This document shows positions 1 to 64,000 of a DNA stretch of 64,000 nucleotides, one piece after another; position 1 is the stretch's first letter, and each line of letters begins with the position of its first letter. The stretch spans positions 1 to 64,000 of the forward strand of contig CACYXD010000004.1 of the NCBI GenBank assembly GCA_902778255.1. The letters run 5' to 3'. The notes under the pieces were generated by a model, which had not been told where the DNA came from, made no database searches, and saw nothing but the letters and a program-made list of their open reading frames with translations. The position numbers and the translations under genes were made by a program. Source of the stretch: an uncultured Prevotellaceae bacterium. GTDB lineage: Bacteria > Bacteroidota > Bacteroidia > Bacteroidales > Bacteroidaceae.

Positions 1-1
1 G

Positions 2-259
2 AAGGAGTCGAAGGCAGTGAAGATCCCTTACCTGGGCACCTTCAAGCTGGGCATGAGCACCCTGGGTGCCGACTCGCCCGACAAGTTCTCTGTGCGCAAA
101 CACGTGAAGAAGGTGCACGTACTGTTCCGTCCTGAGACCCACGTCGATGCGCAGGGCAACTACACCCAGGAACTGACCCACGCCGTCCGCCTGATCGAGG
201 ACAAGGACTACACCTCACCCAAGGACGAGGAGGAGCAGGGAGACATCGTGAATCCGTAA
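2..259 (+). CDS. HU-like (HU-HIG type) DNA-binding protein, 3' end
   Basis: The window opens inside this gene. The frame is open from base 2 to the TAA at 257-259, giving about 85 residues. The part seen has the pattern of the Bacteroidota HU-HIG/histone-like family: a core containing IPYLGTFKLGM, then SVRKHVKKVHVLFRP, then a charged tail rich in Asp and Glu. Proteins of this family are small nucleoid-type DNA binders, often encoded as scattered paralogues. A GTG at 17 lies inside the frame and is not the start; the true start lies upstream of the window. Family assignment is by motif; the exact target or role is unknown. Confidence 0.7.
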   Translation, partial: KESKAVKIPYLGTFKLGMSTLGADSPDKFSVRKHVKKVHVLFRPETHVDAQGNYTQELTHAVRLIEDKDYTSPKDEEEQGDIVNP

Positions 260-468
260 GGAGTTAAGAGTTAAGAATTAAGAGTTAAGAGTTGTTGCCT
301 ACGGCAATTAAGAATTAAGAGTTAAGAATTAAGAGTTGTTGCCTACGGCAATTAAGAGTTAAGAGTTAAGAGTTATGGCTGCGCAGAATAATTCTAAATT
401 CACAATTCCTAATCGCGAAGCGATAACTCTTAATTCTTAATTCTAAATTCTTAATTCCAAATGAAATC
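260..468. repeat. Spacer of AT-rich direct and inverted repeats
   Basis: This gap lies between two convergent genes. It is made of repeated TTAAGAATTAAGAG-type words. A 23-bp segment containing GTTGTTGCCTACGGCAATT occurs at 291-313 and again at 335-357, so the period is 44 bp. Each copy holds the small palindrome TTGCC-TAC-GGCAA. A second palindrome, ATCGC-GAA-GCGAT, lies at 412-424. The end (about 427-460) is the reverse complement of the start, so the transcript could fold into a long AT-rich hairpin, perhaps a weak bidirectional terminator. No gene is seen here. Confidence 0.7.
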
Positions 469-2193
469 TTAGAACGTGTAGCCTACGGTGAAGAGGAGCT
501 GATGACGGGTGAACTTCACCTCGGTGGGGGTAGAGATATTGGTCTCGTTGACCAGAGGAGGCACGATGTCGGTGAAGGTGGCATCGGGCTGGAAGGGATA
601 GAAGGTTCCCTTGGTGGCGCTGTACTGATAGGCCACGTCGAAATTCCAACCCTCGTGCTTATAGCCTAAGCCGCAGGTGATGCGATGGGTGCCCTCCCAG
701 TTGGTATAGTCGGCCGTAGAGGAGTACCAGTTGCCGAGGCTTGCCAGACGAGTGTCGCGGATGCCATTCTTGTCGTAGGCGGGCGATACGTAGTTGTAGC
801 CCAGGCGTACGGCCATCGAGGGATCGGGCTTGAACTCTGCACCAAGGCGATAGGTCATCACCTCTTTGAGAGCCTGCTCGGTATTGCGGTTCATCACCTC
901 GTCGCTATAGGAATCGGCATTGCCGTATTCGTCGTAGCCATCATTGATGCGGTTGTCGGCAGTGGAATAGTCGGAATATTCAACGCCAGCACCCAGTGCC
1001 AGGTAGTTGCCAACGGTATGGCCGAGGCTGAGTCCGAACTTCCAGGGGGTGTAGTATTTGAACTCGTAGGTCTCGCCGCTTGAGAACTCGTCGTAGCCCC
1101 AGTTAGCATAGGTGGGATTAACCTTGTTATAGTTGGTGGCGTTGATAAGCAGGGTGGCATTCTGTGACTTGAGATCGTACCACGTGGGGGTGATGACGCT
1201 GATGCCGAAGCGGAAGGGCGACTCCTCGAAGGGACGGAAGATGGCGCCGAACTTCAAGTCAACACCAGTACCCGTAATCTTGCGCTCGTCGGCCAGAACG
1301 GTGTTTCCGATGGCGTTGCCTGCACCGTCAACCAGGAACTCCTGATACTCGCTATAGCCCTTGTAATAGACGTTGTGAACGCCAAGGGTGAAGCCCAGGA
1401 AAATTCGGTTGTTGATATTGCCCGAGATATTGAAGTCGTAGTCGGCAATATAACCCTTGTGACCGCGGTCGAAGCTATAGTCGGAGGCCTCGAAGAACGT
1501 GTTGTTGAAATAGATGCCTTTAGGATCATTAGGATCATAATAGGGCGACGTAGCGGGATCGTCGGCAGCGGGCGTGTTGACATTATCCCACAGCAGACCG
1601 TTGGTATAGACGTGGTCCCACTGGGTGTAGGGATAGGCTCGCTCGCTTTGTGGATTGGAGTTCTGCCAGCCTTCTACCAGTCCGTTCTCGTCTTGCTCCA
1701 GATAGTAGCCACCCTTGCGCTCATCTCCAAGTGTGCTCTTGCCATAGGCGAGTTTGCCCAGCGAGGCACCCTGTCCGTTGTGGCGCTGCATGATGTTGGC
1801 AGCCGAGAGTATCTGGTTGAAATTACGGCTCTTGTGGTAGTTGAAGCCGAAGTTCAGGAACGAGTTATCGTCCGTCTGAGTGGAATAGACGAAGCCCAGC
1901 TGGTCGAAGCTCAGGTTGGTCTTGCGCGACTGGTCGAAGCGCACAGCATCCTCCTGATTGATGACACCCAGGGTACCGCTGATGGTGTTGTGACGGAAAA
2001 TGCCGATAGCCGCAGGGTTGGTGCCTATGGCCGAGATGTCGGCTCCCAGTGCGTCGAGCGCACCACCCATACCCACGTAGCGGGCCGTACCGTTGAGGTC
2101 GGAGCCCAGCAGTCGGGCATTCTCGTATGTATCTTGTGCAGCTGCCGGCAACATGGCCAGCGAAAGAACTGCCAGGGAAACAATCTTCTTCAT
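469..2193 (-). CDS. FadL/OMPP1-like outer-membrane transport protein
   Basis: 574 residues with a clear signal peptide (MKKIVSLAVLSLAMLPAAAQ). Mature residues from about 20 carry the N-terminal pattern of the FadL/TodX (OMPP1) family: a segment with YVGMGGALDALGADISAIGTNPA, where the conserved NPA marks the hatch region. The rest alternates aromatic and small residues as in a beta-barrel and ends in Phe (GYTF), a typical outer-membrane C-terminus. FadL-type porins move hydrophobic molecules across the outer membrane; the substrate here cannot be told. The gene is 36 bp downstream of the low-complexity secreted protein on the same strand and may be co-transcribed with it. Confidence 0.75.
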   Translation of the reverse strand: MKKIVSLAVLSLAMLPAAAQDTYENARLLGSDLNGTARYVGMGGALDALGADISAIGTNPAAIGIFRHNTISGTLGVINQEDAVRFDQSRKTNLSFDQLGFVYSTQTDDNSFLNFGFNYHKSRNFNQILSAANIMQRHNGQGASLGKLAYGKSTLGDERKGGYYLEQDENGLVEGWQNSNPQSERAYPYTQWDHVYTNGLLWDNVNTPAADDPATSPYYDPNDPKGIYFNNTFFEASDYSFDRGHKGYIADYDFNISGNINNRIFLGFTLGVHNVYYKGYSEYQEFLVDGAGNAIGNTVLADERKITGTGVDLKFGAIFRPFEESPFRFGISVITPTWYDLKSQNATLLINATNYNKVNPTYANWGYDEFSSGETYEFKYYTPWKFGLSLGHTVGNYLALGAGVEYSDYSTADNRINDGYDEYGNADSYSDEVMNRNTEQALKEVMTYRLGAEFKPDPSMAVRLGYNYVSPAYDKNGIRDTRLASLGNWYSSTADYTNWEGTHRITCGLGYKHEGWNFDVAYQYSATKGTFYPFQPDATFTDIVPPLVNETNISTPTEVKFTRHQLLFTVGYTF

Positions 2194-2229
2194 ATTAATT
2201 ATCCATTATCAATTGTCAATTATCCATTA

Positions 2230-3234
2230 TTATCTGCGTCCGCCACCAGAGCGACCGCCGCCACCGCCGCCGCCTGAGCGACCACTGCTGAAGCTTCCTC
2301 CGCCGCTGCTGCGACCACTACTGTATGATGAGCCACTGCTGCTACGGCTGCTGCCGTAAGACGAGCTACTGCTGGTGCCGTAAGATGTGCTGGGCGTGTA
2401 GCTGCTGCTGCGAGAAGTGCTGCTGGACGATGAAGACATACTATTGGTGCGTGTACTGCTGCGCGATACTGAGCGATTGGTAGATCCGCTGTAGGTAGAG
2501 CGTCCGGAAGAGCTGCTGCCATATGCACGGTCGCGAGCGCCGTTGAAACGACTGCTGCTGGTATAGCTGCCTACACGTCCGCTATTGACAGAGCGGCTGT
2601 GGTCGGAATAGCGCGACAGCGTGCCAGTATTGCCATTGCGATGATAGAGTGAACCGCGGCCTAAGCTTCCGTGATAATAGCCACCGCCCCAGCCATAATA
2701 GCTGCTGTAATAGTAAGGACGATGCCAGCCCCAGCGCCATGAGTAGTCATAATACCAGGGATCGTACCAGCCAAAGCGCCAAGAGCTGTGGTACCAGGGA
2801 TCATACCATCCGTAGTCGTACCAGGGATAGAAGGAAGAGGTGTAGTACCAGGGTGAATGCCAGCCCCATGAGTCGAGACGGCCCTGATCGTAGCCCTCCC
2901 AGTAGGCTGCTGAGGGAGCATAGTCGTCGAAGCGGGTCATCTTACGTGTCAAGGCGAAATCGCCCACAGAGTCGGGATAGGTGCCCTCGACTGGCGAGAA
3001 CGAGATGGTATCGCCCGTATCGGGACTGAGCGTCTCGTAGCGACTGCCGTTATAACGACGGTTGTACTCATCGACATTACGCGAGGAACCGCTGTAGTAG
3101 CCCGCCGACTGATACGAGGAGGAGTTGCGGGTGGTAGGCTTCTGCTTGGTGGAGCCGAAATACATATCGTCCTGTGCCATCAGCGAGAGGGGCAGCAGAG
3201 CGAATGTCATGGATAAAAAAATCGACTTTTTCAT
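2230..3234 (-). CDS. Secreted low-complexity protein (Tyr/Trp-rich, then Ser/Gly-rich)
   Basis: 334 residues starting with a signal peptide (MKKSIFLSMTFALLPLSLMAQ). No family recognised. Residues about 110-190 are extraordinarily rich in Trp, Tyr, Gly and His, with repeated YDPWY, WRWGWH and YYSSYYGWGGGYY-like words. From about 200 to the end the protein is Ser/Arg/Gly/Tyr-rich and finishes in a run of seven glycines and GGGRR. This suggests an exported protein with a disordered tail. It could be surface-adhesive or a polymer; that is inference. An A-rich RBS (AAAAGGA) precedes the ATG, and two -7 boxes lie upstream. Confidence 0.7.
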   Translation of the reverse strand: MKKSIFLSMTFALLPLSLMAQDDMYFGSTKQKPTTRNSSSYQSAGYYSGSSRNVDEYNRRYNGSRYETLSPDTGDTISFSPVEGTYPDSVGDFALTRKMTRFDDYAPSAAYWEGYDQGRLDSWGWHSPWYYTSSFYPWYDYGWYDPWYHSSWRFGWYDPWYYDYSWRWGWHRPYYYSSYYGWGGGYYHGSLGRGSLYHRNGNTGTLSRYSDHSRSVNSGRVGSYTSSSRFNGARDRAYGSSSSGRSTYSGSTNRSVSRSSTRTNSMSSSSSSTSRSSSYTPSTSYGTSSSSSYGSSRSSSGSSYSSGRSSGGGSFSSGRSGGGGGGGRSGGGRR

Positions 3235-3267
3235 ATCTCAAATCCTTTTAGTTATTCTTTTACGATG

Positions 3268-3275
3268 CAAAAATA
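3268..3275 (-). promoter_or_regulatory. Bacteroidota -7 box for the 334-aa secreted protein
   Basis: Reads TATTTTTG on the minus strand, 33 nt upstream of the ATG at 3234. A second TACTTTTG lies just upstream. Both fit TAnnTTTG. Confidence 0.55.
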
Positions 3276-3340
3276 CAATCAAATTTCATGCAAAAGTAGG
3301 GAAAAACCCTAAAACGTAGTAGGATTTTCCCTATTTTGTG

Positions 3341-3348
3341 TAACTTTG
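3341..3348 (+). promoter_or_regulatory. -7 box for prmA
   Basis: TAACTTTG on the plus strand, 21 nt before the prmA ATG at 3370. The match to TAnnTTTG is exact. No clear -33 TTTG at the standard distance. Confidence 0.55.
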
Positions 3349-3369
3349 TGCACAAATTTTGACAAGAGT

Positions 3370-4233
3370 ATGAAGTATTTTGAAGTGAATTTCACCATTG
3401 AGGCACCTGCGGAACTGATGCAGGACGCACGCGATATACTGTCGGCACTGGCTGGAGAGGCTGGTTTCGAGACGTTTGAGGATACGGATGAAGGTATCAA
3501 GGGCTACGTGCAGCAAGCCCTTTTCAACGAGGAGCTGCTGAAGACGCTGATAGGCGACTTCCCCCTACCCTCGTGTGCTGTCAAGTTCGCTGTCGGCGAG
3601 GCCGAGGACAAGGACTGGAACGAGCAATGGGAGCAGCAGGGATTTGAGCCGATAGTGGTTAGCGAGACCCTGGTAATTCACGACGGGCGACATCTGCCCT
3701 CAGACCTCAAACCTCAGACATCCATCGAGATAGACGCTCACCTGGCTTTCGGCACAGGCACCCACGAGACCACCCGTATGATGGTCAGTCAGCTGATGAG
3801 TCTGGATTTAGAAGGCAAGCGCGTACTGGACTGTGGCACGGGTACAGGTATCCTGGGTATCGCGGCCTTGAAACTGGGCGCACGCGAGGCTGTGGGCTAC
3901 GACATCGATGAATGGAGTGCGGACAATGCGCGTCATAATGCGGTGATCAACATGGTGGATAGTCGGTTTACATCGCTCTTGGGCGACGCGTCTATATTAA
4001 AAGAGGTAGAGGGACGGTTTGACGTCGTTCTGGCGAATATCAACCGAAACATCCTGCTGAACGATATGGAGACCTTTGTCAGCAAGATGGCACCCCACTC
4101 TACCCTGTTGCTCAGCGGATTCTATGAGCAGGACATTCCCCTGTTGGAAGAGAAAGCCCAGTCGTTAGGACTCATAAAGAAAGCCCAGCAGCACGATGGC
4201 GACTGGGCTTGCTTGAAATTCATATTCGATTAG
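3370..4233 (+). CDS. prmA: Ribosomal protein L11 methyltransferase
   Basis: 287 residues. PrmA uses S-adenosylmethionine to methylate ribosomal protein L11 in the cytoplasm. The SAM-binding motif I is clear (VLDCGTGTGILG, residues 152-163), preceded by the family's AFGTGTHETT motif (residues 127-136) and followed by the LANINRN motif that corresponds to the catalytic N-[IL] loop. The ATG at 3370 is preferred over one at 3346 because homologues begin at MKYFEVNF and the -7 box leaves a normal leader. Its stop codon overlaps the atpG stop on the other strand by 4 bp, so the two genes converge without spacer. Confidence 0.92.
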   Translation: MKYFEVNFTIEAPAELMQDARDILSALAGEAGFETFEDTDEGIKGYVQQALFNEELLKTLIGDFPLPSCAVKFAVGEAEDKDWNEQWEQQGFEPIVVSETLVIHDGRHLPSDLKPQTSIEIDAHLAFGTGTHETTRMMVSQLMSLDLEGKRVLDCGTGTGILGIAALKLGAREAVGYDIDEWSADNARHNAVINMVDSRFTSLLGDASILKEVEGRFDVVLANINRNILLNDMETFVSKMAPHSTLLLSGFYEQDIPLLEEKAQSLGLIKKAQQHDGDWACLKFIFD

Positions 4234-5201
4234 TTGTTCACCGAACCTCCTACGATGTCGAGCAACTCGCTGGTGATTGCCTGCTGACGACTCTTGTTGT
4301 ACTGCAGGTTCAACAGGCGTAGTAGCTCGTCGGCATTATCCGTAGCAGTCTGCATGGCCACCATACGGGCGGCGTGCTCAGAAGCAACGCTATCCAGCAA
4401 GGCGGTGTAGAGCATCAGATGGCCCATCTTGGGGATGAGCTGCGACAGCACGGTGTGCATATCTGGCTCCACGATGAAGTTATCATTCAGCGGAGCCACC
4501 TCGTCTTCCTTCACCTGCTTCTTCTGGCGACCTTTCTTCTTCAGATAGTCCTGCGCCTGCTTTGTCACCACGTTCGACGTCAAGTCGCGCTCGTGGTCGG
4601 CATTCAGCTCAGACTCAATGTCGATGGGCAGGAAGGTCTTATGAGTCAGAACCTGTGAGCCGGCACTCTTGAAGTGGTGATAGATCAGCTCTACCTTGTC
4701 GATCTCGCCATTGGCAAAGCGCTCGCCCAGCTCCATAGCCAGGTCGATACATTGCTTTACGTTGGGATGATCCACCAGGTCGGCCAGGTCGCACTTCACG
4801 TTGTAACCCAGCTTGCGAGCCTTCTCAGCCACCTTACGGCCAATGGGATAAACCTCCACATTCTCCTTGCCCAACTCAGCGCTGAGGGCTTCCTCGGCCT
4901 TCATCATCACCTTGATGACATTGGAGTTGAAACCGCCACAGAGTGACGAGTTGCTGCTGAAGACCACAAGCGCCACACGCTTCACAGGGCGCTCTTGGTC
5001 ATAAATGGTCTGAGCACCTGCCTCGGCTGCCAGGAATGACTTCAGGATATGCTCCAGCATCGTCTCGTAAGGCAGCATGTTTTGGATGGCCACCTGCGCA
5101 TGATGCAGTTTCGATGAAGCAACCATCTTCATCGCACTGGTAATCTTGCGCGTCGAGTTGACAGAGGATATACGTCCTTTAATCTCCTTTAATGACGGCA
5201 T
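4230..5201 (-). CDS. atpG: F1 ATP synthase gamma subunit
   Basis: 323 residues, last gene of the atp operon. Gamma forms the central rotating shaft of F1. The N-terminal helix (SLKEIKGRISSVNSTRKITSAMKMVA) and the C-terminal helix (AMQTATDNADELLRLLNLQYNKSRQ, shown here in part) are the standard coiled-coil pair. It is longer than the usual 285-295 residues: there is an insert of Lys- and charge-rich sequence near residues 200-235 (KKKGRQKKQVKEDE), a feature seen in Bacteroidota gammas. It starts 6 bp after atpA and ends in a 4-bp convergent overlap with prmA. Confidence 0.95.
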   Translation of the reverse strand: MPSLKEIKGRISSVNSTRKITSAMKMVASSKLHHAQVAIQNMLPYETMLEHILKSFLAAEAGAQTIYDQERPVKRVALVVFSSNSSLCGGFNSNVIKVMMKAEEALSAELGKENVEVYPIGRKVAEKARKLGYNVKCDLADLVDHPNVKQCIDLAMELGERFANGEIDKVELIYHHFKSAGSQVLTHKTFLPIDIESELNADHERDLTSNVVTKQAQDYLKKKGRQKKQVKEDEVAPLNDNFIVEPDMHTVLSQLIPKMGHLMLYTALLDSVASEHAARMVAMQTATDNADELLRLLNLQYNKSRQQAITSELLDIVGGSVNN

Positions 5202-5207
5202 AGGCTA

Positions 5208-6794
5208 TTAGGCTTTATAGGTTCCTGCGATATCAGCCATCACAGCCTCAATCGTGTCTGTGGTCTCATTGTCAATCTTGCCGCTGGCCAGCGTCTCGAT
5301 AACCTCGGGATGAGCAGAGCGCAGTTTGTCGAGGAACTGATCCTGACACTGGCGCACCTTATCAATGGGTACCAGGCGCATCAGACCGTGAACACCACAG
5401 TAAAGGATGGCCACCTGCTCGCCTACGGGCATAGGGCTGTACTGAGGCTGAATCAGCAACTGATTGTTCTTACGACCACGGTCGAGGGTCATTGCCGTCA
5501 CAGCATCCATATCGCTCGAGAACTTAGAGAAGGCCTCGAGCTCACGATACTGGGCCTGGTCGATCTTCAAGGTACCAGCCACCTTCTTCATAGACTTGAT
5601 CTGTGCCGAACCACCCACACGAGATACGGAGATACCTACGTTGATGGCGGGACGGAAGCCCTGGTTGAAGAGGTCTGACTCCAAGAATATCTGACCGTCG
5701 GTGATAGAAATCACGTTGGTGGGGATATAAGCCGACACGTCGCCAGCCTGGGTCTCGATGATAGGCAGAGCGGTCAAAGAACCACCACCCTTCACATGGC
5801 CCTTCATACACTCGGGCAGGTCGTTCATCTGCTCGGCCACCTCCTGCTGTTCGTTCATCTTAGCAGCACGCTCCAGCAAACGAGAGTGCAGGTAGAACAC
5901 ATCACCAGGATAAGCCTCACGTCCAGAGGGACGACGCAGAATCAGCGACACCTCACGATAGGCCACTGCCTGCTTCGACAGGTCATCATAGACCACCAAG
6001 GCTGGCAGACCACGGTCGCGGAAATACTCGCCGATAGCAGCTCCTGCGAAAGGTGCGTAATACTGCATAGCAGCGGGATCGGCAGCTGTAGCAGCCACGA
6101 TGATGGTGTAAGGCATTGCGCCATGTTCCTTCAGGGTCTGCACCAAGGCAGCCACGGTAGAGGCTTTCTGACCGATAGCCACATAGATACAATAAACGGG
6201 TTTGCCAGCCTCGTAGAAACTCTTCTGGTTGATGATGGTATCCACGGCAATGGCGGTCTTACCCGTCTGACGGTCACCGATAATCAACTCACGCTGACCA
6301 CGACCGATAGGAATCATCGAGTCAACAGCCTTCAGACCAGTCTGCAGAGGCTCCTTCACGGGCTGACGATAGATAACGCCTGGGGCCTTACGGTCCAGGG
6401 GCATTTCGAACGAGTCTTTCAGGTCAATATCGCCCTTACCGTCGATGGCCTGACCCAGTGGGTTGATAACGCGTCCCAGCATATTGTCGTTCACTCGGAT
6501 AGAGGCAATGCGCTTGGTGCGCTTCACTACCATTCCCTCCTTAATGCCCGACGTGGTGCCAAGTAGCACACAACCCACGTTGTCTTCCTCGAGGTTCATC
6601 ACGATGGCCATGGTGCCGTTCTCAAACTCCAGCAGCTCGTTGGCCTCGGCATTGCGCAGACCATAGATACGAGCCACACCGTCAGAGACCTGAAGCACGG
6701 TACCCACCTCGTCGAACTGGGCGCTGCTGGAAATACCGTTCAGCTGTTCGAGCAGCACTTGAGAGACTTCGCTTGGTTTAATTTTATCTGACAT
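5208..6794 (-). CDS. atpA: F1 ATP synthase alpha subunit
   Basis: 528 residues, normal for alpha. Alpha binds nucleotide at the non-catalytic sites of the F1 hexamer. The Walker A motif GDRQTGKT is at residues 173-180, and the alpha/beta signature around [13 protein letters not shown] follows at about 373-385. The N-terminal helix that binds delta is present ([12 protein letters not shown]). It follows atpH by 36 bp of AT-rich spacer containing the TTAATTCTTAAT word seen elsewhere in the window, and precedes atpG by 6 bp. Confidence 0.97.
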
Positions 6795-6830
6795 AAATAC
6801 AATTCTTAATTCTTAATGCTTAATGCATAA

Positions 6831-7370
6831 TTACTTTTTCAGTGAGTTAAGTATTGAGTTAAGACGCGACTTCACGCTGGCATCCATACGATAGGTATCG
6901 TACTCCAAGACGAAACCACCGATAATATCAGGATCGACCTGCGTCTCAAACTCCACTGTGCCTTGAGTCTTTGCTTCCACCTCGGTGCGCATCTTCTGCT
7001 CCATAGCGGGCGACACACGCGTAGCGGTGGTGAGTTTTCCAAGGATGATGTTCTTTTGTTGACGATAGAGCGTAACGTACGAATTTGCCATAAACTGAAT
7101 CATACTCTCGCGGCCTTCCTTCAGCACCAGGGCTACAAAGGCCTTTGAGAGCGATGCCGACTGGTCACCGCCAATGGCGGTATCGAGCAGCATCTGCTTC
7201 TTCTCCTTGGCAAGCATCGGATTGTCTATCGTGTGGCGAAGGGCAGGCACGTCAATGTAGCTCTTTGCCAAAAGCTGCATATCACGATACACCTCGGCTT
7301 CGGCCTTTGCTTCAGTGGCACTCTTCAAGAGCGCACGGGCATAACGAACCGATATGACTCCTATATCCAT
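6831..7370 (-). CDS. atpH: F1 ATP synthase delta subunit
   Basis: 179 residues, usual length. Delta ties the top of F1 to the peripheral stalk (b subunits). The N-terminal pattern GVISVRYARALLKSA matches the YA-x-AL motif at the start of delta/OSCP proteins, and the C-terminal pattern DPDIIGGFVLEYDTYRMDAS matches the conserved GG-hydrophobic-D motif. Lies 12 bp after atpF and before atpA, the usual order b-delta-alpha. Confidence 0.95.
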   Translation of the reverse strand: MDIGVISVRYARALLKSATEAKAEAEVYRDMQLLAKSYIDVPALRHTIDNPMLAKEKKQMLLDTAIGGDQSASLSKAFVALVLKEGRESMIQFMANSYVTLYRQQKNIILGKLTTATRVSPAMEQKMRTEVEAKTQGTVEFETQVDPDIIGGFVLEYDTYRMDASVKSRLNSILNSLKK

Positions 7371-7382
7371 ACGTAACCTCCT

Positions 7383-7880
7383 TTATTCTTTAGAAGATAC
7401 ATCATCCAGCATACGGTCAATGAGGGCCATCTGCGAGGCATCGTCCTTGAGGTTGGCACGAAGCACCTTCTCGGCTATCTCGACGCTGAGCGTAGCTACT
7501 TGCTTGCGGATATCGGCAACGGCTGCCTTCTTCTCCTGCTCAATAGCCACACGGGCATCTTCCAGCAGGCGGGCGCCTTCCTGACGGGCCTTCTCCTGAG
7601 CTTGTTCTACGATAGCTTCACGCGTCTCGGCGGCTTCCTTCAGTATCTGTGCCTGTTTCTCGCGAGCCTCCTGCAAGATGGATTCACCTTCTTTCTGAAT
7701 ATTGGCCAGGCGCTCGTTTGCCTCATGTGCCTTGCGCAGTGAGTCGTCAATGAAAGCCTTGCGCTCTGCCACCATATTAGTGATGACAGGAAAGCCAAAC
7801 TTCCACAGGATGAACAGCACCACGAAGAACGTCAGCGACATCCAAAACAGCAGACCAGTACTTGGAATCAATAAATCCAT
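7383..7880 (-). CDS. atpF: F0 ATP synthase b subunit
   Basis: 165 residues. One N-terminal membrane helix (residues about 8-27, GLLFWMSLTFFVVLFILWKF) is followed by a long charged helix rich in Ala, Glu, Lys and Arg, as expected for the peripheral stalk. Only one b-type gene is present, so the stalk is probably a homodimer. It sits between atpE and atpH in the operon. Confidence 0.95.
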   Translation of the reverse strand: MDLLIPSTGLLFWMSLTFFVVLFILWKFGFPVITNMVAERKAFIDDSLRKAHEANERLANIQKEGESILQEAREKQAQILKEAAETREAIVEQAQEKARQEGARLLEDARVAIEQEKKAAVADIRKQVATLSVEIAEKVLRANLKDDASQMALIDRMLDDVSSKE

Positions 7881-7931
7881 ACGCTGAATCTAATGGTTAA
7901 TAATATCTCAATATGATACCTCTCTTATAGA

Positions 7932-8168
7932 TTAGAGGCACATGAATGCGATCACAGCAGCAAACAGAGCTACACCCTCAATCAGAGCGGCGGCAATAAT
8001 CATGTTGGTCATCAACTTGCTGATAACTTCGGGCTGACGAGCCATAGCATCCATGGCCGAACCACCGATCTTACCAATGCCAATACCTGCGCCAATAGCT
8101 GCGAGACCTGCGCCTACTGCGGCACCAAACTTTGCAACACCTTCGATTGCTAATAATGTTGTAATCAT
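7932..8168 (-). CDS. atpE: F0 ATP synthase c subunit
   Basis: 78 residues in two membrane helices joined by the polar loop ARQPE. The first helix has the packed Gly/Ala pattern (GAGLAAIGAGIGIG). The ion-binding carboxylate is the Glu in AALIEGVALF. The position equivalent to the Na+-ligand Gln of Na+-type rings is Ile here, and the Ser after the Glu is absent, so I infer a proton ring. Its 5' flank to atpB is 66 bp, long for this operon. Confidence 0.95.
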   Translation of the reverse strand: MITTLLAIEGVAKFGAAVGAGLAAIGAGIGIGKIGGSAMDAMARQPEVISKLMTNMIIAAALIEGVALFAAVIAFMCL

Positions 8169-8234
8169 AATTGTAATGTTTTTTGATTGTTAATTATTGA
8201 TATTGTTAATTTTTCACTATTCTCTATTCACTTT

Positions 8235-9323
8235 TCACTCCCCATGTCCTTCGGGCACGGCACGGGCCATACCGATGAACACAGAGGAAAGCAGCGTGAA
8301 CACCATGGCCTGGATAAAGCATACCAAGCATTCAAGGCACATCATGAAGATGGCCATAAGAACACTCACGGCACTCATGCTATAGAACACGCCTACCGAC
8401 ATCGAAGCCACAAGGAAGATGATACATGGCATTGCTACGGCAATAGCATGACCAGCCATCATGTTGGCAAAAAGTCGGATCATCAGCGCAAAGGGCTTCG
8501 TGAAGATACCCACGAACTCGATAACAGGCATCAGGGGTACAGGACACTTCAAAAGGAAAGGCACATCGGGCCAGAAGATCTCCTTCCAATAGTGTTTGCT
8601 GCCTGAGAACTGAACGATCACAAAAGTACACAGAGCCAGGACAAAGGTTACCGCGATATTGCCCGTCACATTACCCGATCCTGGAGGGAATGGAATCAGA
8701 CCCATCACGTTGCAGGTGAAGATGAAGAAAAAGCAGGTGAGCAGATAGGGCACATACTTTTCGTAGCCCTTGCCAACACCAGGCTTGATAATATCGTCAA
8801 CCACATACATCACCAGCATCTCGATGAAACCTACGAATCCGCCAGGAGCATTATCGGAGGCCTTGTGACGCTTGTACCAACGGGCACTGAACAGAATACA
8901 GAACAAGAGGAGCGCAACATTGATAAACATCACGGCTACCGTCTTGGTGATCGACAGGTCGAGAACAGGTTCACCATTCTCAACTATCTTACCCGCATTC
9001 TCGCCCTCAACGTCAATGGCCAGACCTTGAATGTCAGCAGGAGCATCGGCCTTAACATGACGCAAGCCATCATGCGCATGATGTTCGAACTGAGACGAGA
9101 GGAACACATGCCAACCCGTAGAACTCTTAACGATAACAGGCAATGGTATAGCCAACGCCTCTTTCTCACCAGCACTATTTACGATGTCCGTAATATGCCA
9201 GTCGTGAGAATCCTGAATATGCTCGAGCACCACCTCCTTAGCACTGAAGTCCTCGGCATTGGCTGAGGGCAGCAAGGCTATGAGTAGCAGCGCAAGAGTA
9301 ATCAGTCGTTTGATGTGATACAT
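8235..9323 (-). CDS. atpB: F0 ATP synthase a subunit with long N-terminal exported region
   Basis: 362 residues, about 100 longer than E. coli subunit a. The extra length is N-terminal: a signal-peptide-like segment (residues 1-23, ending PSANA) and about 100 polar, His-rich residues that would face the periplasm. The membrane part begins near residue 125. The essential Arg lies in the helix FALMIRLFANMMAGH. Subunit a forms the two half-channels for ions next to the c ring. It follows the small membrane gene at 9331-9597 by 7 bp. Confidence 0.94.
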   Translation of the reverse strand: MYHIKRLITLALLLIALLPSANAEDFSAKEVVLEHIQDSHDWHITDIVNSAGEKEALAIPLPVIVKSSTGWHVFLSSQFEHHAHDGLRHVKADAPADIQGLAIDVEGENAGKIVENGEPVLDLSITKTVAVMFINVALLLFCILFSARWYKRHKASDNAPGGFVGFIEMLVMYVVDDIIKPGVGKGYEKYVPYLLTCFFFIFTCNVMGLIPFPPGSGNVTGNIAVTFVLALCTFVIVQFSGSKHYWKEIFWPDVPFLLKCPVPLMPVIEFVGIFTKPFALMIRLFANMMAGHAIAVAMPCIIFLVASMSVGVFYSMSAVSVLMAIFMMCLECLVCFIQAMVFTLLSSVFIGMARAVPEGHGE

Positions 9324-9330
9324 ATTTATA

Positions 9331-9597
9331 TTAATGTCTTAATTTCAGTGTGACCACCATCGTCAACAAATACATAACCATATATATAATAGCAAACGTG
9401 ATGGTTTCATCTCTATCTTCTTTGAAGAATATGATAATTCCGGCAAGGGTTGATGCCAGGAGAAGTCGGATGACCGACATTGCAAGACAGAAATGGGGCA
9501 GATAATCTGCAGTCCGCTTCTTGACAAAGTCGTAGCCCAGCACATAGGCAACTCCCAGCAGGGTAAAGAGCAATACTGACAGAACGTATTCCATCAC
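9331..9597 (-). CDS. Small membrane protein in the atp operon (AtpI-like position)
   Basis: 88 residues with about three hydrophobic helices (residues 5-22, 35-57, 66-85) separated by short basic and acidic loops (DFVKKRTADYL, FKEDRDET). It lies between atpC and atpB and its ATG overlaps the atpC stop by 4 bp. By position and shape it resembles the AtpI/Atp1-type proteins that help assemble the c ring or carry Mg2+, but the sequence lacks a motif I can name. Function is inferred from position only. Confidence 0.75.
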   Translation of the reverse strand: MMEYVLSVLLFTLLGVAYVLGYDFVKKRTADYLPHFCLAMSVIRLLLASTLAGIIIFFKEDRDETITFAIIYMVMYLLTMVVTLKLRH

Positions 9598-9827
9598 TCA
9601 CTCTTCTCGATACAGAGTGATACTTCGTTCTTTTGTACCTCTACAAACCCACCAAGAATGGCCAACTGCTTACCATCATACTCAACAATGCCCTTCTGTA
9701 ATGTCGAGATGAGGGGAGCGTGGTCGGTGAGGATCTCAAACTGCCCCATAGTGCCAGGTACCTTGACTGCCTCGACTTTTCCGGAAAACTCCACCCTTTC
9801 AGGTGATACTATCTTCAGAGTCAACAT
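9594..9827 (-). CDS. atpC: F1 ATP synthase epsilon subunit, short form
   Basis: 77 residues. Only the N-terminal beta-sandwich is present (MLTLKIVSPERVEFSG..., then GTMGQFEILTDHAPLIS, the family's most conserved stretch). The C-terminal pair of helices that in other bacteria regulates ATP hydrolysis is missing; the protein stops at EKSE. The frame ends in a TGA overlapping the next ATG, so the short form is not a sequencing break. Epsilon links gamma to the c ring. Confidence 0.93.
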   Translation of the reverse strand: MLTLKIVSPERVEFSGKVEAVKVPGTMGQFEILTDHAPLISTLQKGIVEYDGKQLAILGGFVEVQKNEVSLCIEKSE

Positions 9828-9905
9828 AAATTCAATTTCTTTTAGTCGCTACGCTTTGTAAAAGCGCTAAAGCGAGTTTAATTTGACAATTTACAATTTG
9901 ACTAT

Positions 9906-11444
<1,539 letters not shown>

Positions 11445-11483
11445 TTATATTTAAAGTTTTGTTTTTAACTCAAATTGGCTTTG

Positions 11484-11514
11484 CAAAGGTATTTAAAAAA
11501 TAGCAAATCACAAA
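11484..11514 (-). promoter_or_regulatory. Promoter of the atp operon
   Basis: On the minus strand TTTG (11511-11514), 19 nt, then TACCTTTG (11484-11491): a full match to the Bacteroidota TTTG-N19/21-TAnnTTTG consensus, 52 nt before the atpD start. Confidence 0.75.
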
Positions 11515-11579
11515 AATGTTTGTTGCTTTTTTTGTAATCTGCTTTCATTTTTATCACTTATTTTCCCTGTTGAACTGAT

Positions 11580-12194
11580 TTAAACAAAATCAAGTCCAAT
11601 ACTCGACACCGCAGAATGAGCCACGCGCTTATGCATAAGACTGAGTTCGGAAAAGCGGGTTATAGCCTGCATGGAGGCCTTGCATAGCGACAGGTTGGGC
11701 GACTGAATAGCCACAAGAGCCTGGTCTATAAATTCATTTATACCTCGCTCGTTCGGCTCAAGCCTTTGCATAAATAGGCGCGATAGAATATGATAACCAC
11801 ACAACTGCGACAGGTCGCTATCGGATGCCAACCACCGATAAGCCAAATCGCCAGCATACGGAAGATATTGATACAGGTTGAAAGCAGCCTGTTCAGCAAT
11901 TTCAATCGTAGGTGTCTGCTCCATCCAAATATCGGCCACTTCAGGAAGCATCTGTCCGGGAGGCATGATCATCGTAGCCAGAATTTTGCATTCTCTCACA
12001 TTTTCTTTCCATAATGCAATGGCTAAGTCGTAGTTCTTGCCTATCTCCTCGGCTTTCTCTTTCAGACGAGGCAATGTGGCCCCCCAATTGAGATGATAAT
12101 CAAGCCCTTTGTCGCGCATTGATTGGGCAATCTTTCCATCCATCATCAAGCGAAAAGATTGCTTGATTTCTTTTACCTGTTCGTGTATATCCAT
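11580..12194 (-). CDS. DNA alkylation repair (AlkD-like) HEAT-repeat protein
   Basis: 204 residues from the ATG at 12194, which lies 8 bp past the upstream stop; a TTG at 12206 in frame is less likely. The protein is all helical, with Trp- and Arg-rich repeats (LDYHLNWGATLPRLKEKAEEIG, LALWKENVRECKILATMIM in part) like the HEAT-like AlkC/AlkD family of DNA glycosylases. These remove alkylated bases. Whether it is an active glycosylase cannot be told. It follows the M49 peptidase on the same strand. Confidence 0.65.
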   Translation of the reverse strand: MDIHEQVKEIKQSFRLMMDGKIAQSMRDKGLDYHLNWGATLPRLKEKAEEIGKNYDLAIALWKENVRECKILATMIMPPGQMLPEVADIWMEQTPTIEIAEQAAFNLYQYLPYAGDLAYRWLASDSDLSQLCGYHILSRLFMQRLEPNERGINEFIDQALVAIQSPNLSLCKASMQAITRFSELSLMHKRVAHSAVSSIGLDFV

Positions 12195-12202
12195 ATTTAT
12201 AA

Positions 12203-14155
12203 TCAAATCAGCGTAGAATACTCAGAACTATAACGCATCATCTGATGATCGTATGACTCGGAATAATTCACTTGAATATCAATAATTTCACCCTTATCAT
12301 CAAGAACAGGCAACAGCCAAGGGTTGATAAAGCCCTTGTAAGGTGCCAGATTCAATTTCTTGTAGCGTGACAGAACCTCAGTATGAAGGTCGGGGTCAAT
12401 GGTAACCGCATACTTCTCGACAAGCTGACGCGCCGCCTCATAATCTCCTTCGCTCTTGATGCGCTGAATCTCTGCCAGCAACTGTGAAATCAACTGGCGG
12501 AGCTCCAAGAAGTCATCAATCTCCAGTTGATGGATACCATCCTTGACAACCAGCCTCATGTGTTGAGAATGATCTAAACACCAACGAGCAATCAAAGCAC
12601 GATTACGCATATGGGCCTCTTCGATTTGGTGTCCATGTTCGATGCGTACCAATTGCGTCATAATTCCATTTAACATATACGTGAAGTATTGTGCTTTATA
12701 TGCTTTATTATCAGGAAGTAATCCTAATTCAACAAGTTTAGAATCGGCCATATAATACAGTCCAAATAGATCGGCTCTTGCCTCTTCTATGACATTACCA
12801 TATGACTTTAGCGAATCTGGTGACGTATCTGGCAAAAGTTGACCACTTCCGTGGCCCAGACATTCATGGAGGTCTGTATGCAAATCGTCGCAGATATCGC
12901 CATATTTCTCAATCAACTCGAGAATTTTCGGATCTTTTATAAATTCCTCACGGAAGCCATTTCCATGGGCAGCCTTGTTATAAGCATCTGTAATATTGCT
13001 AATGGTAATACTCTTCGACCCATACCGTGCACGAATCCAATCGGCATTAGGAAGGTTGATGCCGATAGCTGTTGACGGATACTCGTCACCACCAAGCATA
13101 GCCGCGCAAATTACCTTTGCAGAAACACCTCGTACAACCTGTTTCTTAAACCGCTGGTCAACAGGAGAATGGTCTTCAAACCATTGGGCATTATCGCTGA
13201 TAGTCTGGGCACGGCGAGTAGCTTCTAAGTCAACATATTCCACTAGTCCCTCCCACGAGCCTTTAATTCCTAACGGGTCGCCATACACCTCAATGAATCC
13301 ATTGATGAAATCAATCCGAGTATCGGATGTTTGGAGCCATTTGATAGAATAATCATCAAATAAGCGCAAATCACCAGTCTGATAATATGCAATCAAAGTT
13401 TTAATAACCTCTTTTTGTTTATCATTCTCAGCTACTTCCGCAGCTTTCTCGAGCCAAAAGATGATATGGCGAATGGCGTTGGAATAACGCCCATCGGAAT
13501 ACCATACTTCCTCACGGACAACACCATTTTCCTTTACCAACGTCGAGTTCAAGCCATAGCTAGGAGGCGCTTCATCATACTGCTGATTCAAAGCAGCGTA
13601 ATAGTTCTCAACCTCTTCCTGGGATACGTTCTGATAGAAATTGCAGGCAGAAGTCTGAACCAAGTCTGCCCCATCAGCCTTGTTAACCCGTTTGGGAAGG
13701 ATGTGCTCATCGAAGATTATTGGAGCCAATTCATTGAAAAGGTCATTGACCGTCTGCCCTTCCTCAAGAGGCAACTGCCGAGGATCAACAATCTGTAGAC
13801 TTTCACAAAAGAAGCGCTTGGAAAAACCTGGCCTAAACTTTTCACAGCCATAGTGATGATAGATTCCACTTGAGAACCATATCCGTTTCAAATAAACTGC
13901 CAACTCACGGAAATCTTTATTATCATGAGGTATTCTCATGTCACGATAGATAACCTCAAGCACTTTTCTGATACGGAGATTGTACTTGCCAAACTGGTCA
14001 AATGTGATATCTCGACCGTAAAGAGTTGCCTTTGACAAATAATAGATAAGCCGTTTCTGCTGAAGAGACAAGCTCTCGAATCCGTTCAAACGATAACGGA
14101 GCATTTGGATATCTGCAAAACGCTCATCTGTATAACAAAATGGATTTTCTGACAT
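12203..14155 (-). CDS. Dipeptidyl peptidase III family (M49) metallopeptidase
   Basis: 650 residues. The zinc site of family M49 is visible: HECLGH (residues 430-435), followed by EEARAD (458-463), whose second Glu supplies the third ligand. M49 enzymes remove dipeptides from the N-terminus of short peptides. No signal peptide is seen (MSENPFCYTDERFADIQ), so the enzyme is probably cytoplasmic, unlike some exported Bacteroides homologues. It lies 1 bp... directly downstream of the AraC-type gene (adjacent stop and start), suggesting joint transcription with it and with the AlkD-like gene. Confidence 0.88.
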   Translation of the reverse strand: MSENPFCYTDERFADIQMLRYRLNGFESLSLQQKRLIYYLSKATLYGRDITFDQFGKYNLRIRKVLEVIYRDMRIPHDNKDFRELAVYLKRIWFSSGIYHHYGCEKFRPGFSKRFFCESLQIVDPRQLPLEEGQTVNDLFNELAPIIFDEHILPKRVNKADGADLVQTSACNFYQNVSQEEVENYYAALNQQYDEAPPSYGLNSTLVKENGVVREEVWYSDGRYSNAIRHIIFWLEKAAEVAENDKQKEVIKTLIAYYQTGDLRLFDDYSIKWLQTSDTRIDFINGFIEVYGDPLGIKGSWEGLVEYVDLEATRRAQTISDNAQWFEDHSPVDQRFKKQVVRGVSAKVICAAMLGGDEYPSTAIGINLPNADWIRARYGSKSITISNITDAYNKAAHGNGFREEFIKDPKILELIEKYGDICDDLHTDLHECLGHGSGQLLPDTSPDSLKSYGNVIEEARADLFGLYYMADSKLVELGLLPDNKAYKAQYFTYMLNGIMTQLVRIEHGHQIEEAHMRNRALIARWCLDHSQHMRLVVKDGIHQLEIDDFLELRQLISQLLAEIQRIKSEGDYEAARQLVEKYAVTIDPDLHTEVLSRYKKLNLAPYKGFINPWLLPVLDDKGEIIDIQVNYSESYDHQMMRYSSEYSTLI

Positions 14156-14590
14156 TTATTTCTTTTTTTTCTTTAAATCTCCTGATGGTTGGTTCAGCCG
14201 TTTGTAGGTTTTGGGAGTCATTCCAGTAACCCTTTGGAAAGAAGTGTAAAACGACTGTCTATTAGAGAAGCCAACCATATCACTTACATCCTCAACACGC
14301 AGATTCCGATATTTTTCATTGTTCAGAATCGTGATAGCGTCTTCTATTCTATACTTGTTGATTAACGATGTATAGTTCATGCCGAAGGAAACATTTATGA
14401 CCGTAGATACATAACGCGTATTGGTACCTAAATCAGTAGCAAGCTGTTTGACAGGATAATTCTTTTCACGATAAATTTTACGCTTTTCAATGGCAGAAAT
14501 TATCTTCTCCCGCAGGTCTAGAACCATATCTAACTTGATATTGCCATAATAGATAGGGAGTCCATCTGTTTTTTTATGATTTACACTCAT
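14156..14590 (-). CDS. AraC-type helix-turn-helix regulator, short form
   Basis: 144 residues. The C-terminal 100 residues form an AraC/XylS DNA-binding domain with two helix-turn-helix units: one around YPVKQLATDLGTNTRYVS and one around LRVEDVSDMVGFSNRQSFY, ending in the family motif FQRVTGMTPKTYKR. The N-terminal 40 residues are too short for a ligand domain, so it may act with a partner. The ATG at 14590 was chosen over an upstream TTG at 14620, as the latter overlaps the -7 box. The C-terminus is a run of lysines. Confidence 0.85.
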   Translation of the reverse strand: MSVNHKKTDGLPIYYGNIKLDMVLDLREKIISAIEKRKIYREKNYPVKQLATDLGTNTRYVSTVINVSFGMNYTSLINKYRIEDAITILNNEKYRNLRVEDVSDMVGFSNRQSFYTSFQRVTGMTPKTYKRLNQPSGDLKKKKK

Positions 14591-14609
14591 AGCGACACAA
14601 ATTTTTCTG

Positions 14610-14617
14610 CAAATATA
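14610..14617 (-). promoter_or_regulatory. -7 box for the AraC-type gene
   Basis: TATATTTG on the minus strand, 19 nt upstream of the ATG at 14590. Matches TAnnTTTG; no -33 TTTG at standard spacing. Confidence 0.5.
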
Positions 14618-14701
14618 CAATTTTTTTTCAAATTATGTACAACTTTTCTACAGAAACATCAAAAAAGTAAGAAAATAGCTATCCAAAATGATATTTTTTT
14701 G

Positions 14702-14709
14702 TAACTTTG
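14702..14709 (+). promoter_or_regulatory. -7 box for the purU-his run
   Basis: TAACTTTG on the plus strand, 28 nt before the purU ATG. It is the only clear promoter element seen before the long plus-strand run that follows. Confidence 0.55.
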
Positions 14710-14737
14710 CACGTTGAATTATATACATATTAGGCAA

Positions 14738-15601
14738 ATGAAACCAACAGCAATTCTACTTCTTCACTGCCCAGACCAACAGGGCATCATCTCAGAAGTT
14801 ACAAAATTCATCACAGACAACAAAGGAAATATCGTTGACTTAGACCAGTATGTAGACCATCAGGACGGAATGTTTTTTATGCGCGTCCAGTGGGAACTGG
14901 ATTCATTTCTCATACCACGCGAGAAAATCAAAGAATATATCGAAACCCTATATAAACAACGCTATCAGATAGAGTTTAGTCTCTATTTTAGTGACAAACG
15001 CCCACGCATGGCTATTTTCGTATCAAAGATGAGTCATTGTCTATATGACTTGTTGGCTAGATGGAAAGCGGGAGAATTTGCATGTGATATTCCCTGCATC
15101 GTCAGCAACCACGAAGACCTGCGGTATGTTGCAGAACAGTTTGATATCCCATATTACGTATGGTCAATCAAGAAGGACCATTCCAACAAAGCGGAAGTAG
15201 AAGAGGCTGAAATGAAACTTCTGCAAGAAAAAGGAATCACCTTCATTGTACTGGCCCGCTATATGCAGATTATCAGCGATGAGATGATTGCCGCCTACCC
15301 ACATCATATCATCAATATCCACCACTCGTTCTTGCCTGCATTCGTTGGTGCTAAGCCATATCATCAGGCTTGGGAACGTGGTGTGAAGATCATCGGTGCC
15401 ACTAGCCATTATGTGACAGCAGAGTTGGACGCAGGTCCTATCATCGAACAGGATGTTGCACGAATTACGCATAAAGACACTCCGGAAAGTCTTGTGTTAA
15501 AAGGTAAGGATTTGGAAAAGATTGTCCTTTCAAGAGCTGTTACAAAGCATCTCCAACGTAAGATCCTTACTTATAAGAACAAAACCATTATCTTTAGTTG
15601 A
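14738..15601 (+). CDS. purU: Formyltetrahydrofolate deformylase
   Basis: 287 residues. PurU hydrolyses 10-formyltetrahydrofolate to formate and tetrahydrofolate, balancing the one-carbon pool. The first 80 residues form an ACT domain (AILLLHCPDQQGIISEVTKF), the rest a formyltransferase-type domain with the catalytic Asn-His in INIHHSFLPAF and the Asp in AELDAGPIIEQD. The ATG at 14738 was preferred to an in-frame TTG at 14714. It heads the block of late histidine genes, 4 bp before hisH. Confidence 0.93.
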   Translation: MKPTAILLLHCPDQQGIISEVTKFITDNKGNIVDLDQYVDHQDGMFFMRVQWELDSFLIPREKIKEYIETLYKQRYQIEFSLYFSDKRPRMAIFVSKMSHCLYDLLARWKAGEFACDIPCIVSNHEDLRYVAEQFDIPYYVWSIKKDHSNKAEVEEAEMKLLQEKGITFIVLARYMQIISDEMIAAYPHHIINIHHSFLPAFVGAKPYHQAWERGVKIIGATSHYVTAELDAGPIIEQDVARITHKDTPESLVLKGKDLEKIVLSRAVTKHLQRKILTYKNKTIIFS

Positions 15602-15605
15602 TTTT

Positions 15606-16193
15606 ATGCAAGTAGCAGTCGTCAAATATAATGCCGGCAACATATATTCGGTCATGAACGCCTTGAAGCGTTTGGGGGTTGACCCATTACTGACTGATGA
15701 TGCCCAACAGTTAAGAAATGCTGATCGAGTGCTTTTTCCTGGTCAGGGAGAGGCAAGCGGGGCTATGACTTATCTGCGGGAGCATCATTTGGATGAGGTT
15801 ATCCGTTCGCTGACTCAGCCAGTCTTGGGTATCTGCATCGGCCAGCAGTTGCTCTGTCGTCATTCCGAGGAAGGCAATGTGGATTGTCTAGGTATTTTTG
15901 ATGCTGATGTAAAACGCTTCACCCCTACCCGCCATGAGGATAAGGTCCCTTGCATGGGATGGAATAAGATTTACAATACGAAATCGGAGTTGATGACCGG
16001 TATTGAGGGGCAGTTTGTTTATTTCGTACATAGTTTCTTCGTGCCTTTATGTCAGGAAACAATTGCTTCAGCAGACTACATACAGCCCTACTCTGCGGCT
16101 TTGCATAAAGAGAATTTCTACGCTACGCAGTTCCATCCGGAAAAAAGCGGAAGCGTGGGTGAGCGTATTATCAAAAACTTCTTGGAACTATGA
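15606..16193 (+). CDS. hisH: Imidazole glycerol phosphate synthase, glutamine amidotransferase subunit
   Basis: 195 residues. HisH releases ammonia from glutamine and passes it to HisF. The class I amidotransferase triad is visible: the Cys in VLGICIGQQLLC, and the His and Glu in YATQFHPEKSG. The ATG at 15606 gives MQVAVVKYNAGN, the normal start; the frame extends further upstream into purU without meaning. Its TGA overlaps the hisA ATG by 4 bp. Confidence 0.95.
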   Translation: MQVAVVKYNAGNIYSVMNALKRLGVDPLLTDDAQQLRNADRVLFPGQGEASGAMTYLREHHLDEVIRSLTQPVLGICIGQQLLCRHSEEGNVDCLGIFDADVKRFTPTRHEDKVPCMGWNKIYNTKSELMTGIEGQFVYFVHSFFVPLCQETIASADYIQPYSAALHKENFYATQFHPEKSGSVGERIIKNFLEL

Positions 16194-16924
16194 TAGAACT
16201 AATACCTGCAATAGATATTATTGACGGCTGCTGTGTCAGACTGACTAAAGGTGATTATGAGCAGAAAAGTGTTTATGGAGACCCATTGGAGATGGCGCAT
16301 CATTTTGAGCAGATAGGCTATCGCAGACTTCATGTGGTAGATCTGGACGGTGCAAAATCTCGTCATATCGTCAACGATAGAGTTCTCAGTAGGTTATCAT
16401 CAGAGACATCACTGGCAATAGATTTCGGAGGCGGCATCAAGACTGACGATGATATTGGAAAGGCTTTCGAAGCAGGTGCTTCAATGGTGACAATTGGTTC
16501 TGTCGCTGTTACGAATCCAGAACTTCTAGAGCGATGGCTTTTAAAATATGGTGCAGAGCGTATTATATTAGGAGCTGACGTTCGTAATGGCCGAATTAGC
16601 ATCAATGGTTGGAAAGAAGATTCAGAGCAGGAATTGCTGCCTTTCTTGAAACATTATGTTGATATGGGCATCACAAACGTGCTCTGTACGGAAATATCGA
16701 AAGACGGTACCCTAAGCGGACCAGCTATTAAGCTATATCAAAATGTAATGGAAACTTATCCTCATCTGCATCTGATTGCCAGTGGTGGTGTCAGCTCTAT
16801 TGACGATATAAAGGCATTAGACGCAGCTGGCATACCTGCTGTGGTATTTGGAAAAGCCATTTATGAAGGACGTATTAATCTGAAAGAGCTATGGGACTGG
16901 CAAAACGAATCATACCGTGCTTAG
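16190..16924 (+). CDS. hisA: ProFAR isomerase
   Basis: 244 residues, a TIM barrel starting [13 protein letters not shown] with the catalytic Asp in PAID and the second catalytic Asp near ILGADVRNG. HisA isomerises ProFAR to PRFAR in histidine synthesis. The phosphate-binding loops ([19 protein letters not shown]) are intact. It overlaps hisH by 4 bp and hisF by 34 bp. Confidence 0.95.
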
Positions 16925-17649
16925 ATGTTAAGGACGGAGAGACCGTCAAAGGCGTCAACTTCGTACAGCTCAGAAGTGCTGGCGATCCTGTAGAATTGGG
17001 AAAGGCTTATAGTCAGGCTGGAGCTGACGAGCTAGTGTTTCTCGACATTACAGCCAGTTTCGAGGGACGCAAGACATTTACGGAGATGGTGACTAAAGTT
17101 GCCCAGCAATTAAACATTCCCTTCACCGTTGGCGGTGGTATCAACGAGTTAGCGGATGTAGAGCGGATGCTATATGCTGGTGCCGACAAGGTTAGCATTA
17201 ATAGCGCTGCCTTGCGGAACCCTCATCTGATAGAAGAGGTGACCAACCGTTTCGGTTCTCAGGTTTGCGTAGTAGCCATTGACGCTCGTCTTGATCCAGA
17301 TGGCTGGCATTGTTATTTAAAAGGAGGTCGTGAGCGTACTGAACGCGGCCTGTTTGAATGGGCACATGAAGTTCAGGAGCGAGGCGCAGGTGAGATACTC
17401 TTTACGAGCATGAATCATGATGGTGTGAAAAATGGATATGCCAATGAAGCCCTAGCTCAGCTGGCCGATAATCTCGATATCCCCATCATAGCCAGTGGAG
17501 GTGCCGGCAAGAAAGAGCATTTTAGGGATGTCTTCAAAAAAGGACATGCTGACGCTGCCTTAGCTGCAAGCGTCTTTCATTTTGGTGAAATACCTATACA
17601 GGAATTAAAACAATATTTGACACAAGAAGGAATAAACGTAAGACTATGA
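16891..17649 (+). CDS. hisF: Imidazole glycerol phosphate synthase, cyclase subunit
   Basis: 252 residues. HisF uses the ammonia delivered by HisH to close the imidazole ring, also producing AICAR. The N-terminus [15 protein letters not shown] and the loops GGGIN and ASGGAG match the family; the catalytic Asp residues are in CLDV and TSMNHDG. The ATG at 16891 adds only two residues before the usual LAKRI start and gives a 34-bp overlap with hisA. The TGA overlaps the hisIE ATG. Confidence 0.96.
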
Positions 17650-18293
17650 CAATAGATTTTGAGAAAATGGGCGGCCTGGTGCCAGCCATTATACAGGACG
17701 CTGACACGAAGAATGTGCTGATGCTAGGCTTTATGAATGAGGAGGCCTACAAGAAAACCGTAGAAACAGGCAAAGTGACTTTCTGGAGTCGCACTCGTCA
17801 GACACTATGGACTAAAGGTGAGACAAGTGGAAACTTCCTTAATCTGGTCAGTATGGACATTGACTGTGATAATGACACGTTGCTGGTGAAGGTACATCCT
17901 ATCGGCCCTACTTGTCATAAAGGTACTGATACTTGCTGGGGAGAGACGAATCATAAACCGGCTATCAGTTTTTTGTCTGAGCTTCAAGACTTCATTGAGA
18001 AACGCTATCAGGAAATGCCGGAAGGCAGTTACACTACCAAACTCTTCCGTGATGGCGTCAACAAAATGGCTCAGAAGGTTGGTGAAGAGGCTTTAGAAAC
18101 AATAATTGAAGCAACAAATGGCGACAAAGATCATCTCATTTATGAATCATCCGACCTGCTATACCATTTAATAGTATTATTGACCAGCAAGGGACTTCGT
18201 ATAGAAGATGTGGCAGAAGAATTGCATCGTCGACATGATCCTGAATGGGATGCAAAACGTCGAAAGGCAAAAGCCGCTGGAGAGATGAAATAA
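17646..18293 (+). CDS. hisIE: Bifunctional phosphoribosyl-AMP cyclohydrolase / phosphoribosyl-ATP pyrophosphatase
   Basis: 215 residues. The N-terminal HisI half (residues 1-115) contains [18 protein letters not shown], the [10 protein letters not shown] metal-binding segment and the Cys in [12 protein letters not shown]. The C-terminal HisE half (120-215) has the helical MazG-like motif [12 protein letters not shown]. It catalyses two early steps of histidine synthesis. The other early genes (hisG, hisD, hisC, hisB) are not in the window. Confidence 0.96.
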
Positions 18294-18324
18294 ATATCAT
18301 AGTATTTAACGAACATATATACTG

Positions 18325-19026
18325 ATGCTGATAGAATATAAAACAGCCACGATTCGTCAAAAAGACGGAATACCTGTACTTAAAGATGTTGATTTCCATG
18401 TAGGAGATGGGGAGTTTGTATATATAATAGGTAAAGTCGGCTCTGGAAAGAGCACTTTATTGAAAACGATTTATGCAGAGCTCTTCATCGATGAGGGTGA
18501 GAAAGCGATGGTCTTGGATTATGACATGTTGACCCTTAAGCGCAAACACATACCCTCCCTACGTAGGCAGATGGGGGTTGTCTTTCAAGACTTCCAATTA
18601 TTGGCAGACCGGACTGTATATAAAAATCTTGAATATGTACTTCAGGCAACTGGTTGGAAGAAAAAGCAGGAGATATCAGAGCGTATTGACTTCGTTCTCA
18701 ACAACGTAGGAATGATTGAGAAAAAGGACAAGACGCCTCATGAACTATCGGGTGGTGAGAAACAGCGCATTGCAATTGCCCGTGCCATATTAAATTCACC
18801 CAAGCTAATCGTTGCCGATGAGCCGACAGCTAATCTTGACCCAGAGACGGCAGATGGCATTATGCAATTACTACGCCAGATTTCTCAGACTGGTACGGCT
18901 GTATTAATGTCTACTCACAATATACCGCTTCTTGACAAATATCCTGGTATCGTCTATCGTTGTTTCAATGAACATCTTGAAGATGTGACAAACGATTATA
19001 ACAAGATAGTGATTGAGGAAGAATAA
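18325..19026 (+). CDS. ftsE: FtsE-like ABC transporter ATPase
   Basis: 233 residues. Walker A is GKVGSGKST (residues 36-44), the signature LSGGEKQR and the Walker B LIVADEP are present, and the Q-loop region (GVVFQDFQLL) fits FtsE. In cell division FtsE works with the membrane protein FtsX to control peptidoglycan hydrolases. No ftsX lies next to it. It is 31 bp after hisIE and 31 bp before lysC. A different ABC ATPase of the same subfamily (LolD-like) is possible. Confidence 0.75.
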   Translation: MLIEYKTATIRQKDGIPVLKDVDFHVGDGEFVYIIGKVGSGKSTLLKTIYAELFIDEGEKAMVLDYDMLTLKRKHIPSLRRQMGVVFQDFQLLADRTVYKNLEYVLQATGWKKKQEISERIDFVLNNVGMIEKKDKTPHELSGGEKQRIAIARAILNSPKLIVADEPTANLDPETADGIMQLLRQISQTGTAVLMSTHNIPLLDKYPGIVYRCFNEHLEDVTNDYNKIVIEEE

Positions 19027-19057
19027 ACATGACAATAAACATAAAAACGAAAATAAA

Positions 19058-20374
19058 ATGAAGGTAATGAAATTTGGCGGTACCTCAGTAGGTACACCGC
19101 AGAGAATGAAAGAGGTGACTTCATTAGTCACCAAGTCTGGTGAACCAGTATTTGTTGTTCTATCAGCTATGTCGGGAACGACAAATTCGCTTGTTGAAAT
19201 CTCAGATTATCTTTACAAGAAGAATCCGGATGGAGCCAACGAAGTTATCAATAATCTTGAACGCAAATATACAAAGCACCTTGATGAGCTCTATACAAAA
19301 GAGGAATACCGTACACAGACGGCAGACTTCCTTCGTGATGAATTTAACTTCCTGCGTTCTTTCACAAAAGAACTTTTCACTTCTTTCGAAGAGAAGACCA
19401 TTGTAGCACAGGGTGAGATGATGTCAACCAACATGGTTGTCAACTACATGAAAGAAATTGGCATCAAAGCTGTATTGCTGAATGCACTTGACTTCATGCG
19501 CACAGATAAGAACGCAGAGCCCGATCCCGTTTATATCAAAGAGAAGCTGGCTGCACAGATGGAACAGAATCCAGATGCACAGGTATATATTACCCAAGGC
19601 TTCATCTGCCGTAATGCATACGGAGAGATAGACAACCTGCAACGCGGAGGATCTGATTATACTGCCTCGCTGATTGGTGCAGCATTGAATGCTGAGGAGA
19701 TTCAGATTTGGACAGATATTGACGGTATGCACAACAATGACCCACGTGTGGTCGATCATACCCAGCCTGTACATCAGCTTCAGTTTGAAGAGGCTGCCGA
19801 GCTGGCCTACTTTGGTGCAAAGATCCTTCACCCTACATGTGTACAGCCCGCTAAGTATGCTGGAATCCCCGTTCGCCTATTGAATACGATGGATCCAGAC
19901 GCTGAAGGCACAACCATCTCCAATGCCACTGAGTATGGAAAAATCAAGGCTGTAGCAGCAAAGGATAATATTACGGCCATTAAGATCAAGTCTTCACGTA
20001 TGCTTCTGGCTACAGGTTTCCTGCGTAAGGTCTTCGAGATTTTCGAGAGCTATCAGACGCCTATCGACATGGTATGCACATCAGAGGTTGGTGTTTCTAT
20101 GAGTATAGACAATTCTGCTCACCTTGGTGAGATTATGGATGAGTTGAAGAAATACGGAACAGTAACTGTGGATACCAACATGTGTATCATCTGCGTTGTA
20201 GGCGATCTTGACTGGCAGAATGTTGGCTTTGAGACAAAAGTAATGGATGCCATGAAGGATATCCCCGTTCGCATGATTTCCTATGGTGGCTCCAACTATA
20301 ATATTTCTTTCCTCATTCGCGAAGAAGACAAGAAACGCGCTTTGCAGAGCCTAAGCGACAATCTGTTCAAATAA
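19058..20374 (+). CDS. lysC: Aspartate kinase
   Basis: 438 residues, monofunctional. The N-terminus MKVMKFGGTSVG is the family signature; the substrate region GRGGSD-like motif reads QRGGSDYTASL. Two ACT domains in the last 130 residues should bind the feedback inhibitor. It phosphorylates aspartate, first step to lysine, threonine and methionine. The ATG at 19058 is preferred to one at 19013 because the latter adds a Lys/Asn-rich stretch overlapping ftsE. Followed 18 bp later by lysA, so both ends of the lysine pathway are coupled. Confidence 0.94.
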   Translation: MKVMKFGGTSVGTPQRMKEVTSLVTKSGEPVFVVLSAMSGTTNSLVEISDYLYKKNPDGANEVINNLERKYTKHLDELYTKEEYRTQTADFLRDEFNFLRSFTKELFTSFEEKTIVAQGEMMSTNMVVNYMKEIGIKAVLLNALDFMRTDKNAEPDPVYIKEKLAAQMEQNPDAQVYITQGFICRNAYGEIDNLQRGGSDYTASLIGAALNAEEIQIWTDIDGMHNNDPRVVDHTQPVHQLQFEEAAELAYFGAKILHPTCVQPAKYAGIPVRLLNTMDPDAEGTTISNATEYGKIKAVAAKDNITAIKIKSSRMLLATGFLRKVFEIFESYQTPIDMVCTSEVGVSMSIDNSAHLGEIMDELKKYGTVTVDTNMCIICVVGDLDWQNVGFETKVMDAMKDIPVRMISYGGSNYNISFLIREEDKKRALQSLSDNLFK

Positions 20375-20392
20375 AGTGATATTTGAGGTCTT

Positions 20393-21550
20393 ATGAAAGG
20401 ACAATTTCCAGTAGAAAAGTTCGACTCTATACGAACGCCTTTCTACTATTATGACATGGATCTGCTTCGTCAGACGTTGCAGGCCATAACAAATGAAGCA
20501 AAAAAGCACGAAGGCTTTTGTGTCCATTATGCAGTAAAGGCAAATGCTAACTCATACGTTCTGAAAGCAATTCGTCAGGCAGGACTGGGAGCCGATTGCG
20601 TCAGCGGTGGCGAGATTGAAGCCTCGCTGAAGGCAGGTTTCCCTGCCTCAAAGATTGTATATGCTGGAGTAGGAAAGAGCGACTGGGAAATCAATCTCGG
20701 TTTGGATGCTGGTATCCAATGCTTCAACGTAGAGAGTGTGCCAGAGTTAGAGGTAATCAACGAGTTGGCAGAAGCCAAGAACGTGATAGCCAATGTGGCT
20801 TTCCGCATTAATCCAGATGTTGGAGCACACACTCATGCGAATATTACAACCGGATTGGCGGAGAATAAGTTTGGTATTGCAATGCGCGATATGGAAGACG
20901 TTATTGAGCTGGCTCACCAGATGAAGCACGTCAACTTTATAGGACTCCATTTCCACATTGGCTCTCAAATACTTGACATGGGAGATTTTCAGGCCCTCTG
21001 CAACCGTATCAATGACTTGCAGGATCAGTTAGAGCGTCATCATATAATTGTAGAAAGCATTAATGTGGGAGGAGGATTGGGAGTTGACTATCAACATCCC
21101 AACCGTGTTTCTATTCCAGACTTCAAAGCATATTTTGATACCTATGCCAAGCGTTTGAAGTTACGTCCTGGACAGACTCTACACTTTGAGCTTGGGCGAG
21201 CCGTGGTAGCACAGATGGGCTCACTAATTACGCGCACGTTATATATAAAGAAAGGTGCAACAAAGAAGTTCTGCATTGTTGACGCTGGTATGACAGACCT
21301 TATCCGTCCTGCCCTTTATCAGGCATACCATAAAATAGAAAACATCTCAAGTGAGGAACCCATTGAGGCATACGATGTAGTAGGCCCCATATGTGAGTCC
21401 AGCGATGTATTTGCTAAGCAAGTAGATATAAACGGAGCGAAAAGAGGTGACTTGATTGCAATCCGCAGTGCTGGCGCATACGGGGAAATAATGGCCTCCC
21501 AATACAATTGCCGTCCCCTTCCTGTTGGCTATACGAGTGACGAATTATGA
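20393..21550 (+). CDS. lysA: Diaminopimelate decarboxylase
   Basis: 385 residues. The PLP-binding Lys is in HYAVKANAN, the His-Gly/Gly-rich phosphate site in VGGGLGVDYQ, and the active-site Cys in GPICESSDVF. It converts meso-diaminopimelate to lysine. Slightly short of the common 410-420 but all blocks are present. The TGA overlaps the next ATG by 4 bp. Confidence 0.94.
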   Translation: MKGQFPVEKFDSIRTPFYYYDMDLLRQTLQAITNEAKKHEGFCVHYAVKANANSYVLKAIRQAGLGADCVSGGEIEASLKAGFPASKIVYAGVGKSDWEINLGLDAGIQCFNVESVPELEVINELAEAKNVIANVAFRINPDVGAHTHANITTGLAENKFGIAMRDMEDVIELAHQMKHVNFIGLHFHIGSQILDMGDFQALCNRINDLQDQLERHHIIVESINVGGGLGVDYQHPNRVSIPDFKAYFDTYAKRLKLRPGQTLHFELGRAVVAQMGSLITRTLYIKKGATKKFCIVDAGMTDLIRPALYQAYHKIENISSEEPIEAYDVVGPICESSDVFAKQVDINGAKRGDLIAIRSAGAYGEIMASQYNCRPLPVGYTSDEL

Positions 21551-22497
21551 TCAAAGTCTTGCACTACTATCCTAAAGAAGATGCTATCACAGCACGTTGT
21601 ATAACGCTGCTCACCGAGACTATGTCTCAGCGAGTTGAGTCAGAAATAGCAGATAGTACTATTGTCTTTAAGAAGAAGTGCAAGACTTGGCATCCAGATA
21701 TCGTTCATATCTATGGAGACCTTCAATGTTCAACCACCTGCAGGCGAGTCGTCTCGCCGTGTGGAATGCCGTTTAATAGCCGTCAGCCCTATTATGTTGT
21801 CATAGCACGCAGTCCGATGGAATCAGACCGTTTACAGAAAGAGGGAGCCAAGCGTTTGGAGATCATCCGTAATCCATTGTTTACCAAGACAACTGATTTC
21901 AACGAGATGGCCGACAAGATGACTTATGTATATCAGAAAGTCATGGATTCAAATCCACTTCCTCTTATGGATGAAGTAACTAAACAGGCGTTCCCCTTAC
22001 TTCTAAAGGTTGCGTTGGTTGGTGATAAACGTTGGTTAGCGGGAGAAACAATAAACATTGATGACATCAATTTCCGCACCTTATTTATATATTCAGAACT
22101 TGAGGGAGTCCTTCATCTGATAAACAAGGGGTTACAACTACTTGACATCGAAGCACCACCATACCAGAAAGCCGCCTGCTATTTACCTGATGATTTCCAA
22201 GTTCCAACAACGTCGCATGAGTCTTCAATTACGACTCAGGTATGTGATATCCGAGACAATGGAATAACTATATTAAATCTATGTAATATTTTCGAATTAC
22301 TTTACGATACTACTTTAAACGAGGATGAGCTCATCAAAGAGTTGGAGACAGAAGACAATCTAATTCTGTTCAAGAGTATATTAGCACTTGAAGATGAAAT
22401 ACTTCATCTTGATTATGGATTCATGCCTTGTCCTCCCATAGAAAACCGACTGACCAGGAAATTAAGAAAAGATATATATAACCATCTACAACTATGA
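21547..22497 (+). CDS. Unknown protein between lysA and fbp (N-terminus resembles glycosyltransferase fold)
   Basis: 316 residues, no signal peptide or membrane helix. Not recognised as a named family. The first 120 residues have the rhythm of a GT-B N-terminal domain (IKVLHYYPK, then WHPDIVHIYGDL, then YYVVIARSPMESDRLQKEGAKRLEIIRNPL), like glycosyltransferase family 4, but no C-terminal donor-binding motif is seen. The C-terminal half is helical and acidic. ATGA overlaps at both ends with lysA and fbp suggest translational coupling in one operon. Confidence 0.7.
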   Translation: MIKVLHYYPKEDAITARCITLLTETMSQRVESEIADSTIVFKKKCKTWHPDIVHIYGDLQCSTTCRRVVSPCGMPFNSRQPYYVVIARSPMESDRLQKEGAKRLEIIRNPLFTKTTDFNEMADKMTYVYQKVMDSNPLPLMDEVTKQAFPLLLKVALVGDKRWLAGETINIDDINFRTLFIYSELEGVLHLINKGLQLLDIEAPPYQKAACYLPDDFQVPTTSHESSITTQVCDIRDNGITILNLCNIFELLYDTTLNEDELIKELETEDNLILFKSILALEDEILHLDYGFMPCPPIENRLTRKLRKDIYNHLQL

Positions 22498-24458
22498 ATA
22501 CAGATATACGTTACCTTCATCTTCTATCAAACACCTACCCTACTGTTGCAGATGCTGCAAGTGAGATTATTAATTTGGAGGCCATTCAGAATCTCCCCAA
22601 AGGTACAGAGCACTTTCTTGCCGACCTTCATGGAGAGCATGAGGCATTTATCCATGTGCTGAAGAATGCATCGGGCAACATCAAGCGAAAGGTAAATGAG
22701 ATATTCGGAAATACCATTAGGGAAAGCGAAAAGAAGGAACTATGTACCTTAATATACTATCCGGAACAGAAACTAGAGATTATCAAAGCAGGTGAGGATG
22801 AGTTAGACGACTGGTATCGTATCACCATTCACCAACTGGTGCGCGTATGTCGTGATGTGTCGAGCAAATACACTCGTTCAAAGGTTCGCAAGAACCTGCC
22901 AGAAGAGTTCTCGTATATTATTGAGGAACTACTGCACGAGCACACAGAAGACCAAGATAAGGCAGCATATGTTGCTGTGATTGTTGACACCATCATCTCA
23001 ACAGGTCGCGCCGATGACTTCATCATCGCCATTTGTAATGTGATTCAACGCCTGGCCATCGACCAACTGCATATCTTAGGCGACATCTTTGACCGCGGAC
23101 CAGGTGCACACATCATTCTCGACACTCTACGCCAGTATCACTCATGGGATATCCAGTGGGGCAACCACGATATTCTCTGGATGGGCGCTGCAGCAGGAAA
23201 TGATGCCTGTATCTGCAATGTTCTGCGTCTGTCGCTCCGTTATGCCAATCTGGCTACACTTGAAGAGGGCTACGGCATCAATCTTGTGCCATTGGCCACC
23301 TTCGCACTTGAGACCTATGGCGATGACCCATGCGAAGAGTTTGAACCAAAACTGCTGAAGGACGACGGAAAGATGGATGAAAAGACACGCCATCTCATTG
23401 CCAAGATGCATAAAGCCATATCCATTCTACAGTTTAAGACTGAGGCACAGATTTTCCATCGCCGACCAGAATGGCAGATGGACGATCGCAACCTGATAGA
23501 ACACATCGATTTTGAGACCCAGACCTGTTGCATTAACGGAGTGAGCTATCCTATGAAATCGTGCCATTTTCCAACTATCACGGCAAATAATTCATCAGAA
23601 CTGACTACAGAGGAAGCAGATTTGATGCGTAAGCTCCACCATTCGTTCCGAGTAAGCGAGAAACTGCGCAAGCATATCCGCACAATTCTCAGTCACGGCT
23701 GTATGTACACTATCTGCAATCAGAACCTGCTGTTCCATGCATCTATCCCTCTTAATGATGATGGTACGCTAAAAAAAGTTGCCATCATGGAAAAGAGTTA
23801 TAGCGGACGTGAGTTGTTGGAGGTTATTGGCCAGACAATACGTAGCGCATTCCAGAATGATACTCCTGCCGAACAAAAGGCTTACGCCAAGGACTATTTC
23901 CTCTATCTGTGGTGCGGTAAGGATTCTCCGCTATTTGACAAGTCAAAAATGGCAACCTTCGAACGCTATTTCCTGACAGACAAGGATACCTATCATGAAG
24001 AAAAAGGCAACTACTTTAAGTTGCGTGACTCAGCAGAAGTTTGCGACTGTATCCTAGATGCATTTGGAGTTTCAGGTTCCAATCGGCATATTATCAATGG
24101 TCATGTACCCATTCATGCCTCCAAAGGCGAGAATCCCATAAAGGCAGGTGGACGCTTGATGGTTATCGACGGTGGTTTCTCGGAGGCCTATCACAAGGAA
24201 ACAGGCATTGCTGGCTATACCCTCGTATATCACAGTCGCGGTTTCCAACTTGTTCAGCACGAGCCTTTTACCAGTGCGCAAGATGCTATTCTCCGTTGTA
24301 CTGACATCAAGTCAACAACCTTGATTGTCGAGATGTCTTCTCATCGTATGCTTGTTGCCGATACAGACAAGGGAAGAGAACTACGCAGCCAAATTGAAGA
24401 GCTCAAGGATTTGCTTTACGCCTATCGGCACGGCATTATCAAAGAAAAAAGAAACTAA
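22494..24458 (+). CDS. fbp: Fructose-1,6-bisphosphatase, class III
   Basis: 654 residues. Class III enzymes, known from Firmicutes and Bacteroidota, are metallophosphoesterases. The metal motifs are visible: FLADLHGEHEAF, GDIFDRGPG, WGNHDILWMG and INGHVPIHASKGENP. The enzyme makes fructose-6-phosphate in gluconeogenesis. It overlaps the preceding unknown gene by 4 bp and precedes pepT by 12 bp. It pairs functionally with pfp at 32342-33979, which works at the same step in reversible form. Confidence 0.95.
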   Translation: MNTDIRYLHLLSNTYPTVADAASEIINLEAIQNLPKGTEHFLADLHGEHEAFIHVLKNASGNIKRKVNEIFGNTIRESEKKELCTLIYYPEQKLEIIKAGEDELDDWYRITIHQLVRVCRDVSSKYTRSKVRKNLPEEFSYIIEELLHEHTEDQDKAAYVAVIVDTIISTGRADDFIIAICNVIQRLAIDQLHILGDIFDRGPGAHIILDTLRQYHSWDIQWGNHDILWMGAAAGNDACICNVLRLSLRYANLATLEEGYGINLVPLATFALETYGDDPCEEFEPKLLKDDGKMDEKTRHLIAKMHKAISILQFKTEAQIFHRRPEWQMDDRNLIEHIDFETQTCCINGVSYPMKSCHFPTITANNSSELTTEEADLMRKLHHSFRVSEKLRKHIRTILSHGCMYTICNQNLLFHASIPLNDDGTLKKVAIMEKSYSGRELLEVIGQTIRSAFQNDTPAEQKAYAKDYFLYLWCGKDSPLFDKSKMATFERYFLTDKDTYHEEKGNYFKLRDSAEVCDCILDAFGVSGSNRHIINGHVPIHASKGENPIKAGGRLMVIDGGFSEAYHKETGIAGYTLVYHSRGFQLVQHEPFTSAQDAILRCTDIKSTTLIVEMSSHRMLVADTDKGRELRSQIEELKDLLYAYRHGIIKEKRN

Positions 24459-24470
24459 CATACATATAAA

Positions 24471-25694
24471 ATGGATATCGTAGAAAGATTCCTCAATTAT
24501 ACGAAGTTTGACACTCAGTCTTCTGAAGACAGTAATCAGGTACCAAGTACAGATAAGCAGTTGGTCTTTGCGCGTTATTTGAAAAACGAGTTAGAACGTG
24601 AAGGACTTGAAGACGTCACGCTCAACGAGCAAGGCTACATCTATGCCACACTACCCGCAAACATAAAGGGGAAAGTACCTGTTATTGGCTTTATATCCCA
24701 CTACGATACCAGTCCTGATTGCTCAGGGGCCAATATCAACGCACGTATATTGAACAATTACAACGGCGGAGACATAGAACTTTCCGAAGGTATCATACTC
24801 TCGCCCAGCAAATTTCCTGAGCTCTTGCAACATACTGGTGAGGATCTGATTGTCACAGATGGTACGACCCTGTTAGGTGCTGACGATAAGGCAGGTATAG
24901 CTGAAATCATTCAGGCAATGATATATTTGAAGGAGCACAAAGAAATCAAACACGGAAAGATACGCATTGCCTTCAATCCCGATGAGGAGATTGGAATGGG
25001 AGCCCACTATTTCGATGTAGATAAATTCGGTTGCGAATGGGCCTACACGATGGACGGAGGCGACGTGGGCGAATTGGAGTATGAGAATTTCAACGCCGCT
25101 TCAGCTAAGGTTAACATCAAAGGTATAAGCGTACATCCTGGCTATGCGAAAGGTAAGATGATGAATGCCAGTTTGCTTGCTACGGAGTTCGTTGGTATGT
25201 TTCCTGCAGACGAGCGTCCTGAGACCACTGAGGGCTATCAGGGATTCTATCATCTGACAGGTATGCAGACGCAGACAGAAGTAGCCAAGTTGTCATATAT
25301 CATACGCGATCATGACCGCGAGAAGTTCGAAGCCCGCAAGCGGTTTATTCGCAATGTGGTGGACCAGATGAATACCAAATATGGCGAGGGTACAGTCAGC
25401 ATTGAAATTACCGATCAGTACTATAACATGAAGGAGCAAATAGACCCACAGATGCATGTCATAGACCTAGTGCTAAAGGCTATGCAGGATACTGGTGTCG
25501 CTCCGAAAGTGAAGCCGATACGAGGAGGAACCGATGGTGCTCAACTTTCGTTCAAGGGCCTTCCCTGCCCCAATATCTTTGCCGGTGGCATCAATTTCCA
25601 CGGGCCCTATGAGTTCGTGCCTGTACAGTCTATGGAGAAGGCTATGCAAGTCATCATAAAAATATGTGAGCACACAGCACATTATAATTCGTAG
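24471..25694 (+). CDS. pepT: Peptidase T (tripeptide aminopeptidase)
   Basis: 407 residues, M20B family. Metal ligands sit in [11 protein letters not shown] (His and Asp), [12 protein letters not shown] (bridging Asp), [15 protein letters not shown] (catalytic and ligand Glu), and the late His in [13 protein letters not shown]. It releases N-terminal residues from tripeptides in the cytoplasm. Starts 12 bp after fbp and ends 2 bp before the antiporter gene. Confidence 0.95.
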
Positions 25695-25696
25695 TT

Positions 25697-27952
25697 ATGG
25701 CAGAATTACCCGCAATGATACAAGACTTGGCACTCATCTTGATGGTGGCAGGCATCGTGACCTTGGTATTCAAAAAGTTGAAGCAGCCATTGGTATTAGG
25801 ATATATTGTGGCAGGTTTTCTTGTATCGCCCCACATGCCCTATACAGCCTCTGTTGTTGATATGTCAAACATCCATCTATGGGCTGATATTGGTGTAATG
25901 TTCCTTCTGTTCTCACTGGGACTTGACTTTTCGTTCAAGAAAATTTTGAAAATGGGAGCCTCGCCCATCATTTCCGTCATCTGTATTATCTTCGCGATGT
26001 CATTGCTTGGTATTATTGTGGGACAGTCGTTTGGCTGGTCACGCATGAACTGCATCTTCCTTGGTGGTATGCTGGCTATGAGTTCCACCACTATTATTTA
26101 TAAAGCCTTTGACGATTTGGGACTTCGACAACAACAGTTTGCAGGACTGGTGATGAGCGTACTGATACTGGAAGACATATTGGCAATCGTGATGATGGTG
26201 ATGCTGAGTGCCATTGCAAGCGGAAACAACCCTAACGGTGGCCAGATGATCGGTTCTGTTGTCAAGATTGGCTTTTTCTTGGTGCTCTGGCTGGTGGTGG
26301 GTATCTTTGCCATTCCTCTGTTTCTGCGTAGTGTGCGTAAGCTCATCAACAGCGAGGTGCTGCTTATTGTGTCGCTGGGGCTCTGTTGCGCAATGGCTGT
26401 TTTCTCCACCCAAGTTGGCTTTTCATCTGCCTTTGGTGCCTTTATCATGGGTAGCATTCTGGCAGAGACGATAGAAGCCGAGCGTATCGAGAAGTTGGTG
26501 GAACCAGTAAAGAACCTGTTTGGCGCTATCTTCTTCGTATCCGTAGGTATGCTTGTTGACCCTCAGATACTGATTGACTATGCTCTGCCTATCTTCGTAT
26601 TGGTGACGACCATCATCGTAGGTCAAGCTATCTTCGGCTCACTCTCGTTTATGTTAGGCGGTGAATCGTTGAAGTCGGCCATGCGTTGCGGCTTCTCTAT
26701 GGCTCAGATTGGTGAGTTCTCGTTTATCATTGCTTCTCTGGGGCTCTCGTTAGGAGTCATCGGCGATTTCCTATATCCGGTGGTGGTGGCCGTATCCGTC
26801 ATAACGACATTCCTCACACCTTACATGATACGGCTCGCCACGCCGGCTTATAATGCACTGGAGCCTCACCTGCCTTCACGCTTCATCAAGGTTCTGAACC
26901 ACTTGTCAACCAGTCGTCCTAACACTACGGAAAAGAGTAAATGGAAGCGGCTGCTTATTCAGATGGGAATCAACACCGTTGTTTATTCTATTCTGACTGT
27001 TGCGACCATTGTGTTGATGCTGACATTCTTCCATCCGTTTATTCTCCACCTAACTCATGAGAAATGGTATGGCCCAGCTATCACAGGACTTGTCACTATC
27101 TCCCTGATAGCGCCATTCCTTCGTGCAATGGTGATGAAGAAGAATCATAGCGAGGAGTTCAAAGCCTTGTGGAAAGAGAGTAATCGCAACCGTCTTCCTC
27201 TAATTTTTACCATCCTATTCCGCTTATTGATAGCGCTTAACTTTGTGTTCTATGTGGTTCACTACCTGACAGACTTTGGCCCTGCCTTGCTGATTACCAT
27301 TGGTTGCGTTGCTGTTGGCTTAATCATTCTTTCAAGAAGTATCAAGCGTCGCAGTATTTTGTTGGAACGCCTCTTTATCAACAACCTTCGCTCACGCGAT
27401 ATTGAGGCTCAGGTTCACGGCAAGAAGAAGCCACTGTACGAAGGCAAGTTGCTGGATCGTGATATCCATATAGCTGATTTCGACGTGCCGTTCAACTCTA
27501 TGTGGATGGGAATGTCGCTGAAGCAACTGAGCCTTGGCCGTAAGTTTGGTGTTCATATCAGCAGTATCATGCGTGGTGGCCGTCGAATCAATATCCCTGA
27601 TGGCAATTCTGTCATTTTCCCCGGCGACAAACTTCAAGCTATTGGCAGCGATGACCAGTTAGCGAAATTAGGTCATGCTTTGGAGAAAGAAGTGCTTGGC
27701 GAGGATTATGAACTGGAGAAACGCGAGATGAAGCTGCGCCAGTTTATCATCGGCCAAGGCAGTCCCTTTATTGGCAAGACGCTGGAGGATAGCGGCATTC
27801 GCGACCGATACAGCTGTATGGTAGTAGGAATGGAGGAAGGTAAGGAGAACCTGTCGGCTATTGGTCCTAAGCACTTGTTTAAAGAAGGCAATATCATCTG
27901 GGTTGTTGGCGAGCAAGAAGCCCTTGATGCCCTGATGTTAGCCAAGCGTTAA
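25697..27952 (+). CDS. Cation:proton antiporter (CPA2/KefB type) with TrkA-C domains
   Basis: 751 residues. The first 380 form a Na+/H+-exchanger domain of about 12 helices, including LKQPLVLGYIVAGFLVSP and the conserved SSAFGAFIMGSILAET. Residues about 415-560 add four further hydrophobic segments. Two TrkA-C-like cytosolic regions follow (about 575-660 and 675-750: HISSIMRGGRRINIPDG..., RDRYSCMVVGMEEG...), which often sense nucleotides. No TrkA-N Rossmann domain is seen. Likely exchanges K+ or Na+ for H+. Its TAA overlaps that of the convergent LptD-like gene by 4 bp. Confidence 0.85.
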   Translation: MAELPAMIQDLALILMVAGIVTLVFKKLKQPLVLGYIVAGFLVSPHMPYTASVVDMSNIHLWADIGVMFLLFSLGLDFSFKKILKMGASPIISVICIIFAMSLLGIIVGQSFGWSRMNCIFLGGMLAMSSTTIIYKAFDDLGLRQQQFAGLVMSVLILEDILAIVMMVMLSAIASGNNPNGGQMIGSVVKIGFFLVLWLVVGIFAIPLFLRSVRKLINSEVLLIVSLGLCCAMAVFSTQVGFSSAFGAFIMGSILAETIEAERIEKLVEPVKNLFGAIFFVSVGMLVDPQILIDYALPIFVLVTTIIVGQAIFGSLSFMLGGESLKSAMRCGFSMAQIGEFSFIIASLGLSLGVIGDFLYPVVVAVSVITTFLTPYMIRLATPAYNALEPHLPSRFIKVLNHLSTSRPNTTEKSKWKRLLIQMGINTVVYSILTVATIVLMLTFFHPFILHLTHEKWYGPAITGLVTISLIAPFLRAMVMKKNHSEEFKALWKESNRNRLPLIFTILFRLLIALNFVFYVVHYLTDFGPALLITIGCVAVGLIILSRSIKRRSILLERLFINNLRSRDIEAQVHGKKKPLYEGKLLDRDIHIADFDVPFNSMWMGMSLKQLSLGRKFGVHISSIMRGGRRINIPDGNSVIFPGDKLQAIGSDDQLAKLGHALEKEVLGEDYELEKREMKLRQFIIGQGSPFIGKTLEDSGIRDRYSCMVVGMEEGKENLSAIGPKHLFKEGNIIWVVGEQEALDALMLAKR

Positions 27953-30840
27953 TACCACTGCACCGAATTGCTATAACCGCTTCGCTTATCGTATTTCAAG
28001 GCATCGGTAAGCGTAGAAGCGTTACAACGGAATGAGAAGTTATAACTGGTATATGGCGACAGCACAACCGAGCACGACATATTGAAACAATGAAGGTCGC
28101 GCGAGAGTGATGCTGTAGTCATTGATATTTTCTTGTTCTCAAAGTCATAGCCTGATGAGAACGAGATGTTCCATCCGTCGCTAAGACGTATATTACCGCT
28201 CATATTCAGGTTCTGGGTGAACTTATAAGGATAGCGCATGGTGTTATAGTTGAACTTCTTTACATCCGTATCCTCACGCATGGTGATACCATAGCCAAAA
28301 CTGATCGACCAAGGGAGCGAGAAGGGCATATAGCCGTCTTCATCCGTCTCGGCCAAACCAGCATTCTTCTTTTTCGCCCCATGCTTGGCTTTCTCCATTT
28401 CAGGGTCGACGTTGGTATCTATGTTATTTTCATCTATATCAACATCCTCCTCAGCATCATCCCTACCCTTTTTCTTGTTGTCGCGCTCGCCTTTCAGCCA
28501 CTTAATGAGTTTCGAGACCTTATCATTTGAAATGGTGTACGAGAGGTTCTGCGACATACCCTGGAATCGACCAATCTTACCCTGTTCCCAATAGGTGGTA
28601 TGCTCGCTGATACGCGGACGAGCGCCTACTGAGTCAGCCTCATATACATAGCTGGCGAATATGGCGCTCATGTTAAACGTATAATTCTTCGTCAACTTCA
28701 AACGTATACGTGTAGAAAGGTCACTCCATGGACGCACCTTTGCAGCCATATTATACGACATTGAAGCGCCAAACTCATCAATGAGGCTGATTTTTTTGAG
28801 CGAGTCATTACGGTCGTACATTTTCATCTCTACATTATTGGACATATCAAACGATATACTTCCCGTCTTTCCCTTGCCTGGCACGCCGTAGAGTGCGCCC
28901 TGATAAGGCGAATATTCAACTATAGACACATTACCGTTGGCATCAGTCTTCTGATAGGTCTCGTAATAGCCATAACGCGAGGCGCTGAAGTCTGGTGCAT
29001 AACTCAGGCTGACCTGTGGGGTAAACACGTGGCGAATGGCCTGAATCTTTCCTCCAAGGAAACTGCGTGGTGGCGTGAGCATACCATAAAGCTTGGTCGA
29101 TGCTGCCAGCGACATATTCCAGTTATAGACATTGTAGAAGCCGTAGATGGTGTCACGCTGTTCTTGCGTGCCGTCCCAGGAACGCATAATCTTGTTGGAA
29201 TAAGTACGGTCAGTAAAGTTAAACGAAGCCGTGAGGTTGATATAGTTGAGCACGGTGAAGCTGGCACTAATGGGTATTGAGTGCTGCATACCGTTGCGCC
29301 AGTCCTTGATCAGGTTTGAGTGCATCAGCTTGTCTTCCTTTGTGCTAATAGAGTTGCTGAAATGTCCTGTATACGACATGGCAATCTTCTCATACCAGCG
29401 CTGCTTACCCACCATCTGTTTACGTTTAAAAGGATAGAAGCGTGAGATGGAGATATTCAGGTCGGGCATCGTCATTGCGATAGACGAATCGCGCATGTTC
29501 TGGTTGAGGTTCATCGTTGTACTCAGACTCATGCCGATGCTTGAGAACCCGGTGCTGTAGCTGACAGATGAGGTTCGTGTAGATTGGGTCATCGTCTGCG
29601 GATTATACATCGACGTCAGGTTGTTGCGCTCATAGCTGCTGGTGGCAAAGTTGACCGATGCCGACAGGTTGGAATACGGGTTAGCTTTTGCATCCTGGCG
29701 ATGGCTCCACTGTATCTTGAAACTGGTTGTCTTCGCGTAGTCAGGCAGGTTCTTCTCGCCAGTCACTGAGTTCTGATAGCTGGCATAGACCGAGCCGCTG
29801 TAGCGATAACGGCGACGATAATTCGATGCGCCACTAATGCCCCAAGATCCTTTGGTATAGATTTCGCCAAGCAGTTTCAAGTCCATTTGGTCGCTGATGG
29901 CAAAATAGTAGCCACCATCGCGCAGATAGAAACCTCGCTCCGTCTCATCACCATAGGTAGGCATAATGAAACCGCTGGAGTAGCTCTTTGTGAAAGGGAA
30001 GAAACCGTATGGGATAGCCAATGGTAATGGTACATCGCATACTACGAGATAGGCCGGTCCGAATACCACATCCTTACCAGGACGAACCTTTGCACGCGAG
30101 AGTGCCAGGTAAAAGTCGGGATGTGGCTCGTCACAGGTGGTATAGCGTCCGTGCTGCAGATAAAGCTCGCCATTGGAGCCACGCTTTGAAAGCTGACTGG
30201 TGAGGAATCCCTCTTGCTGCTCAGTATATACTTGCTGTATAAAGCCTTTCTTGGTCTTGAAGTTGAAAGCCATCGTATCGCTCTCGTAGGTATCGCTACC
30301 CATCACGAAGACAGGATTGCCGAAGAGTTTTCCTGTGGTGGTGTCGCGAGCACCTGTGGCATGAACAAGTGAAGAGTCGAGACACAGGTCGATGTGTTCA
30401 CTCTTCAGGTCCATATTCTGATACTTTACATGGGAGTCGCCATAGAGAAACGCCATTCCCCTTCCGGCCTCGTAGAGCAACGAGTCGTTGGCCGAGAATT
30501 CCACTGGTGAGTCGATGCCGTGTTTTCTTGTGCGGTTGATGCTGTCAAGCGCCAACGAATCGTCAACGGCTTTGTTGTGCAAATAAATAGCGCGCTCCAA
30601 CGAGTCCATCATCATCGTATCACGCTTCAGGGCTGCAGCAGCCTGATGGGCATGGTTAGAGATAATCGTATCCGTCAAGAGCGAATCATAAGGAATGGAG
30701 TCAAACGGAACAGAATCGGCCACTGCCAACGAATCGCCTTTCAACACCTGTTTGTTATCCTGAAAAGGTGTAGAAGGAATTCCCGCCAGCATATAAAGGA
30801 AGACGGAAAGCATCAAAAATATGACCGATTTGCGTTTCAC
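27949..30840 (-). CDS. LptD-like LPS-assembly outer-membrane protein
   Basis: 963 residues with a hydrophobic signal segment at 8-25. Residues about 110-250 match the OstA/LptD N-terminal domain (GDSHVKYQNMDLKSEHIDLCLD, then GNPVFVMGSDTYESDTM, shown in part), followed by the LptD transition YGFFPFTKSYSSGFIMPTYG. The remainder is a large beta-barrel ending in aromatic Tyr. LptD places lipopolysaccharide in the outer leaflet. A highly charged stretch (about 784-840, Asp/Glu/Lys-rich) interrupts the barrel and is not part of the usual family. Symbol withheld because Bacteroidota versions are divergent. Confidence 0.8.
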   Translation of the reverse strand: MKRKSVIFLMLSVFLYMLAGIPSTPFQDNKQVLKGDSLAVADSVPFDSIPYDSLLTDTIISNHAHQAAAALKRDTMMMDSLERAIYLHNKAVDDSLALDSINRTRKHGIDSPVEFSANDSLLYEAGRGMAFLYGDSHVKYQNMDLKSEHIDLCLDSSLVHATGARDTTTGKLFGNPVFVMGSDTYESDTMAFNFKTKKGFIQQVYTEQQEGFLTSQLSKRGSNGELYLQHGRYTTCDEPHPDFYLALSRAKVRPGKDVVFGPAYLVVCDVPLPLAIPYGFFPFTKSYSSGFIMPTYGDETERGFYLRDGGYYFAISDQMDLKLLGEIYTKGSWGISGASNYRRRYRYSGSVYASYQNSVTGEKNLPDYAKTTSFKIQWSHRQDAKANPYSNLSASVNFATSSYERNNLTSMYNPQTMTQSTRTSSVSYSTGFSSIGMSLSTTMNLNQNMRDSSIAMTMPDLNISISRFYPFKRKQMVGKQRWYEKIAMSYTGHFSNSISTKEDKLMHSNLIKDWRNGMQHSIPISASFTVLNYINLTASFNFTDRTYSNKIMRSWDGTQEQRDTIYGFYNVYNWNMSLAASTKLYGMLTPPRSFLGGKIQAIRHVFTPQVSLSYAPDFSASRYGYYETYQKTDANGNVSIVEYSPYQGALYGVPGKGKTGSISFDMSNNVEMKMYDRNDSLKKISLIDEFGASMSYNMAAKVRPWSDLSTRIRLKLTKNYTFNMSAIFASYVYEADSVGARPRISEHTTYWEQGKIGRFQGMSQNLSYTISNDKVSKLIKWLKGERDNKKKGRDDAEEDVDIDENNIDTNVDPEMEKAKHGAKKKNAGLAETDEDGYMPFSLPWSISFGYGITMREDTDVKKFNYNTMRYPYKFTQNLNMSGNIRLSDGWNISFSSGYDFENKKISMTTASLSRDLHCFNMSCSVVLSPYTSYNFSFRCNASTLTDALKYDKRSGYSNSVQWY

Positions 30841-30888
30841 GGGTGCAAAAGTACAAATAAAAAATGAATTATGCGGTCATTTTCGCAT

Positions 30889-31425
30889 TTATTCAAACTT
30901 TTTAGACCATTCAAGGAATTTATCAACACCTTCTTGGCCGAACTTCTCCAGACTATGGGCAGCCTGCTCAATGGTGAGTTCCCTATCAGGATGGGATTTA
31001 GAGTAGAATTTATCGGCATAACAGATGAGCTGTTCCTCCAGTGTTTCAGGCACAAAGTCTTCGGCTGGCAAAGGCAGTTGCTGTCTTACAATCTGCTCAC
31101 GGGTCAGTCCTGTACCTGTATGGCGTTCACACACGCGCGCATGACGCTCCATTCCTTCTTCCCTTAATATCTTTCCTCCAATCTGCCCATGACAAATATA
31201 GGGTTCGCTGCCTTCGCAGAAAATACCAGGTGCGTGACACCAGCGGATGCCAATGTCATGAAGCATTGCAGCCTCCTCCAAGAAGTTCCTGTCGAGTCCC
31301 AGTTCTGGATGTGCGTCACACACATCCAGACAGCGATCAGCCACCTGACGTGAGTGTTTTAGCAGCAATGCCTTCAGGGAGTCATCGACGCTATAATACT
31401 TGTTTATAATCAACTGATAATCCAT
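30889..31425 (-). CDS. HD-domain phosphohydrolase
   Basis: 178 residues. HD metal ligands are visible: H in LKHSRQVADRCLD, HD in EEAAMLHDIGIRWC, H in CHGQIGGKIL, and H in RHARVCERHTG. Proteins of this type hydrolyse phosphoester bonds, commonly in nucleotides; substrate unknown. The ATG at 31425 was preferred over a TTG at 31434; it lies 5 bp past the lysozyme stop. Probably co-transcribed with pfp and the GH25 gene. Confidence 0.85.
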   Translation of the reverse strand: MDYQLIINKYYSVDDSLKALLLKHSRQVADRCLDVCDAHPELGLDRNFLEEAAMLHDIGIRWCHAPGIFCEGSEPYICHGQIGGKILREEGMERHARVCERHTGTGLTREQIVRQQLPLPAEDFVPETLEEQLICYADKFYSKSHPDRELTIEQAAHSLEKFGQEGVDKFLEWSKKFE

Positions 31426-31430
31426 CCTAT

Positions 31431-32342
31431 TCAATTATCACGATACGCATCTACACCTATCGTTTCCTGGCTGCCTATGGTCAACTGACGCAGGTCGTAA
31501 TACGAACCGTTGTAGATATTGAAGTCCACGTAGCCCTTGATACCTGGCAGCCGGCCTGCATCGGTGTGTTGCCAGAATTTCCATTGTCCCTGATACTCCA
31601 CGCTATCCACGTAATAATGGGCTATCCAGTAGGGGAATTGGTCAAAGACAGAGTCGTTGAGATTCTCCATCTTAAACTTATAATAGGTATAGAGGATAGG
31701 TTTCACACCATAATGCTTTTCTACGACCTGTAGCCATTCCAGCACGCTATTCTTGAAATCTTCCTTGCTTTGACCTTTGGGCTTCTGCTCCACGTCGAGC
31801 ACAGGCGGAAGGTCGCCTTTCTCCAACTTCACATTCTCAATGAAAAAGCGTGCCTGGTCGGTAGCAGCAGATCGTGTGCTGAAGTAATGATAGGCTCCTC
31901 GTGTAAACCCAAATTCGCGCGCCTGGAAGAAATTTTGCTCAAAGTTATCGTCAATATTCGTGGTACCCTCGGTAGCCTTGATCATCACGAAACGTATGGG
32001 ACAATCGTCTATAGTTCCCTGATTACGTAGCAGTTCCCAGTCAATATCGCCCTGATAATGACTCACGTCGATGCCGTGGATATCATATCCTTCAGGATAG
32101 TTGACCTCGCCATACAGTGCGCGCCAACGGATGCCGTAGGGCGAAACAAACAGATAATAGAAAAATACGATATAGACTCCCACTACCGCCAAACCTCCTA
32201 CCCAGAGCACACTGGCGGGAACACGTCTAAACAAGCGCAGCAGGAAGCTAGGCTTCTTTCTACGAACAGGCGAAGTCAGACGAGGCTTTTTGCTGCCCGC
32301 CTGACTTCGCGATTTAGTATGATTCGAATGTTGATCCGACAT
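31431..32342 (-). CDS. Membrane-anchored GH25 lysozyme
   Basis: 303 residues. The N-terminal 40 are Lys/Arg-rich, followed by one membrane helix (about 47-67, ASVLWVGGLAVVGVYIVFFY). The rest is a GH25 muramidase: GIDVSHYQGDIDW (first catalytic Asp), RFVMIKATEG (Glu), RGAYHYF, LPPVLDVEQ (catalytic Glu region), and LYTYYKF. It would cut the glycan strand of peptidoglycan in the periplasm. Its ATG overlaps the pfp stop (TAATG), a sign of coupling. Confidence 0.88.
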   Translation of the reverse strand: MSDQHSNHTKSRSQAGSKKPRLTSPVRRKKPSFLLRLFRRVPASVLWVGGLAVVGVYIVFFYYLFVSPYGIRWRALYGEVNYPEGYDIHGIDVSHYQGDIDWELLRNQGTIDDCPIRFVMIKATEGTTNIDDNFEQNFFQAREFGFTRGAYHYFSTRSAATDQARFFIENVKLEKGDLPPVLDVEQKPKGQSKEDFKNSVLEWLQVVEKHYGVKPILYTYYKFKMENLNDSVFDQFPYWIAHYYVDSVEYQGQWKFWQHTDAGRLPGIKGYVDFNIYNGSYYDLRQLTIGSQETIGVDAYRDN

Positions 32343-33979
32343 TATTTGCCCTGCTCAAGAGCCAATGTCTTTGTAGGCTGGTCACAAACCTCTGTGGGGC
32401 CCCAGTACTGGATTGGACCAGGATAGACGTAAGCAGTCTCGCGAGCCCAACGGTCACGCTGTGCAGCAAAGGTCTTGAAGGGTTTGCCATCCAGCTCAAC
32501 GAGTGCCTTGCGGATCACGGGCTTCATCTCGCCGTTACGCTTCTCCATGTTCATCATCATCGTGATGGGCACACCGCCTGCCTTCCATTCGTCAGCAGGA
32601 GCAGTCGTGTTCTTGACGATGGCCATGTAACCAGTCTTGCCGGCAGCAATGAGCTGAGCAGCACTGGTACCCAGAGCGTAGCAGTAGTCGGCATCGAAGT
32701 TTGAAGGAGCAGCGCAGCGTCCCTCGTAGCCGAAGAAGTGGTGCTGGGTGCCGAACTTGCCTTTGTAGGTACCGTCTTTCTTCATCTTCTCCAACTTCTG
32801 AGCCACCATCGTAGAGAGCAACTTCTCTGTCTCGATGAGCGACACCTGTACGTTTCCGTGAGGATCGCGGTCGAGGGCCAACTGACGAGCCACGCCAACA
32901 GGCAGGCTGTTGAATACTGCCAGGTTCTCGGCTGTCAAGTGACTCTTGGCGAAGTCCACCTGCTCGTCGCGGCTGATCTCCTTTGCCTCTGGCAATGCCA
33001 GCACGTCGTTGAGCTGAGCAATCAGTTTCTTGATAGCAGGAATAAACTCAATCACGCCTTCAGGAATAACCACAGTACCGAAGTTGTTGCCGTCAGCAGC
33101 ACGTACGGCTACGGCATTTGCAATATAATCAACGATATCGTCGAGGCTCATGCCCTTCTCCTCAATCTCCTCAGAAACGAGGCAGATATTGGGTTGAGTC
33201 TGCAAAGCGCACTCCAAAGCGATATGAGAAGCCGAGCGACCCATCACCTTGATGAAGTGCCAGTATTTACGTGCAGAATTACAGTCGCGCTCGATATTAC
33301 CAATCAGCTCTGAGTAGGTCTTACAAGCGGTATCGAATCCGAATGAGGTCTCAATCTGCTCGTTCTTCAGGTCGCCGTCGATGGTCTTTGGACAACCGAT
33401 TACCTGCACGCCATAGTTCTTGGCAGCATAGTATTCAGCCAGCACACAGGCATTGGTATTAGAGTCGTCGCCACCGATAATCACGATAGCCTTGATGCCG
33501 AGCTCGCGGATAATCTCCAAGCCCTTCTCAAACTGCTCCACCTTTTCCAGCTTCGTACGACCAGAACCGATCATGTCGAAACCGCCAGTGTTACGATACT
33601 CGTCAACGATCTCCTTGGTCAGCTCCATATAGTTATGGTCAACCAAACCGCCAGGGCCCAGAATGAAACCATAAAGACGGTTGGCAGGATTCAGACGCTT
33701 CACGGCATCAAAGAGACCTGTGATCACATTGTGACCGCCAGGAGCCTGACCGCCACTGAGGATGATACCCACGTTCATGGGCTCATAGCTCTTCTCTTCG
33801 CCAGGCACGAACTCTACGAGAGGCATACCATAGGTATTGGGGAAGAGGGCCTTGATCTCTTCCTGGTTGTCAACACTCTGAGTGGGAGCGCCCTCTACGG
33901 CTTTCACAGCGCCCTTCAATCCGCGGGGCAACTTTGGCTGGTAGGCAGCTCTTGCAATTTGCAATGCACTTTTTTCCAT
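32342..33979 (-). CDS. pfp: Diphosphate-fructose-6-phosphate 1-phosphotransferase
   Basis: 545 residues, the long PPi-dependent type. The nucleotide-site motif GGDDSNTNA has the Asp after GD that marks PPi use; the substrate motifs KTIDGDLKN and [16 protein letters not shown] are those of this clade. It interconverts fructose-6-phosphate and fructose-1,6-bisphosphate using PPi, reversibly, in glycolysis. A -7 box lies 54 nt upstream. First gene of a likely operon pfp-GH25-HD. Confidence 0.95.
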
Positions 33980-34032
33980 ACTGATCTACAACAATTTTTT
34001 ATGTTTAATAACTACGTTTGCTAATTTCGATG

Positions 34033-34040
34033 CAAAGATA
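34033..34040 (-). promoter_or_regulatory. -7 box for pfp
   Basis: TATCTTTG on the minus strand, 53 nt upstream of the pfp ATG at 33979. The -33 region reads TTTTCG, a weak match. Confidence 0.5.
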
Positions 34041-34100
34041 GCAAAAAATATTGACATACGAAAATGATAACCGACTTTTTTGCTACCTCAGAATAAAAAA

Positions 34101-34122
34101 AGGCACTTCAACAGAAGTGCCT
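34101..34122 (-). terminator. Rho-independent terminator after tRNA-Ser
   Basis: On the minus strand a perfect 9-bp stem, AGGCACTTC / GAAGTGCCT with loop TGTT, runs directly into a T-rich tract. It begins 10 nt past the encoded CCA of the tRNA. Confidence 0.85.
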
Positions 34123-34131
34123 ATGAATCTT

Positions 34132-34221
34132 TGGCGGAGAGTGAGGGATTCAAACCCCCGATACCCATAAGGGTATACCGGATTTCGAGTCCAGCGCGAT
34201 CGATCACTCTGCCAACTCTCC
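34132..34221 (-). tRNA. tRNA-Ser (anticodon CGA)
   Basis: A 90-nt class II tRNA. Acceptor stem GGAGAGT / ACTCTCC, discriminator G and an encoded CCA (34132-34134). The anticodon loop reads CTCGAAA, giving CGA, which decodes UCG serine. A long variable arm (stem TATACCC / GGGTAT) is as expected for serine. The T arm contains GGTTTGAATCC. A consensus promoter lies 86-117 nt upstream and a terminator follows. Confidence 0.96.
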
Positions 34222-34306
34222 GAGTAAGTGAGTACAGAATCATGCTTGCATGAATTCTGTTGAACGCAAGGAGAGTAAAACTTGTTTAACTCTCCAAAAG
34301 CGGATG

Positions 34307-34338
34307 CAAAGGTACGTATTTTCCCTGAGACCGCCAAA
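34307..34338 (-). promoter_or_regulatory. Promoter of tRNA-Ser
   Basis: On the minus strand TTTG (34335-34338), 20 nt, then TACCTTTG (34307-34314). Full consensus. The -33 end almost touches the 3' end of the upstream yigZ-like gene at 34340. Confidence 0.7.
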
Positions 34339-34339
34339 T

Positions 34340-34924
34340 TTATTCGAAAGAAAGTTTCGACAATCTTGATTTTAACTGCTCGGCTTCGCCTTTCCTAATG
34401 CTCAGGCATATCTGACAGGTGTTGCCATAGGTCTGACTGACGATATGGGGCTGCATATCTTTGACGATGCGCATCACGTCGTTCATCATCACGTAGGGGA
34501 AGTCGTAGGTGATATATTCCTCTACCTGGCGCGTCTCTATCTGTGCGTGGGCTATGGCATCGGCAGCCGCCTCGCGATAGGCCACGATGAGTCCGCTGGT
34601 GCCCAGGTTGACACCGCCGTAATAACGTACCACAACGATGAGAATATTGGTCAGTTCATTGGAGTTGATCTGCCCCAATATGGGCTTGCCGGCCGTAGAT
34701 GACGGTTCTCCGTCGTCGTTGGCTCGAAACTCGTCCCTACCCGCTCCCAGCATATAGGCGTAGCACACGTGGCGCGCATCATAGTATTTCTTTCGGTACT
34801 GCGCAATAATCTCTTTTATCTCCTCGACATTCTCTACATGATGGGCAAAAGCGAGGAACTTACTCCGTTTCTCAGAGTAAAATCCCTCGCTGGTTGTCGC
34901 TATCGTCTTGTATTCGTCGAGCAT
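34340..34924 (-). CDS. YigZ/IMPACT (UPF0029) family protein
   Basis: 194 residues. The N-terminal UPF0029 domain is clear: EKRSKFLAFAHHVENVEE, ARHVCYAYMLG, the block DGEPSSTAGKPIL, and VVRYYGGVNLGTSGLI. The C-terminal 65 residues fit the family's ferredoxin-like DUF1949 domain. The eukaryotic relative IMPACT regulates translation; the bacterial role is unsettled. Lies 39 bp after the DUF1015 gene. Confidence 0.88.
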   Translation of the reverse strand: MLDEYKTIATTSEGFYSEKRSKFLAFAHHVENVEEIKEIIAQYRKKYYDARHVCYAYMLGAGRDEFRANDDGEPSSTAGKPILGQINSNELTNILIVVVRYYGGVNLGTSGLIVAYREAAADAIAHAQIETRQVEEYITYDFPYVMMNDVMRIVKDMQPHIVSQTYGNTCQICLSIRKGEAEQLKSRLSKLSFE

Positions 34925-34963
34925 AGAATATCTAGTTTTACTAGTTTTGACTAGTTTGACTAG

Positions 34964-36211
34964 TTATGCTAGCTTATGGATCACCAATCCTGAGCGCAGC
35001 TTTGGCTCAAACCACGTGGCCTTAGGCGGCATAATCTTACCGCTGTCGGCAATATCCATAATCTGCTGCATAGAGACAGGATAGAGGGCCAGGGCTGCTC
35101 TCATCTCGCCATTATCGACGCGACGCTTCAGCTCGCCCAGTCCGCGCAGTCCGCCTACGAAGTCGATACGCTGGCTGGAGCGCAGGTCGCCTATGTTCAG
35201 GATTTCGTCCAGAATCAGTCGACTGGAGATATCCACGTCGAGCACGCCGATAGGATCATTGTTGTCGTAGGTACCCTCCTTGGCCTTCAGACTGTACCAA
35301 TGCTGATCCAGATAGAGTGAGAACTCATGGAGCTGCTGGGGCTTGTAGATCTCTGTGCCCTTGTCCTCTACGATGAAGTTCTTGGCTAATGCCTCGAGGA
35401 ACTGCTCCGAGGTGAGGCCGTTCAGGTCTTTCACCACGCGGTTGTAGTCCAGGATGGTGAGCTGTGAAGCCTGGAAGCATACGGCCATGAAGTAGTTATA
35501 TTCTTCCTTTCCTGTATGGTTGGGGTTCTGCTTCTGTTTCTCGGCACCTACCAGGGCAGCAGCTGCTGAACGGTGGTGGCCATCGGCAATATAGAGCGAA
35601 GGCATCTTGGCAAACTCGCTGGTGATGAGCTGCATATCTGCCTCGTCGCTAATCACCCAGAACTGATGACGGAAACCATCAATTGGGGCGATGAAGTCAT
35701 AGACGGGCTCTGTCTTTGCATAGCGCATGATGAGGGCGTCGAGTGTGCTGTTGTCAGGATAGGCAAAGAACACTGGCTCGATGTTGGCATTGTTCACGCG
35801 TACGTGCTTCATGCGGTCCTCCTCCTTGTCGCGACGGGTCAGCTCGTGCTTCTTGATGCGTCCCTGCATATAGTCGTCAACCAGCGCGCCTACCACGAGG
35901 CCATACTGCGTCTTGCCGTTCATGGTCTGCGCGTAGATATAATAGTGGTCTTCCAAATCCTGAACGAGCCAGCCCTTGTCCTGGAACTTCTGGAAGTTCT
36001 CAGCAGCCTTCTCATAGACGCGAGGGTCGTACTCCGAGGTGCCTACGGGGAAGTCAATTTCGGGCTTGATGATATGATAGAGGCTCTTCTCGTTGTCGCC
36101 GGCCTCTGCGCGTGCCTCTTCGCTGTCGAGCACGTCGTAGGGACGGCTCTCTACCTGCTCCACCAGTTCCTTTGGTGGGCGAATACCTTTAAAGGGTTTT
36201 ATTGTTGCCAT
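34964..36211 (-). CDS. DUF1015 family protein
   Basis: 415 residues, soluble. The family signature is at the start (IKPFKGIRPPKELVEQVESRPYDVL, shown in part), with the typical ESLYHIIKPE-like and YIADGHHRSAAA motifs. The latter resembles a ParB-like nuclease/kinase site, and related proteins have been linked to serine phosphorylation with ATP; I cannot assign an activity here. It lies between the HIT and YigZ genes on the same strand, 19 bp from the HIT gene. Confidence 0.85.
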   Translation of the reverse strand: MATIKPFKGIRPPKELVEQVESRPYDVLDSEEARAEAGDNEKSLYHIIKPEIDFPVGTSEYDPRVYEKAAENFQKFQDKGWLVQDLEDHYYIYAQTMNGKTQYGLVVGALVDDYMQGRIKKHELTRRDKEEDRMKHVRVNNANIEPVFFAYPDNSTLDALIMRYAKTEPVYDFIAPIDGFRHQFWVISDEADMQLITSEFAKMPSLYIADGHHRSAAAALVGAEKQKQNPNHTGKEEYNYFMAVCFQASQLTILDYNRVVKDLNGLTSEQFLEALAKNFIVEDKGTEIYKPQQLHEFSLYLDQHWYSLKAKEGTYDNNDPIGVLDVDISSRLILDEILNIGDLRSSQRIDFVGGLRGLGELKRRVDNGEMRAALALYPVSMQQIMDIADSGKIMPPKATWFEPKLRSGLVIHKLA

Positions 36212-36230
36212 TTCTTAATATGTTTATGGT

Positions 36231-36656
36231 TTACAGATTCTCTTTTATCTTCTCAATCATCTCCTGATACTCAGCATCGGTGAGATATACCTTGCCAGGA
36301 TTCATCTGGAATGTGCCACCATAGTCGGGGCCGTCAACATATTTCGGAGCTAGGTGGAAGTGCAGGTGCGATAGCTTGTCGCTATAGGCGCCATAGTTGA
36401 TCTTCTCAGGGTTGAAGGCACGCTGCATAGCACGTGTAACACGTGTCACGTCGGCCATGAAGTCGTTGCGCTCCTGGTCGCTCAGCTCGTTCAGGTCGTT
36501 GACGTGATGGTTATAGGCCACGAGGCAACGTCCGCGATAGGTCTGCTCCTTGAAAAGGAACGCACGCGACACTTTGAGCTCACAAATCTCAATCATCAGA
36601 TCGTGAAGGGTCTGATTGTTAGTGCAATAAAGGCACTGCTTAGGATCACTTTGCAT
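36231..36656 (-). CDS. HIT family nucleotide-binding hydrolase
   Basis: 141 residues. The histidine triad SHLHFHLAPKY is at about 107-117. The N-terminus has a CLYC pair that might bind zinc (PKQCLYCTNN). HIT proteins hydrolyse nucleotides such as AMP derivatives or Ap4A. The ATG at 36656 was chosen; the frame extends upstream, but the consensus promoter at 36692-36723 excludes a start there. Confidence 0.87.
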   Translation of the reverse strand: MQSDPKQCLYCTNNQTLHDLMIEICELKVSRAFLFKEQTYRGRCLVAYNHHVNDLNELSDQERNDFMADVTRVTRAMQRAFNPEKINYGAYSDKLSHLHFHLAPKYVDGPDYGGTFQMNPGKVYLTDAEYQEMIEKIKENL

Positions 36657-36691
36657 AGTGGGAATATTTTTAGTTTGTTGATTTCGGATTG

Positions 36692-36723
36692 CAAAGGTAA
36701 TGTTTTTAGTGCTAACTGCCAAA
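36692..36723 (-). promoter_or_regulatory. Promoter of the HIT-DUF1015-yigZ group
   Basis: On the minus strand TTTG (36720-36723), 20 nt, TACCTTTG (36692-36699). The leader to the HIT ATG would be about 30 nt. Confidence 0.7.
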
Positions 36724-36731
36724 CATTACGT

Positions 36732-37313
36732 TCAGAAATTGTAAATATGCGACAGTAGTATCTTAATGCCAATAAAAATCAGGATAGCACCACCCAGGAG
36801 TTCAGGGCGCAGGTGCTTCCTGACAGCATCGCCAAATCGCAGCCCCATCAGATGTCCCAATACGCCCAGCAGAAGTGAGCCGAGTCCTATCCAAAATAGC
36901 GGTTCCAGCAGCGAGACTATCGTGGTATAGCCCGTCACGGCCAGCGAGATGCCTACTGCCAGCGCATCTATGCTGGTAGCTACCGACAGGATCAGTTGGG
37001 TGCGCAACTTGCGGGGGTTGAAGAAATGCTGCTCTTCGGGCTTGAACGACTCCAGGATCATCTTTCCGCCAATAAAAGCCAACAGACCGAAAGCCACCCA
37101 ATGGTCAAAAGCCTCGATATAGTGAGCGAAATAATTGGTAGCAAACCATCCCAGAAAAGGCATCATAGCCTGAAAGAATCCAAAGAGGAAAGCCATGCGG
37201 AGAATAGTACCCCACTCCCTCTTTCCTATGATCACCCCACTGGCTATCGACACCGTGAAACAATCCATTGCCAACGCTACGGAAAGCAACCAAATATCCA
37301 GCAGACTCATCAT
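36732..37313 (-). CDS. mntP: Manganese efflux pump MntP
   Basis: 193 residues in six predicted helices. The two Asp motifs of the family are present: VALAMDCFTVSIASG in helix 1 and ATSIDALAVGISLA in helix 4. MntP exports Mn2+ from the cytoplasm. The ATG at 37313 lies 1 bp after the stop of the ATP-grasp gene upstream, so the two are probably co-transcribed. Confidence 0.9.
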   Translation of the reverse strand: MMSLLDIWLLSVALAMDCFTVSIASGVIIGKREWGTILRMAFLFGFFQAMMPFLGWFATNYFAHYIEAFDHWVAFGLLAFIGGKMILESFKPEEQHFFNPRKLRTQLILSVATSIDALAVGISLAVTGYTTIVSLLEPLFWIGLGSLLLGVLGHLMGLRFGDAVRKHLRPELLGGAILIFIGIKILLSHIYNF

Positions 37314-37314
37314 C

Positions 37315-38394
37315 TTATTTTACCCTTTCTATGTTCATCTTATAGCGCCCTTCGCTGTAGGCTATCCGCATCACTCTGACCACGTCGTCATCATGAGGAC
37401 TCAGCGCCAGAGCCACGTGTCCCATCGTTCTGCGCAGGTTGATTTCCACGCAAGGATGAAGCATGAATTTCTCACCCTTTACTATCATCATATCCACGCC
37501 AAATGGCCCCGTGTATTTACCTTTCAGAATAGGTGTCAGCTCAGTTTTAATTATTTCATTAATATTATCAAGTAATTCTGTTGATATATAGCGACTTAAA
37601 ATTTCACGTTTAAGTCTTTCTGTAGCTAACAGATTGCCTGTATAGGCACCGTTGGAAGTATGGAAAAGCGAGAGTCCCTCATAACGTATTTCACCCGTTT
37701 CCGTAGCCCAGAATTCCACGCCAAAATCCCTCTCCTTGTCGTAAAACGGTTCGGCCATCACACTCCCCTGAGCCTCCAGCAAATGGCGCAGCCAGCCCTT
37801 CACCTGAGGCGTAAAACTATCACGCGTCACGAAGCGTAAACCCCTGCCGCTCGACGACCAGGGAGCCTTCAATACCAGTCGGTCGTAACGACCTAAAAGC
37901 GCCTCTATTTCTATCTCCGTGAAACATTCAAATGACTGACCTATCGTGCCCTCCATCATCAACTGTGGAAGCACCTGTGCCGAGGTGCGGCGGTGTGACA
38001 ACTGGCGTATCTCCTCCAGCCTGTCGTCCTGGGGTAAGATGTTGTCTACCACCCCACTCCTTTTCAGTTGCGCTTTCTGAGCCACGTTCCATCCCCACGG
38101 GTCAATACGTGTCACGTTCTCCAGACTGCCCACCTGCTTCAAGCCCACAAACCTCACGCCCTTCGCCCGAAAATCATCGCCCAGATGCCTTTTCAACGAT
38201 TGCGTCAATCGTTTGTAGCTCTGCTCAGCACGCTCCTGATCATCCACCAACACGGCATCGTCCTCCTTTGCCCATAGTGCAGGCAGGAAGCCGAGGTCAC
38301 TCCTCAGTTGTCGTCCCGCATGAGGCGCCGTGAAGTTACTCAGGTTCGCCGCCAGTGCAATATCATGTTCAGGGTTGAATATATGAATCGTCAT
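37315..38394 (-). CDS. ATP-grasp-like protein of unknown substrate
   Basis: 359 residues from the ATG at 38394 (MTIHIFNPEHDIALAANL). The middle and end look like an ATP-grasp ligase: a Lys in LVLKAPWSSSGRGLRF for the grasp loop, VMAEPFYDKERDFGVEF, and a metal-binding HPCVEINLRRTMGH near the C-terminus. Such enzymes join a carboxylate to an amine through acyl phosphate; the substrate here is unknown. A full promoter lies 18-48 nt upstream. It may form an operon with mntP. Confidence 0.8.
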   Translation of the reverse strand: MTIHIFNPEHDIALAANLSNFTAPHAGRQLRSDLGFLPALWAKEDDAVLVDDQERAEQSYKRLTQSLKRHLGDDFRAKGVRFVGLKQVGSLENVTRIDPWGWNVAQKAQLKRSGVVDNILPQDDRLEEIRQLSHRRTSAQVLPQLMMEGTIGQSFECFTEIEIEALLGRYDRLVLKAPWSSSGRGLRFVTRDSFTPQVKGWLRHLLEAQGSVMAEPFYDKERDFGVEFWATETGEIRYEGLSLFHTSNGAYTGNLLATERLKREILSRYISTELLDNINEIIKTELTPILKGKYTGPFGVDMMIVKGEKFMLHPCVEINLRRTMGHVALALSPHDDDVVRVMRIAYSEGRYKMNIERVK

Positions 38395-38411
38395 TTTTCC
38401 AATTTTGTGTG

Positions 38412-38442
38412 CAAAGGTACGAATAAACGAGAGAAATGCAAA
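38412..38442 (-). promoter_or_regulatory. Promoter of the ATP-grasp-mntP pair
   Basis: On the minus strand TTTG (38439-38442), 19 nt, TACCTTTG (38412-38419). Confidence 0.7.
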
Positions 38443-38483
38443 AGGAAAGCCCGCTTTTCTTTTCATTTCCGAGTGCAAGTACC

Positions 38484-38603
38484 ATGCAGCGTTGCCCTGG
38501 TATCGTGGAACACCTCGACTTGCAGGATATCGCCTCGTTCCTTAACGTCACTCCCAAGACCATCAGCAAGATCCGCAAGGATATTACTTTCGGGAAGGAT
38601 TAG
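38484..38603 (+). pseudogene. Remnant of a Crp/Fnr-type regulator (C-terminal HTH only)
   Basis: 39 codons ending in TAG. The sequence LQDIASFLNVTPKTISKIRK is the recognition helix-turn-helix at the end of Crp/Fnr proteins, which are normally about 200-230 residues. The cNMP-binding domain is missing: immediately upstream is the promoter of the minus-strand ATP-grasp gene. The ATG at 38484 is probably just an internal Met. I read this as the tail of a gene cut off by rearrangement. Confidence 0.6.
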
Positions 38604-38862
38604 GCGGAAAATTTTCAAAATCTCTTAACCTAGATTAAGACATTCGCCCTGGGGGCAATTACTATTCAAGATATATAGAACAAGGACAATTCTCCCATGT
38701 ACGTACATCTGTTGTGCCGTCCACGAAATTAATGGTCATTTTCACTGTGCCGTATGCAGATTTATTATTACCACTAATTTTTCATAAACATCATTAATTC
38801 CGTTAACCATTGCACCAACATGTTGGCGCAACCAAGTTTGAGGTTTTTCGTATCTTCGCAGC
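38604..38862. other. Gap without a firm gene
   Basis: 259 bp. A minus-strand ORF of 25 codons (38662-38739, ending WENCPCSIYLE) has protein-like composition and can be extended upstream only by a -1/+1 shift at an A5 run; it may be a fragment. A small palindrome GCCC-TGG-GGGC lies near 38647. Otherwise nothing is seen. Confidence 0.4.
38851..38858 (+). promoter_or_regulatory. -7-like box just before the 111-aa gene
   Basis: TATCTTCG, one mismatch to TAnnTTTG, ending 4 nt before the ATG at 38863. If real, the transcript is leaderless or translation starts later. Confidence 0.35.
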
Positions 38863-39198
38863 ATGATTGAAAACCTTAAAACAAAATATACTATCTATTT
38901 CGCACGCAGATGGCTTGAAGAGGTGCTTACCCAATGCCGCAGGATGGAGGGATTCCTCAACCACCTGCGCAGGGATGCGCACCTGAACAGCCGCTACACG
39001 TCACTCGATTTTGACGTGAAAAAATATACCATAGAAAAATTCTTGCGTATTGAAGTCAACATCGCCAAAGAATTCGACAAGGAGGAGTTTTATGAACATT
39101 GGCAACACTTGGGAGATATGATCTACAACCTCGCCATCAAACACGGAGATCAATTTAACAGACAATATGAAAGAACAAAAACAGAAAGAGCCCTATAG
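38863..39198 (+). CDS. Unknown basic helical protein, 111 aa
   Basis: No family recognised. Mostly helical, rich in Arg, Lys, Glu and aromatics (YFARRWLEEVLTQCRRMEG), without signal peptide or membrane helix. The frame is clean, and the next small ORF overlaps its last 32 bp. Together with the HTH gene at 39405 it forms a small plus-strand accessory group between minus-strand core genes. Confidence 0.6.
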   Translation: MIENLKTKYTIYFARRWLEEVLTQCRRMEGFLNHLRRDAHLNSRYTSLDFDVKKYTIEKFLRIEVNIAKEFDKEEFYEHWQHLGDMIYNLAIKHGDQFNRQYERTKTERAL

Positions 39199-39301
39199 TG
39201 CAGAGGAGATAAAGGCCCGTCAGCAAATAAAAGCCTACGATGCAAGACCAGAACATGAGGGAGCTGATGACACATTTGACGCAATTGACACTGTTTTTTA
39301 G
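39167..39301 (+). CDS. Possible small acidic protein, 44 aa
   Basis: Starts with ATG at 39167 inside the end of the 111-aa gene and ends at TAG 39299-39301. MKEQKQKEPYSAEEIKARQQ then an acidic tail (ADDTFDAIDTVF). Charged and probably disordered. Overlapping start suggests translational coupling. The 3' part of the ORF contains one arm of a 15-bp inverted repeat. Too short to identify. Confidence 0.45.
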   Translation: MKEQKQKEPYSAEEIKARQQIKAYDARPEHEGADDTFDAIDTVF

Positions 39302-39373
39302 AAACCCTTTGCGTACGTGCGCGCATATACGTACGCATAAGACTTTTATAAAATAATTCGTCAAATGTGTCAT
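39267..39373. repeat. Nested inverted repeats
   Basis: Outer arms: ATGACACATTTGACG (39267-39281) and its exact complement at 39359-39373, 15 bp. Inside: TGCGTACGT (39310-39318) and ACGTACGCA (39329-39337), 9 bp with a 10-nt alternating-purine/pyrimidine loop. It could be a cruciform, a protein-binding site or a mobile-element trace. Confidence 0.7.
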
Positions 39374-39404
39374 TCCGTCAAATTTATAAACATCCAAGAC
39401 GCTT

Positions 39405-39587
39405 ATGAAAGCAATGAATAAAAAACAACTGGCCGACATCGAAGGCATCTCAGTCCGCACCCTGATGCGATGGTGCGAGCCCTTCCGTCAGGAGCTCACC
39501 GTCATGGGCCTCAGGCTCAGGGCCAAGAAGCTACCTCCGCACATCGTGGCCTTCCTCTCCGAAAAATTCTGCATCGACGTGGAGTAA
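39405..39587 (+). CDS. Small HTH protein, 60 aa
   Basis: MNKKQLADIEGISVRTLMRW reads as a helix-turn-helix of MerR/excisionase type (LADIEGISVRTLMRWC), followed by about 30 residues (LPPHIVAFLSEKFCIDVE). Small proteins like this accompany mobile or accessory modules in Bacteroidota. An alternative start is the ATG at 39414. It is followed immediately by the 22-bp tandem repeat. Confidence 0.6.
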   Translation: MKAMNKKQLADIEGISVRTLMRWCEPFRQELTVMGLRLRAKKLPPHIVAFLSEKFCIDVE

Positions 39588-39598
39588 TGCCAAAACAC

Positions 39599-39708
39599 CA
39601 CACGAAACAGCCTAAAACGCCATGCGAAACAGCCTAAAACGCAATGCGAAACAGGCTCAAACGCGAGGTGAAACAGGCTGAAACGCAACGCATTCAAGGC
39701 CAAAACGC
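39599..39708. repeat. Five 22-bp degenerate tandem repeats
   Basis: Units at 39599, 39621, 39643, 39665 and 39687, each exactly 22 bp. Core CGAAACAGCCTAAAACGC, drifting to TGAAACAGGCTGAAACGC, and most divergent in the last unit. There are no spacers, so it is not a CRISPR array. A short hairpin AAAACGC-AAG-GCGTTTT closes the array (39702-39718). Confidence 0.8.
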
Positions 39709-39729
39709 AAGGCGTTTTAAGTCAAAAGG

Positions 39730-39757
39730 AAAAGGGCACCCATTCGGGCACCCTTTT
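39730..39757. terminator. Bidirectional terminator between the HTH gene and nadC
   Basis: AAAAGGG (39730-39736) pairs with CCCTTTT (39751-39757), with an inner CCC-ATTC-GGG and a symmetric CA/CA internal loop. T tracts lie on both sides, suiting both convergent genes. Confidence 0.75.
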
Positions 39758-39779
39758 GTTTCAAACTTATGTGGAAGAT

Positions 39780-40631
39780 TTAGCAGGCCTTGAACGACAT
39801 GTCGAGTCCCTTGACGCTATGGGTCAGGGCACCAAAGGAGATGAAGTCCACGCCAGCCTTGGCATAGGGAATCATCGTGTCGAAAGTGATGCCGCCCGAC
39901 GACTCCGTCTCTGCACGTCCGTTGACGATCTTCACCGCCTTCTCCGTATCTTCGGGTGTGAAGTTATCAAACATGATACGGTCGCAGCCCTCGGCCAGCG
40001 CCTCGTCGAGTTCCTTGAAGTCGCGCACCTCACATTCTATCTTCAGATCCTTACCTTTGTCCTTGCAATATTGCTTGGCGCGGCTGATAGCGTTGTGGAT
40101 GCCGCCACAGAAGTCGATATGATTATCCTTCAGCAGGATCATGTCGAAGAGTCCGATACGATGGTTCATGCCGCCACCTATCTTCACGGCCTCTTTCTCA
40201 AGCATACGCATACCTGGCGTGGTCTTGCGGGTATCGAGCACGCGTGTCTTGGTACCTGCATCGATAAGGGCCTGCTGGTAGCGATTGGTCATCGTGGCAA
40301 TGCCGCTCATGCGCTGCATGATGTTGAGCATGAGGCGCTCGGTCTGGAGCAGCGAGCGCACACGGCCTGTGACCACCATGGCGATGTCGCCTTTCTTCAC
40401 TCGTGAGCCATCGCCTATGAGCACCTCGACCTGCATCTCTGGGTCAAAGCGACGGAACACTTCCTTGGCAATCTCTACACCTGCCAGGATGCCGTCTTCC
40501 TTGATCAAGAGGTGGCTCTTGCCCATAGCATCCTCAGGGATACAACACAGCGTGGTGTGGTCGCCATCGCCGATATCCTCTGCAAAAGCGAGGTCTATCA
40601 GTCTGTCGTTCAGTTCTTCTACGCTTAACAT
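39780..40631 (-). CDS. nadC: Nicotinate-nucleotide pyrophosphorylase
   Basis: 283 residues. NadC joins quinolinate to PRPP, releasing CO2, to make nicotinate mononucleotide. Motifs: ILAGVEIAKEVF, MLNIMQRMSGIAT, VLDTRKTTPGMRMLEKEAVKIGGG (catalytic Arg/Lys, shown in part) and a GGITF phosphate loop. First seen ATG at 40631 gives the usual start. Nearby nadA/nadB are not present. Confidence 0.94.
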   Translation of the reverse strand: MLSVEELNDRLIDLAFAEDIGDGDHTTLCCIPEDAMGKSHLLIKEDGILAGVEIAKEVFRRFDPEMQVEVLIGDGSRVKKGDIAMVVTGRVRSLLQTERLMLNIMQRMSGIATMTNRYQQALIDAGTKTRVLDTRKTTPGMRMLEKEAVKIGGGMNHRIGLFDMILLKDNHIDFCGGIHNAISRAKQYCKDKGKDLKIECEVRDFKELDEALAEGCDRIMFDNFTPEDTEKAVKIVNGRAETESSGGITFDTMIPYAKAGVDFISFGALTHSVKGLDMSFKAC

Positions 40632-40649
40632 AACTTCTTAACTTCTTAA

Positions 40650-41150
40650 CTACTCAAAATAAATACCAATACCGATACGGAAGCCTAAGCCGCTGTACTC
40701 AGAGAAATCTTTCGTGCTGAGGTTGTAATAGACCTCGGGCTCGATGGTGACGGTACGATTGAGAAAATAGGAATAGCCACACTGGACGGTGGGCAGGAAA
40801 TCGTCGAACTTATTCTGGTGGAGATAGTTGATACCAGCACCGATATAGATGCCGTTTTCCTCGATGTAATAACGGAAGCCGGCTCCGAGTTTGAAGGTGT
40901 TGTCGTAATGCTTATACCAGTCGTAGCCCAGCGTGCCAGTGACCATCCAGTCGTCCTCGACCAGATAGCCGAGTTTTGCATCAAGGTCCATGTGCCAGTT
41001 CTGGTTCTTGTTCCAGTTGAGGTCAAGACCTGAGAGGCTGGCTGAGGCATAAATCTTGTCTTTAGCGAAAGGCAGACGGTCTTCCGTCTGAGCATTACCT
41101 GCGAGCGCAAACATCAGGGCGCAGGCCATTGTAAGAATTGTTTTCTTCAT
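40650..41150 (-). CDS. Small outer-membrane beta-barrel protein
   Basis: 166 residues with signal peptide (MKKTILTMACALMFALAGNAQ). Alternating hydrophobic strands with many Tyr and Trp (WMVTGTLGYDWYKHYD) and a terminal IGIGIYFE, as in small outer-membrane barrels (OmpX-like size). Function unknown. Lies 3 bp after the cstA stop and before nadC on the same strand. Confidence 0.75.
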   Translation of the reverse strand: MKKTILTMACALMFALAGNAQTEDRLPFAKDKIYASASLSGLDLNWNKNQNWHMDLDAKLGYLVEDDWMVTGTLGYDWYKHYDNTFKLGAGFRYYIEENGIYIGAGINYLHQNKFDDFLPTVQCGYSYFLNRTVTIEPEVYYNLSTKDFSEYSGLGFRIGIGIYFE

Positions 41151-41153
41151 AAC

Positions 41154-42617
41154 TTATTTTTGGGTTTTATTGAATTTCAGATACCATACGATGAACCATA
41201 CGAATGCGAGCAGGCAGGTGGCTGCAGCGATGAACGAGGCATTGGTAAGGTCGAGACTGAGCACCTGCTCAGAGAACAGATAAGTGATGCAGACGGTGGT
41301 CATAAACAGGGCTGGAATCAGCGTGATGAAATAGTTCTTGCGGGCACGCACCAGATAGACGGTAATAGCCCAGAGGGTGAAGACAGAGAGCGTCTGATTG
41401 CTCCAGCCAAACCAGCTCCAGATAACGTCGAAGCCCTCGGGATTGGCCATCTGCCAGATGAGCAGGGCAATGACAGCAGTAAACATAGGGATGCATACGT
41501 AGAGGCGCTTGCGGATGCTCTTCTGCTCCAAATGGATGAAGTCGGCAATGATAAGACGGGCTGAGCGCAGCGCCGTGTCGCCACTGGTAATGGGAGCTGC
41601 CACAACACCGAGGATGGCCAGGATGCTGCCAAAGACGCCCAACCAGTTTTCGCACACCATGTTGACGATGCCTGGCGCCTTGCTGATCACGCTCTCGCCA
41701 CCTGCCATCTCCTGATAGCCAGGCGTGGGCTCGTTGTAGAAGAAATACATGGCCACCGTAGCCCAGATAAGTGCTACGAGACCCTCGGTAATCATGGCAC
41801 CATAGAAAATGGGGCGTCCCATCTTCTCGCTCTTCACGCAACGGGCCATCAAGGGGCTCTGGGTAGCGTGGAAGCCGCTGATGGCGCCACAGGCGATGGT
41901 GATAAACAGGCAGGGGAAGATATTCTTCGCCGTGAGCGAGGCCTCGCCTACCCCCTCCCAAAGCTCAGGGATATTGGGCTGCTTCACGAAGAGCATCGCC
42001 ATCAGGGCCACAGCCATAAAGAGCAGCGAGAAGGCAAAGAGCGGATAGACCTTGCCGATAATCTTATCGATAGGCATCATCGTGGCAATAATATAATACA
42101 CGAAGATGACGACAATCCAGAAGGTGCTGTTCGTCAGGAATTCTACGCCGGAATCCTTGCAAAGCGTCTGCAACAAGGAGGCAGGACTATACACAAAGAC
42201 CGCACCCACCATCATCAGCAGGAACACGGAGAAGATGAGCATCACCTGCTTGGGCACATTACCCAGATACTTGCCGATAATCTCGGGCAGGTTGGCACCA
42301 CCATTACGCATAGAGAGCATACCTGAGAGGTAGTCGTGAGTGGCACCAGCGAAGATGCATCCAAGAATAATCCAAAGATAGGCAGCGGGGCCGAACTTAG
42401 CACCCATGATAGCTCCAAAGATGGGGCCTGTGCCCGCAATGTTCAGAAACTGGATCATGAAAATCTTCCATGAAGGCAGCACCATGAAATCAACACCATC
42501 GGCCTTGGCAATGGCAGGCGTAGGTCTGTCGTCAGGTCCAAACACTCTCTCAACAAAGCGGCCATAGAGGAAATAGCCCAATACAAGAGCCACAAGGCTC
42601 ACCACAAAAGTTATCAT
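41154..42617 (-). CDS. cstA: CstA-family carbon starvation / pyruvate-type transporter
   Basis: 487 residues in many membrane helices, the short form of the family (E. coli CstA is about 700). Recognised by the start (FLYGRFVERVFGPDDRPTPA), NIAGTGPIFGAIMGAKFGP, GATHDYLSGMLSMRNGG and the later GFHATQSPLMARC. CstA relatives import peptides or pyruvate. The ATG at 42617 is used; an upstream TTG at 42650 overlaps the -7 box. Divergent from the GHL10 gene. Confidence 0.88.
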   Translation of the reverse strand: MITFVVSLVALVLGYFLYGRFVERVFGPDDRPTPAIAKADGVDFMVLPSWKIFMIQFLNIAGTGPIFGAIMGAKFGPAAYLWIILGCIFAGATHDYLSGMLSMRNGGANLPEIIGKYLGNVPKQVMLIFSVFLLMMVGAVFVYSPASLLQTLCKDSGVEFLTNSTFWIVVIFVYYIIATMMPIDKIIGKVYPLFAFSLLFMAVALMAMLFVKQPNIPELWEGVGEASLTAKNIFPCLFITIACGAISGFHATQSPLMARCVKSEKMGRPIFYGAMITEGLVALIWATVAMYFFYNEPTPGYQEMAGGESVISKAPGIVNMVCENWLGVFGSILAILGVVAAPITSGDTALRSARLIIADFIHLEQKSIRKRLYVCIPMFTAVIALLIWQMANPEGFDVIWSWFGWSNQTLSVFTLWAITVYLVRARKNYFITLIPALFMTTVCITYLFSEQVLSLDLTNASFIAAATCLLAFVWFIVWYLKFNKTQK

Positions 42618-42647
42618 TTCTTTGTTACTAATTTTGAATTGACGTTG

Positions 42648-42655
42648 CAAAATTA
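42648..42655 (-). promoter_or_regulatory. -7 box for cstA
   Basis: TAATTTTG on the minus strand, 30 nt before the ATG at 42617. The -33 region would fall within or at the edge of the ATTATGA repeat. Confidence 0.5.
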
Positions 42656-42662
42656 GAAAATA

Positions 42663-42695
42663 ATTATGAATTATGAATTATGAATTATGAATTAT
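42663..42695. repeat. 7-bp simple sequence repeat (ATTATGA)x4.7 in a divergent promoter
   Basis: Perfect ATTATGA units at 42663, 42670, 42677 and 42684, with a partial unit to 42695. It lies between the -7 boxes of cstA and the GHL10 gene, exactly where the plus-strand -33 element should be. Confidence 0.9.
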
Positions 42696-42699
42696 TTTG

Positions 42700-42707
42700 T
42701 ATCTTTG
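42700..42707 (+). promoter_or_regulatory. -7 box for the GHL10 gene
   Basis: TATCTTTG, 18 nt before the ATG at 42726. The -33 position falls in the 7-bp repeat. Confidence 0.55.
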
Positions 42708-42725
42708 CAGGCAAATTTTGAAGAA

Positions 42726-44336
42726 ATGAAGAAATATCTTTGTATTCTACTATTTTTACTGGCCTTTGTAACAATTTGGGCACAGTCTCCAAAACACGAA
42801 GTCAGAGCCGTATGGCTGACCACAATAGGAGGCATAGACTGGCCTCACTCCTACAAAGCCGATGCCCAAAAGAAAGAGCTGACAGAGATACTTGATAAGT
42901 TGAAAGCGGCGGGCATCAACACCATCATCGTACAGACGCGCGTCAGAGGCACCACCATCTACCCCTCGGCCATAGAGCCTTGGGACGGCTGTATCACGGG
43001 CAACCCTGGCAAACGCCCCTCGTACGACCCCCTGCAGCTGTGTATCGACGAGTGTCATCAGCGCGGAATGGAGTGTCACGCCTGGGTGGTGACCATCCCC
43101 GTAGGAAAATGGAACAAGCTGGGATGCAAGCAGTTGCGACAGAAATTTCCCAAGCTCATCAAGAAGATTGGCGAGGACGGCTATATGGACCCTGAGCAGG
43201 GTCAGACGGGCGACTATATCGCCTCTATCTGTCAGGAAATCGTCAGGAACTATGATGTGGACGGTATCCATCTGGACTATATCCGCTATCCGGAGACGTG
43301 GAAAATCAAGGTGAGCCGACCTCAGGGCAGGGAGTATATCACCAGCATCGTGCGCAAGATCAACAAGGTGGTGAAAGCAGAGAAGCCCTGGGTGAAACTC
43401 TCGTGCTCGCCCATTGGCAAATACGACGATCTGCGACGCTATCGTGCCGGTGGCTGGAATGCACGTACTACCGTGTGCCAGGATGCACAGGCGTGGCTGA
43501 AAGACGGACTGATGGACGCTCTCTTCCCCATGATGTATTTTCAGGGAAACAATTTCTTTCCCTTCGCCATTGACTGGAAGGAACAGAGTGCGGGGCGCAT
43601 CGTGGTGCCTGGACTGGGCATCTACTTCCTGGACCCCCGCGAAGGAAAATGGACCATCGACCAGGTGGAGCGCCAGATGTATGTCAGCCGACTGCTGGGC
43701 CTTGGCCATTGCTACTTCCGCTCGAAATTCTTTACTGACAACGTGAAGGGTATCTACGACTTCGGCGCCAGGTTTGATGCTGTGCCCGCACTGGTGCCGC
43801 CAATGACATGGGCAGGCAAGCGCCAGCCCTCAGAACCCGCCTCAATAACACTTAACGGCAACACACTCTCATGGACTGAAGCTACAGACCCAAGCGATGC
43901 GCCATATCTTTTATATAATGTGTATGCCAGCGAGGACTTCCCCGTGGACATCACGAAGGCCGAGAACCTGATGGCTATGCGACTGACCAAAACCAGTATT
44001 CTGGTACCTAATAATGGTAAGAATTATGCCGTTACGGCCATGAACCGATACGGACAGGAGAGTACGCCTGCCCAGGTGCTGATTAACGCTGGTGGGAAAT
44101 ATGCCAAACAGAAGCTGACCAAGACGGATGGACGACTGGTCGCCCTGCCCAAGAAGGGTGCTGTGCTCGACGCAGAATACATTATCATCGAGAACTTTGC
44201 CGGACAGCAGATGGCTATACAGCCCTATAAGGAACTGATAGATGTAAGCGCCCTACCCGACGGACTTTACCAGCTCCGCTCGCTGGGAAAAAAAGGCCGC
44301 AATCATCGCATCGGATATTTTAGCATCAAGCGCTGA
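42726..44336 (+). CDS. Exported glycosyl hydrolase-like (GHL10 / YngK-type) protein
   Basis: 536 residues. Signal peptide at 1-20 (MKKYLCILLFLLAFVTIWAQ). Residues about 25-330 match the GHL10 TIM-barrel family (EVRAVWLTTIGGIDWPHSY, then GINTIIVQTRVRGTTIYPS, GIHLDYIRYPE, WVKLSCSPIGKY). The C-terminal 180 look like two beta-sandwich domains (FN3-like: YNVYASEDFPVDITKAENL in part). It probably acts on a periplasmic or surface glycan; related proteins have been tied to peptidoglycan. The upstream in-frame ATG at 42687 overlaps the promoter and is not used. Confidence 0.85.
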   Translation: MKKYLCILLFLLAFVTIWAQSPKHEVRAVWLTTIGGIDWPHSYKADAQKKELTEILDKLKAAGINTIIVQTRVRGTTIYPSAIEPWDGCITGNPGKRPSYDPLQLCIDECHQRGMECHAWVVTIPVGKWNKLGCKQLRQKFPKLIKKIGEDGYMDPEQGQTGDYIASICQEIVRNYDVDGIHLDYIRYPETWKIKVSRPQGREYITSIVRKINKVVKAEKPWVKLSCSPIGKYDDLRRYRAGGWNARTTVCQDAQAWLKDGLMDALFPMMYFQGNNFFPFAIDWKEQSAGRIVVPGLGIYFLDPREGKWTIDQVERQMYVSRLLGLGHCYFRSKFFTDNVKGIYDFGARFDAVPALVPPMTWAGKRQPSEPASITLNGNTLSWTEATDPSDAPYLLYNVYASEDFPVDITKAENLMAMRLTKTSILVPNNGKNYAVTAMNRYGQESTPAQVLINAGGKYAKQKLTKTDGRLVALPKKGAVLDAEYIIIENFAGQQMAIQPYKELIDVSALPDGLYQLRSLGKKGRNHRIGYFSIKR

Positions 44337-44425
44337 GAACTGCATATAAATAAATTACTTATTCAAATAACGTCATATTTTGCAAAAATATGCAAATGAC
44401 GACATGATATTTCAATAAATATTAG

Positions 44426-44433
44426 TAACTTTG
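44426..44433 (+). promoter_or_regulatory. -7 box for carB
   Basis: TAACTTTG, 29 nt before the carB ATG at 44463. Confidence 0.55.
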
Positions 44434-44462
44434 CACGCAAATTGACTTAAACCCCAAAATAA

Positions 44463-47400
44463 ATGAACAAAAAGAATCTTAAGAAGGTGCTCGTACTCGG
44501 TTCGGGCGCACTGAAAATCGGACAGGCAGGCGAGTTTGACTACTCGGGCTCGCAAGCCCTGAAAGCCCTGCGCGAAGAGGGCATCAAGAGCGTGTTGGTG
44601 AATCCAAACATTGCCACCATCCAGACATCGGAAGGTATTGCCGACCAAGTGTATTTCCAACCCGTGAACACCCATTTCGTCACAGAGATCATCAAGAAAG
44701 AACGTCCTGACGGCATCCTGCTGGCATTCGGCGGACAGACGGCCCTGAACTGTGGTACGGAACTCTATCTGAACGGCACGCTGAAGGAGTATGGCGTTGA
44801 GGTGCTGGGCACCAGCGTAGAGGCTATCATGGATACAGAGGACCGCGACCGCTTCGTGAAGAAACTTGATGAGATAGAACTGAAGACACCCGTGAGCCAC
44901 GCCGTAGAGAATATGGAAGACGCGCTGAAGGCTGCCCACGAGATTGGATTCCCCATCATGATCCGTTCGGCATACGCGCTGGGTGGACTGGGTTCTGGTA
45001 TCTGTCCTGACGAGAAGGCCTTTAAGGAGCTGGCTGAATCGGCCTTCACCTTTGCACCTCAGATTCTGGTGGAAGAGAGCCTGAAGGGCTGGAAGGAGAT
45101 TGAGTTTGAGTGCATCCGCGACGCTAACGACCGTTGCTTCACGGTGGCCTCGATGGAGAACTTCGACCCCCTGGGTATTCATACTGGTGAGTCAATTGTG
45201 GTGGCTCCTACTTGCTCGCTGACCGAGGAGCAGGTGAAGATGTTGCAGGAGATCACCATCAAGTGCGTGCGTCATCTGGGTATCGTAGGCGAGTGTAACA
45301 TTCAGTTTGCCTTCAATGCTGTGACCAACGACTATCGTATCATCGAGATCAACGCCCGCCTGAGTCGTTCTTCGGCTCTGGCTTCAAAGGCTACGGGTTA
45401 TCCCCTCGCCTTCGTGGCTGCTAAGATTGCGCTGGGCTACACCCTCGACCAGATTGGCGAGATGGGTACGACGAGTTCTGCATACGTGGCTCCAAGCCTC
45501 GATTATATGATCTGTAAGATTCCTCGTTGGGACCTGACGAAGTTTGCTGGCGTGAGCCGTCAGATTGGTTCGTCGATGAAGTCTGTGGGTGAGATTATGT
45601 CTATCGGCCGCAGCTTCGAGGAGATGATGCAGAAGGGTCTGCGTATGATTGGTCAGGGTATGCACGGCTTCGTGGGCAACGACCACACGAAGTTCGATAA
45701 TCTGGATGAAGAACTGGCTAACCCCACCGACCTGCGTATCTTCGCTATCGCACAGGCTCTGGAAGAGGGCTACACCATCGAGCGCATTGAGGAGCTGACA
45801 AAGATTGATCCTTGGTTCCTGGAGCGCCTGAAGCATATCGTTGACCTGAAGCACGAGTTGCAGAAGTACAACAAGTTGGAGGAGCTCTCTGACGAGTTGC
45901 TGCTGGAGGTGAAGCGCTGTGGCTTCTCTGACTTCCAGATTGCCCGCTTCGTGCTGAAGACCAAGTCAACCAACATGGAGAAGGAGAACCTCGAGGTGCG
46001 CAAGATCCGTAAGCAGCGTGGCATCCTGCCTTCAGTAAAGCGCATACCTACCGTGGCCAGCGAGCATCCCGAACTGACCAACTATCTGTATTTCACCTAT
46101 ACCCACGTACCTGCCTTTGGCGACACCAAGGGTGAGAACTACAAGGCTGCCCATGATATCAACTATTATAACAATGAGAAATCGGTGGTGGTGCTGGGTT
46201 CTGGTGCTTACCGTATTGGTTCGAGCGTAGAGTTCGACTGGTGTTCTGTGAATGCCATCAATACTGCTCGCAAACTGGGTTACAAGTCAATCATGATCAA
46301 TTACAACCCTGAGACCGTATCTACCGACTACGATATGTGCGACCGTCTGTACTTCGACGAGCTGTCATTGGAGCGTGTGCTCGACGTGATGGACTTGGAG
46401 CAGCCTCGCGGCGTGATCGTCTCTGTGGGTGGTCAGATTCCAAACAACCTGGCCATGAAGCTGTATCGCCAGGGCGTTCCTGTGCTGGGCACATCGCCTG
46501 TGAACATCGACCGTGCTGAGAACCGTGACAAGTTCTCTGCTATGCTCGACAAGCTGGGTATCGACCAGCCTGCATGGCGTGCGCTGACCTCGTTTGAGGA
46601 TGTGAAGGAGTTTGTGGACAAGGTGGGCTATCCCGTCCTGGTGCGTCCTTCATACGTGCTCTCGGGTGCTGCCATGAACGTGTGCTACGATGACGAGGAG
46701 CTGCATCGCTTCCTGAATATGGCTACTGAGGTGTCGAAGGAATTCCCTGTGGTTATCTCGAAGTTCATGACAGAGACCAAGGAGATTGAGTTCGACGCTG
46801 TGGCCGACAAGGGCGAGGTGGTAGAATATGCTATCTCTGAGCACGTAGAATATGCTGGTGTACACTCTGGTGACGCCACCATGGTATTCCCTGCTCAGAA
46901 CATCTATTTCTCTACTGTCCGTCAGATTAAGAAGATTGCCTATAAGATTGCTGCTGAGCTGAACATCAGCGGTCCTTTCAATATCCAGTTCCTGGCTAAG
47001 AACCGCGAGGTGAAAGTGATCGAGTGTAACCTGCGCGCCAGTCGTTCGTTCCCCTTCGTATCAAAGATCCTGAAGCGCAACTTCATCGAGACAGCTACGA
47101 AGATCATGCTCGACGCGCCCTATCAGCGTCCTGACAAGAGCGAGTTCGATATTGACCGCATCGGCGTAAAAGCTTCGCAGTTCTCGTTCGCCCGCTTGCA
47201 GAATGCCGACCCCGTGCTGGGTGTGGATATGAGTTCTACGGGTGAGGTAGGCTGCTTGGGCGACGACCTCAACGAGGCATTGATCAACGCCCTAATCGCT
47301 ACTGGCTATTCTATTCCTAAGGATGCCGTGCTCATCTCTTCTGGTGGTGCCAAGGGTAAGGTAAGCTTGCTGGAGCCCGCTCAGCAGTTGGCTAAGAAGG

Positions 47401-47726
47401 GCTACACCATCTATGCTACAGGTGGTACTGCTAAATTCTTCAACGATAACGGTGTGAAGGCTGTTGCCGTGAACTGGCCCGACGAGGCTGGCGACAACAA
47501 CGTGATGGATCTCATCAGTCAGCATAAGGTGGGCCTGGTGATCAACGTACCCAAGAATCACACCTCGCGCGAGCTGACCAATGGCTACAAGATTCGTCGT
47601 GGTGCCATTGACCACAACATCCCCTTGATGACGAATGTTCGTTTGGCTAAGGCTTTCATCGAGGCCTTCACAGCCATGAGTCTCAACGACGTCAAGATCA
47701 AGTCTTGGCAGGAGTATAACAACTAA
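44463..47726 (+). CDS. carB: Carbamoyl-phosphate synthase large subunit
   Basis: 1087 residues, usual length. It makes carbamoyl phosphate from bicarbonate, ammonia and two ATP for arginine and pyrimidine synthesis. Two homologous ATP-grasp halves are seen (SGALKIGQAGEFDYSG near 17; GSGAYRIGSSVEFDW near 580), with metal-binding ends EINARLSRSSALASKATGY and ECNLRASRSFPFVSK. The C-terminal MGS-like regulatory domain (from about 950) is present. carA is not adjacent; the gene has its own -7 box and a hairpin after the stop. Codon use is very GC-biased and regular, as in highly expressed genes. Confidence 0.97.
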   Translation: MNKKNLKKVLVLGSGALKIGQAGEFDYSGSQALKALREEGIKSVLVNPNIATIQTSEGIADQVYFQPVNTHFVTEIIKKERPDGILLAFGGQTALNCGTELYLNGTLKEYGVEVLGTSVEAIMDTEDRDRFVKKLDEIELKTPVSHAVENMEDALKAAHEIGFPIMIRSAYALGGLGSGICPDEKAFKELAESAFTFAPQILVEESLKGWKEIEFECIRDANDRCFTVASMENFDPLGIHTGESIVVAPTCSLTEEQVKMLQEITIKCVRHLGIVGECNIQFAFNAVTNDYRIIEINARLSRSSALASKATGYPLAFVAAKIALGYTLDQIGEMGTTSSAYVAPSLDYMICKIPRWDLTKFAGVSRQIGSSMKSVGEIMSIGRSFEEMMQKGLRMIGQGMHGFVGNDHTKFDNLDEELANPTDLRIFAIAQALEEGYTIERIEELTKIDPWFLERLKHIVDLKHELQKYNKLEELSDELLLEVKRCGFSDFQIARFVLKTKSTNMEKENLEVRKIRKQRGILPSVKRIPTVASEHPELTNYLYFTYTHVPAFGDTKGENYKAAHDINYYNNEKSVVVLGSGAYRIGSSVEFDWCSVNAINTARKLGYKSIMINYNPETVSTDYDMCDRLYFDELSLERVLDVMDLEQPRGVIVSVGGQIPNNLAMKLYRQGVPVLGTSPVNIDRAENRDKFSAMLDKLGIDQPAWRALTSFEDVKEFVDKVGYPVLVRPSYVLSGAAMNVCYDDEELHRFLNMATEVSKEFPVVISKFMTETKEIEFDAVADKGEVVEYAISEHVEYAGVHSGDATMVFPAQNIYFSTVRQIKKIAYKIAAELNISGPFNIQFLAKNREVKVIECNLRASRSFPFVSKILKRNFIETATKIMLDAPYQRPDKSEFDIDRIGVKASQFSFARLQNADPVLGVDMSSTGEVGCLGDDLNEALINALIATGYSIPKDAVLISSGGAKGKVSLLEPAQQLAKKGYTIYATGGTAKFFNDNGVKAVAVNWPDEAGDNNVMDLISQHKVGLVINVPKNHTSRELTNGYKIRRGAIDHNIPLMTNVRLAKAFIEAFTAMSLNDVKIKSWQEYNN

Positions 47727-47744
47727 TAGATACTATTTGATCAA

Positions 47745-47778
47745 ATATCGGGCGAATCTGAAAAGACTCGTCCGATAT
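47745..47778 (+). terminator. Probable terminator after carB
   Basis: ATATCGG (47745-47751) pairs with CCGATAT (47772-47778), with further inner pairing. The following T tract is weak. Confidence 0.5.
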
Positions 47779-47851
47779 GTGTTTAATGTCAACAAGGAAA
47801 GACATTGATATATTTTTTTGCATTTTCCCTTGTATATCAAATTTTTTATTG

Positions 47852-47859
47852 TATCTTTG
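47852..47859 (+). promoter_or_regulatory. -7 box for the acidic 268-aa gene
   Basis: TATCTTTG with TTG 19 nt upstream (47830-47832). The leader to the ATG at 47892 is about 25-30 nt. Confidence 0.55.
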
Positions 47860-47891
47860 CCGAGTGAAACAAGAAAAACGAGAATAAGACT

Positions 47892-48698
47892 ATGGAACAA
47901 CAAGAAGAGAAGAAAGCACTTACACTGAAAACGCTGACAAAGAGTACCGTCTGGGACATACAGGAGAATGACATCTTCCGTATGTGGGACGTTGCCGATA
48001 AAGATATTGAGTTAAGAGAAAACATGCGCCGCTGCGTGGATATCATCCGCTCAGCCTTTATGATTGAAGAGCTGCCCAACGACTCTCAAATCATCAAGAC
48101 GAAATACGAAAAGCTGGGATATAAGGTAGGACAGGTGAAGATGGATGATAACTCGAAGGTGACTTGGGCTATCAAGAAAAGACCCATCTCACGCGTCACA
48201 GACCTGACTTACGAGAATATCCGTCATATCTCCGCTGCCAAACTGATAGAGGTATTGGATCGCAACTTCGGAGGAGGATGGGACTCGCTGTCGCAGAGCA
48301 TCAAGGACATCATCGAATCGGGCTTTGACATCTCAACCACTACGCTCCCCAAGGATCGTCTGCACAAGAAAGGCGGACTCTATGAGAAGAAGGTGGCAGA
48401 CGGATTCGAGGTATTGGAAGTAGCGAAAGGCACCTGGGTAGAGGCTATCTTTGCCAAGATCAAGCCAGAAGCTGAAAAGCCACGCATGAAGTTCAGCACA
48501 TACAGCGATGATGAGGAGTCGGACGACGAGGATGTAGAGATCGAGGACAACTACAACAAGCCTGACGAGGATGATGTGGAGATTGAAGATCCCAACGACG
48601 ACGAGATCACAGAAGACAACTATTCTACGATGATGGATCTGGGCAGCGGCGATCCTGACGAGGAAGCCGAGGGAATGTCAGAATACGGCGACGAGTAA
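47892..48698 (+). CDS. Unknown cytoplasmic protein with long acidic tail
   Basis: 268 residues, not recognised. The N-terminal 60 are charged and helical. Residues about 100-140 (ISRVTDLTYENIRHISAAKLIEVLDRNFGGGWDSLSQSIKDII, shown in part) look like a small folded domain. From about 200 it is a run of Asp/Glu with short repeats (DEDVEIED, DEDDVEIEDPNDDEITED). This resembles the acidic tails of transcription or histone-like factors, but no such domain is visible. It has its own -7 box and a very strong terminator, so it is a single-gene unit. Codon usage matches the core genes. Confidence 0.8.
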   Translation: MEQQEEKKALTLKTLTKSTVWDIQENDIFRMWDVADKDIELRENMRRCVDIIRSAFMIEELPNDSQIIKTKYEKLGYKVGQVKMDDNSKVTWAIKKRPISRVTDLTYENIRHISAAKLIEVLDRNFGGGWDSLSQSIKDIIESGFDISTTTLPKDRLHKKGGLYEKKVADGFEVLEVAKGTWVEAIFAKIKPEAEKPRMKFSTYSDDEESDDEDVEIEDNYNKPDEDDVEIEDPNDDEITEDNYSTMMDLGSGDPDEEAEGMSEYGDE

Positions 48699-48725
48699 AG
48701 CATCAAAAGATATACTACAAAACTT

Positions 48726-48761
48726 AGAAAGGGTTTCATTCTCGCGAATGAAACCCTTTCT
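48726..48761 (+). terminator. Strong terminator
   Basis: A perfect 16-bp stem: AGAAAGGGTTTCATTC (48726-48741), loop TCGC, complement at 48746-48761, then TTATG. It ends the acidic-protein transcript, and may also stop read-through toward the res gene from the other side. Confidence 0.88.
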
Positions 48762-48839
48762 TATGTATTGGAGTAGTGTCGATTAAGTCTTGCTCCCTCG
48801 CGGGATTCTACCCGGATAGCCAAAACGAACGTCTTGACG

Positions 48840-51800
48840 CTACATCAAACTATTGATGGCATCCAGCATCTCGTTATATCCATTCACCTCATGATAACGT
48901 ACCATACTAGTAGAGACACTATTGAAGAGTTTCTTGGCGCAATCAATCTTTGCACGCTCAATGCCCTTCAGTTGCATGGATTCCATGCTTCCCTTAGTTT
49001 CTGCGATAAAGAAAATGTGCTTCACTCCTGCATGGTCATTAAAGGCAATAGCCCAGTCAGGTGCATAGTTTCCTACAGGCGTTGGTATCTGGAACGAGCG
49101 TGGCAGACGGGCATATACGCAAACCTCCTCAGCCTTATCCAAATCCTCCGCAAACTGTCGTTCTCCCTTACTGTCAGTAAACACATAATCCAGGATATGC
49201 TTTTTGGCAGGGTAAGCCTTGTCAACAGTCTGCCTACTCTTCTCCTGCGTGAAGATATCCGTATCGTAGGTTTGTTCCGTTTTATTATAGCTGATATGCT
49301 CCACAATCATAGTAGCTTTCTGCTCCTTTATGAGTTTAATGACCTTGCGGATAAACTCTTCAGGATTGTTCTTGAACAACAGCAATCGAGCAGGCAGAAT
49401 ACCTTTCAGAATCCTGACAACAGTCTTTCTGGTCAGCGTAGCTCCACGAGCAATATCACCTACCAAGTCGTATGGAACGTTAGAGGTGGAAACTTCTCTC
49501 AACGTCTTTCTGCTGGTTGTCTGTTCACCTGTAAAGTTTAAATCATCATTGCCTTGTTCACCTGTAGTCACCACATATTTCATTTGTGTCACAGTCAGGT
49601 CTTTATCTATGGCGGCAATTGACTTCTTTATCAGTTCCTCGCTGTCGTAGTGAACGGTATATACATAACGATGATTGATTTCTGCCCACAGCCGCTTGAA
49701 CTCTGTCTTTGCTGCATTGTCGTTCAGTTTCTCATTCACCACCTCTGCCTTTCCGTTACCATTCTCTATCATACCCTCCAGAGCAGATGGGTCGAAGATG
49801 CCTTGTATCAGTTGGTGTACCTGCTCGCTGATAGGTAGCAGTTTCTTTGCAAGTGGTGCCAATGTACCCTGCTCCATATCCGTATGATACGACGGCAGAA
49901 TGTTTCCTTTCTCATCAGTATAGTCGTTATCGAAGAGATAGCTGATGATGCTTGCTGCCTCCTGACTGCTGATGGTATAACGCTCCGTTCCCACCATAAA
50001 GGTCTTGCCTTCGAAGTAAGCCACTGTTGCCACCGTAGGACGTTCACGCAATGCATCGTGCGTATCTTTCTGCAGGTCATCCACAAACGAAGAATAACTC
50101 TCGTTGGCAATCACCGTCAGTTTGTTGATGTCGTGCACAGCATCACCCAGGCGCTCTGCATCCATGCGGTTTCCTTGCTGATCCACACAGATACGCAGTC
50201 CACGACCAACCTCCTGTCGCTTGGCTGTAGCACTATTAGCATGACGAAGCGTACATATCTGGAATACATTGGGATTGTCCCAACCCTCACGCAGTGCAGA
50301 GTGCGAAAAGATAAAACGTGTAGGTTCATCAAAGTTCAACAAGCGTTCTTTATCTTTCAAAATCAAGTCGTAGGCAGAGATGTCATCCGATGTGTCATTT
50401 CCTCGCTTCACATCGCTGTTTACAGCATGACCTTTCTTGTCTATCGAGAAGTAGCCGTTATGTACCTGCTCTACGCTGAAGCGCTTCAGATACTTCTGGT
50501 AGTCATCTTCAAACAGCGAGAGTTTTTCGTTCAGATAGTCGTTATACTCCTTTTCAAACATTTTCCAAAGGTCACCTTTCACCACTTCCCCACTCTCGTC
50601 ATAATCTTTATAGTTTTTTACCTCATCAATAAAGAACAACGAAAGCGTCTTGATGCCCTGTTGGAACAGCTGGCGTTCTTTCTCGAAATGGCTCTTTACC
50701 GTCTCACGTATCTGTACCTGCTGGATAGTCTTCTCGCTCACATCACCCATCACCTCACCAGCTCTCAACTGGTCGCCATTACGAAAATAAATGGTATTTG
50801 TTCTAGGATTGATATCCGTAATCACAAACTCCTTATAGGCAGGCAACTTCGAAGCATCGTAGAGCGAATCACCCTGCGAGAACTTCATGGTCTGTCTTCT
50901 TGCTTGATTAGCTCCTTGCACCTCAATCTCCAGTCTCACCTCAGGAGCTTTGTTCTTTGAGAGCACGATACTATCAAAATAGATGTACGCCTGCGCACCC
51001 ATCAGGTTCTGCAACGTGATGCCCTTTACCTGTATCTTCTTTACCAGACGCTGACAGTAAGCATCGTAGGCATCCAGCGCATAAATGCAGTTATGCGAGG
51101 TCTTGTGTGTTGCCGAGTAGTTCAGTACAAACAATGGTTTGAAGTTTTTCAGCGCCCGCTGTGTGGCAGCACCCTCCATCTTCTGCGGCTCATCCATGAT
51201 GATGATGGGACGATTAGCTGCTATCACATCAATAGGCTTACGACTTTGGAAGTCGTCGCGCTTAGTGTACATAATCAGGCTGACCTTGTTCTTCGCTTCT
51301 TCCTTGAAGTCGCGTGCAAAAGCCTGCGTATTGATAATCATCACATTGATGCTGGCATCGCTGCTGAACGAATCTATCTGCGTCAGGTTCGAGCTATTAT
51401 AGATAAAGTAGCGCGCCTTCTTGCCGTATTGTTCCATGAAGTGCTCTTCCAGCATCGTGAAACTCTTATACACACCCTCACGTATAGCAATGCTTGGCAC
51501 CACGACAATGAATTTTGACCAGCCATAACGTTTGTTCATTTCGAACATTGTCTTGATATATACGTAGGTCTTACCCGTACCAGTTTCCATCTCTATATCG
51601 AGCGAACAAGCACCGAGTCCTTCTGGCTTACTCAGCAGTTTGCTCTGCGGAATGTTGCCATCCGCCTGCATCTGTTTGATATTGTCAAGCAGTTGCTTGT
51701 CACTCAGTTCCACATCCGCATTGCGCCATCCCACATAATCCTCATCATACACAATCTTGCCGTTGGTCTTACCCAAGTCGCGACGATACTGTGCATTCGT

Positions 51801-51884
51801 CTTCGAGGGCTGTCCTGCAAACACGTTTACCGTCTGCTCCACAGCTTCTGTTTGGTATTGTTGTATTTTAAACTTAAATTTCAT
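48840..51884 (-). CDS. res: Type III restriction enzyme, Res subunit
   Basis: 1014 residues. Superfamily 2 motor: Walker A METGTGKTY (from 99), Walker B IIMDEPQKMEG (DEPQ at 231-234), Ser-Ala-Thr motif NYSATHKT, and later ALREGWDNPNVFQICTLR with QEVGRGLRI, typical of type III Res. The C-terminal PD-(D/E)xK nuclease is visible: PD at 942-943 and ETK at 962-964. Res with Mod cuts DNA between head-to-head unmodified sites after ATP-driven movement. 13 bp after mod. Confidence 0.93.
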   Translation of the reverse strand: MKFKFKIQQYQTEAVEQTVNVFAGQPSKTNAQYRRDLGKTNGKIVYDEDYVGWRNADVELSDKQLLDNIKQMQADGNIPQSKLLSKPEGLGACSLDIEMETGTGKTYVYIKTMFEMNKRYGWSKFIVVVPSIAIREGVYKSFTMLEEHFMEQYGKKARYFIYNSSNLTQIDSFSSDASINVMIINTQAFARDFKEEAKNKVSLIMYTKRDDFQSRKPIDVIAANRPIIIMDEPQKMEGAATQRALKNFKPLFVLNYSATHKTSHNCIYALDAYDAYCQRLVKKIQVKGITLQNLMGAQAYIYFDSIVLSKNKAPEVRLEIEVQGANQARRQTMKFSQGDSLYDASKLPAYKEFVITDINPRTNTIYFRNGDQLRAGEVMGDVSEKTIQQVQIRETVKSHFEKERQLFQQGIKTLSLFFIDEVKNYKDYDESGEVVKGDLWKMFEKEYNDYLNEKLSLFEDDYQKYLKRFSVEQVHNGYFSIDKKGHAVNSDVKRGNDTSDDISAYDLILKDKERLLNFDEPTRFIFSHSALREGWDNPNVFQICTLRHANSATAKRQEVGRGLRICVDQQGNRMDAERLGDAVHDINKLTVIANESYSSFVDDLQKDTHDALRERPTVATVAYFEGKTFMVGTERYTISSQEAASIISYLFDNDYTDEKGNILPSYHTDMEQGTLAPLAKKLLPISEQVHQLIQGIFDPSALEGMIENGNGKAEVVNEKLNDNAAKTEFKRLWAEINHRYVYTVHYDSEELIKKSIAAIDKDLTVTQMKYVVTTGEQGNDDLNFTGEQTTSRKTLREVSTSNVPYDLVGDIARGATLTRKTVVRILKGILPARLLLFKNNPEEFIRKVIKLIKEQKATMIVEHISYNKTEQTYDTDIFTQEKSRQTVDKAYPAKKHILDYVFTDSKGERQFAEDLDKAEEVCVYARLPRSFQIPTPVGNYAPDWAIAFNDHAGVKHIFFIAETKGSMESMQLKGIERAKIDCAKKLFNSVSTSMVRYHEVNGYNEMLDAINSLM

Positions 51885-51897
51885 ACACCTGCTACGT

Positions 51898-53730
51898 TTA
51901 GAGGATTCTGCGGATAGTATCCTTACTATAGTGATTGAATATCTGCTCGAAGTTATCTGCTACGTTGTCGTTGGCGAGGCTCTTATCACGCATCACGAAG
52001 TAGTAAGGCTGCTGCTTGGCAATCTCAGTGATGGCGGTTTCGTTCACAGCCTCATCGAAGCAAGCCATCAAGTATCCATCGCTCACGTTCCAAACGGTCT
52101 TACCTGCAATCAGCGTCTGCTCGATTTTGGCGGACAGTTCAATGCCGAGATCTATCATTGTTTGGAACAGCAGGTCTTCTTCTGTGCGGTCAGGCTTGAT
52201 ATTGTCCTCAAACAAGTCTCTTTGATCGAAATCCTCTGGTGTGTAATAAACATCCTGCATGTTCGACGAGTCGAGTTTCAGCACACGGAAGCCTGTATCA
52301 AGGTCTTGTGTAGTCAGCGGACTTTCTTCTTTGATTTTCTTGCCTGCACGACGGATACGCTCTTTACCTATTTCACAAATATTCTTATAGCCCGCTTTGT
52401 AAGCCTCACTCTTCTCGTCAGTTGCTTCAGGTAATTGAACCATAATGAACTTTCGCTTACCGCCATCCTCCGCATTGAGTTGCATCACTGCATGGGCTGT
52501 TGTGGCTGAACCAGAGAAGAAATCGAGAATAATGGAATCTTTATTAGAAGCTAAACTTAAGCAAAATTTTAATAATCCAACGGGTTTAGGAGTGTCGAAT
52601 ATTAAATCAGTAAAGAAACTTTTTATTTCTCTTGTTGCCTCCTGATTTGAAGCTGTTTCTTCTAACCATGTATTAGCAAGGACTCCCTCTTTTTCTTTTT
52701 CTGATTTAAAGAGTTTGTATCTTGGCTTTCCTTCGCCTCCCTTTGGAAAAACTATTCTGTTATCAGAATAAAGATAATCATAAGTTTCTCTTTTAAATCG
52801 CCATTCTTCAGTTATTATCCTACCAGTAGGTGTTTCTACGGAATATACTGCGCCACCTTTATTAGTACATGGCATGGTTTTATATGGACCACGAGGATCA
52901 TTATCAGGATTTTTGTAATCACTTTCTTCTATTTTTGCTGGAACCTTATTGAGAATATCTCCGTTACATTTACAATAAACAGCCACATATTCATGAATTG
53001 GAGATATGTTTTTTGACAGGTTTGCTTGACTATCTCTACGCTTTCGGACACACTGTGCTAAGAAATTTGCCTCGCCAAATATTTCATCACATATTTTTCG
53101 CAAATTCTCAACTTCATTATCATCAATCGAAATTAATATCACTCCATCCTCACTCAACAAATCTTTAGCCACTTTCAGTCGAGGGTAAATCATGTTGAGC
53201 CAATCGGTATGGAAGCGGCCATTACTTTCTGTGTTAGCAACAAGGCGGTTGCCCTCTTCGTCTTCTTGACCGCTGTTGTGCATATACTCACCAGCCGACT
53301 GCGAGAAGTCGTCATTATATACAAAGTCGTTACCCGTGTTGTAAGGTGGGTCAATATAAATCATCTTCACCTTGCCCAAGTAGTTCTCACGCAAAAGTTT
53401 TAGCACCTGCAGATTATCACCCTCGATGTAGAGGTTCTGTGTGTTGTCGAAGTCTACACTCTCTTCCCTGCAAGGGCGAAGGGTATCTGTGGTTGGGGCA
53501 TTAGCCAGACGAATGGCATTGCGCTTATCGGGCCATGTGAACTGATAGCGTTCCTCAGGGCCTTCCACGATATTCTTCGACAGTTCCTGACGGAGTTGGT
53601 CAAAATCTATAGCCACCTGAGGGCGCCCTTTTTCGTCCTTCACCTCTGTCAAGCAGTTTGGGAACATTTCCCCAATTCGCTTGATATTCTCATCTACCAC
53701 ATCCGTGGTTTGCATATTTAATTTTTCCAT
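51898..53730 (-). CDS. mod: Type III DNA methyltransferase, Mod subunit
   Basis: 610 residues. Motif IV DPPY (127-130, in YIDPPYNTGNDF) precedes motif I DFFSGSAT (403-410), the beta-class order of adenine-N6 enzymes. The stretch between them (about 215-390) is the target-recognition region and is strongly AT-rich: 15 and 18 G+C of 60 at 52741-52800 and 52921-52980, against 32 and 28 of 60 at 52261-52320 and 53401-53460. This suggests exchange of the recognition domain. No simple repeat for slippage lies in the gene. It methylates the recognition site and provides specificity to Res. Confidence 0.93.
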   Translation of the reverse strand: MEKLNMQTTDVVDENIKRIGEMFPNCLTEVKDEKGRPQVAIDFDQLRQELSKNIVEGPEERYQFTWPDKRNAIRLANAPTTDTLRPCREESVDFDNTQNLYIEGDNLQVLKLLRENYLGKVKMIYIDPPYNTGNDFVYNDDFSQSAGEYMHNSGQEDEEGNRLVANTESNGRFHTDWLNMIYPRLKVAKDLLSEDGVILISIDDNEVENLRKICDEIFGEANFLAQCVRKRRDSQANLSKNISPIHEYVAVYCKCNGDILNKVPAKIEESDYKNPDNDPRGPYKTMPCTNKGGAVYSVETPTGRIITEEWRFKRETYDYLYSDNRIVFPKGGEGKPRYKLFKSEKEKEGVLANTWLEETASNQEATREIKSFFTDLIFDTPKPVGLLKFCLSLASNKDSIILDFFSGSATTAHAVMQLNAEDGGKRKFIMVQLPEATDEKSEAYKAGYKNICEIGKERIRRAGKKIKEESPLTTQDLDTGFRVLKLDSSNMQDVYYTPEDFDQRDLFEDNIKPDRTEEDLLFQTMIDLGIELSAKIEQTLIAGKTVWNVSDGYLMACFDEAVNETAITEIAKQQPYYFVMRDKSLANDNVADNFEQIFNHYSKDTIRRIL

Positions 53731-53736
53731 ATATAT

Positions 53737-53767
53737 TTTGTTGTTTCAGTTATTATACTTAATTTTG
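53737..53767 (+). promoter_or_regulatory. Plus-strand promoter for the small Cys-rich gene
   Basis: TTTG (53737-53740), 19 nt, TAATTTTG (53760-53767), a full consensus. It starts only 6 bp from the mod start codon and points away from mod. Confidence 0.65.
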
Positions 53768-53880
53768 CAATCGAACTAATATTAACTGATTATGTTTCAT
53801 TCTAATAATTCTTTTGCCTCGTAATGTTTAACCGAGTGGCGCATCAAGAGCATGCGACCTCTCATAACATTACAAGCATT

Positions 53881-54129
53881 ATGGGTAAAAGTAAAAAAAA
53901 GACACCAGCCTGCACTTGGTGCTGCTGCAAATCTCAGAAACGAGGCAAGCAAATAAGCCATCGTAAATTTCGTCGTAAAGAAGCTACTTATATCATTACA
54001 GGCAAATACGAGCTTCTTCCGATTCGCCAATGGGAAATCGTTGAACAGTGGGATTTGGGAGGTGACGGCAAACATTATTGTGGCCATTATCCTGATGAAG
54101 AATGGTATATCAAGTTGATGCGGAAATAA
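53881..54129 (+). CDS. Small Cys-rich basic protein inside the R-M locus
   Basis: 82 residues from the ATG at 53881 (MGKSKKKTPACTWCCCKSQKRG). Four cysteines in CTWCCC could bind metal. The second half is more ordered: YELLPIRQWEIVEQWDLGGDGKHYCGHYPDEEWY. I do not recognise a family. An in-frame ATG at 53824 would add 19 weak residues. The gene points against its neighbours and has its own consensus promoter 114 nt upstream, so it is probably real and independently expressed. A minus-strand ORF across the same bases has less protein-like composition. Confidence 0.6.
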   Translation: MGKSKKKTPACTWCCCKSQKRGKQISHRKFRRKEATYIITGKYELLPIRQWEIVEQWDLGGDGKHYCGHYPDEEWYIKLMRK

Positions 54130-54140
54130 AGCGTTGACTA

Positions 54141-54746
54141 TCATATCCCTACTTCCTCTTTTAATTTCATAATCTGTTGATGCAACTCGTATTTCTTACG
54201 GGTTTGCTTTTCTGTGCGGGCTCGCTTTTCGAGGGCTTCAATCTGGCGAAGCAGTTTTTCACGTTGCTCGCGATGGATAATCTGCTCTTCGATAGATTCT
54301 TCTGCTTGTGCATCAAGACCTCCAATAACAGCAACGATATTCTCCCACACTTCATCGAGCGTTAACCCTGTCAAAGGTATCTCTGCATCGGAAACATGTT
54401 TCCATTCTGATTGCTGTAGTCTCGTGTGGAAAATACAGAACTGGACGTCCTCGTCATATTCCAAAGCAAAGACAATCTTCTGAGGGATTAGTTTCTGGAG
54501 CAAGAGTATATTTTTCGAATCATAATCTCTTTGCTTGAGTTGCACTTGCAATACATAGAATTCCTTCACCTCTTGCCCTGAATGCAGGGCTGGAATCTTC
54601 GCAGGTGAGAGGTAGGCGACAATAGCCATGCGACTGACATCAGCGTCGAAACGGTCACGCTCAGCAGCTTTGAGATTGAATTTCTCAAAGACAGCCTTTT
54701 TGTATAGTGGCCTATTGACGAGAGTGGATGCAGGCAATCCGTACAT
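54141..54746 (-). CDS. DUF4391 family protein
   Basis: 201 residues. It matches my memory of DUF4391, a family found beside type III R-M and helicase genes: start PASTLVNRPLYKKAVFEKF, then DVSRMAIVAYLSPAKI, LLQKLIPQKIVFALEYD and FCIFHTRLQQSEW. The last 50 residues form a coiled coil (RQIEALEKRARTEKQTRKKY). The first part may be a nuclease-like alpha/beta fold; no catalytic motif is certain. It starts 3 bp after the helicase stop, so the two are translated together. Confidence 0.8.
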   Translation of the reverse strand: MYGLPASTLVNRPLYKKAVFEKFNLKAAERDRFDADVSRMAIVAYLSPAKIPALHSGQEVKEFYVLQVQLKQRDYDSKNILLLQKLIPQKIVFALEYDEDVQFCIFHTRLQQSEWKHVSDAEIPLTGLTLDEVWENIVAVIGGLDAQAEESIEEQIIHREQREKLLRQIEALEKRARTEKQTRKKYELHQQIMKLKEEVGI

Positions 54747-54749
54747 AGG

Positions 54750-57700
54750 CTACTTAATTACTAAGAAACAAATGAGTTCGAAATCATCAAGGCCCACATA
54801 ATGCTCTTCGAAAAGTTCACCTGCATAGCCTTCCAAGAAGCTATCAATGCTTGATTGCTCCTTGACGGAGATGATAGAGTTGATGGCTTTGCTGAGCAAG
54901 TCAGAGTATTTACCCATACGCAAACCATCGCGCGTTTCTTTGTTGAACTGGGCGCATAGCTTGACATCAGGCTTGGTCATAGGCTTGCAAAGCAAGCGCA
55001 TCTTATCCAACAGGTCTTTGGGATGCAAATGGTCAACCACCACTTCTCCATCATCAGAGATATAAACCATATAGAAAGGATGCAACTGGTTCTTGTGGTC
55101 AATATTCACGCCTGCCGTGCGGTTCTTCAATACGAAGATAGTGCCTGCAGGAGCTTGTCCGCTTCCACGTACAACCGCATGAAGACCGTTGGGAGTATGC
55201 TCCACATCATGATTACCGCTCATGTATTCCAACAAGTCGAGACGAAACTCATTAAGCCCCAAGTCCATGATGCTGACACCAGAGTTCATCTCCTCCAAAT
55301 CCACAACATCTTCCTTCAGGCGCTCCAACTGCTGACGGCGATATTCCAAGTCATCTTTTTCCTCTGGCGAGAGCAGATTGTCATCGCCTGTGGCAGTCAG
55401 TACAGTAGCCTTCATACGGCTCTCTACCCTGCCCTTCAGATTGATGTACTCATCGAGCGTCATATCAGGCCAGTAGTTCACCAACTGAATCTGTACATTC
55501 TGTGAGCCAATACGGTCTATTCGTCCAAAGCGCTGGATGATGCGCACGGGATTCCAATGGATATCATAGTTCAGAAGATAGTCGCAATCCTGCAGGTTCT
55601 GACCCTCACTGATACAGTCGGTAGCTATCAGCACATCAATGTCTTCATGCAGATGAGGATAAATGGCTTCACGCTCTTTGGATATAGGTGAAAAGAGCGT
55701 CAACACCTTATTGAAATCTAACTTTTCACGAAGTTTGAGTGTGCTCCGGGCTTCAACATCACCCGTAACCAGAGCCACATTCAAGTCATATTTTGTCTTT
55801 ATCTTCTCTGCCAAGCATTCATACAGATATAGAGCTGTATCAGAGAAGGCTGTAAAGATAATGACCTTTTTGTTATCACCATTGATGGGATGAGCAAACT
55901 TTTCTTTCAAGTCAGTAATCAGCTGTTGCAGTTTGCTATCGTGCTCAGGCGTAATACTCTCCAACATGGTGAGTAGCAAACGGATAATCTCAAGGTCGCC
56001 CATGATCTCGCGCTGCCACGATATATAGTCCATATCCTCTAACAGAATACGGTTTTTCTTCTTACCAATAGTAAACTCCTGCTCGTCTTCATCGCCATCT
56101 ACGCTTTCGTAATCATCCACGGATACACGCTTGTCGCCCTGCTGATAACGGGCAATGGCATCAAGCGTTTCCTGCATATAGTCGCGAATACGACCTAAGG
56201 TCAGGCGGAAGGAGTTGACACTTGACTCCAGGCGTTTTAGCAACTGAATATTCATCAGTCGCTGAATACCCTGCTCACGTTCCTCAATGCTCAGACGATG
56301 GCCTGTAGTGCTTTCTTCTTCCTTGTATTTATAGAGCCTGCTGTCCAGTATGAATGCAGAAGGTGCATAGATGGCTAAACGAAGTTGCTGCAACTGCTCG
56401 AATATTTCGTTGTAGTTGATGGCAGTATTAAGGTCTGTAAGATGCGGTTGGCGAGAGATGGGCTTCAAGCGCTTAGGGAATGTACCGATATCTGTCGTAT
56501 CGTAGTATTGCTGGATATGCTTGCGGCTGCGTGCAATGGTGACAGCATCGAGCAGTTTGAAGAAATCAAAGTCGAGCATTCGCAGCAGTCGTTCTGTTGT
56601 ACGTTCTTCTGGTGCAAAGTTGGCCCACATATTATAGGCAGTCTGAGCCTGCCGGAAAATATCGTCAATGCCACGCTCTGTGGGAAGCAAGTCGTTGAAG
56701 GCTTCCGACTGTCCCTCGTAAGCCAACTGCAACTGGTTCTTCAAATCGTTGAAGCGGTTATTAACTGGCGTTGCAGATAGCATCAGGACTTTGGTTTTCA
56801 CACCAGCCCTGATAACCTTGTTCATCAATCGCAAGTAGCGATTCTCGCGAGGGTTCTCGCCATTCTCATCGGTAGATACCTTACCACCATTGCGGAAGTT
56901 ATGGCTCTCGTCAATAACTACCAAATCATAGTTGCCCCAGTTCACTCGCTCCAGATCAAGATCATTGCTGCGCCCCTGAGTTCGTGAGAGGTCGGTATGG
57001 TAGAGTATATCGTAGTTCAAGCGGTCTTTTGCCAAGGGATTGTTCACATAGTTCTGGCGATAAGTGTTCCAGTTCTCGAAGAGTTTCTTGGGACAGAGTA
57101 CCAAGACCGTACGGTTGCGACTCTCAAAATACTTGATAACACTTAGAGCCGTGAAGGTCTTACCAAGGCCTACGCTATCTGCAAGGATGCAACCATTATA
57201 GCGTTCCAATTTGTTGATAACGGCAAGGGCTGCATCACGTTGGAAGTTGTATAGCTTATTCCAGATGGCAGAGTTCTTGAAGCCTGTGGCTTCCTTGGGC
57301 AGTTCATCTTCGCTGATGTCCTCCAGGAACTCGTTGAAAATATTATAGAGCGCGACGAAATACAGAAACTCAGGTGCATTCTCCTTATAGGCATTGCTGA
57401 TGCTGTCTATCACCTCCTCTGTGACTACTTGCAATCGACTGCTGTCATTCCACAACTGATTAAAGAGGTCGATATAGGCTTTCGAAAAAGGCGTTTCAGC
57501 CTTCTGAATCATTGTATAGGCATTGTTACCTTTCTCACATCCAAGATCTACAGTAGTGAATCCGTTGATGGGTGAATAGCTGGTTTCATCCAGATTGATA
57601 AAGCCCATCATCTGCTCGTTGGTTCTGTTCGACTTAAAACAAGCCTTCTGTCGAATCCATTCTGCACACTCGCGAGCAATAGCCTTTTGTGTGAGTTCGT

Positions 57701-57977
57701 TGCGTAATTTCACCTCAAACTCAGAGCCATAGAGTGTACGTTCTCTGTCTAAACGGGGAATGTAGAATTCTCGTTGTTGCTTAGGAGTCTTTTCGGTAGT
57801 AAACGTAGGCGAGGTAAAAATGAAACGTAGTTCTTTTATATCTTTCAGAGCTTCCTTCAGTTCCTGAAAGGCATAGATAGAGAAGCAGGATGCCGCAATG
57901 GACAGTCGGCTCCCTGATTGCATTTGCTGCATCAAATCATCACGCAGCGTTTTACCTACGTTGTTTATCAGCTCCAT
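54750..57977 (-). CDS. Large SNF2-type helicase with PLD-like N-terminus
   Basis: 1075 residues. Residues 1-185 have the layout of a phospholipase D-like domain (RLSIAASCFSIYAFQELKEAL) but no HxKxxxxD motif; the expected region reads MMGFINLDETSYSPINGF. Q-motif-like YNFQRDAA (243-250), Walker A DSVGLGKT (267-274), DESHNF (356-361), SATPVNNR, and the second RecA domain ending NYDIHWNPVRIIQRFGRIDRIG give a complete SF2/SNF2 motor. The C-terminal 250 residues are unknown. It is encoded with DUF4391 and lies upstream of mod-res. A structured ~300-nt region precedes it. Confidence 0.85.
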   Translation of the reverse strand: MELINNVGKTLRDDLMQQMQSGSRLSIAASCFSIYAFQELKEALKDIKELRFIFTSPTFTTEKTPKQQREFYIPRLDRERTLYGSEFEVKLRNELTQKAIARECAEWIRQKACFKSNRTNEQMMGFINLDETSYSPINGFTTVDLGCEKGNNAYTMIQKAETPFSKAYIDLFNQLWNDSSRLQVVTEEVIDSISNAYKENAPEFLYFVALYNIFNEFLEDISEDELPKEATGFKNSAIWNKLYNFQRDAALAVINKLERYNGCILADSVGLGKTFTALSVIKYFESRNRTVLVLCPKKLFENWNTYRQNYVNNPLAKDRLNYDILYHTDLSRTQGRSNDLDLERVNWGNYDLVVIDESHNFRNGGKVSTDENGENPRENRYLRLMNKVIRAGVKTKVLMLSATPVNNRFNDLKNQLQLAYEGQSEAFNDLLPTERGIDDIFRQAQTAYNMWANFAPEERTTERLLRMLDFDFFKLLDAVTIARSRKHIQQYYDTTDIGTFPKRLKPISRQPHLTDLNTAINYNEIFEQLQQLRLAIYAPSAFILDSRLYKYKEEESTTGHRLSIEEREQGIQRLMNIQLLKRLESSVNSFRLTLGRIRDYMQETLDAIARYQQGDKRVSVDDYESVDGDEDEQEFTIGKKKNRILLEDMDYISWQREIMGDLEIIRLLLTMLESITPEHDSKLQQLITDLKEKFAHPINGDNKKVIIFTAFSDTALYLYECLAEKIKTKYDLNVALVTGDVEARSTLKLREKLDFNKVLTLFSPISKEREAIYPHLHEDIDVLIATDCISEGQNLQDCDYLLNYDIHWNPVRIIQRFGRIDRIGSQNVQIQLVNYWPDMTLDEYINLKGRVESRMKATVLTATGDDNLLSPEEKDDLEYRRQQLERLKEDVVDLEEMNSGVSIMDLGLNEFRLDLLEYMSGNHDVEHTPNGLHAVVRGSGQAPAGTIFVLKNRTAGVNIDHKNQLHPFYMVYISDDGEVVVDHLHPKDLLDKMRLLCKPMTKPDVKLCAQFNKETRDGLRMGKYSDLLSKAINSIISVKEQSSIDSFLEGYAGELFEEHYVGLDDFELICFLVIK

Positions 57978-58020
57978 CTGTATTGTTTTAGGGCAATCAG
58001 ACTATATCTTCAGGCTTGCT

Positions 58021-58320
58021 TACAGGTAAACATCAAAAGACCTCAGGATACAAAAGAAGCGCGAAACATGGCTCTTCTCTTGAATCATGAGGTCGTAGGA
58101 ATTACCTGTAGTGCTAAGATACAAGTCATGCCCGCGCTATCGCACGGGCATCGGCTGACTTGTTCATGCACTAGATCATTGAAATTTCCTACGTTTCATG
58201 ATTCTCTGAACAAATAGCTGATGCTATTATTTACCAACAAAAATCGCACCGCCACCCTACACTTAGGGATTCATGCCTCTTAGGGCAAGCACCGATTTAT
58301 CAGTATCTCGGCAGTACTTG
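58021..58320 (-). ncRNA. Candidate structured leader or ncRNA upstream of the helicase
   Basis: Between a -7 box (58325-58332) and the helicase ATG lies sequence that folds almost entirely. In transcript order: CCGA/TCGG (58308-58311 with 58292-58295) inside CAAG/CTTG; TGCC/GGCA (58274-58287); CCCTA-TAGGG (58255-58268); AATAGC-GCTATT (58213-58228). Then a 121-nt hairpin A: 58083-58101 with 58186-58203, TAGTGC with GCACTA, and an apical ACAAGTCATGCCCG stem (58121-58134 with 58145-58163). Finally hairpin B, overlapping A: TACAGGTAA (58021-58029) with 58102-58110, and GACCTCA (58039-58045) with 58088-58094. A and B cannot form together. I see no tmRNA, RNase P or SRP RNA signature. Confidence 0.55.
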
Positions 58321-58324
58321 AATG

Positions 58325-58332
58325 CAAAGTTA
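58325..58332 (-). promoter_or_regulatory. -7 box upstream of the structured region
   Basis: TAACTTTG on the minus strand followed by CATTC. It would start transcription near 58318-58320 and give a leader of about 340 nt before the helicase ATG. Confidence 0.55.
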
Positions 58333-58426
58333 CAAAATCTTTTCCAAACTAAAACACTTTTCTGAAAATATCTTTCACCTTTCAATTAATTATTTATCTG
58401 AGTACACGTCTTTCGCATAATGAGGT

Positions 58427-58488
58427 AACAGGTAACATCTTTCTTCTGAAATGCCCATGAATAAAGGGTTTGCGTGGTGTTACCTGTT
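58427..58488. repeat. 11-bp inverted repeat with adjacent direct repeat
   Basis: AACAGGTAACA (58427-58437) and its complement TGTTACCTGTT (58478-58488), 40 nt apart. The left arm is part of a doubled GGTAACA (58424-58437). Confidence 0.75.
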
Positions 58489-58647
58489 AGGTGTTTTTTG
58501 CGAAGCGATAGTTTTCCACCAATTTGCTATAGGATGACGAGCCGAGGGCGAAGGGGCAACGAGGACGGAGCGGAAGGCCGACGAACTGGCAGCTCGAAGG
58601 TCACGATAAGGCAGCTTAAAAATTACAAAGTCCCACCTTACGATTGG

Positions 58648-58706
58648 TAAGTATAGGGTTTAGCACTCGTAAGTATGGTACTTAGCACTCGTAAGTATAG
58701 GGTTTA
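58648..58706. repeat. 22-bp tandem repeat, 2.7 copies
   Basis: TAAGTATAGGGTTTAGCACTCG at 58648, a variant (GGTACT for AGGGTTT region) at 58670, and a partial third copy at 58692-58706. Confidence 0.85.
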
Positions 58707-58736
58707 CAAAATTTTGCAGTTACACTGAAGGAAGGA

Positions 58737-59330
58737 TTACCCCCTAGAAGATATTTTCGAGATTTCCGTGTATATACGCTGAACGGGCAAGCCCATTACA
58801 TTGAAATAGCTGCCATTCAGACTGGTGACACCTATATAGCCAATCCACTCCTGAATACCATAGGCGCCTGCTTTGTCGAAAGGCTTATAAACATCAACAT
58901 AATGGTTTATCTCCTCATCAGTAAGTTGCTTAAAGGTTACATCGGTAGTCACGGAGAAATGACGCTGCTCTTGCTTCGTGGTCAGACAGACGCCCGTTGT
59001 AACCTGATGAGCTACGCCACTCAGCTTTTTCAGCATCCTGCGGGCATCATCGGCATCAACAGGCTTCCCCATCACTTCATCACCCACAATCACAACTGTA
59101 TCGGCGGTGATAATCAGGTCATCATCAGCCATCAGGTCGCGATAGGCCAATGCTTTTTCACGGGCAATAAACTCGGCAATCTGACTCACGGGCAGGTCGG
59201 CTGGATAACTCTCTTCAATATCGGGCAGCACCTTTACCTCGAAAGGAATGCCCAGGCCGCCCAGCAACTCACGGCGACGCGGCGAGTTACTGGCCAATAT
59301 GATATGATAATTCTTTAAGTTCTCAAACAT
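58737..59330 (-). CDS. maf: Maf-family nucleotide pyrophosphatase
   Basis: 197 residues. The family start IILASNSPRRRELL is at about 9-22, and the later ITADTVVIVGDEVMGKPVDAD holds the catalytic Asp region. Maf/YhdE-type enzymes hydrolyse dTTP/UTP or modified nucleotides and are linked to septum control. The ATG at 59330 overlaps the kdsC stop (TGATG); ATG at 59336 and a further upstream start are also in frame. 3' flank is the repeat-rich gap. Confidence 0.93.
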   Translation of the reverse strand: MFENLKNYHIILASNSPRRRELLGGLGIPFEVKVLPDIEESYPADLPVSQIAEFIAREKALAYRDLMADDDLIITADTVVIVGDEVMGKPVDADDARRMLKKLSGVAHQVTTGVCLTTKQEQRHFSVTTDVTFKQLTDEEINHYVDVYKPFDKAGAYGIQEWIGYIGVTSLNGSYFNVMGLPVQRIYTEISKISSRG

Positions 59331-59848
59331 CACCATCCAAAAGCTTTTTCGTCCTTCAGCCATTTGCCCTGAGCACGAAGCACCTGCTCAACGACGTCGC
59401 GACCGCAACCGTAACCACCATCACGATGACTGACGTATAGGCTCACTTCCTTTACTTCCGTGCATGCATCCTTAGGACAGACAGGACACCCTACCCTGCG
59501 CATCACTTCCAAGTCGGGGATATCATCGCCCATATACATCACCTCGTCCTCACTCAGGCCGTATTTATCGAGGAAGGCTTCATAGGTTTTAATCTTCACG
59601 GAACATCCTACATAGATGTCCTGTACGCCTAAAGCCTCATAGCGCACGCGCACAGATTCCACATTGGCACCTGTCATAATAGCTACATGAAGTCCCATCT
59701 TCACAGCCAGTTGAATGGCATAGCCGTCTTTGATATTCACAGTACGCAGAGGCCATCCGTCGGCTCCCAGCGTAATCGTCTCTGCAGAGAGCACACCATC
59801 AATATCGAAGATGATGGCGCGTATCTTACTTAAATCGTAGTTAATCAT
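59330..59848 (-). CDS. kdsC: KdsC-type HAD phosphatase (KDO 8-phosphate phosphatase)
   Basis: 172 residues. HAD motif [12 protein letters not shown], motif [12 protein letters not shown], and motif [14 protein letters not shown] are clear. No cap domain, as in KdsC tetramers. It makes free KDO for lipopolysaccharide. It overlaps the DUF2520 gene upstream by 8 bp. Confidence 0.9.
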
Positions 59849-60611
59849 TGTCTATCTCTTGAATACTTTTACTCATTATATCATAGATTTGCTGCATCAG
59901 CGGATGATCGGCAAGAAGGGCTTTCTGACGCTCCATCACGTTTGCATCCCTACGCACGGCAGGCCCTGTCTGGGCATCGCGTGGATGCAGGGTCTCTACC
60001 TTCTGAGCCGTTTCCTCGATAAGTGGCAGCATAGCTTCGAAAGGCAGGCCGTGGGCCTCAAGTATCTGGGCAGAGAGGGCATAGCAATGGTTGGCAAAAT
60101 TACAGGCAAAGACCGCTGCCAGATGCAGATAGCGCCGTTCATCGCTAGAGAGCTCATGAACATGGGGCGAGAGTGACTCGGCTATCTCGCGTGACAATGC
60201 CAGCGTCGGTTGGTCGCTTGCTTCTATAAATAAATGTACACGCGAGAAATCCACCGCTTTTTCCTTTGAGAAAGTCTGCATAGGATACAGCACGCCGCAA
60301 TGCGCTTGACTGCCGAAGATGGTCATCGGCATAGAACCTGCGGTATGCAGAAATACTTGCTGTTCCCTACCCTTTTGCAACGATGAAATCACGTCTGGCA
60401 GAGCGGAGTCCTTGACAGAAAGAATATAGGCATCGGCCTGCTTAGGAAGTGCCTCTATGCGATCGGTAGCAGCACAACCTACTGCTTCTGCCAGCGACGA
60501 GGCCGAGGCCAGCGTGCGACTATAGACAGCCAAGACACGATGGCCACCTTTGCTCATGGCCTTTGCCAGATGCGTAGCCACCCTGCCTGCGCCTACAAAT
60601 ACGATATCCAT
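59841..60611 (-). CDS. NAD(P)-binding DUF2520 protein
   Basis: 256 residues. The N-terminal Rossmann fold shows [16 protein letters not shown]; the C-terminal half matches DUF2520 ([18 protein letters not shown], then [18 protein letters not shown]). The family resembles ketopantoate or pyrroline-5-carboxylate reductase-type dehydrogenases, substrate unknown. Its ATG overlaps the nitroreductase stop by 1 bp (TGATG). Confidence 0.87.
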
Positions 60612-61138
60612 CAGAACTTGTCAATGTGTACGTTTTCCCATTTCAGCTTATCCTCGTTCTGAGGCTGACGCTCATCAGCTTTATGACCAAAGGCAATGAC
60701 ACACAGCACGTTGTAGTTCTCAGGAATATCGAGGATGCCACGAATCACAGTATCGGCACTGGTACCATCGTTGAGTCCGCGGCCGCGCATCTGCACCCAG
60801 CAAGAGCCAAGCCCCAGCTCTTCGGCCTGATACTGCATAGAGATAGCAGCAATGGAACCGTCCTCTATCCAACAGTCGTTCTGCACAGGATCACCCAACA
60901 CCACAATGGCCAATGCGGCACCTTTGATGAGCTGGCCACCCATCTCCTTGGCATCGGAAAGTTTCTCAAGATCCATCTTATCATCTACCACCACGAACTG
61001 CCAGGCACGCTGTCCTTTTGAAGTGGGTGACATCAGGGCTGCACGAAGAATCAGCTTCACGTCCTCGCCATCAATTTCCTGTTCTGTAAACTTACGATGC
61101 GAACGGCGCATCTGCGCCAGGGTCTTAAAGTCTGTCAT
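60611..61138 (-). CDS. Nitroreductase-family flavoprotein
   Basis: 175 residues. FMN-binding pattern RRSHRKFTEQEID near the start and MSPTSKGQRAWQFVVV in the middle-left; GLGSCWVQMRGR and IAFGHKADERQP follow. Members reduce quinones, nitro compounds or flavins; the natural substrate is unknown. It heads the minus-strand group nitroreductase-DUF2520-kdsC-maf, all overlapping, a likely operon. Confidence 0.9.
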   Translation of the reverse strand: MTDFKTLAQMRRSHRKFTEQEIDGEDVKLILRAALMSPTSKGQRAWQFVVVDDKMDLEKLSDAKEMGGQLIKGAALAIVVLGDPVQNDCWIEDGSIAAISMQYQAEELGLGSCWVQMRGRGLNDGTSADTVIRGILDIPENYNVLCVIAFGHKADERQPQNEDKLKWENVHIDKF

Positions 61139-61238
61139 TTTTCTTTTATAAATGGTTATTTGAATGCAAAGTTCGAAAAAAAATAGAGAAAAACAAAAAT
61201 AATTAGGTATTAAGAATCAAGAATTAAGAATTATTTCG

Positions 61239-61246
61239 TATTTTTG
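61239..61246 (+). promoter_or_regulatory. -7 box just before the GNAT gene
   Basis: TATTTTTG ending 6 nt before the ATG at 61253. A leaderless transcript or a later start would follow. Preceded by AATTAAGAATTA repeats. Confidence 0.5.
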
Positions 61247-61252
61247 CGCCCG

Positions 61253-62236
61253 ATGAGCGAACTAACCATTAACATCTACACTAACCCAAGCCATTTGCCA
61301 AAGGGCTTACACGAGCAAGACTTCTTTCATAGCACGCAGTATTTTCTGTTGGCTAAGAAGACGCCTCGCCTAAAACCCTATATGGTGACTGTTGAGACTG
61401 CCGATGGCGTGATAGCAGGACAACTGCTGGCACTGGTACGCTATCGCTCATCACTCTTTCCCCCTTACCTCTATCGTCATTGCATCATCATGGGCGAAGG
61501 CATCTATCATGCCGACTTCCAGGAGCAAAGCGCCAACTTGTTTGCCATGATGCTGGAATGTCTGACATCAAAGATAGGCCGATGGACGCTCTATCTGGAA
61601 GTGAGCCACTTAAGCAGCAAGATGTTTGCCTATAAACAACTGCGCGAACAGCACTACTTCCCTGTGCGCTGGAACAACATCCACAACTCGCTTCACTCTC
61701 ACACACCCGAGGAGCGCATCAGCGAACGGATGCAGCATCGCATCAACGCAGCCTACGAGCGAGGTGTGATCACAGACGAGGTAAAGACGGAGGAAGATTT
61801 TAAGGCTTTCATGAAGCTGTTAAGGCAACATAACAGACTGAAACCGAAACGATACATACCTGATAACGAGTTCTTCAGAGGATTGCAGAGAAGCGAGAAT
61901 GGATGTCTGTATCTCACTCGTTATCACGGACATATAATAGGATGTTCAGCAATCGTTTATAGCCAGAAGCAGGCCTATCTATGGTATGCAGCCTATCGAA
62001 GAAAGACCTTTGCCTTCGTTCATCCTGCCGACCTGACGATATGGCACGCTATTAAGGATTCGCATACAAAAGGCTATGAGCATATCTATTTCTTGGACGT
62101 GGGATTACCTTATCAGAAAAACACTTTCCGCGATTTCATTCTGAGCTTTGGAGGCAAACCCACCTCCAGCTACCGATGGTTTCATTGCACCATCGGCTGG
62201 ATAAACAGTTTGCTGTCGTGGTTTTATCGCGACTAA
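61253..62236 (+). CDS. GNAT-like acyltransferase
   Basis: 327 residues, soluble. The C-terminal half (about 150-300) has a GNAT/FemAB-type pattern: EEDFKAFMKLLRQHNRLKPKRY, then YHGHIIGCSAIVYSQKQAYLWYAAYRR and IYFLDVGLPYQKNTFRDFILSFGG (in part). The N-terminal half resembles the same fold in degenerate form, as in the FemABX group that acts on cell-wall precursors. Substrate unknown. The TonB receptor begins 36 bp later on the same strand. Confidence 0.75.
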   Translation: MSELTINIYTNPSHLPKGLHEQDFFHSTQYFLLAKKTPRLKPYMVTVETADGVIAGQLLALVRYRSSLFPPYLYRHCIIMGEGIYHADFQEQSANLFAMMLECLTSKIGRWTLYLEVSHLSSKMFAYKQLREQHYFPVRWNNIHNSLHSHTPEERISERMQHRINAAYERGVITDEVKTEEDFKAFMKLLRQHNRLKPKRYIPDNEFFRGLQRSENGCLYLTRYHGHIIGCSAIVYSQKQAYLWYAAYRRKTFAFVHPADLTIWHAIKDSHTKGYEHIYFLDVGLPYQKNTFRDFILSFGGKPTSSYRWFHCTIGWINSLLSWFYRD

Positions 62237-62272
62237 GATAATAAATAAGCGATTCCTGCGTTATTACCATTG

Positions 62273-64000
62273 ATGAAACTATTCGCCAGACGATATCTCA
62301 TAGCGCTTGTCATGATGATGACAAGCCTTTCAATGATGGCCCAGTCGTTTACCCTAAAAGGAAAGGTAACCGACGAAGACGGCAATGGGCTGGAACTGGC
62401 CACCGTGTCTTGTCTGGAACAGGCTGCCGTAACGATGACCAACCTGAAAGGCGAATTTCAGATATGGTTGCAATCAGCAGATTCCGTGGTGGTGAAATTT
62501 TCCATGATTGGCTATAAACCTCGAACCCGTGTTCTGCGAAACCCCAAAATGACACAGACACTCATCGTACAGTTGAGCGGACTGGATGAGCTCAACGAGG
62601 TGGTCATCACACAGAAGAAACGACAGACTGACGCGATGGAACAGCTTGATGTAAAAGACATCAAAGCCGTACCTTCCACCAGTGGCAATGCCGTCGAGGA
62701 ACTGATACAACAGCAAGCCGGCGTATCAACCCACAACGAACTGTCAAGCCAATACAACGTCAGAGGCGGCTCATTTGACGAGAACTCTGTGTATATCAAC
62801 AACGTAGAGCTTTATCGCCCATTACTCATCAGAAGCGGCCAGCAGGAAGGTCTGTCTGTTATCAATCCTGATATGGTTGAAAAAATCGGATTCTCGAGCG
62901 GAGGCTTCTCTGCGAAATACGGCGACAAGATGTCGAGCGCCCTTGACATCACCTACAAACGTCCAAAGGCTTTTGAGGCAACGGCAATGGCATCGCTGCT
63001 TGGAGGAAGTGCCTATGTGGGCATGAGCAACAAGAAATTTTCAATGAGCCATGGTCTGCGCTACAAGACAAACCGCTACCTGCTGGGATCGCTGGAAACG
63101 ACAGGTGAGTACAGACCCAACCAACTGGACTATCAGACATATATCACCTACGAGCCCAATAGACGATGGACTTTCGAGGTGCTTGGCAACATTTCCGAAA
63201 ACCATTATAATTTCAAGCCGAAAGACCGTGAGACTTCGTTTGGCACGATGGAAGATGTCAAGACATTCAAGGTCTATTTCGACGGACAGGAAAAGGATAT
63301 CTTCCGCACGCTATTCGGCACAGCTGGCATCACCAGGCACTTTGGCGACTCATCGCATATAAAACTGCTTTGGTCGGCCTTTCAGTCGAAAGAACAGGAA
63401 AGATACGATATCCAAGGACAATATTGGCTGAATGAAGCACAGAGCACAGAGCAACTGGGGGTGGGAACATACGCCGAGCACGCACGCAACTATCTGACTG
63501 CCAATATGCAGAGCCTCAAGTTAATATACAACAAACGCTTCAGACAGCATGACGTGGAAGCTGGACTGACCTATAAATGGGAACATATCAAGGAGCAAAG
63601 CCGTGAATACGAGATGCGCGACTCCAGCGGATACTCCATACCCCATACGGCTAACCGGCTTGACTTGATATACACCCTCTCGTCGAGAAACGATATTAAG
63701 TCAACACGCACAGAAGGCTATATTCAGGATATACTGCGCTGGCACCACAACGACACTTATTTCACACTGAACTATGGCATCAGATTCGCCCATTGGTCGT
63801 TCAACAAAGAGACATTGCTGTCGCCACGCGTCTCATTAGCTATCGTGCCTGCATTCAATCAAGACATTACCTACCGCTTTGCCACAGGTATCTATTATCA
63901 GGCTCCTTTCTATAAGGAACTGCGCGACACCACCACACAGTCAGGGGTCACCGTAGTTACACTCAACAAGAATATCAAGAGTCAGCGCTCACTTCAGTTC
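62273..64000 (+). CDS. TonB-dependent receptor, 5' part (runs off window)
   Basis: 576 codons are present with no stop before the window end. Signal peptide: MKLFARRYLIALVMMMTSLSMMAQ. Residues about 25-105 form a CarboxypepD_reg-like domain (FTLKGKVTDEDGNGLELATV). The plug domain follows (SSQYNVRGGSFDENSVYINNVELY, in part; FSSGGFSAKYGDKMSSALDI), then barrel strands. It imports a large substrate across the outer membrane. No SusD-like gene is visible in this window. A TonB box cannot be fixed with confidence. Confidence 0.9.
   Translation, partial: MKLFARRYLIALVMMMTSLSMMAQSFTLKGKVTDEDGNGLELATVSCLEQAAVTMTNLKGEFQIWLQSADSVVVKFSMIGYKPRTRVLRNPKMTQTLIVQLSGLDELNEVVITQKKRQTDAMEQLDVKDIKAVPSTSGNAVEELIQQQAGVSTHNELSSQYNVRGGSFDENSVYINNVELYRPLLIRSGQQEGLSVINPDMVEKIGFSSGGFSAKYGDKMSSALDITYKRPKAFEATAMASLLGGSAYVGMSNKKFSMSHGLRYKTNRYLLGSLETTGEYRPNQLDYQTYITYEPNRRWTFEVLGNISENHYNFKPKDRETSFGTMEDVKTFKVYFDGQEKDIFRTLFGTAGITRHFGDSSHIKLLWSAFQSKEQERYDIQGQYWLNEAQSTEQLGVGTYAEHARNYLTANMQSLKLIYNKRFRQHDVEAGLTYKWEHIKEQSREYEMRDSSGYSIPHTANRLDLIYTLSSRNDIKSTRTEGYIQDILRWHHNDTYFTLNYGIRFAHWSFNKETLLSPRVSLAIVPAFNQDITYRFATGIYYQAPFYKELRDTTTQSGVTVVTLNKNIKSQRSLQF

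Follow-up and report, generated by a model that had tools for sequence, protein, structure and literature searches.

Most descriptions of type III restriction-modification (R-M) present two genes. In the subfamily analysed here, which spans several phyla, mod and res are preceded by genes for a Snf2-type helicase (called HEL below) and a DUF4391 protein, and these two additional genes are present in every close locus that allowed a test. The complete set of HEL, DUF4391, mod and res, on one strand and in that order, was found in all 61 loci with at least 6 kb of downstream sequence, among the 80 best-matching loci (chosen by helicase similarity) of at least 591 helicase relatives. The original prediction, of a type III R-M locus to which helicase and DUF4391 protein belong as a dedicated extra arm, is upheld by this result, as is the conservation of gene order that it proposed to check. 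We consider the chances about even that the four co-inherited genes constitute an extended type III R-M system, in which HEL and DUF4391 would form a motor module working with Res, the subunit that cuts.

The four-gene locus

The window is the whole 64,000-nucleotide stretch of DNA that was analysed. Its minus strand carries, in order, HEL (54750..57977), a 1075-aa SF2 helicase of the Snf2 type with a degenerate PLD-like N-terminus; the DUF4391 protein (54141..54746; 201 aa, PF14335); Mod (51898..53730), a type III beta-class DNA methyltransferase; and Res (48840..51884), a type III restriction subunit with helicase motifs and a PF19778 endonuclease domain. The coordinates of all four open reading frames were confirmed, and with them the claim of gaps of 3-13 bp within each pair: HEL and DUF4391 are separated by 3 bp and mod and res by 13 bp, with 410 bp between DUF4391 and mod. 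Translational linkage of HEL with DUF4391 and of mod with res is plausible and compatible with this spacing.

Mod scores 792 bits with the PADLOC model MTase_III, matches the solved structure of EcoP15I Mod (E 2e-66), as expected of a beta-class methyltransferase of the type III kind, and contains the motifs DPPYNTG and FSGSATT; its middle region is variable and probably serves in target recognition. Res scores 963 bits with REase_III and is homologous to the solved EcoP15I subunit. It combines an SF2 ATPase with a PD-(D/E)xK endonuclease next to mod, as type III systems do, and its endonuclease site (PDWAI...ETKG) is intact. By the homology of Mod and Res the locus can be classed as type III R-M, for which an asymmetric site, methylation of one strand and ATP-dependent cutting that needs two sites would be predicted. 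The best PADLOC model for HEL is PDLC01075, 'HKD+Snf2' (421 bits, residues 170-1073); HEL also matches Pfam SNF2 and Helicase_C and has the motor motifs DSVGLGKT, DESH, SATP and QRFGRIDR.

The DUF4391 protein, one of the two extra gene products, belongs to a family of no known function, which it matches at 107.7 bits (PF14335, cut-off 29.9). The profile of its C-terminal stretch matches designed coiled coils: two of these came up when solved structures were searched with the DUF4391 profile, together with a single other match (E 1.8). Judging from the PADLOC models, which name mod and res type III and the helicase 'HKD+Snf2', and none of which matched DUF4391 at E 0.001, annotation would probably report an ordinary type III locus and overlook half of its genes.

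The junction between DUF4391 and mod holds a small embedded gene on the plus strand (53824..54129; 101 aa, without a Pfam match), which looks real. Its single relative among the loci examined (L085) lies at the same junction in the same opposite orientation, and is 55% identical in the plus reading and 42% identical in the antisense reading; weak partial relatives occur on plasmids. That the E. coli CFT073 junction shares this small gene was considered and rejected for lack of similarity. A minus-strand ORF (53797-54144), whose start codon and the DUF4391 stop codon share an ATGA, was considered as a coupled gene and rejected as probable antisense noise of the plus-strand gene. The junctions of related loci often hold embedded defence-type genes; the list of embedded ORFs (73 of the 103 from the 80 loci, restricted to same-strand ORFs of 110 aa or more) probably includes some spurious entries. 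On the other side of the locus, res adjoins a gene (47892-48698) that belongs to the core of the genus, being present in 27 of 30 genomes with its own included; in a test for an empty insertion site, neither carB nor maf was found within about 1.5 kb of this gene in 14 relatives. Of eight flanking ORFs that were scanned, seven matched unrelated Pfam families and the eighth matched none.

Conservation and loss of the set

The 61 intact loci span eight phyla, to go by the record titles. In all 65 loci with a long enough contig (again among the best 80 of at least 591), mod came after the HEL-DUF4391 pair, and the median gap within the pair was 4 bp (n=78 loci). In one locus (L049) the order has changed, but res, HEL and DUF4391 are still together. 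The catalytic motifs are nearly invariant in the 63 complete loci: in HEL, Walker A is exact in 62 and conservatively changed in one, with DESH in 63, SATP in 62 and QRFGR(I/V)DR in 63; Res has PDWA(I/V) and E(T/S)K in all 63, and Mod has DPPYNTG in all 63. The same four-gene set occurs on an E. coli chromosome and an E. coli plasmid, on Enterobacter and Acinetobacter plasmids, and in one phage record, and the E. coli orthologues make laboratory tests feasible. Neither plasmids and phages (searched at E 1e-5) nor viral contigs yielded a relative of the window's DUF4391 protein; this search missed plasmid and phage loci that HEL finds, because DUF4391 is probably too divergent.

The original prediction was to fail if either pair occurred mostly without the other. 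This is not so for close relatives of HEL-DUF4391, which, among the best 80 of at least 591 loci, were never seen without mod-res where there was room; mod and res do occur without HEL and DUF4391 in 3 of 13 full-length Res relatives from 101 family genomes. These three loci look like losses, because the stand-alone Res proteins nest among the HEL-linked ones in a quick tree, whose make-up is biased in that linked Res were collected via helicase or DUF4391 and stand-alone Res via one family, and in which L204 forms a long branch. In one locus (L234) mod and res are full-length, while DUF4391 is reduced to a fragment and HEL is missing. Another (L034) has HEL and DUF4391 broken, and since its res is also a partial ORF, it cannot count as a clean loss of HEL by itself. 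HEL-DUF4391 depends on mod-res one-sidedly; because HEL and DUF4391 have been lost and mod-res kept in some loci, a mod-res pair can evidently persist without the two. Helicases of this family that are more distant, at about 40% identity, occur without mod-res, and then with another methyltransferase.

The N-terminus of HEL and the sister helicases

The distant relatives bear directly on the suggestion, made from the PLD-like N-terminus, that HEL might be a second nuclease effector. In sister loci (e.g. L050, L228 and L266) a helicase of the same family, about 40% identical to HEL over the whole length, has an intact PLD site (HxK...GSxN) and is accompanied by a type IIG-like methyltransferase with Eco57I/TaqI_C domains (as read from L050) instead of Mod and Res. 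From 130 helicase ORFs, 12 shorter than 900 aa and three identical duplicates were dropped, which left 115: 95 linked to type III genes, eight beside the sister methyltransferase (that of L272 being a weak match, 128 bits), one in L273, and 11 with no visible partner. The site was found in none of the 95 type III-linked helicases, 89 of which have a complete N-terminus while six are cut or weakly aligned there, and it is absent from HEL itself. It was present in seven of the eight sister helicases, the N-terminus of the eighth (L267) being cut off by the contig end. The L273 helicase, whose partner lies off the contig, also has the site; the 11 others lack it and show no partner before the contig end. 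The homology of the N-terminus to sister helicases therefore stands and the nuclease does not: on the motif tests, an active PLD/HKD nuclease was rejected for HEL, and with the site missing in 95 of 95, a role as motor or adaptor is more likely than one as effector nuclease.

Most simply, the site would have been lost in the type III-linked lineage, rather than gained in the sister family. In the loci seen, it is missing only where Res is present, bar the 11 helicases without a visible partner, and this pattern yields a testable idea of how the motor and the nuclease of different restriction families could have been combined.

The DUF4391 protein may also have a counterpart in the sister loci. 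Pfam DUF4391 matches were found in the sister methyltransferase of three genomes (E 1.6e-7, 5.1e-6 and 6.2e-6, the first alone exceeding the cut-off), and in another scan the match reached 28.2 bits, below the cut-off of 29.9. When profiles were compared, DUF4391 scored 26.6 with the N-terminus of the sister methyltransferase; the best of 25 controls reached 23.1, and a different region of that methyltransferase reached 27.5. Kinship to that N-terminus is a weak lead, not clear of the controls.

Co-divergence and the role of the motor pair

For all six gene pairs the distance correlation was higher than in any of 2000 permutations. Partial correlations, which do not remove shared ancestry fully, were computed over 63 loci picked by helicase similarity. 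They were 0.58 for Mod-Res, 0.43 for HEL-DUF4391, 0.30 for HEL-Res (bootstrap interval 0.05-0.47, the intervals being generally wide), 0.29 for DUF4391-Res, 0.16 for DUF4391-Mod (a value reached by 5 of 500 permutations), and -0.04 for HEL-Mod. The divergence of HEL is tied to DUF4391 and Res, not to Mod.

In the extended type III system proposed above, Mod would mark self DNA and recognise sites, and Res would do the cutting. HEL and DUF4391 would be a second ATP-driven motor module, a partner of Res and dependent on it for cutting; as the HEL lineage is without a nuclease site, cutting would have to come from Res. DUF4391 would most likely be an adaptor that docks HEL to the Res complex, and the motor could extend restriction, for instance if it moved or loaded Res, cleared away bound proteins, or made two opposed sites unnecessary; we infer both the physical docking and the extension of restriction. 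A more specific history, offered tentatively and at well below even chances, is that HEL derives from the PLD-nuclease/Snf2 helicase of a type IIG-like system, became coupled to Mod-Res through DUF4391, lost its nuclease, and is now a dedicated Res translocase. If this hybrid origin is true, type III cutting would no longer require two opposed sites, as it usually does, and exchangeable embedded defence genes would have a carrier in the operon.

The pair could instead be a separate effector or sensor that shares only the Mod mark and blocks or strips unmethylated phage DNA without cutting, which we regard as rather unlikely. Snf2 helicases such as DrmD of DISARM have reportedly been proposed to use the methylation mark in this way; DrmD is the second-best PADLOC match of HEL after its own model (131.8 bits; 156.6 bits with NCBIfam DrmD, cut-off 610), and mod-res can exist without HEL. 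However, the divergence of HEL follows Res and not the methyltransferase that would supply the mark, and HEL-DUF4391 with mod but without res was never seen where there was room (best 80 of at least 591 loci). The constant presence of Res, together with an intact motor and the absence of a nuclease site in HEL, would suit a translocase that acts after the Res cut, processing cut phage DNA or preventing end repair. This is distinctly unlikely, as Snf2 motors mostly translocate on duplex DNA and neither HEL nor DUF4391 has a recognisable nuclease domain, so that a nuclease of the host or of an embedded gene would have to degrade the DNA.

It is improbable that HEL-DUF4391 regulates or supports methylation, for example by preventing self-attack by Mod-Res or restraining Res until the host is fully methylated. 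The small DUF4391-Mod partial correlation fits such a role, and efficient methylation by Mod is reported to have required Res in two type III systems of the m4C kind, so type III methylation can depend on partners (PMC8259958). On the other hand, the HEL-Mod partial correlation is near zero, and the Eco86II methyltransferase is described there as needing no extra helicase, though that helicase is of another kind. Embedded unrelated defence-type genes mark a gene-collecting region, as chance neighbours in a defence island would require, but this explanation deserves hardly any credence: set and order kept in 61 of 61 loci refute chance adjacency, and the six distance correlations agree.

Relationship to known systems

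No description of the four-gene set was found in the open-access literature searched. Mod and Res are homologous to those of EcoP15I-type Mod2Res1 systems, with catalytic motifs kept; EcoP15I-type systems lack HEL and DUF4391, both of which are conserved extras here. The locus resembles DISARM in having an Snf2 helicase near a DNA methyltransferase. DISARM is defined by DrmA, DrmB and DrmC alongside; no other DISARM gene was found among the eight flanking ORFs, and HEL was rejected as a DrmD, its score falling far below the NCBIfam cut-off. A 2024 preprint by Payne et al. is said to describe genetically embedded defences, and defence-type genes lie inside the operon here too.

The nuclease of CglI has what we take to be a PLD fold. 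CglI has nuclease and helicase-like ATPase as two subunits (PMC5737866), and an HKD-SF2 helicase fusion, in some cases beside DNA methyltransferases, occurs in BREX-related and CxC/Pbe groups (PMC12839542, PMC10853773). The available portions of these reports describe no Mod-Res pair or DUF4391 and take the HKD domain as an active nuclease, unlike that of HEL. BREX-related DUF499 systems are built around a DUF499 ATPase and an N6-methyltransferase; DUF499 was not found among the locus proteins and the eight flanking ORFs scanned.

Closer parallels are the m4C type III systems Eco86II and BspHIV, in which an additional SF2 helicase is encoded 5' of mod, an arrangement reported in more than 500 genomes (PMC8259958). 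As far as the available text goes, the extra-helicase gene of Eco86II lies directly before mod and res, as here; a preparation with partial cutting activity contained no peptides of the helicase, which the authors describe as dispensable for cleavage in that system (PMC8259958). The Eco86II locus in E. coli NCTC86 (L147:1030-10447) was recognised by gene order and annotation and has no annotated DUF4391 gene. Its helicase is DrmD-like (663 bits) and scores only 79 bits with the model that is best for HEL, the best PADLOC models being PDLC02619 and PDLC01075, respectively; the two helicases align over motor patches only (161 and 184 residues, 35% and 30% identical). The Mods are 27% identical over 389 aligned positions and the Res proteins give no significant alignment (E 0.44), the best PADLOC models differing in both cases. 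Identity with the Eco86II three-gene type was therefore rejected, as helicase, Mod and Res are of other subfamilies. Eco86II is the nearest published case found, with an extra helicase of a different kind and without DUF4391.

The four genes of the window locus

As the original prediction had it, all four genes lie on the minus strand of the window. The 1075-aa helicase (54750-57977, hereafter HEL) matches the PADLOC model HKD+Snf2 with 421 bits over residues 170-1073 and carries Pfam SNF2 and helicase domains, while the 201-aa DUF4391 protein (54141-54746) scores 107.7 bits against a cut-off of 29.9. The other two genes encode type III subunits, homologues of EcoP15I Mod (51898-53730; 792 bits) and EcoP15I Res (48840-51884; 963 bits). 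The spacing of 3-13 bp expected inside each pair was measured as 3 bp for HEL-DUF4391 and 13 bp for mod-res. The small plus-strand gene expected between the pairs is also in place; it encodes 101 aa (53824-54129), lies within the 410-bp DUF4391-mod gap and is conserved in one relative. Its protein has weak partial relatives (E up to 0.01) in 1459 plasmid records, mostly from Klebsiella and Enterobacter.

The locus is flanked on one side by a carbamoyl-phosphate synthase large-subunit-like gene and a genus-core gene (44463-48698), the latter present in 27 of 30 genomes, and on the other by a maf/HAD/oxidoreductase cluster (58737-61138); the minus-strand genes next before HEL are maf-like and HAD-like. 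An empty insertion site was sought among the 14 relatives read and was not found.

Conservation and distribution of the gene set

With HEL as query, at least 591 relatives came up across bacterial and archaeal species genomes. The best 80 of these were taken together with their flanks, and their gene content was read by a profile search over all ORFs. Among these best 80, every locus that offers 700 bp or more beyond HEL (75 loci; the other 5 have less) has DUF4391 there, and mod is present downstream in all 65 with at least 3 kb. The order of the four families across genomes, whose conservation the original prediction proposed to check, is kept in every testable locus: HEL-DUF4391-mod-res, on one strand, in 61 of the 61 with at least 6 kb. 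HEL and DUF4391 lie no more than 60 bp apart in 63 of 78 loci; 300 bp or more separates DUF4391 from mod in 36 of 69 loci and mod from res in 36 of 64. Two loci (L081 and L091) have two mod-type genes between DUF4391 and res.

By record titles, complete loci occur in Bacteroidota, Bacillota, Pseudomonadota, Spirochaetota, Verrucomicrobiota, Lentisphaerota, Fibrobacterota and Armatimonadota, the last represented by a single locus (L093, whose title we take to denote that phylum) in which res is split into two ORFs. The set is also found on an E. coli plasmid, an Enterobacter plasmid, an Acinetobacter plasmid (with mod interrupted by an IS) and in a phage record, and in the E. coli CFT073 chromosome (L141) it is positioned behind a WYL-domain regulator gene (L141:8481-9386) whose end meets the HEL start. 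The locus is a real and widespread four-gene variant of type III systems.

Several plasmids likewise have an annotated WYL gene that either overlaps the HEL match or precedes it. The DUF4391 gene of the phage record phi1605 (L145:6457-7170) bears the label methyl-accepting chemotaxis protein, which its coiled coil may explain. Of 5426 complete E. coli genomes, 87 contain DNA resembling a portion (42% or less) of a HEL-family helicase from Pasteurellaceae; two of the 87 were read.

Accessory ORFs occupy the junctions of many loci. Counting ORFs of 110 aa or more on the same strand, 42 of the 80 loci (again the best 80 of at least 591) have 73 in all: 35 in the DUF4391-mod junction, 30 in the mod-res junction and 8 in the HEL-DUF4391 junction. 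In the window's own locus it is the plus-strand 101-aa gene that is embedded. Pfam matches among the 73 are to RhuM (5), Fic (5), Abi_C (4), Schlafen AlbA_2 (4) and the YhcG/DUF1016 nuclease (3), with GmrSD, HEPN, AAA and others in one or two cases each. Three PADLOC models of candidate phage defence genes (PDC-S05, S23 and S04) have five matches each, probably to the same five ORFs. Embedding of defence genes as such has reportedly been described in a 2024 preprint.

Do the two pairs occur apart?

The pairing would be fortuitous if HEL-DUF4391 and mod-res mostly occurred separately. For HEL-DUF4391 this is not so among the best 80 loci, all 61 testable ones being linked; mod-res does occur alone, in 3 of 13 cases. 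These 13 are the full-length Res relatives across 101 genomes of the window's family: 10 share a contig with HEL and DUF4391, and three (L191, L192 and L193) have mod but neither HEL nor DUF4391 in the stretches read, nor was a close HEL found in those three genomes. Conversely, 10 of the 12 HEL places in the 101 genomes are on contigs with Res, the remaining two contigs being short (5.9 and 3.3 kb).

An 86-row tree of Res, made by a quick method and with one long branch (L204), places 75 linked and 4 stand-alone Res on one side versus 7 distant stand-alone type III Res; its sampling is biased, because linked Res were collected through the helicase or DUF4391 and stand-alone Res through one family. 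The Res of L191-L193 nest among the linked Res on this tree, as losses would predict. Partial loci are also seen. One (L234) has full-length mod and res, only a DUF4391 fragment and no HEL; in two others (L033 and L034), a 52-residue HEL remnant and a stop-broken DUF4391 adjoin mod, and res is likewise only partial in L034. A different order, RES-HEL-DUF4391, is found in L049, with a 551-aa ORF between RES and HEL whose N-terminus resembles OLD-type ATPases by eye; L271, from the same genus, has RES-HEL reaching the contig end. No mod is seen in either, because the contigs end.

Co-divergence and the missing nuclease site

The window, L061-L140 and L141-L145 together supplied 63 complete loci, over which the distance correlations of all six gene pairs are higher than in any of 2000 permutations. 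Partial correlations, which hold the other genes fixed but do not fully remove shared ancestry, are 0.58 for MOD-RES (bootstrap 0.45-0.68), 0.43 for HEL-DUF (0.26-0.56), 0.30 for HEL-RES (0.05-0.47) and 0.29 for DUF-RES (0.13-0.49), each reached by 0 of 500 permutations; DUF-MOD is 0.16 (5 of 500; 0.01-0.27) and HEL-MOD is -0.04 (-0.18 to 0.14). These values point to HEL-DUF4391 being linked to the complex mainly through Res. In seven loci (L079, L082, L101 and L141-L144), three-way clustering puts DUF4391 in a cluster at odds with the usual Mod-Res cluster, which suggests that the HEL-DUF4391 module may be exchanged between Mod-Res lineages.

The catalytic motifs are nearly invariant over the 63 complete loci. 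In HEL, Walker A is exact in 62 and conservative in one, DESH and QRFGR(I/V)DR are present in 63 and SATP in 62; PDWA(I/V) and E(T/S)K of Res and DPPYNTG of Mod are present in all. Mod is least conserved in its middle, the expected place of the target recognition region.

The PLD-like N-terminus originally ascribed to HEL stands as a resemblance, but the PLD site itself was looked for in the N-terminus of the window HEL and is absent. The resemblance is explained by a sister family, encountered through weak DUF4391 matches, whose helicases are about 40% identical over their whole length and carry a clear HGK(L/M)YH...GSSN site. The L050 locus (L050:5172-13481) is an example; its helicase has a Pfam PLDc_2 match. 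Downstream, a methyltransferase stands in place of mod and res, that of L050 being type IIG-like (Eco57I/TaqI_C); L228, L265, L266, L268 and others have the same arrangement. Between the L050 helicase and methyltransferase sits an embedded YhcG nuclease gene, and in three genomes the sister methyltransferase has a weak Pfam match to DUF4391 close to its N-terminus.

Among 115 distinct helicases, all 900 aa or longer, HxK...GSxN is found in none of the 95 that are type III-linked (89 with a complete N-terminus) and in 7 of the 8 that adjoin the sister methyltransferase, the eighth being cut; one more has the motif with its partner off the contig, and 11 show neither partner nor motif in view. 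One type III-linked helicase (L047) retains a GSST relic. In the loci seen, then, the nuclease site of the HEL family is there without Res and missing with Res. HEL-DUF4391 is best read as a Res-dependent motor module.

Relationship to known systems

No description of the four-gene set was found in the portions of the open-access literature covered by the search (subscription papers and most preprints lie outside it), and DUF4391 is mentioned there in one paper, whose title concerns another subject. Fusions of HKD helicases with methyltransferases are described for BREX-related and CxC/Pbe systems (PMC12839542, PMC10853773). The nearest published case concerns two type III systems of the m4C kind in which an additional SF2 helicase gene precedes mod (PMC8259958). 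According to that paper, more than 500 genomes have such a helicase close to mod-res, and Eco86II does not need it for cleavage. The Eco86II locus of NCTC86, recognised by gene order, differs from the window's in its DrmD-like helicase and in its Mod and Res and, unlike the four-gene set, has no DUF4391 annotated.
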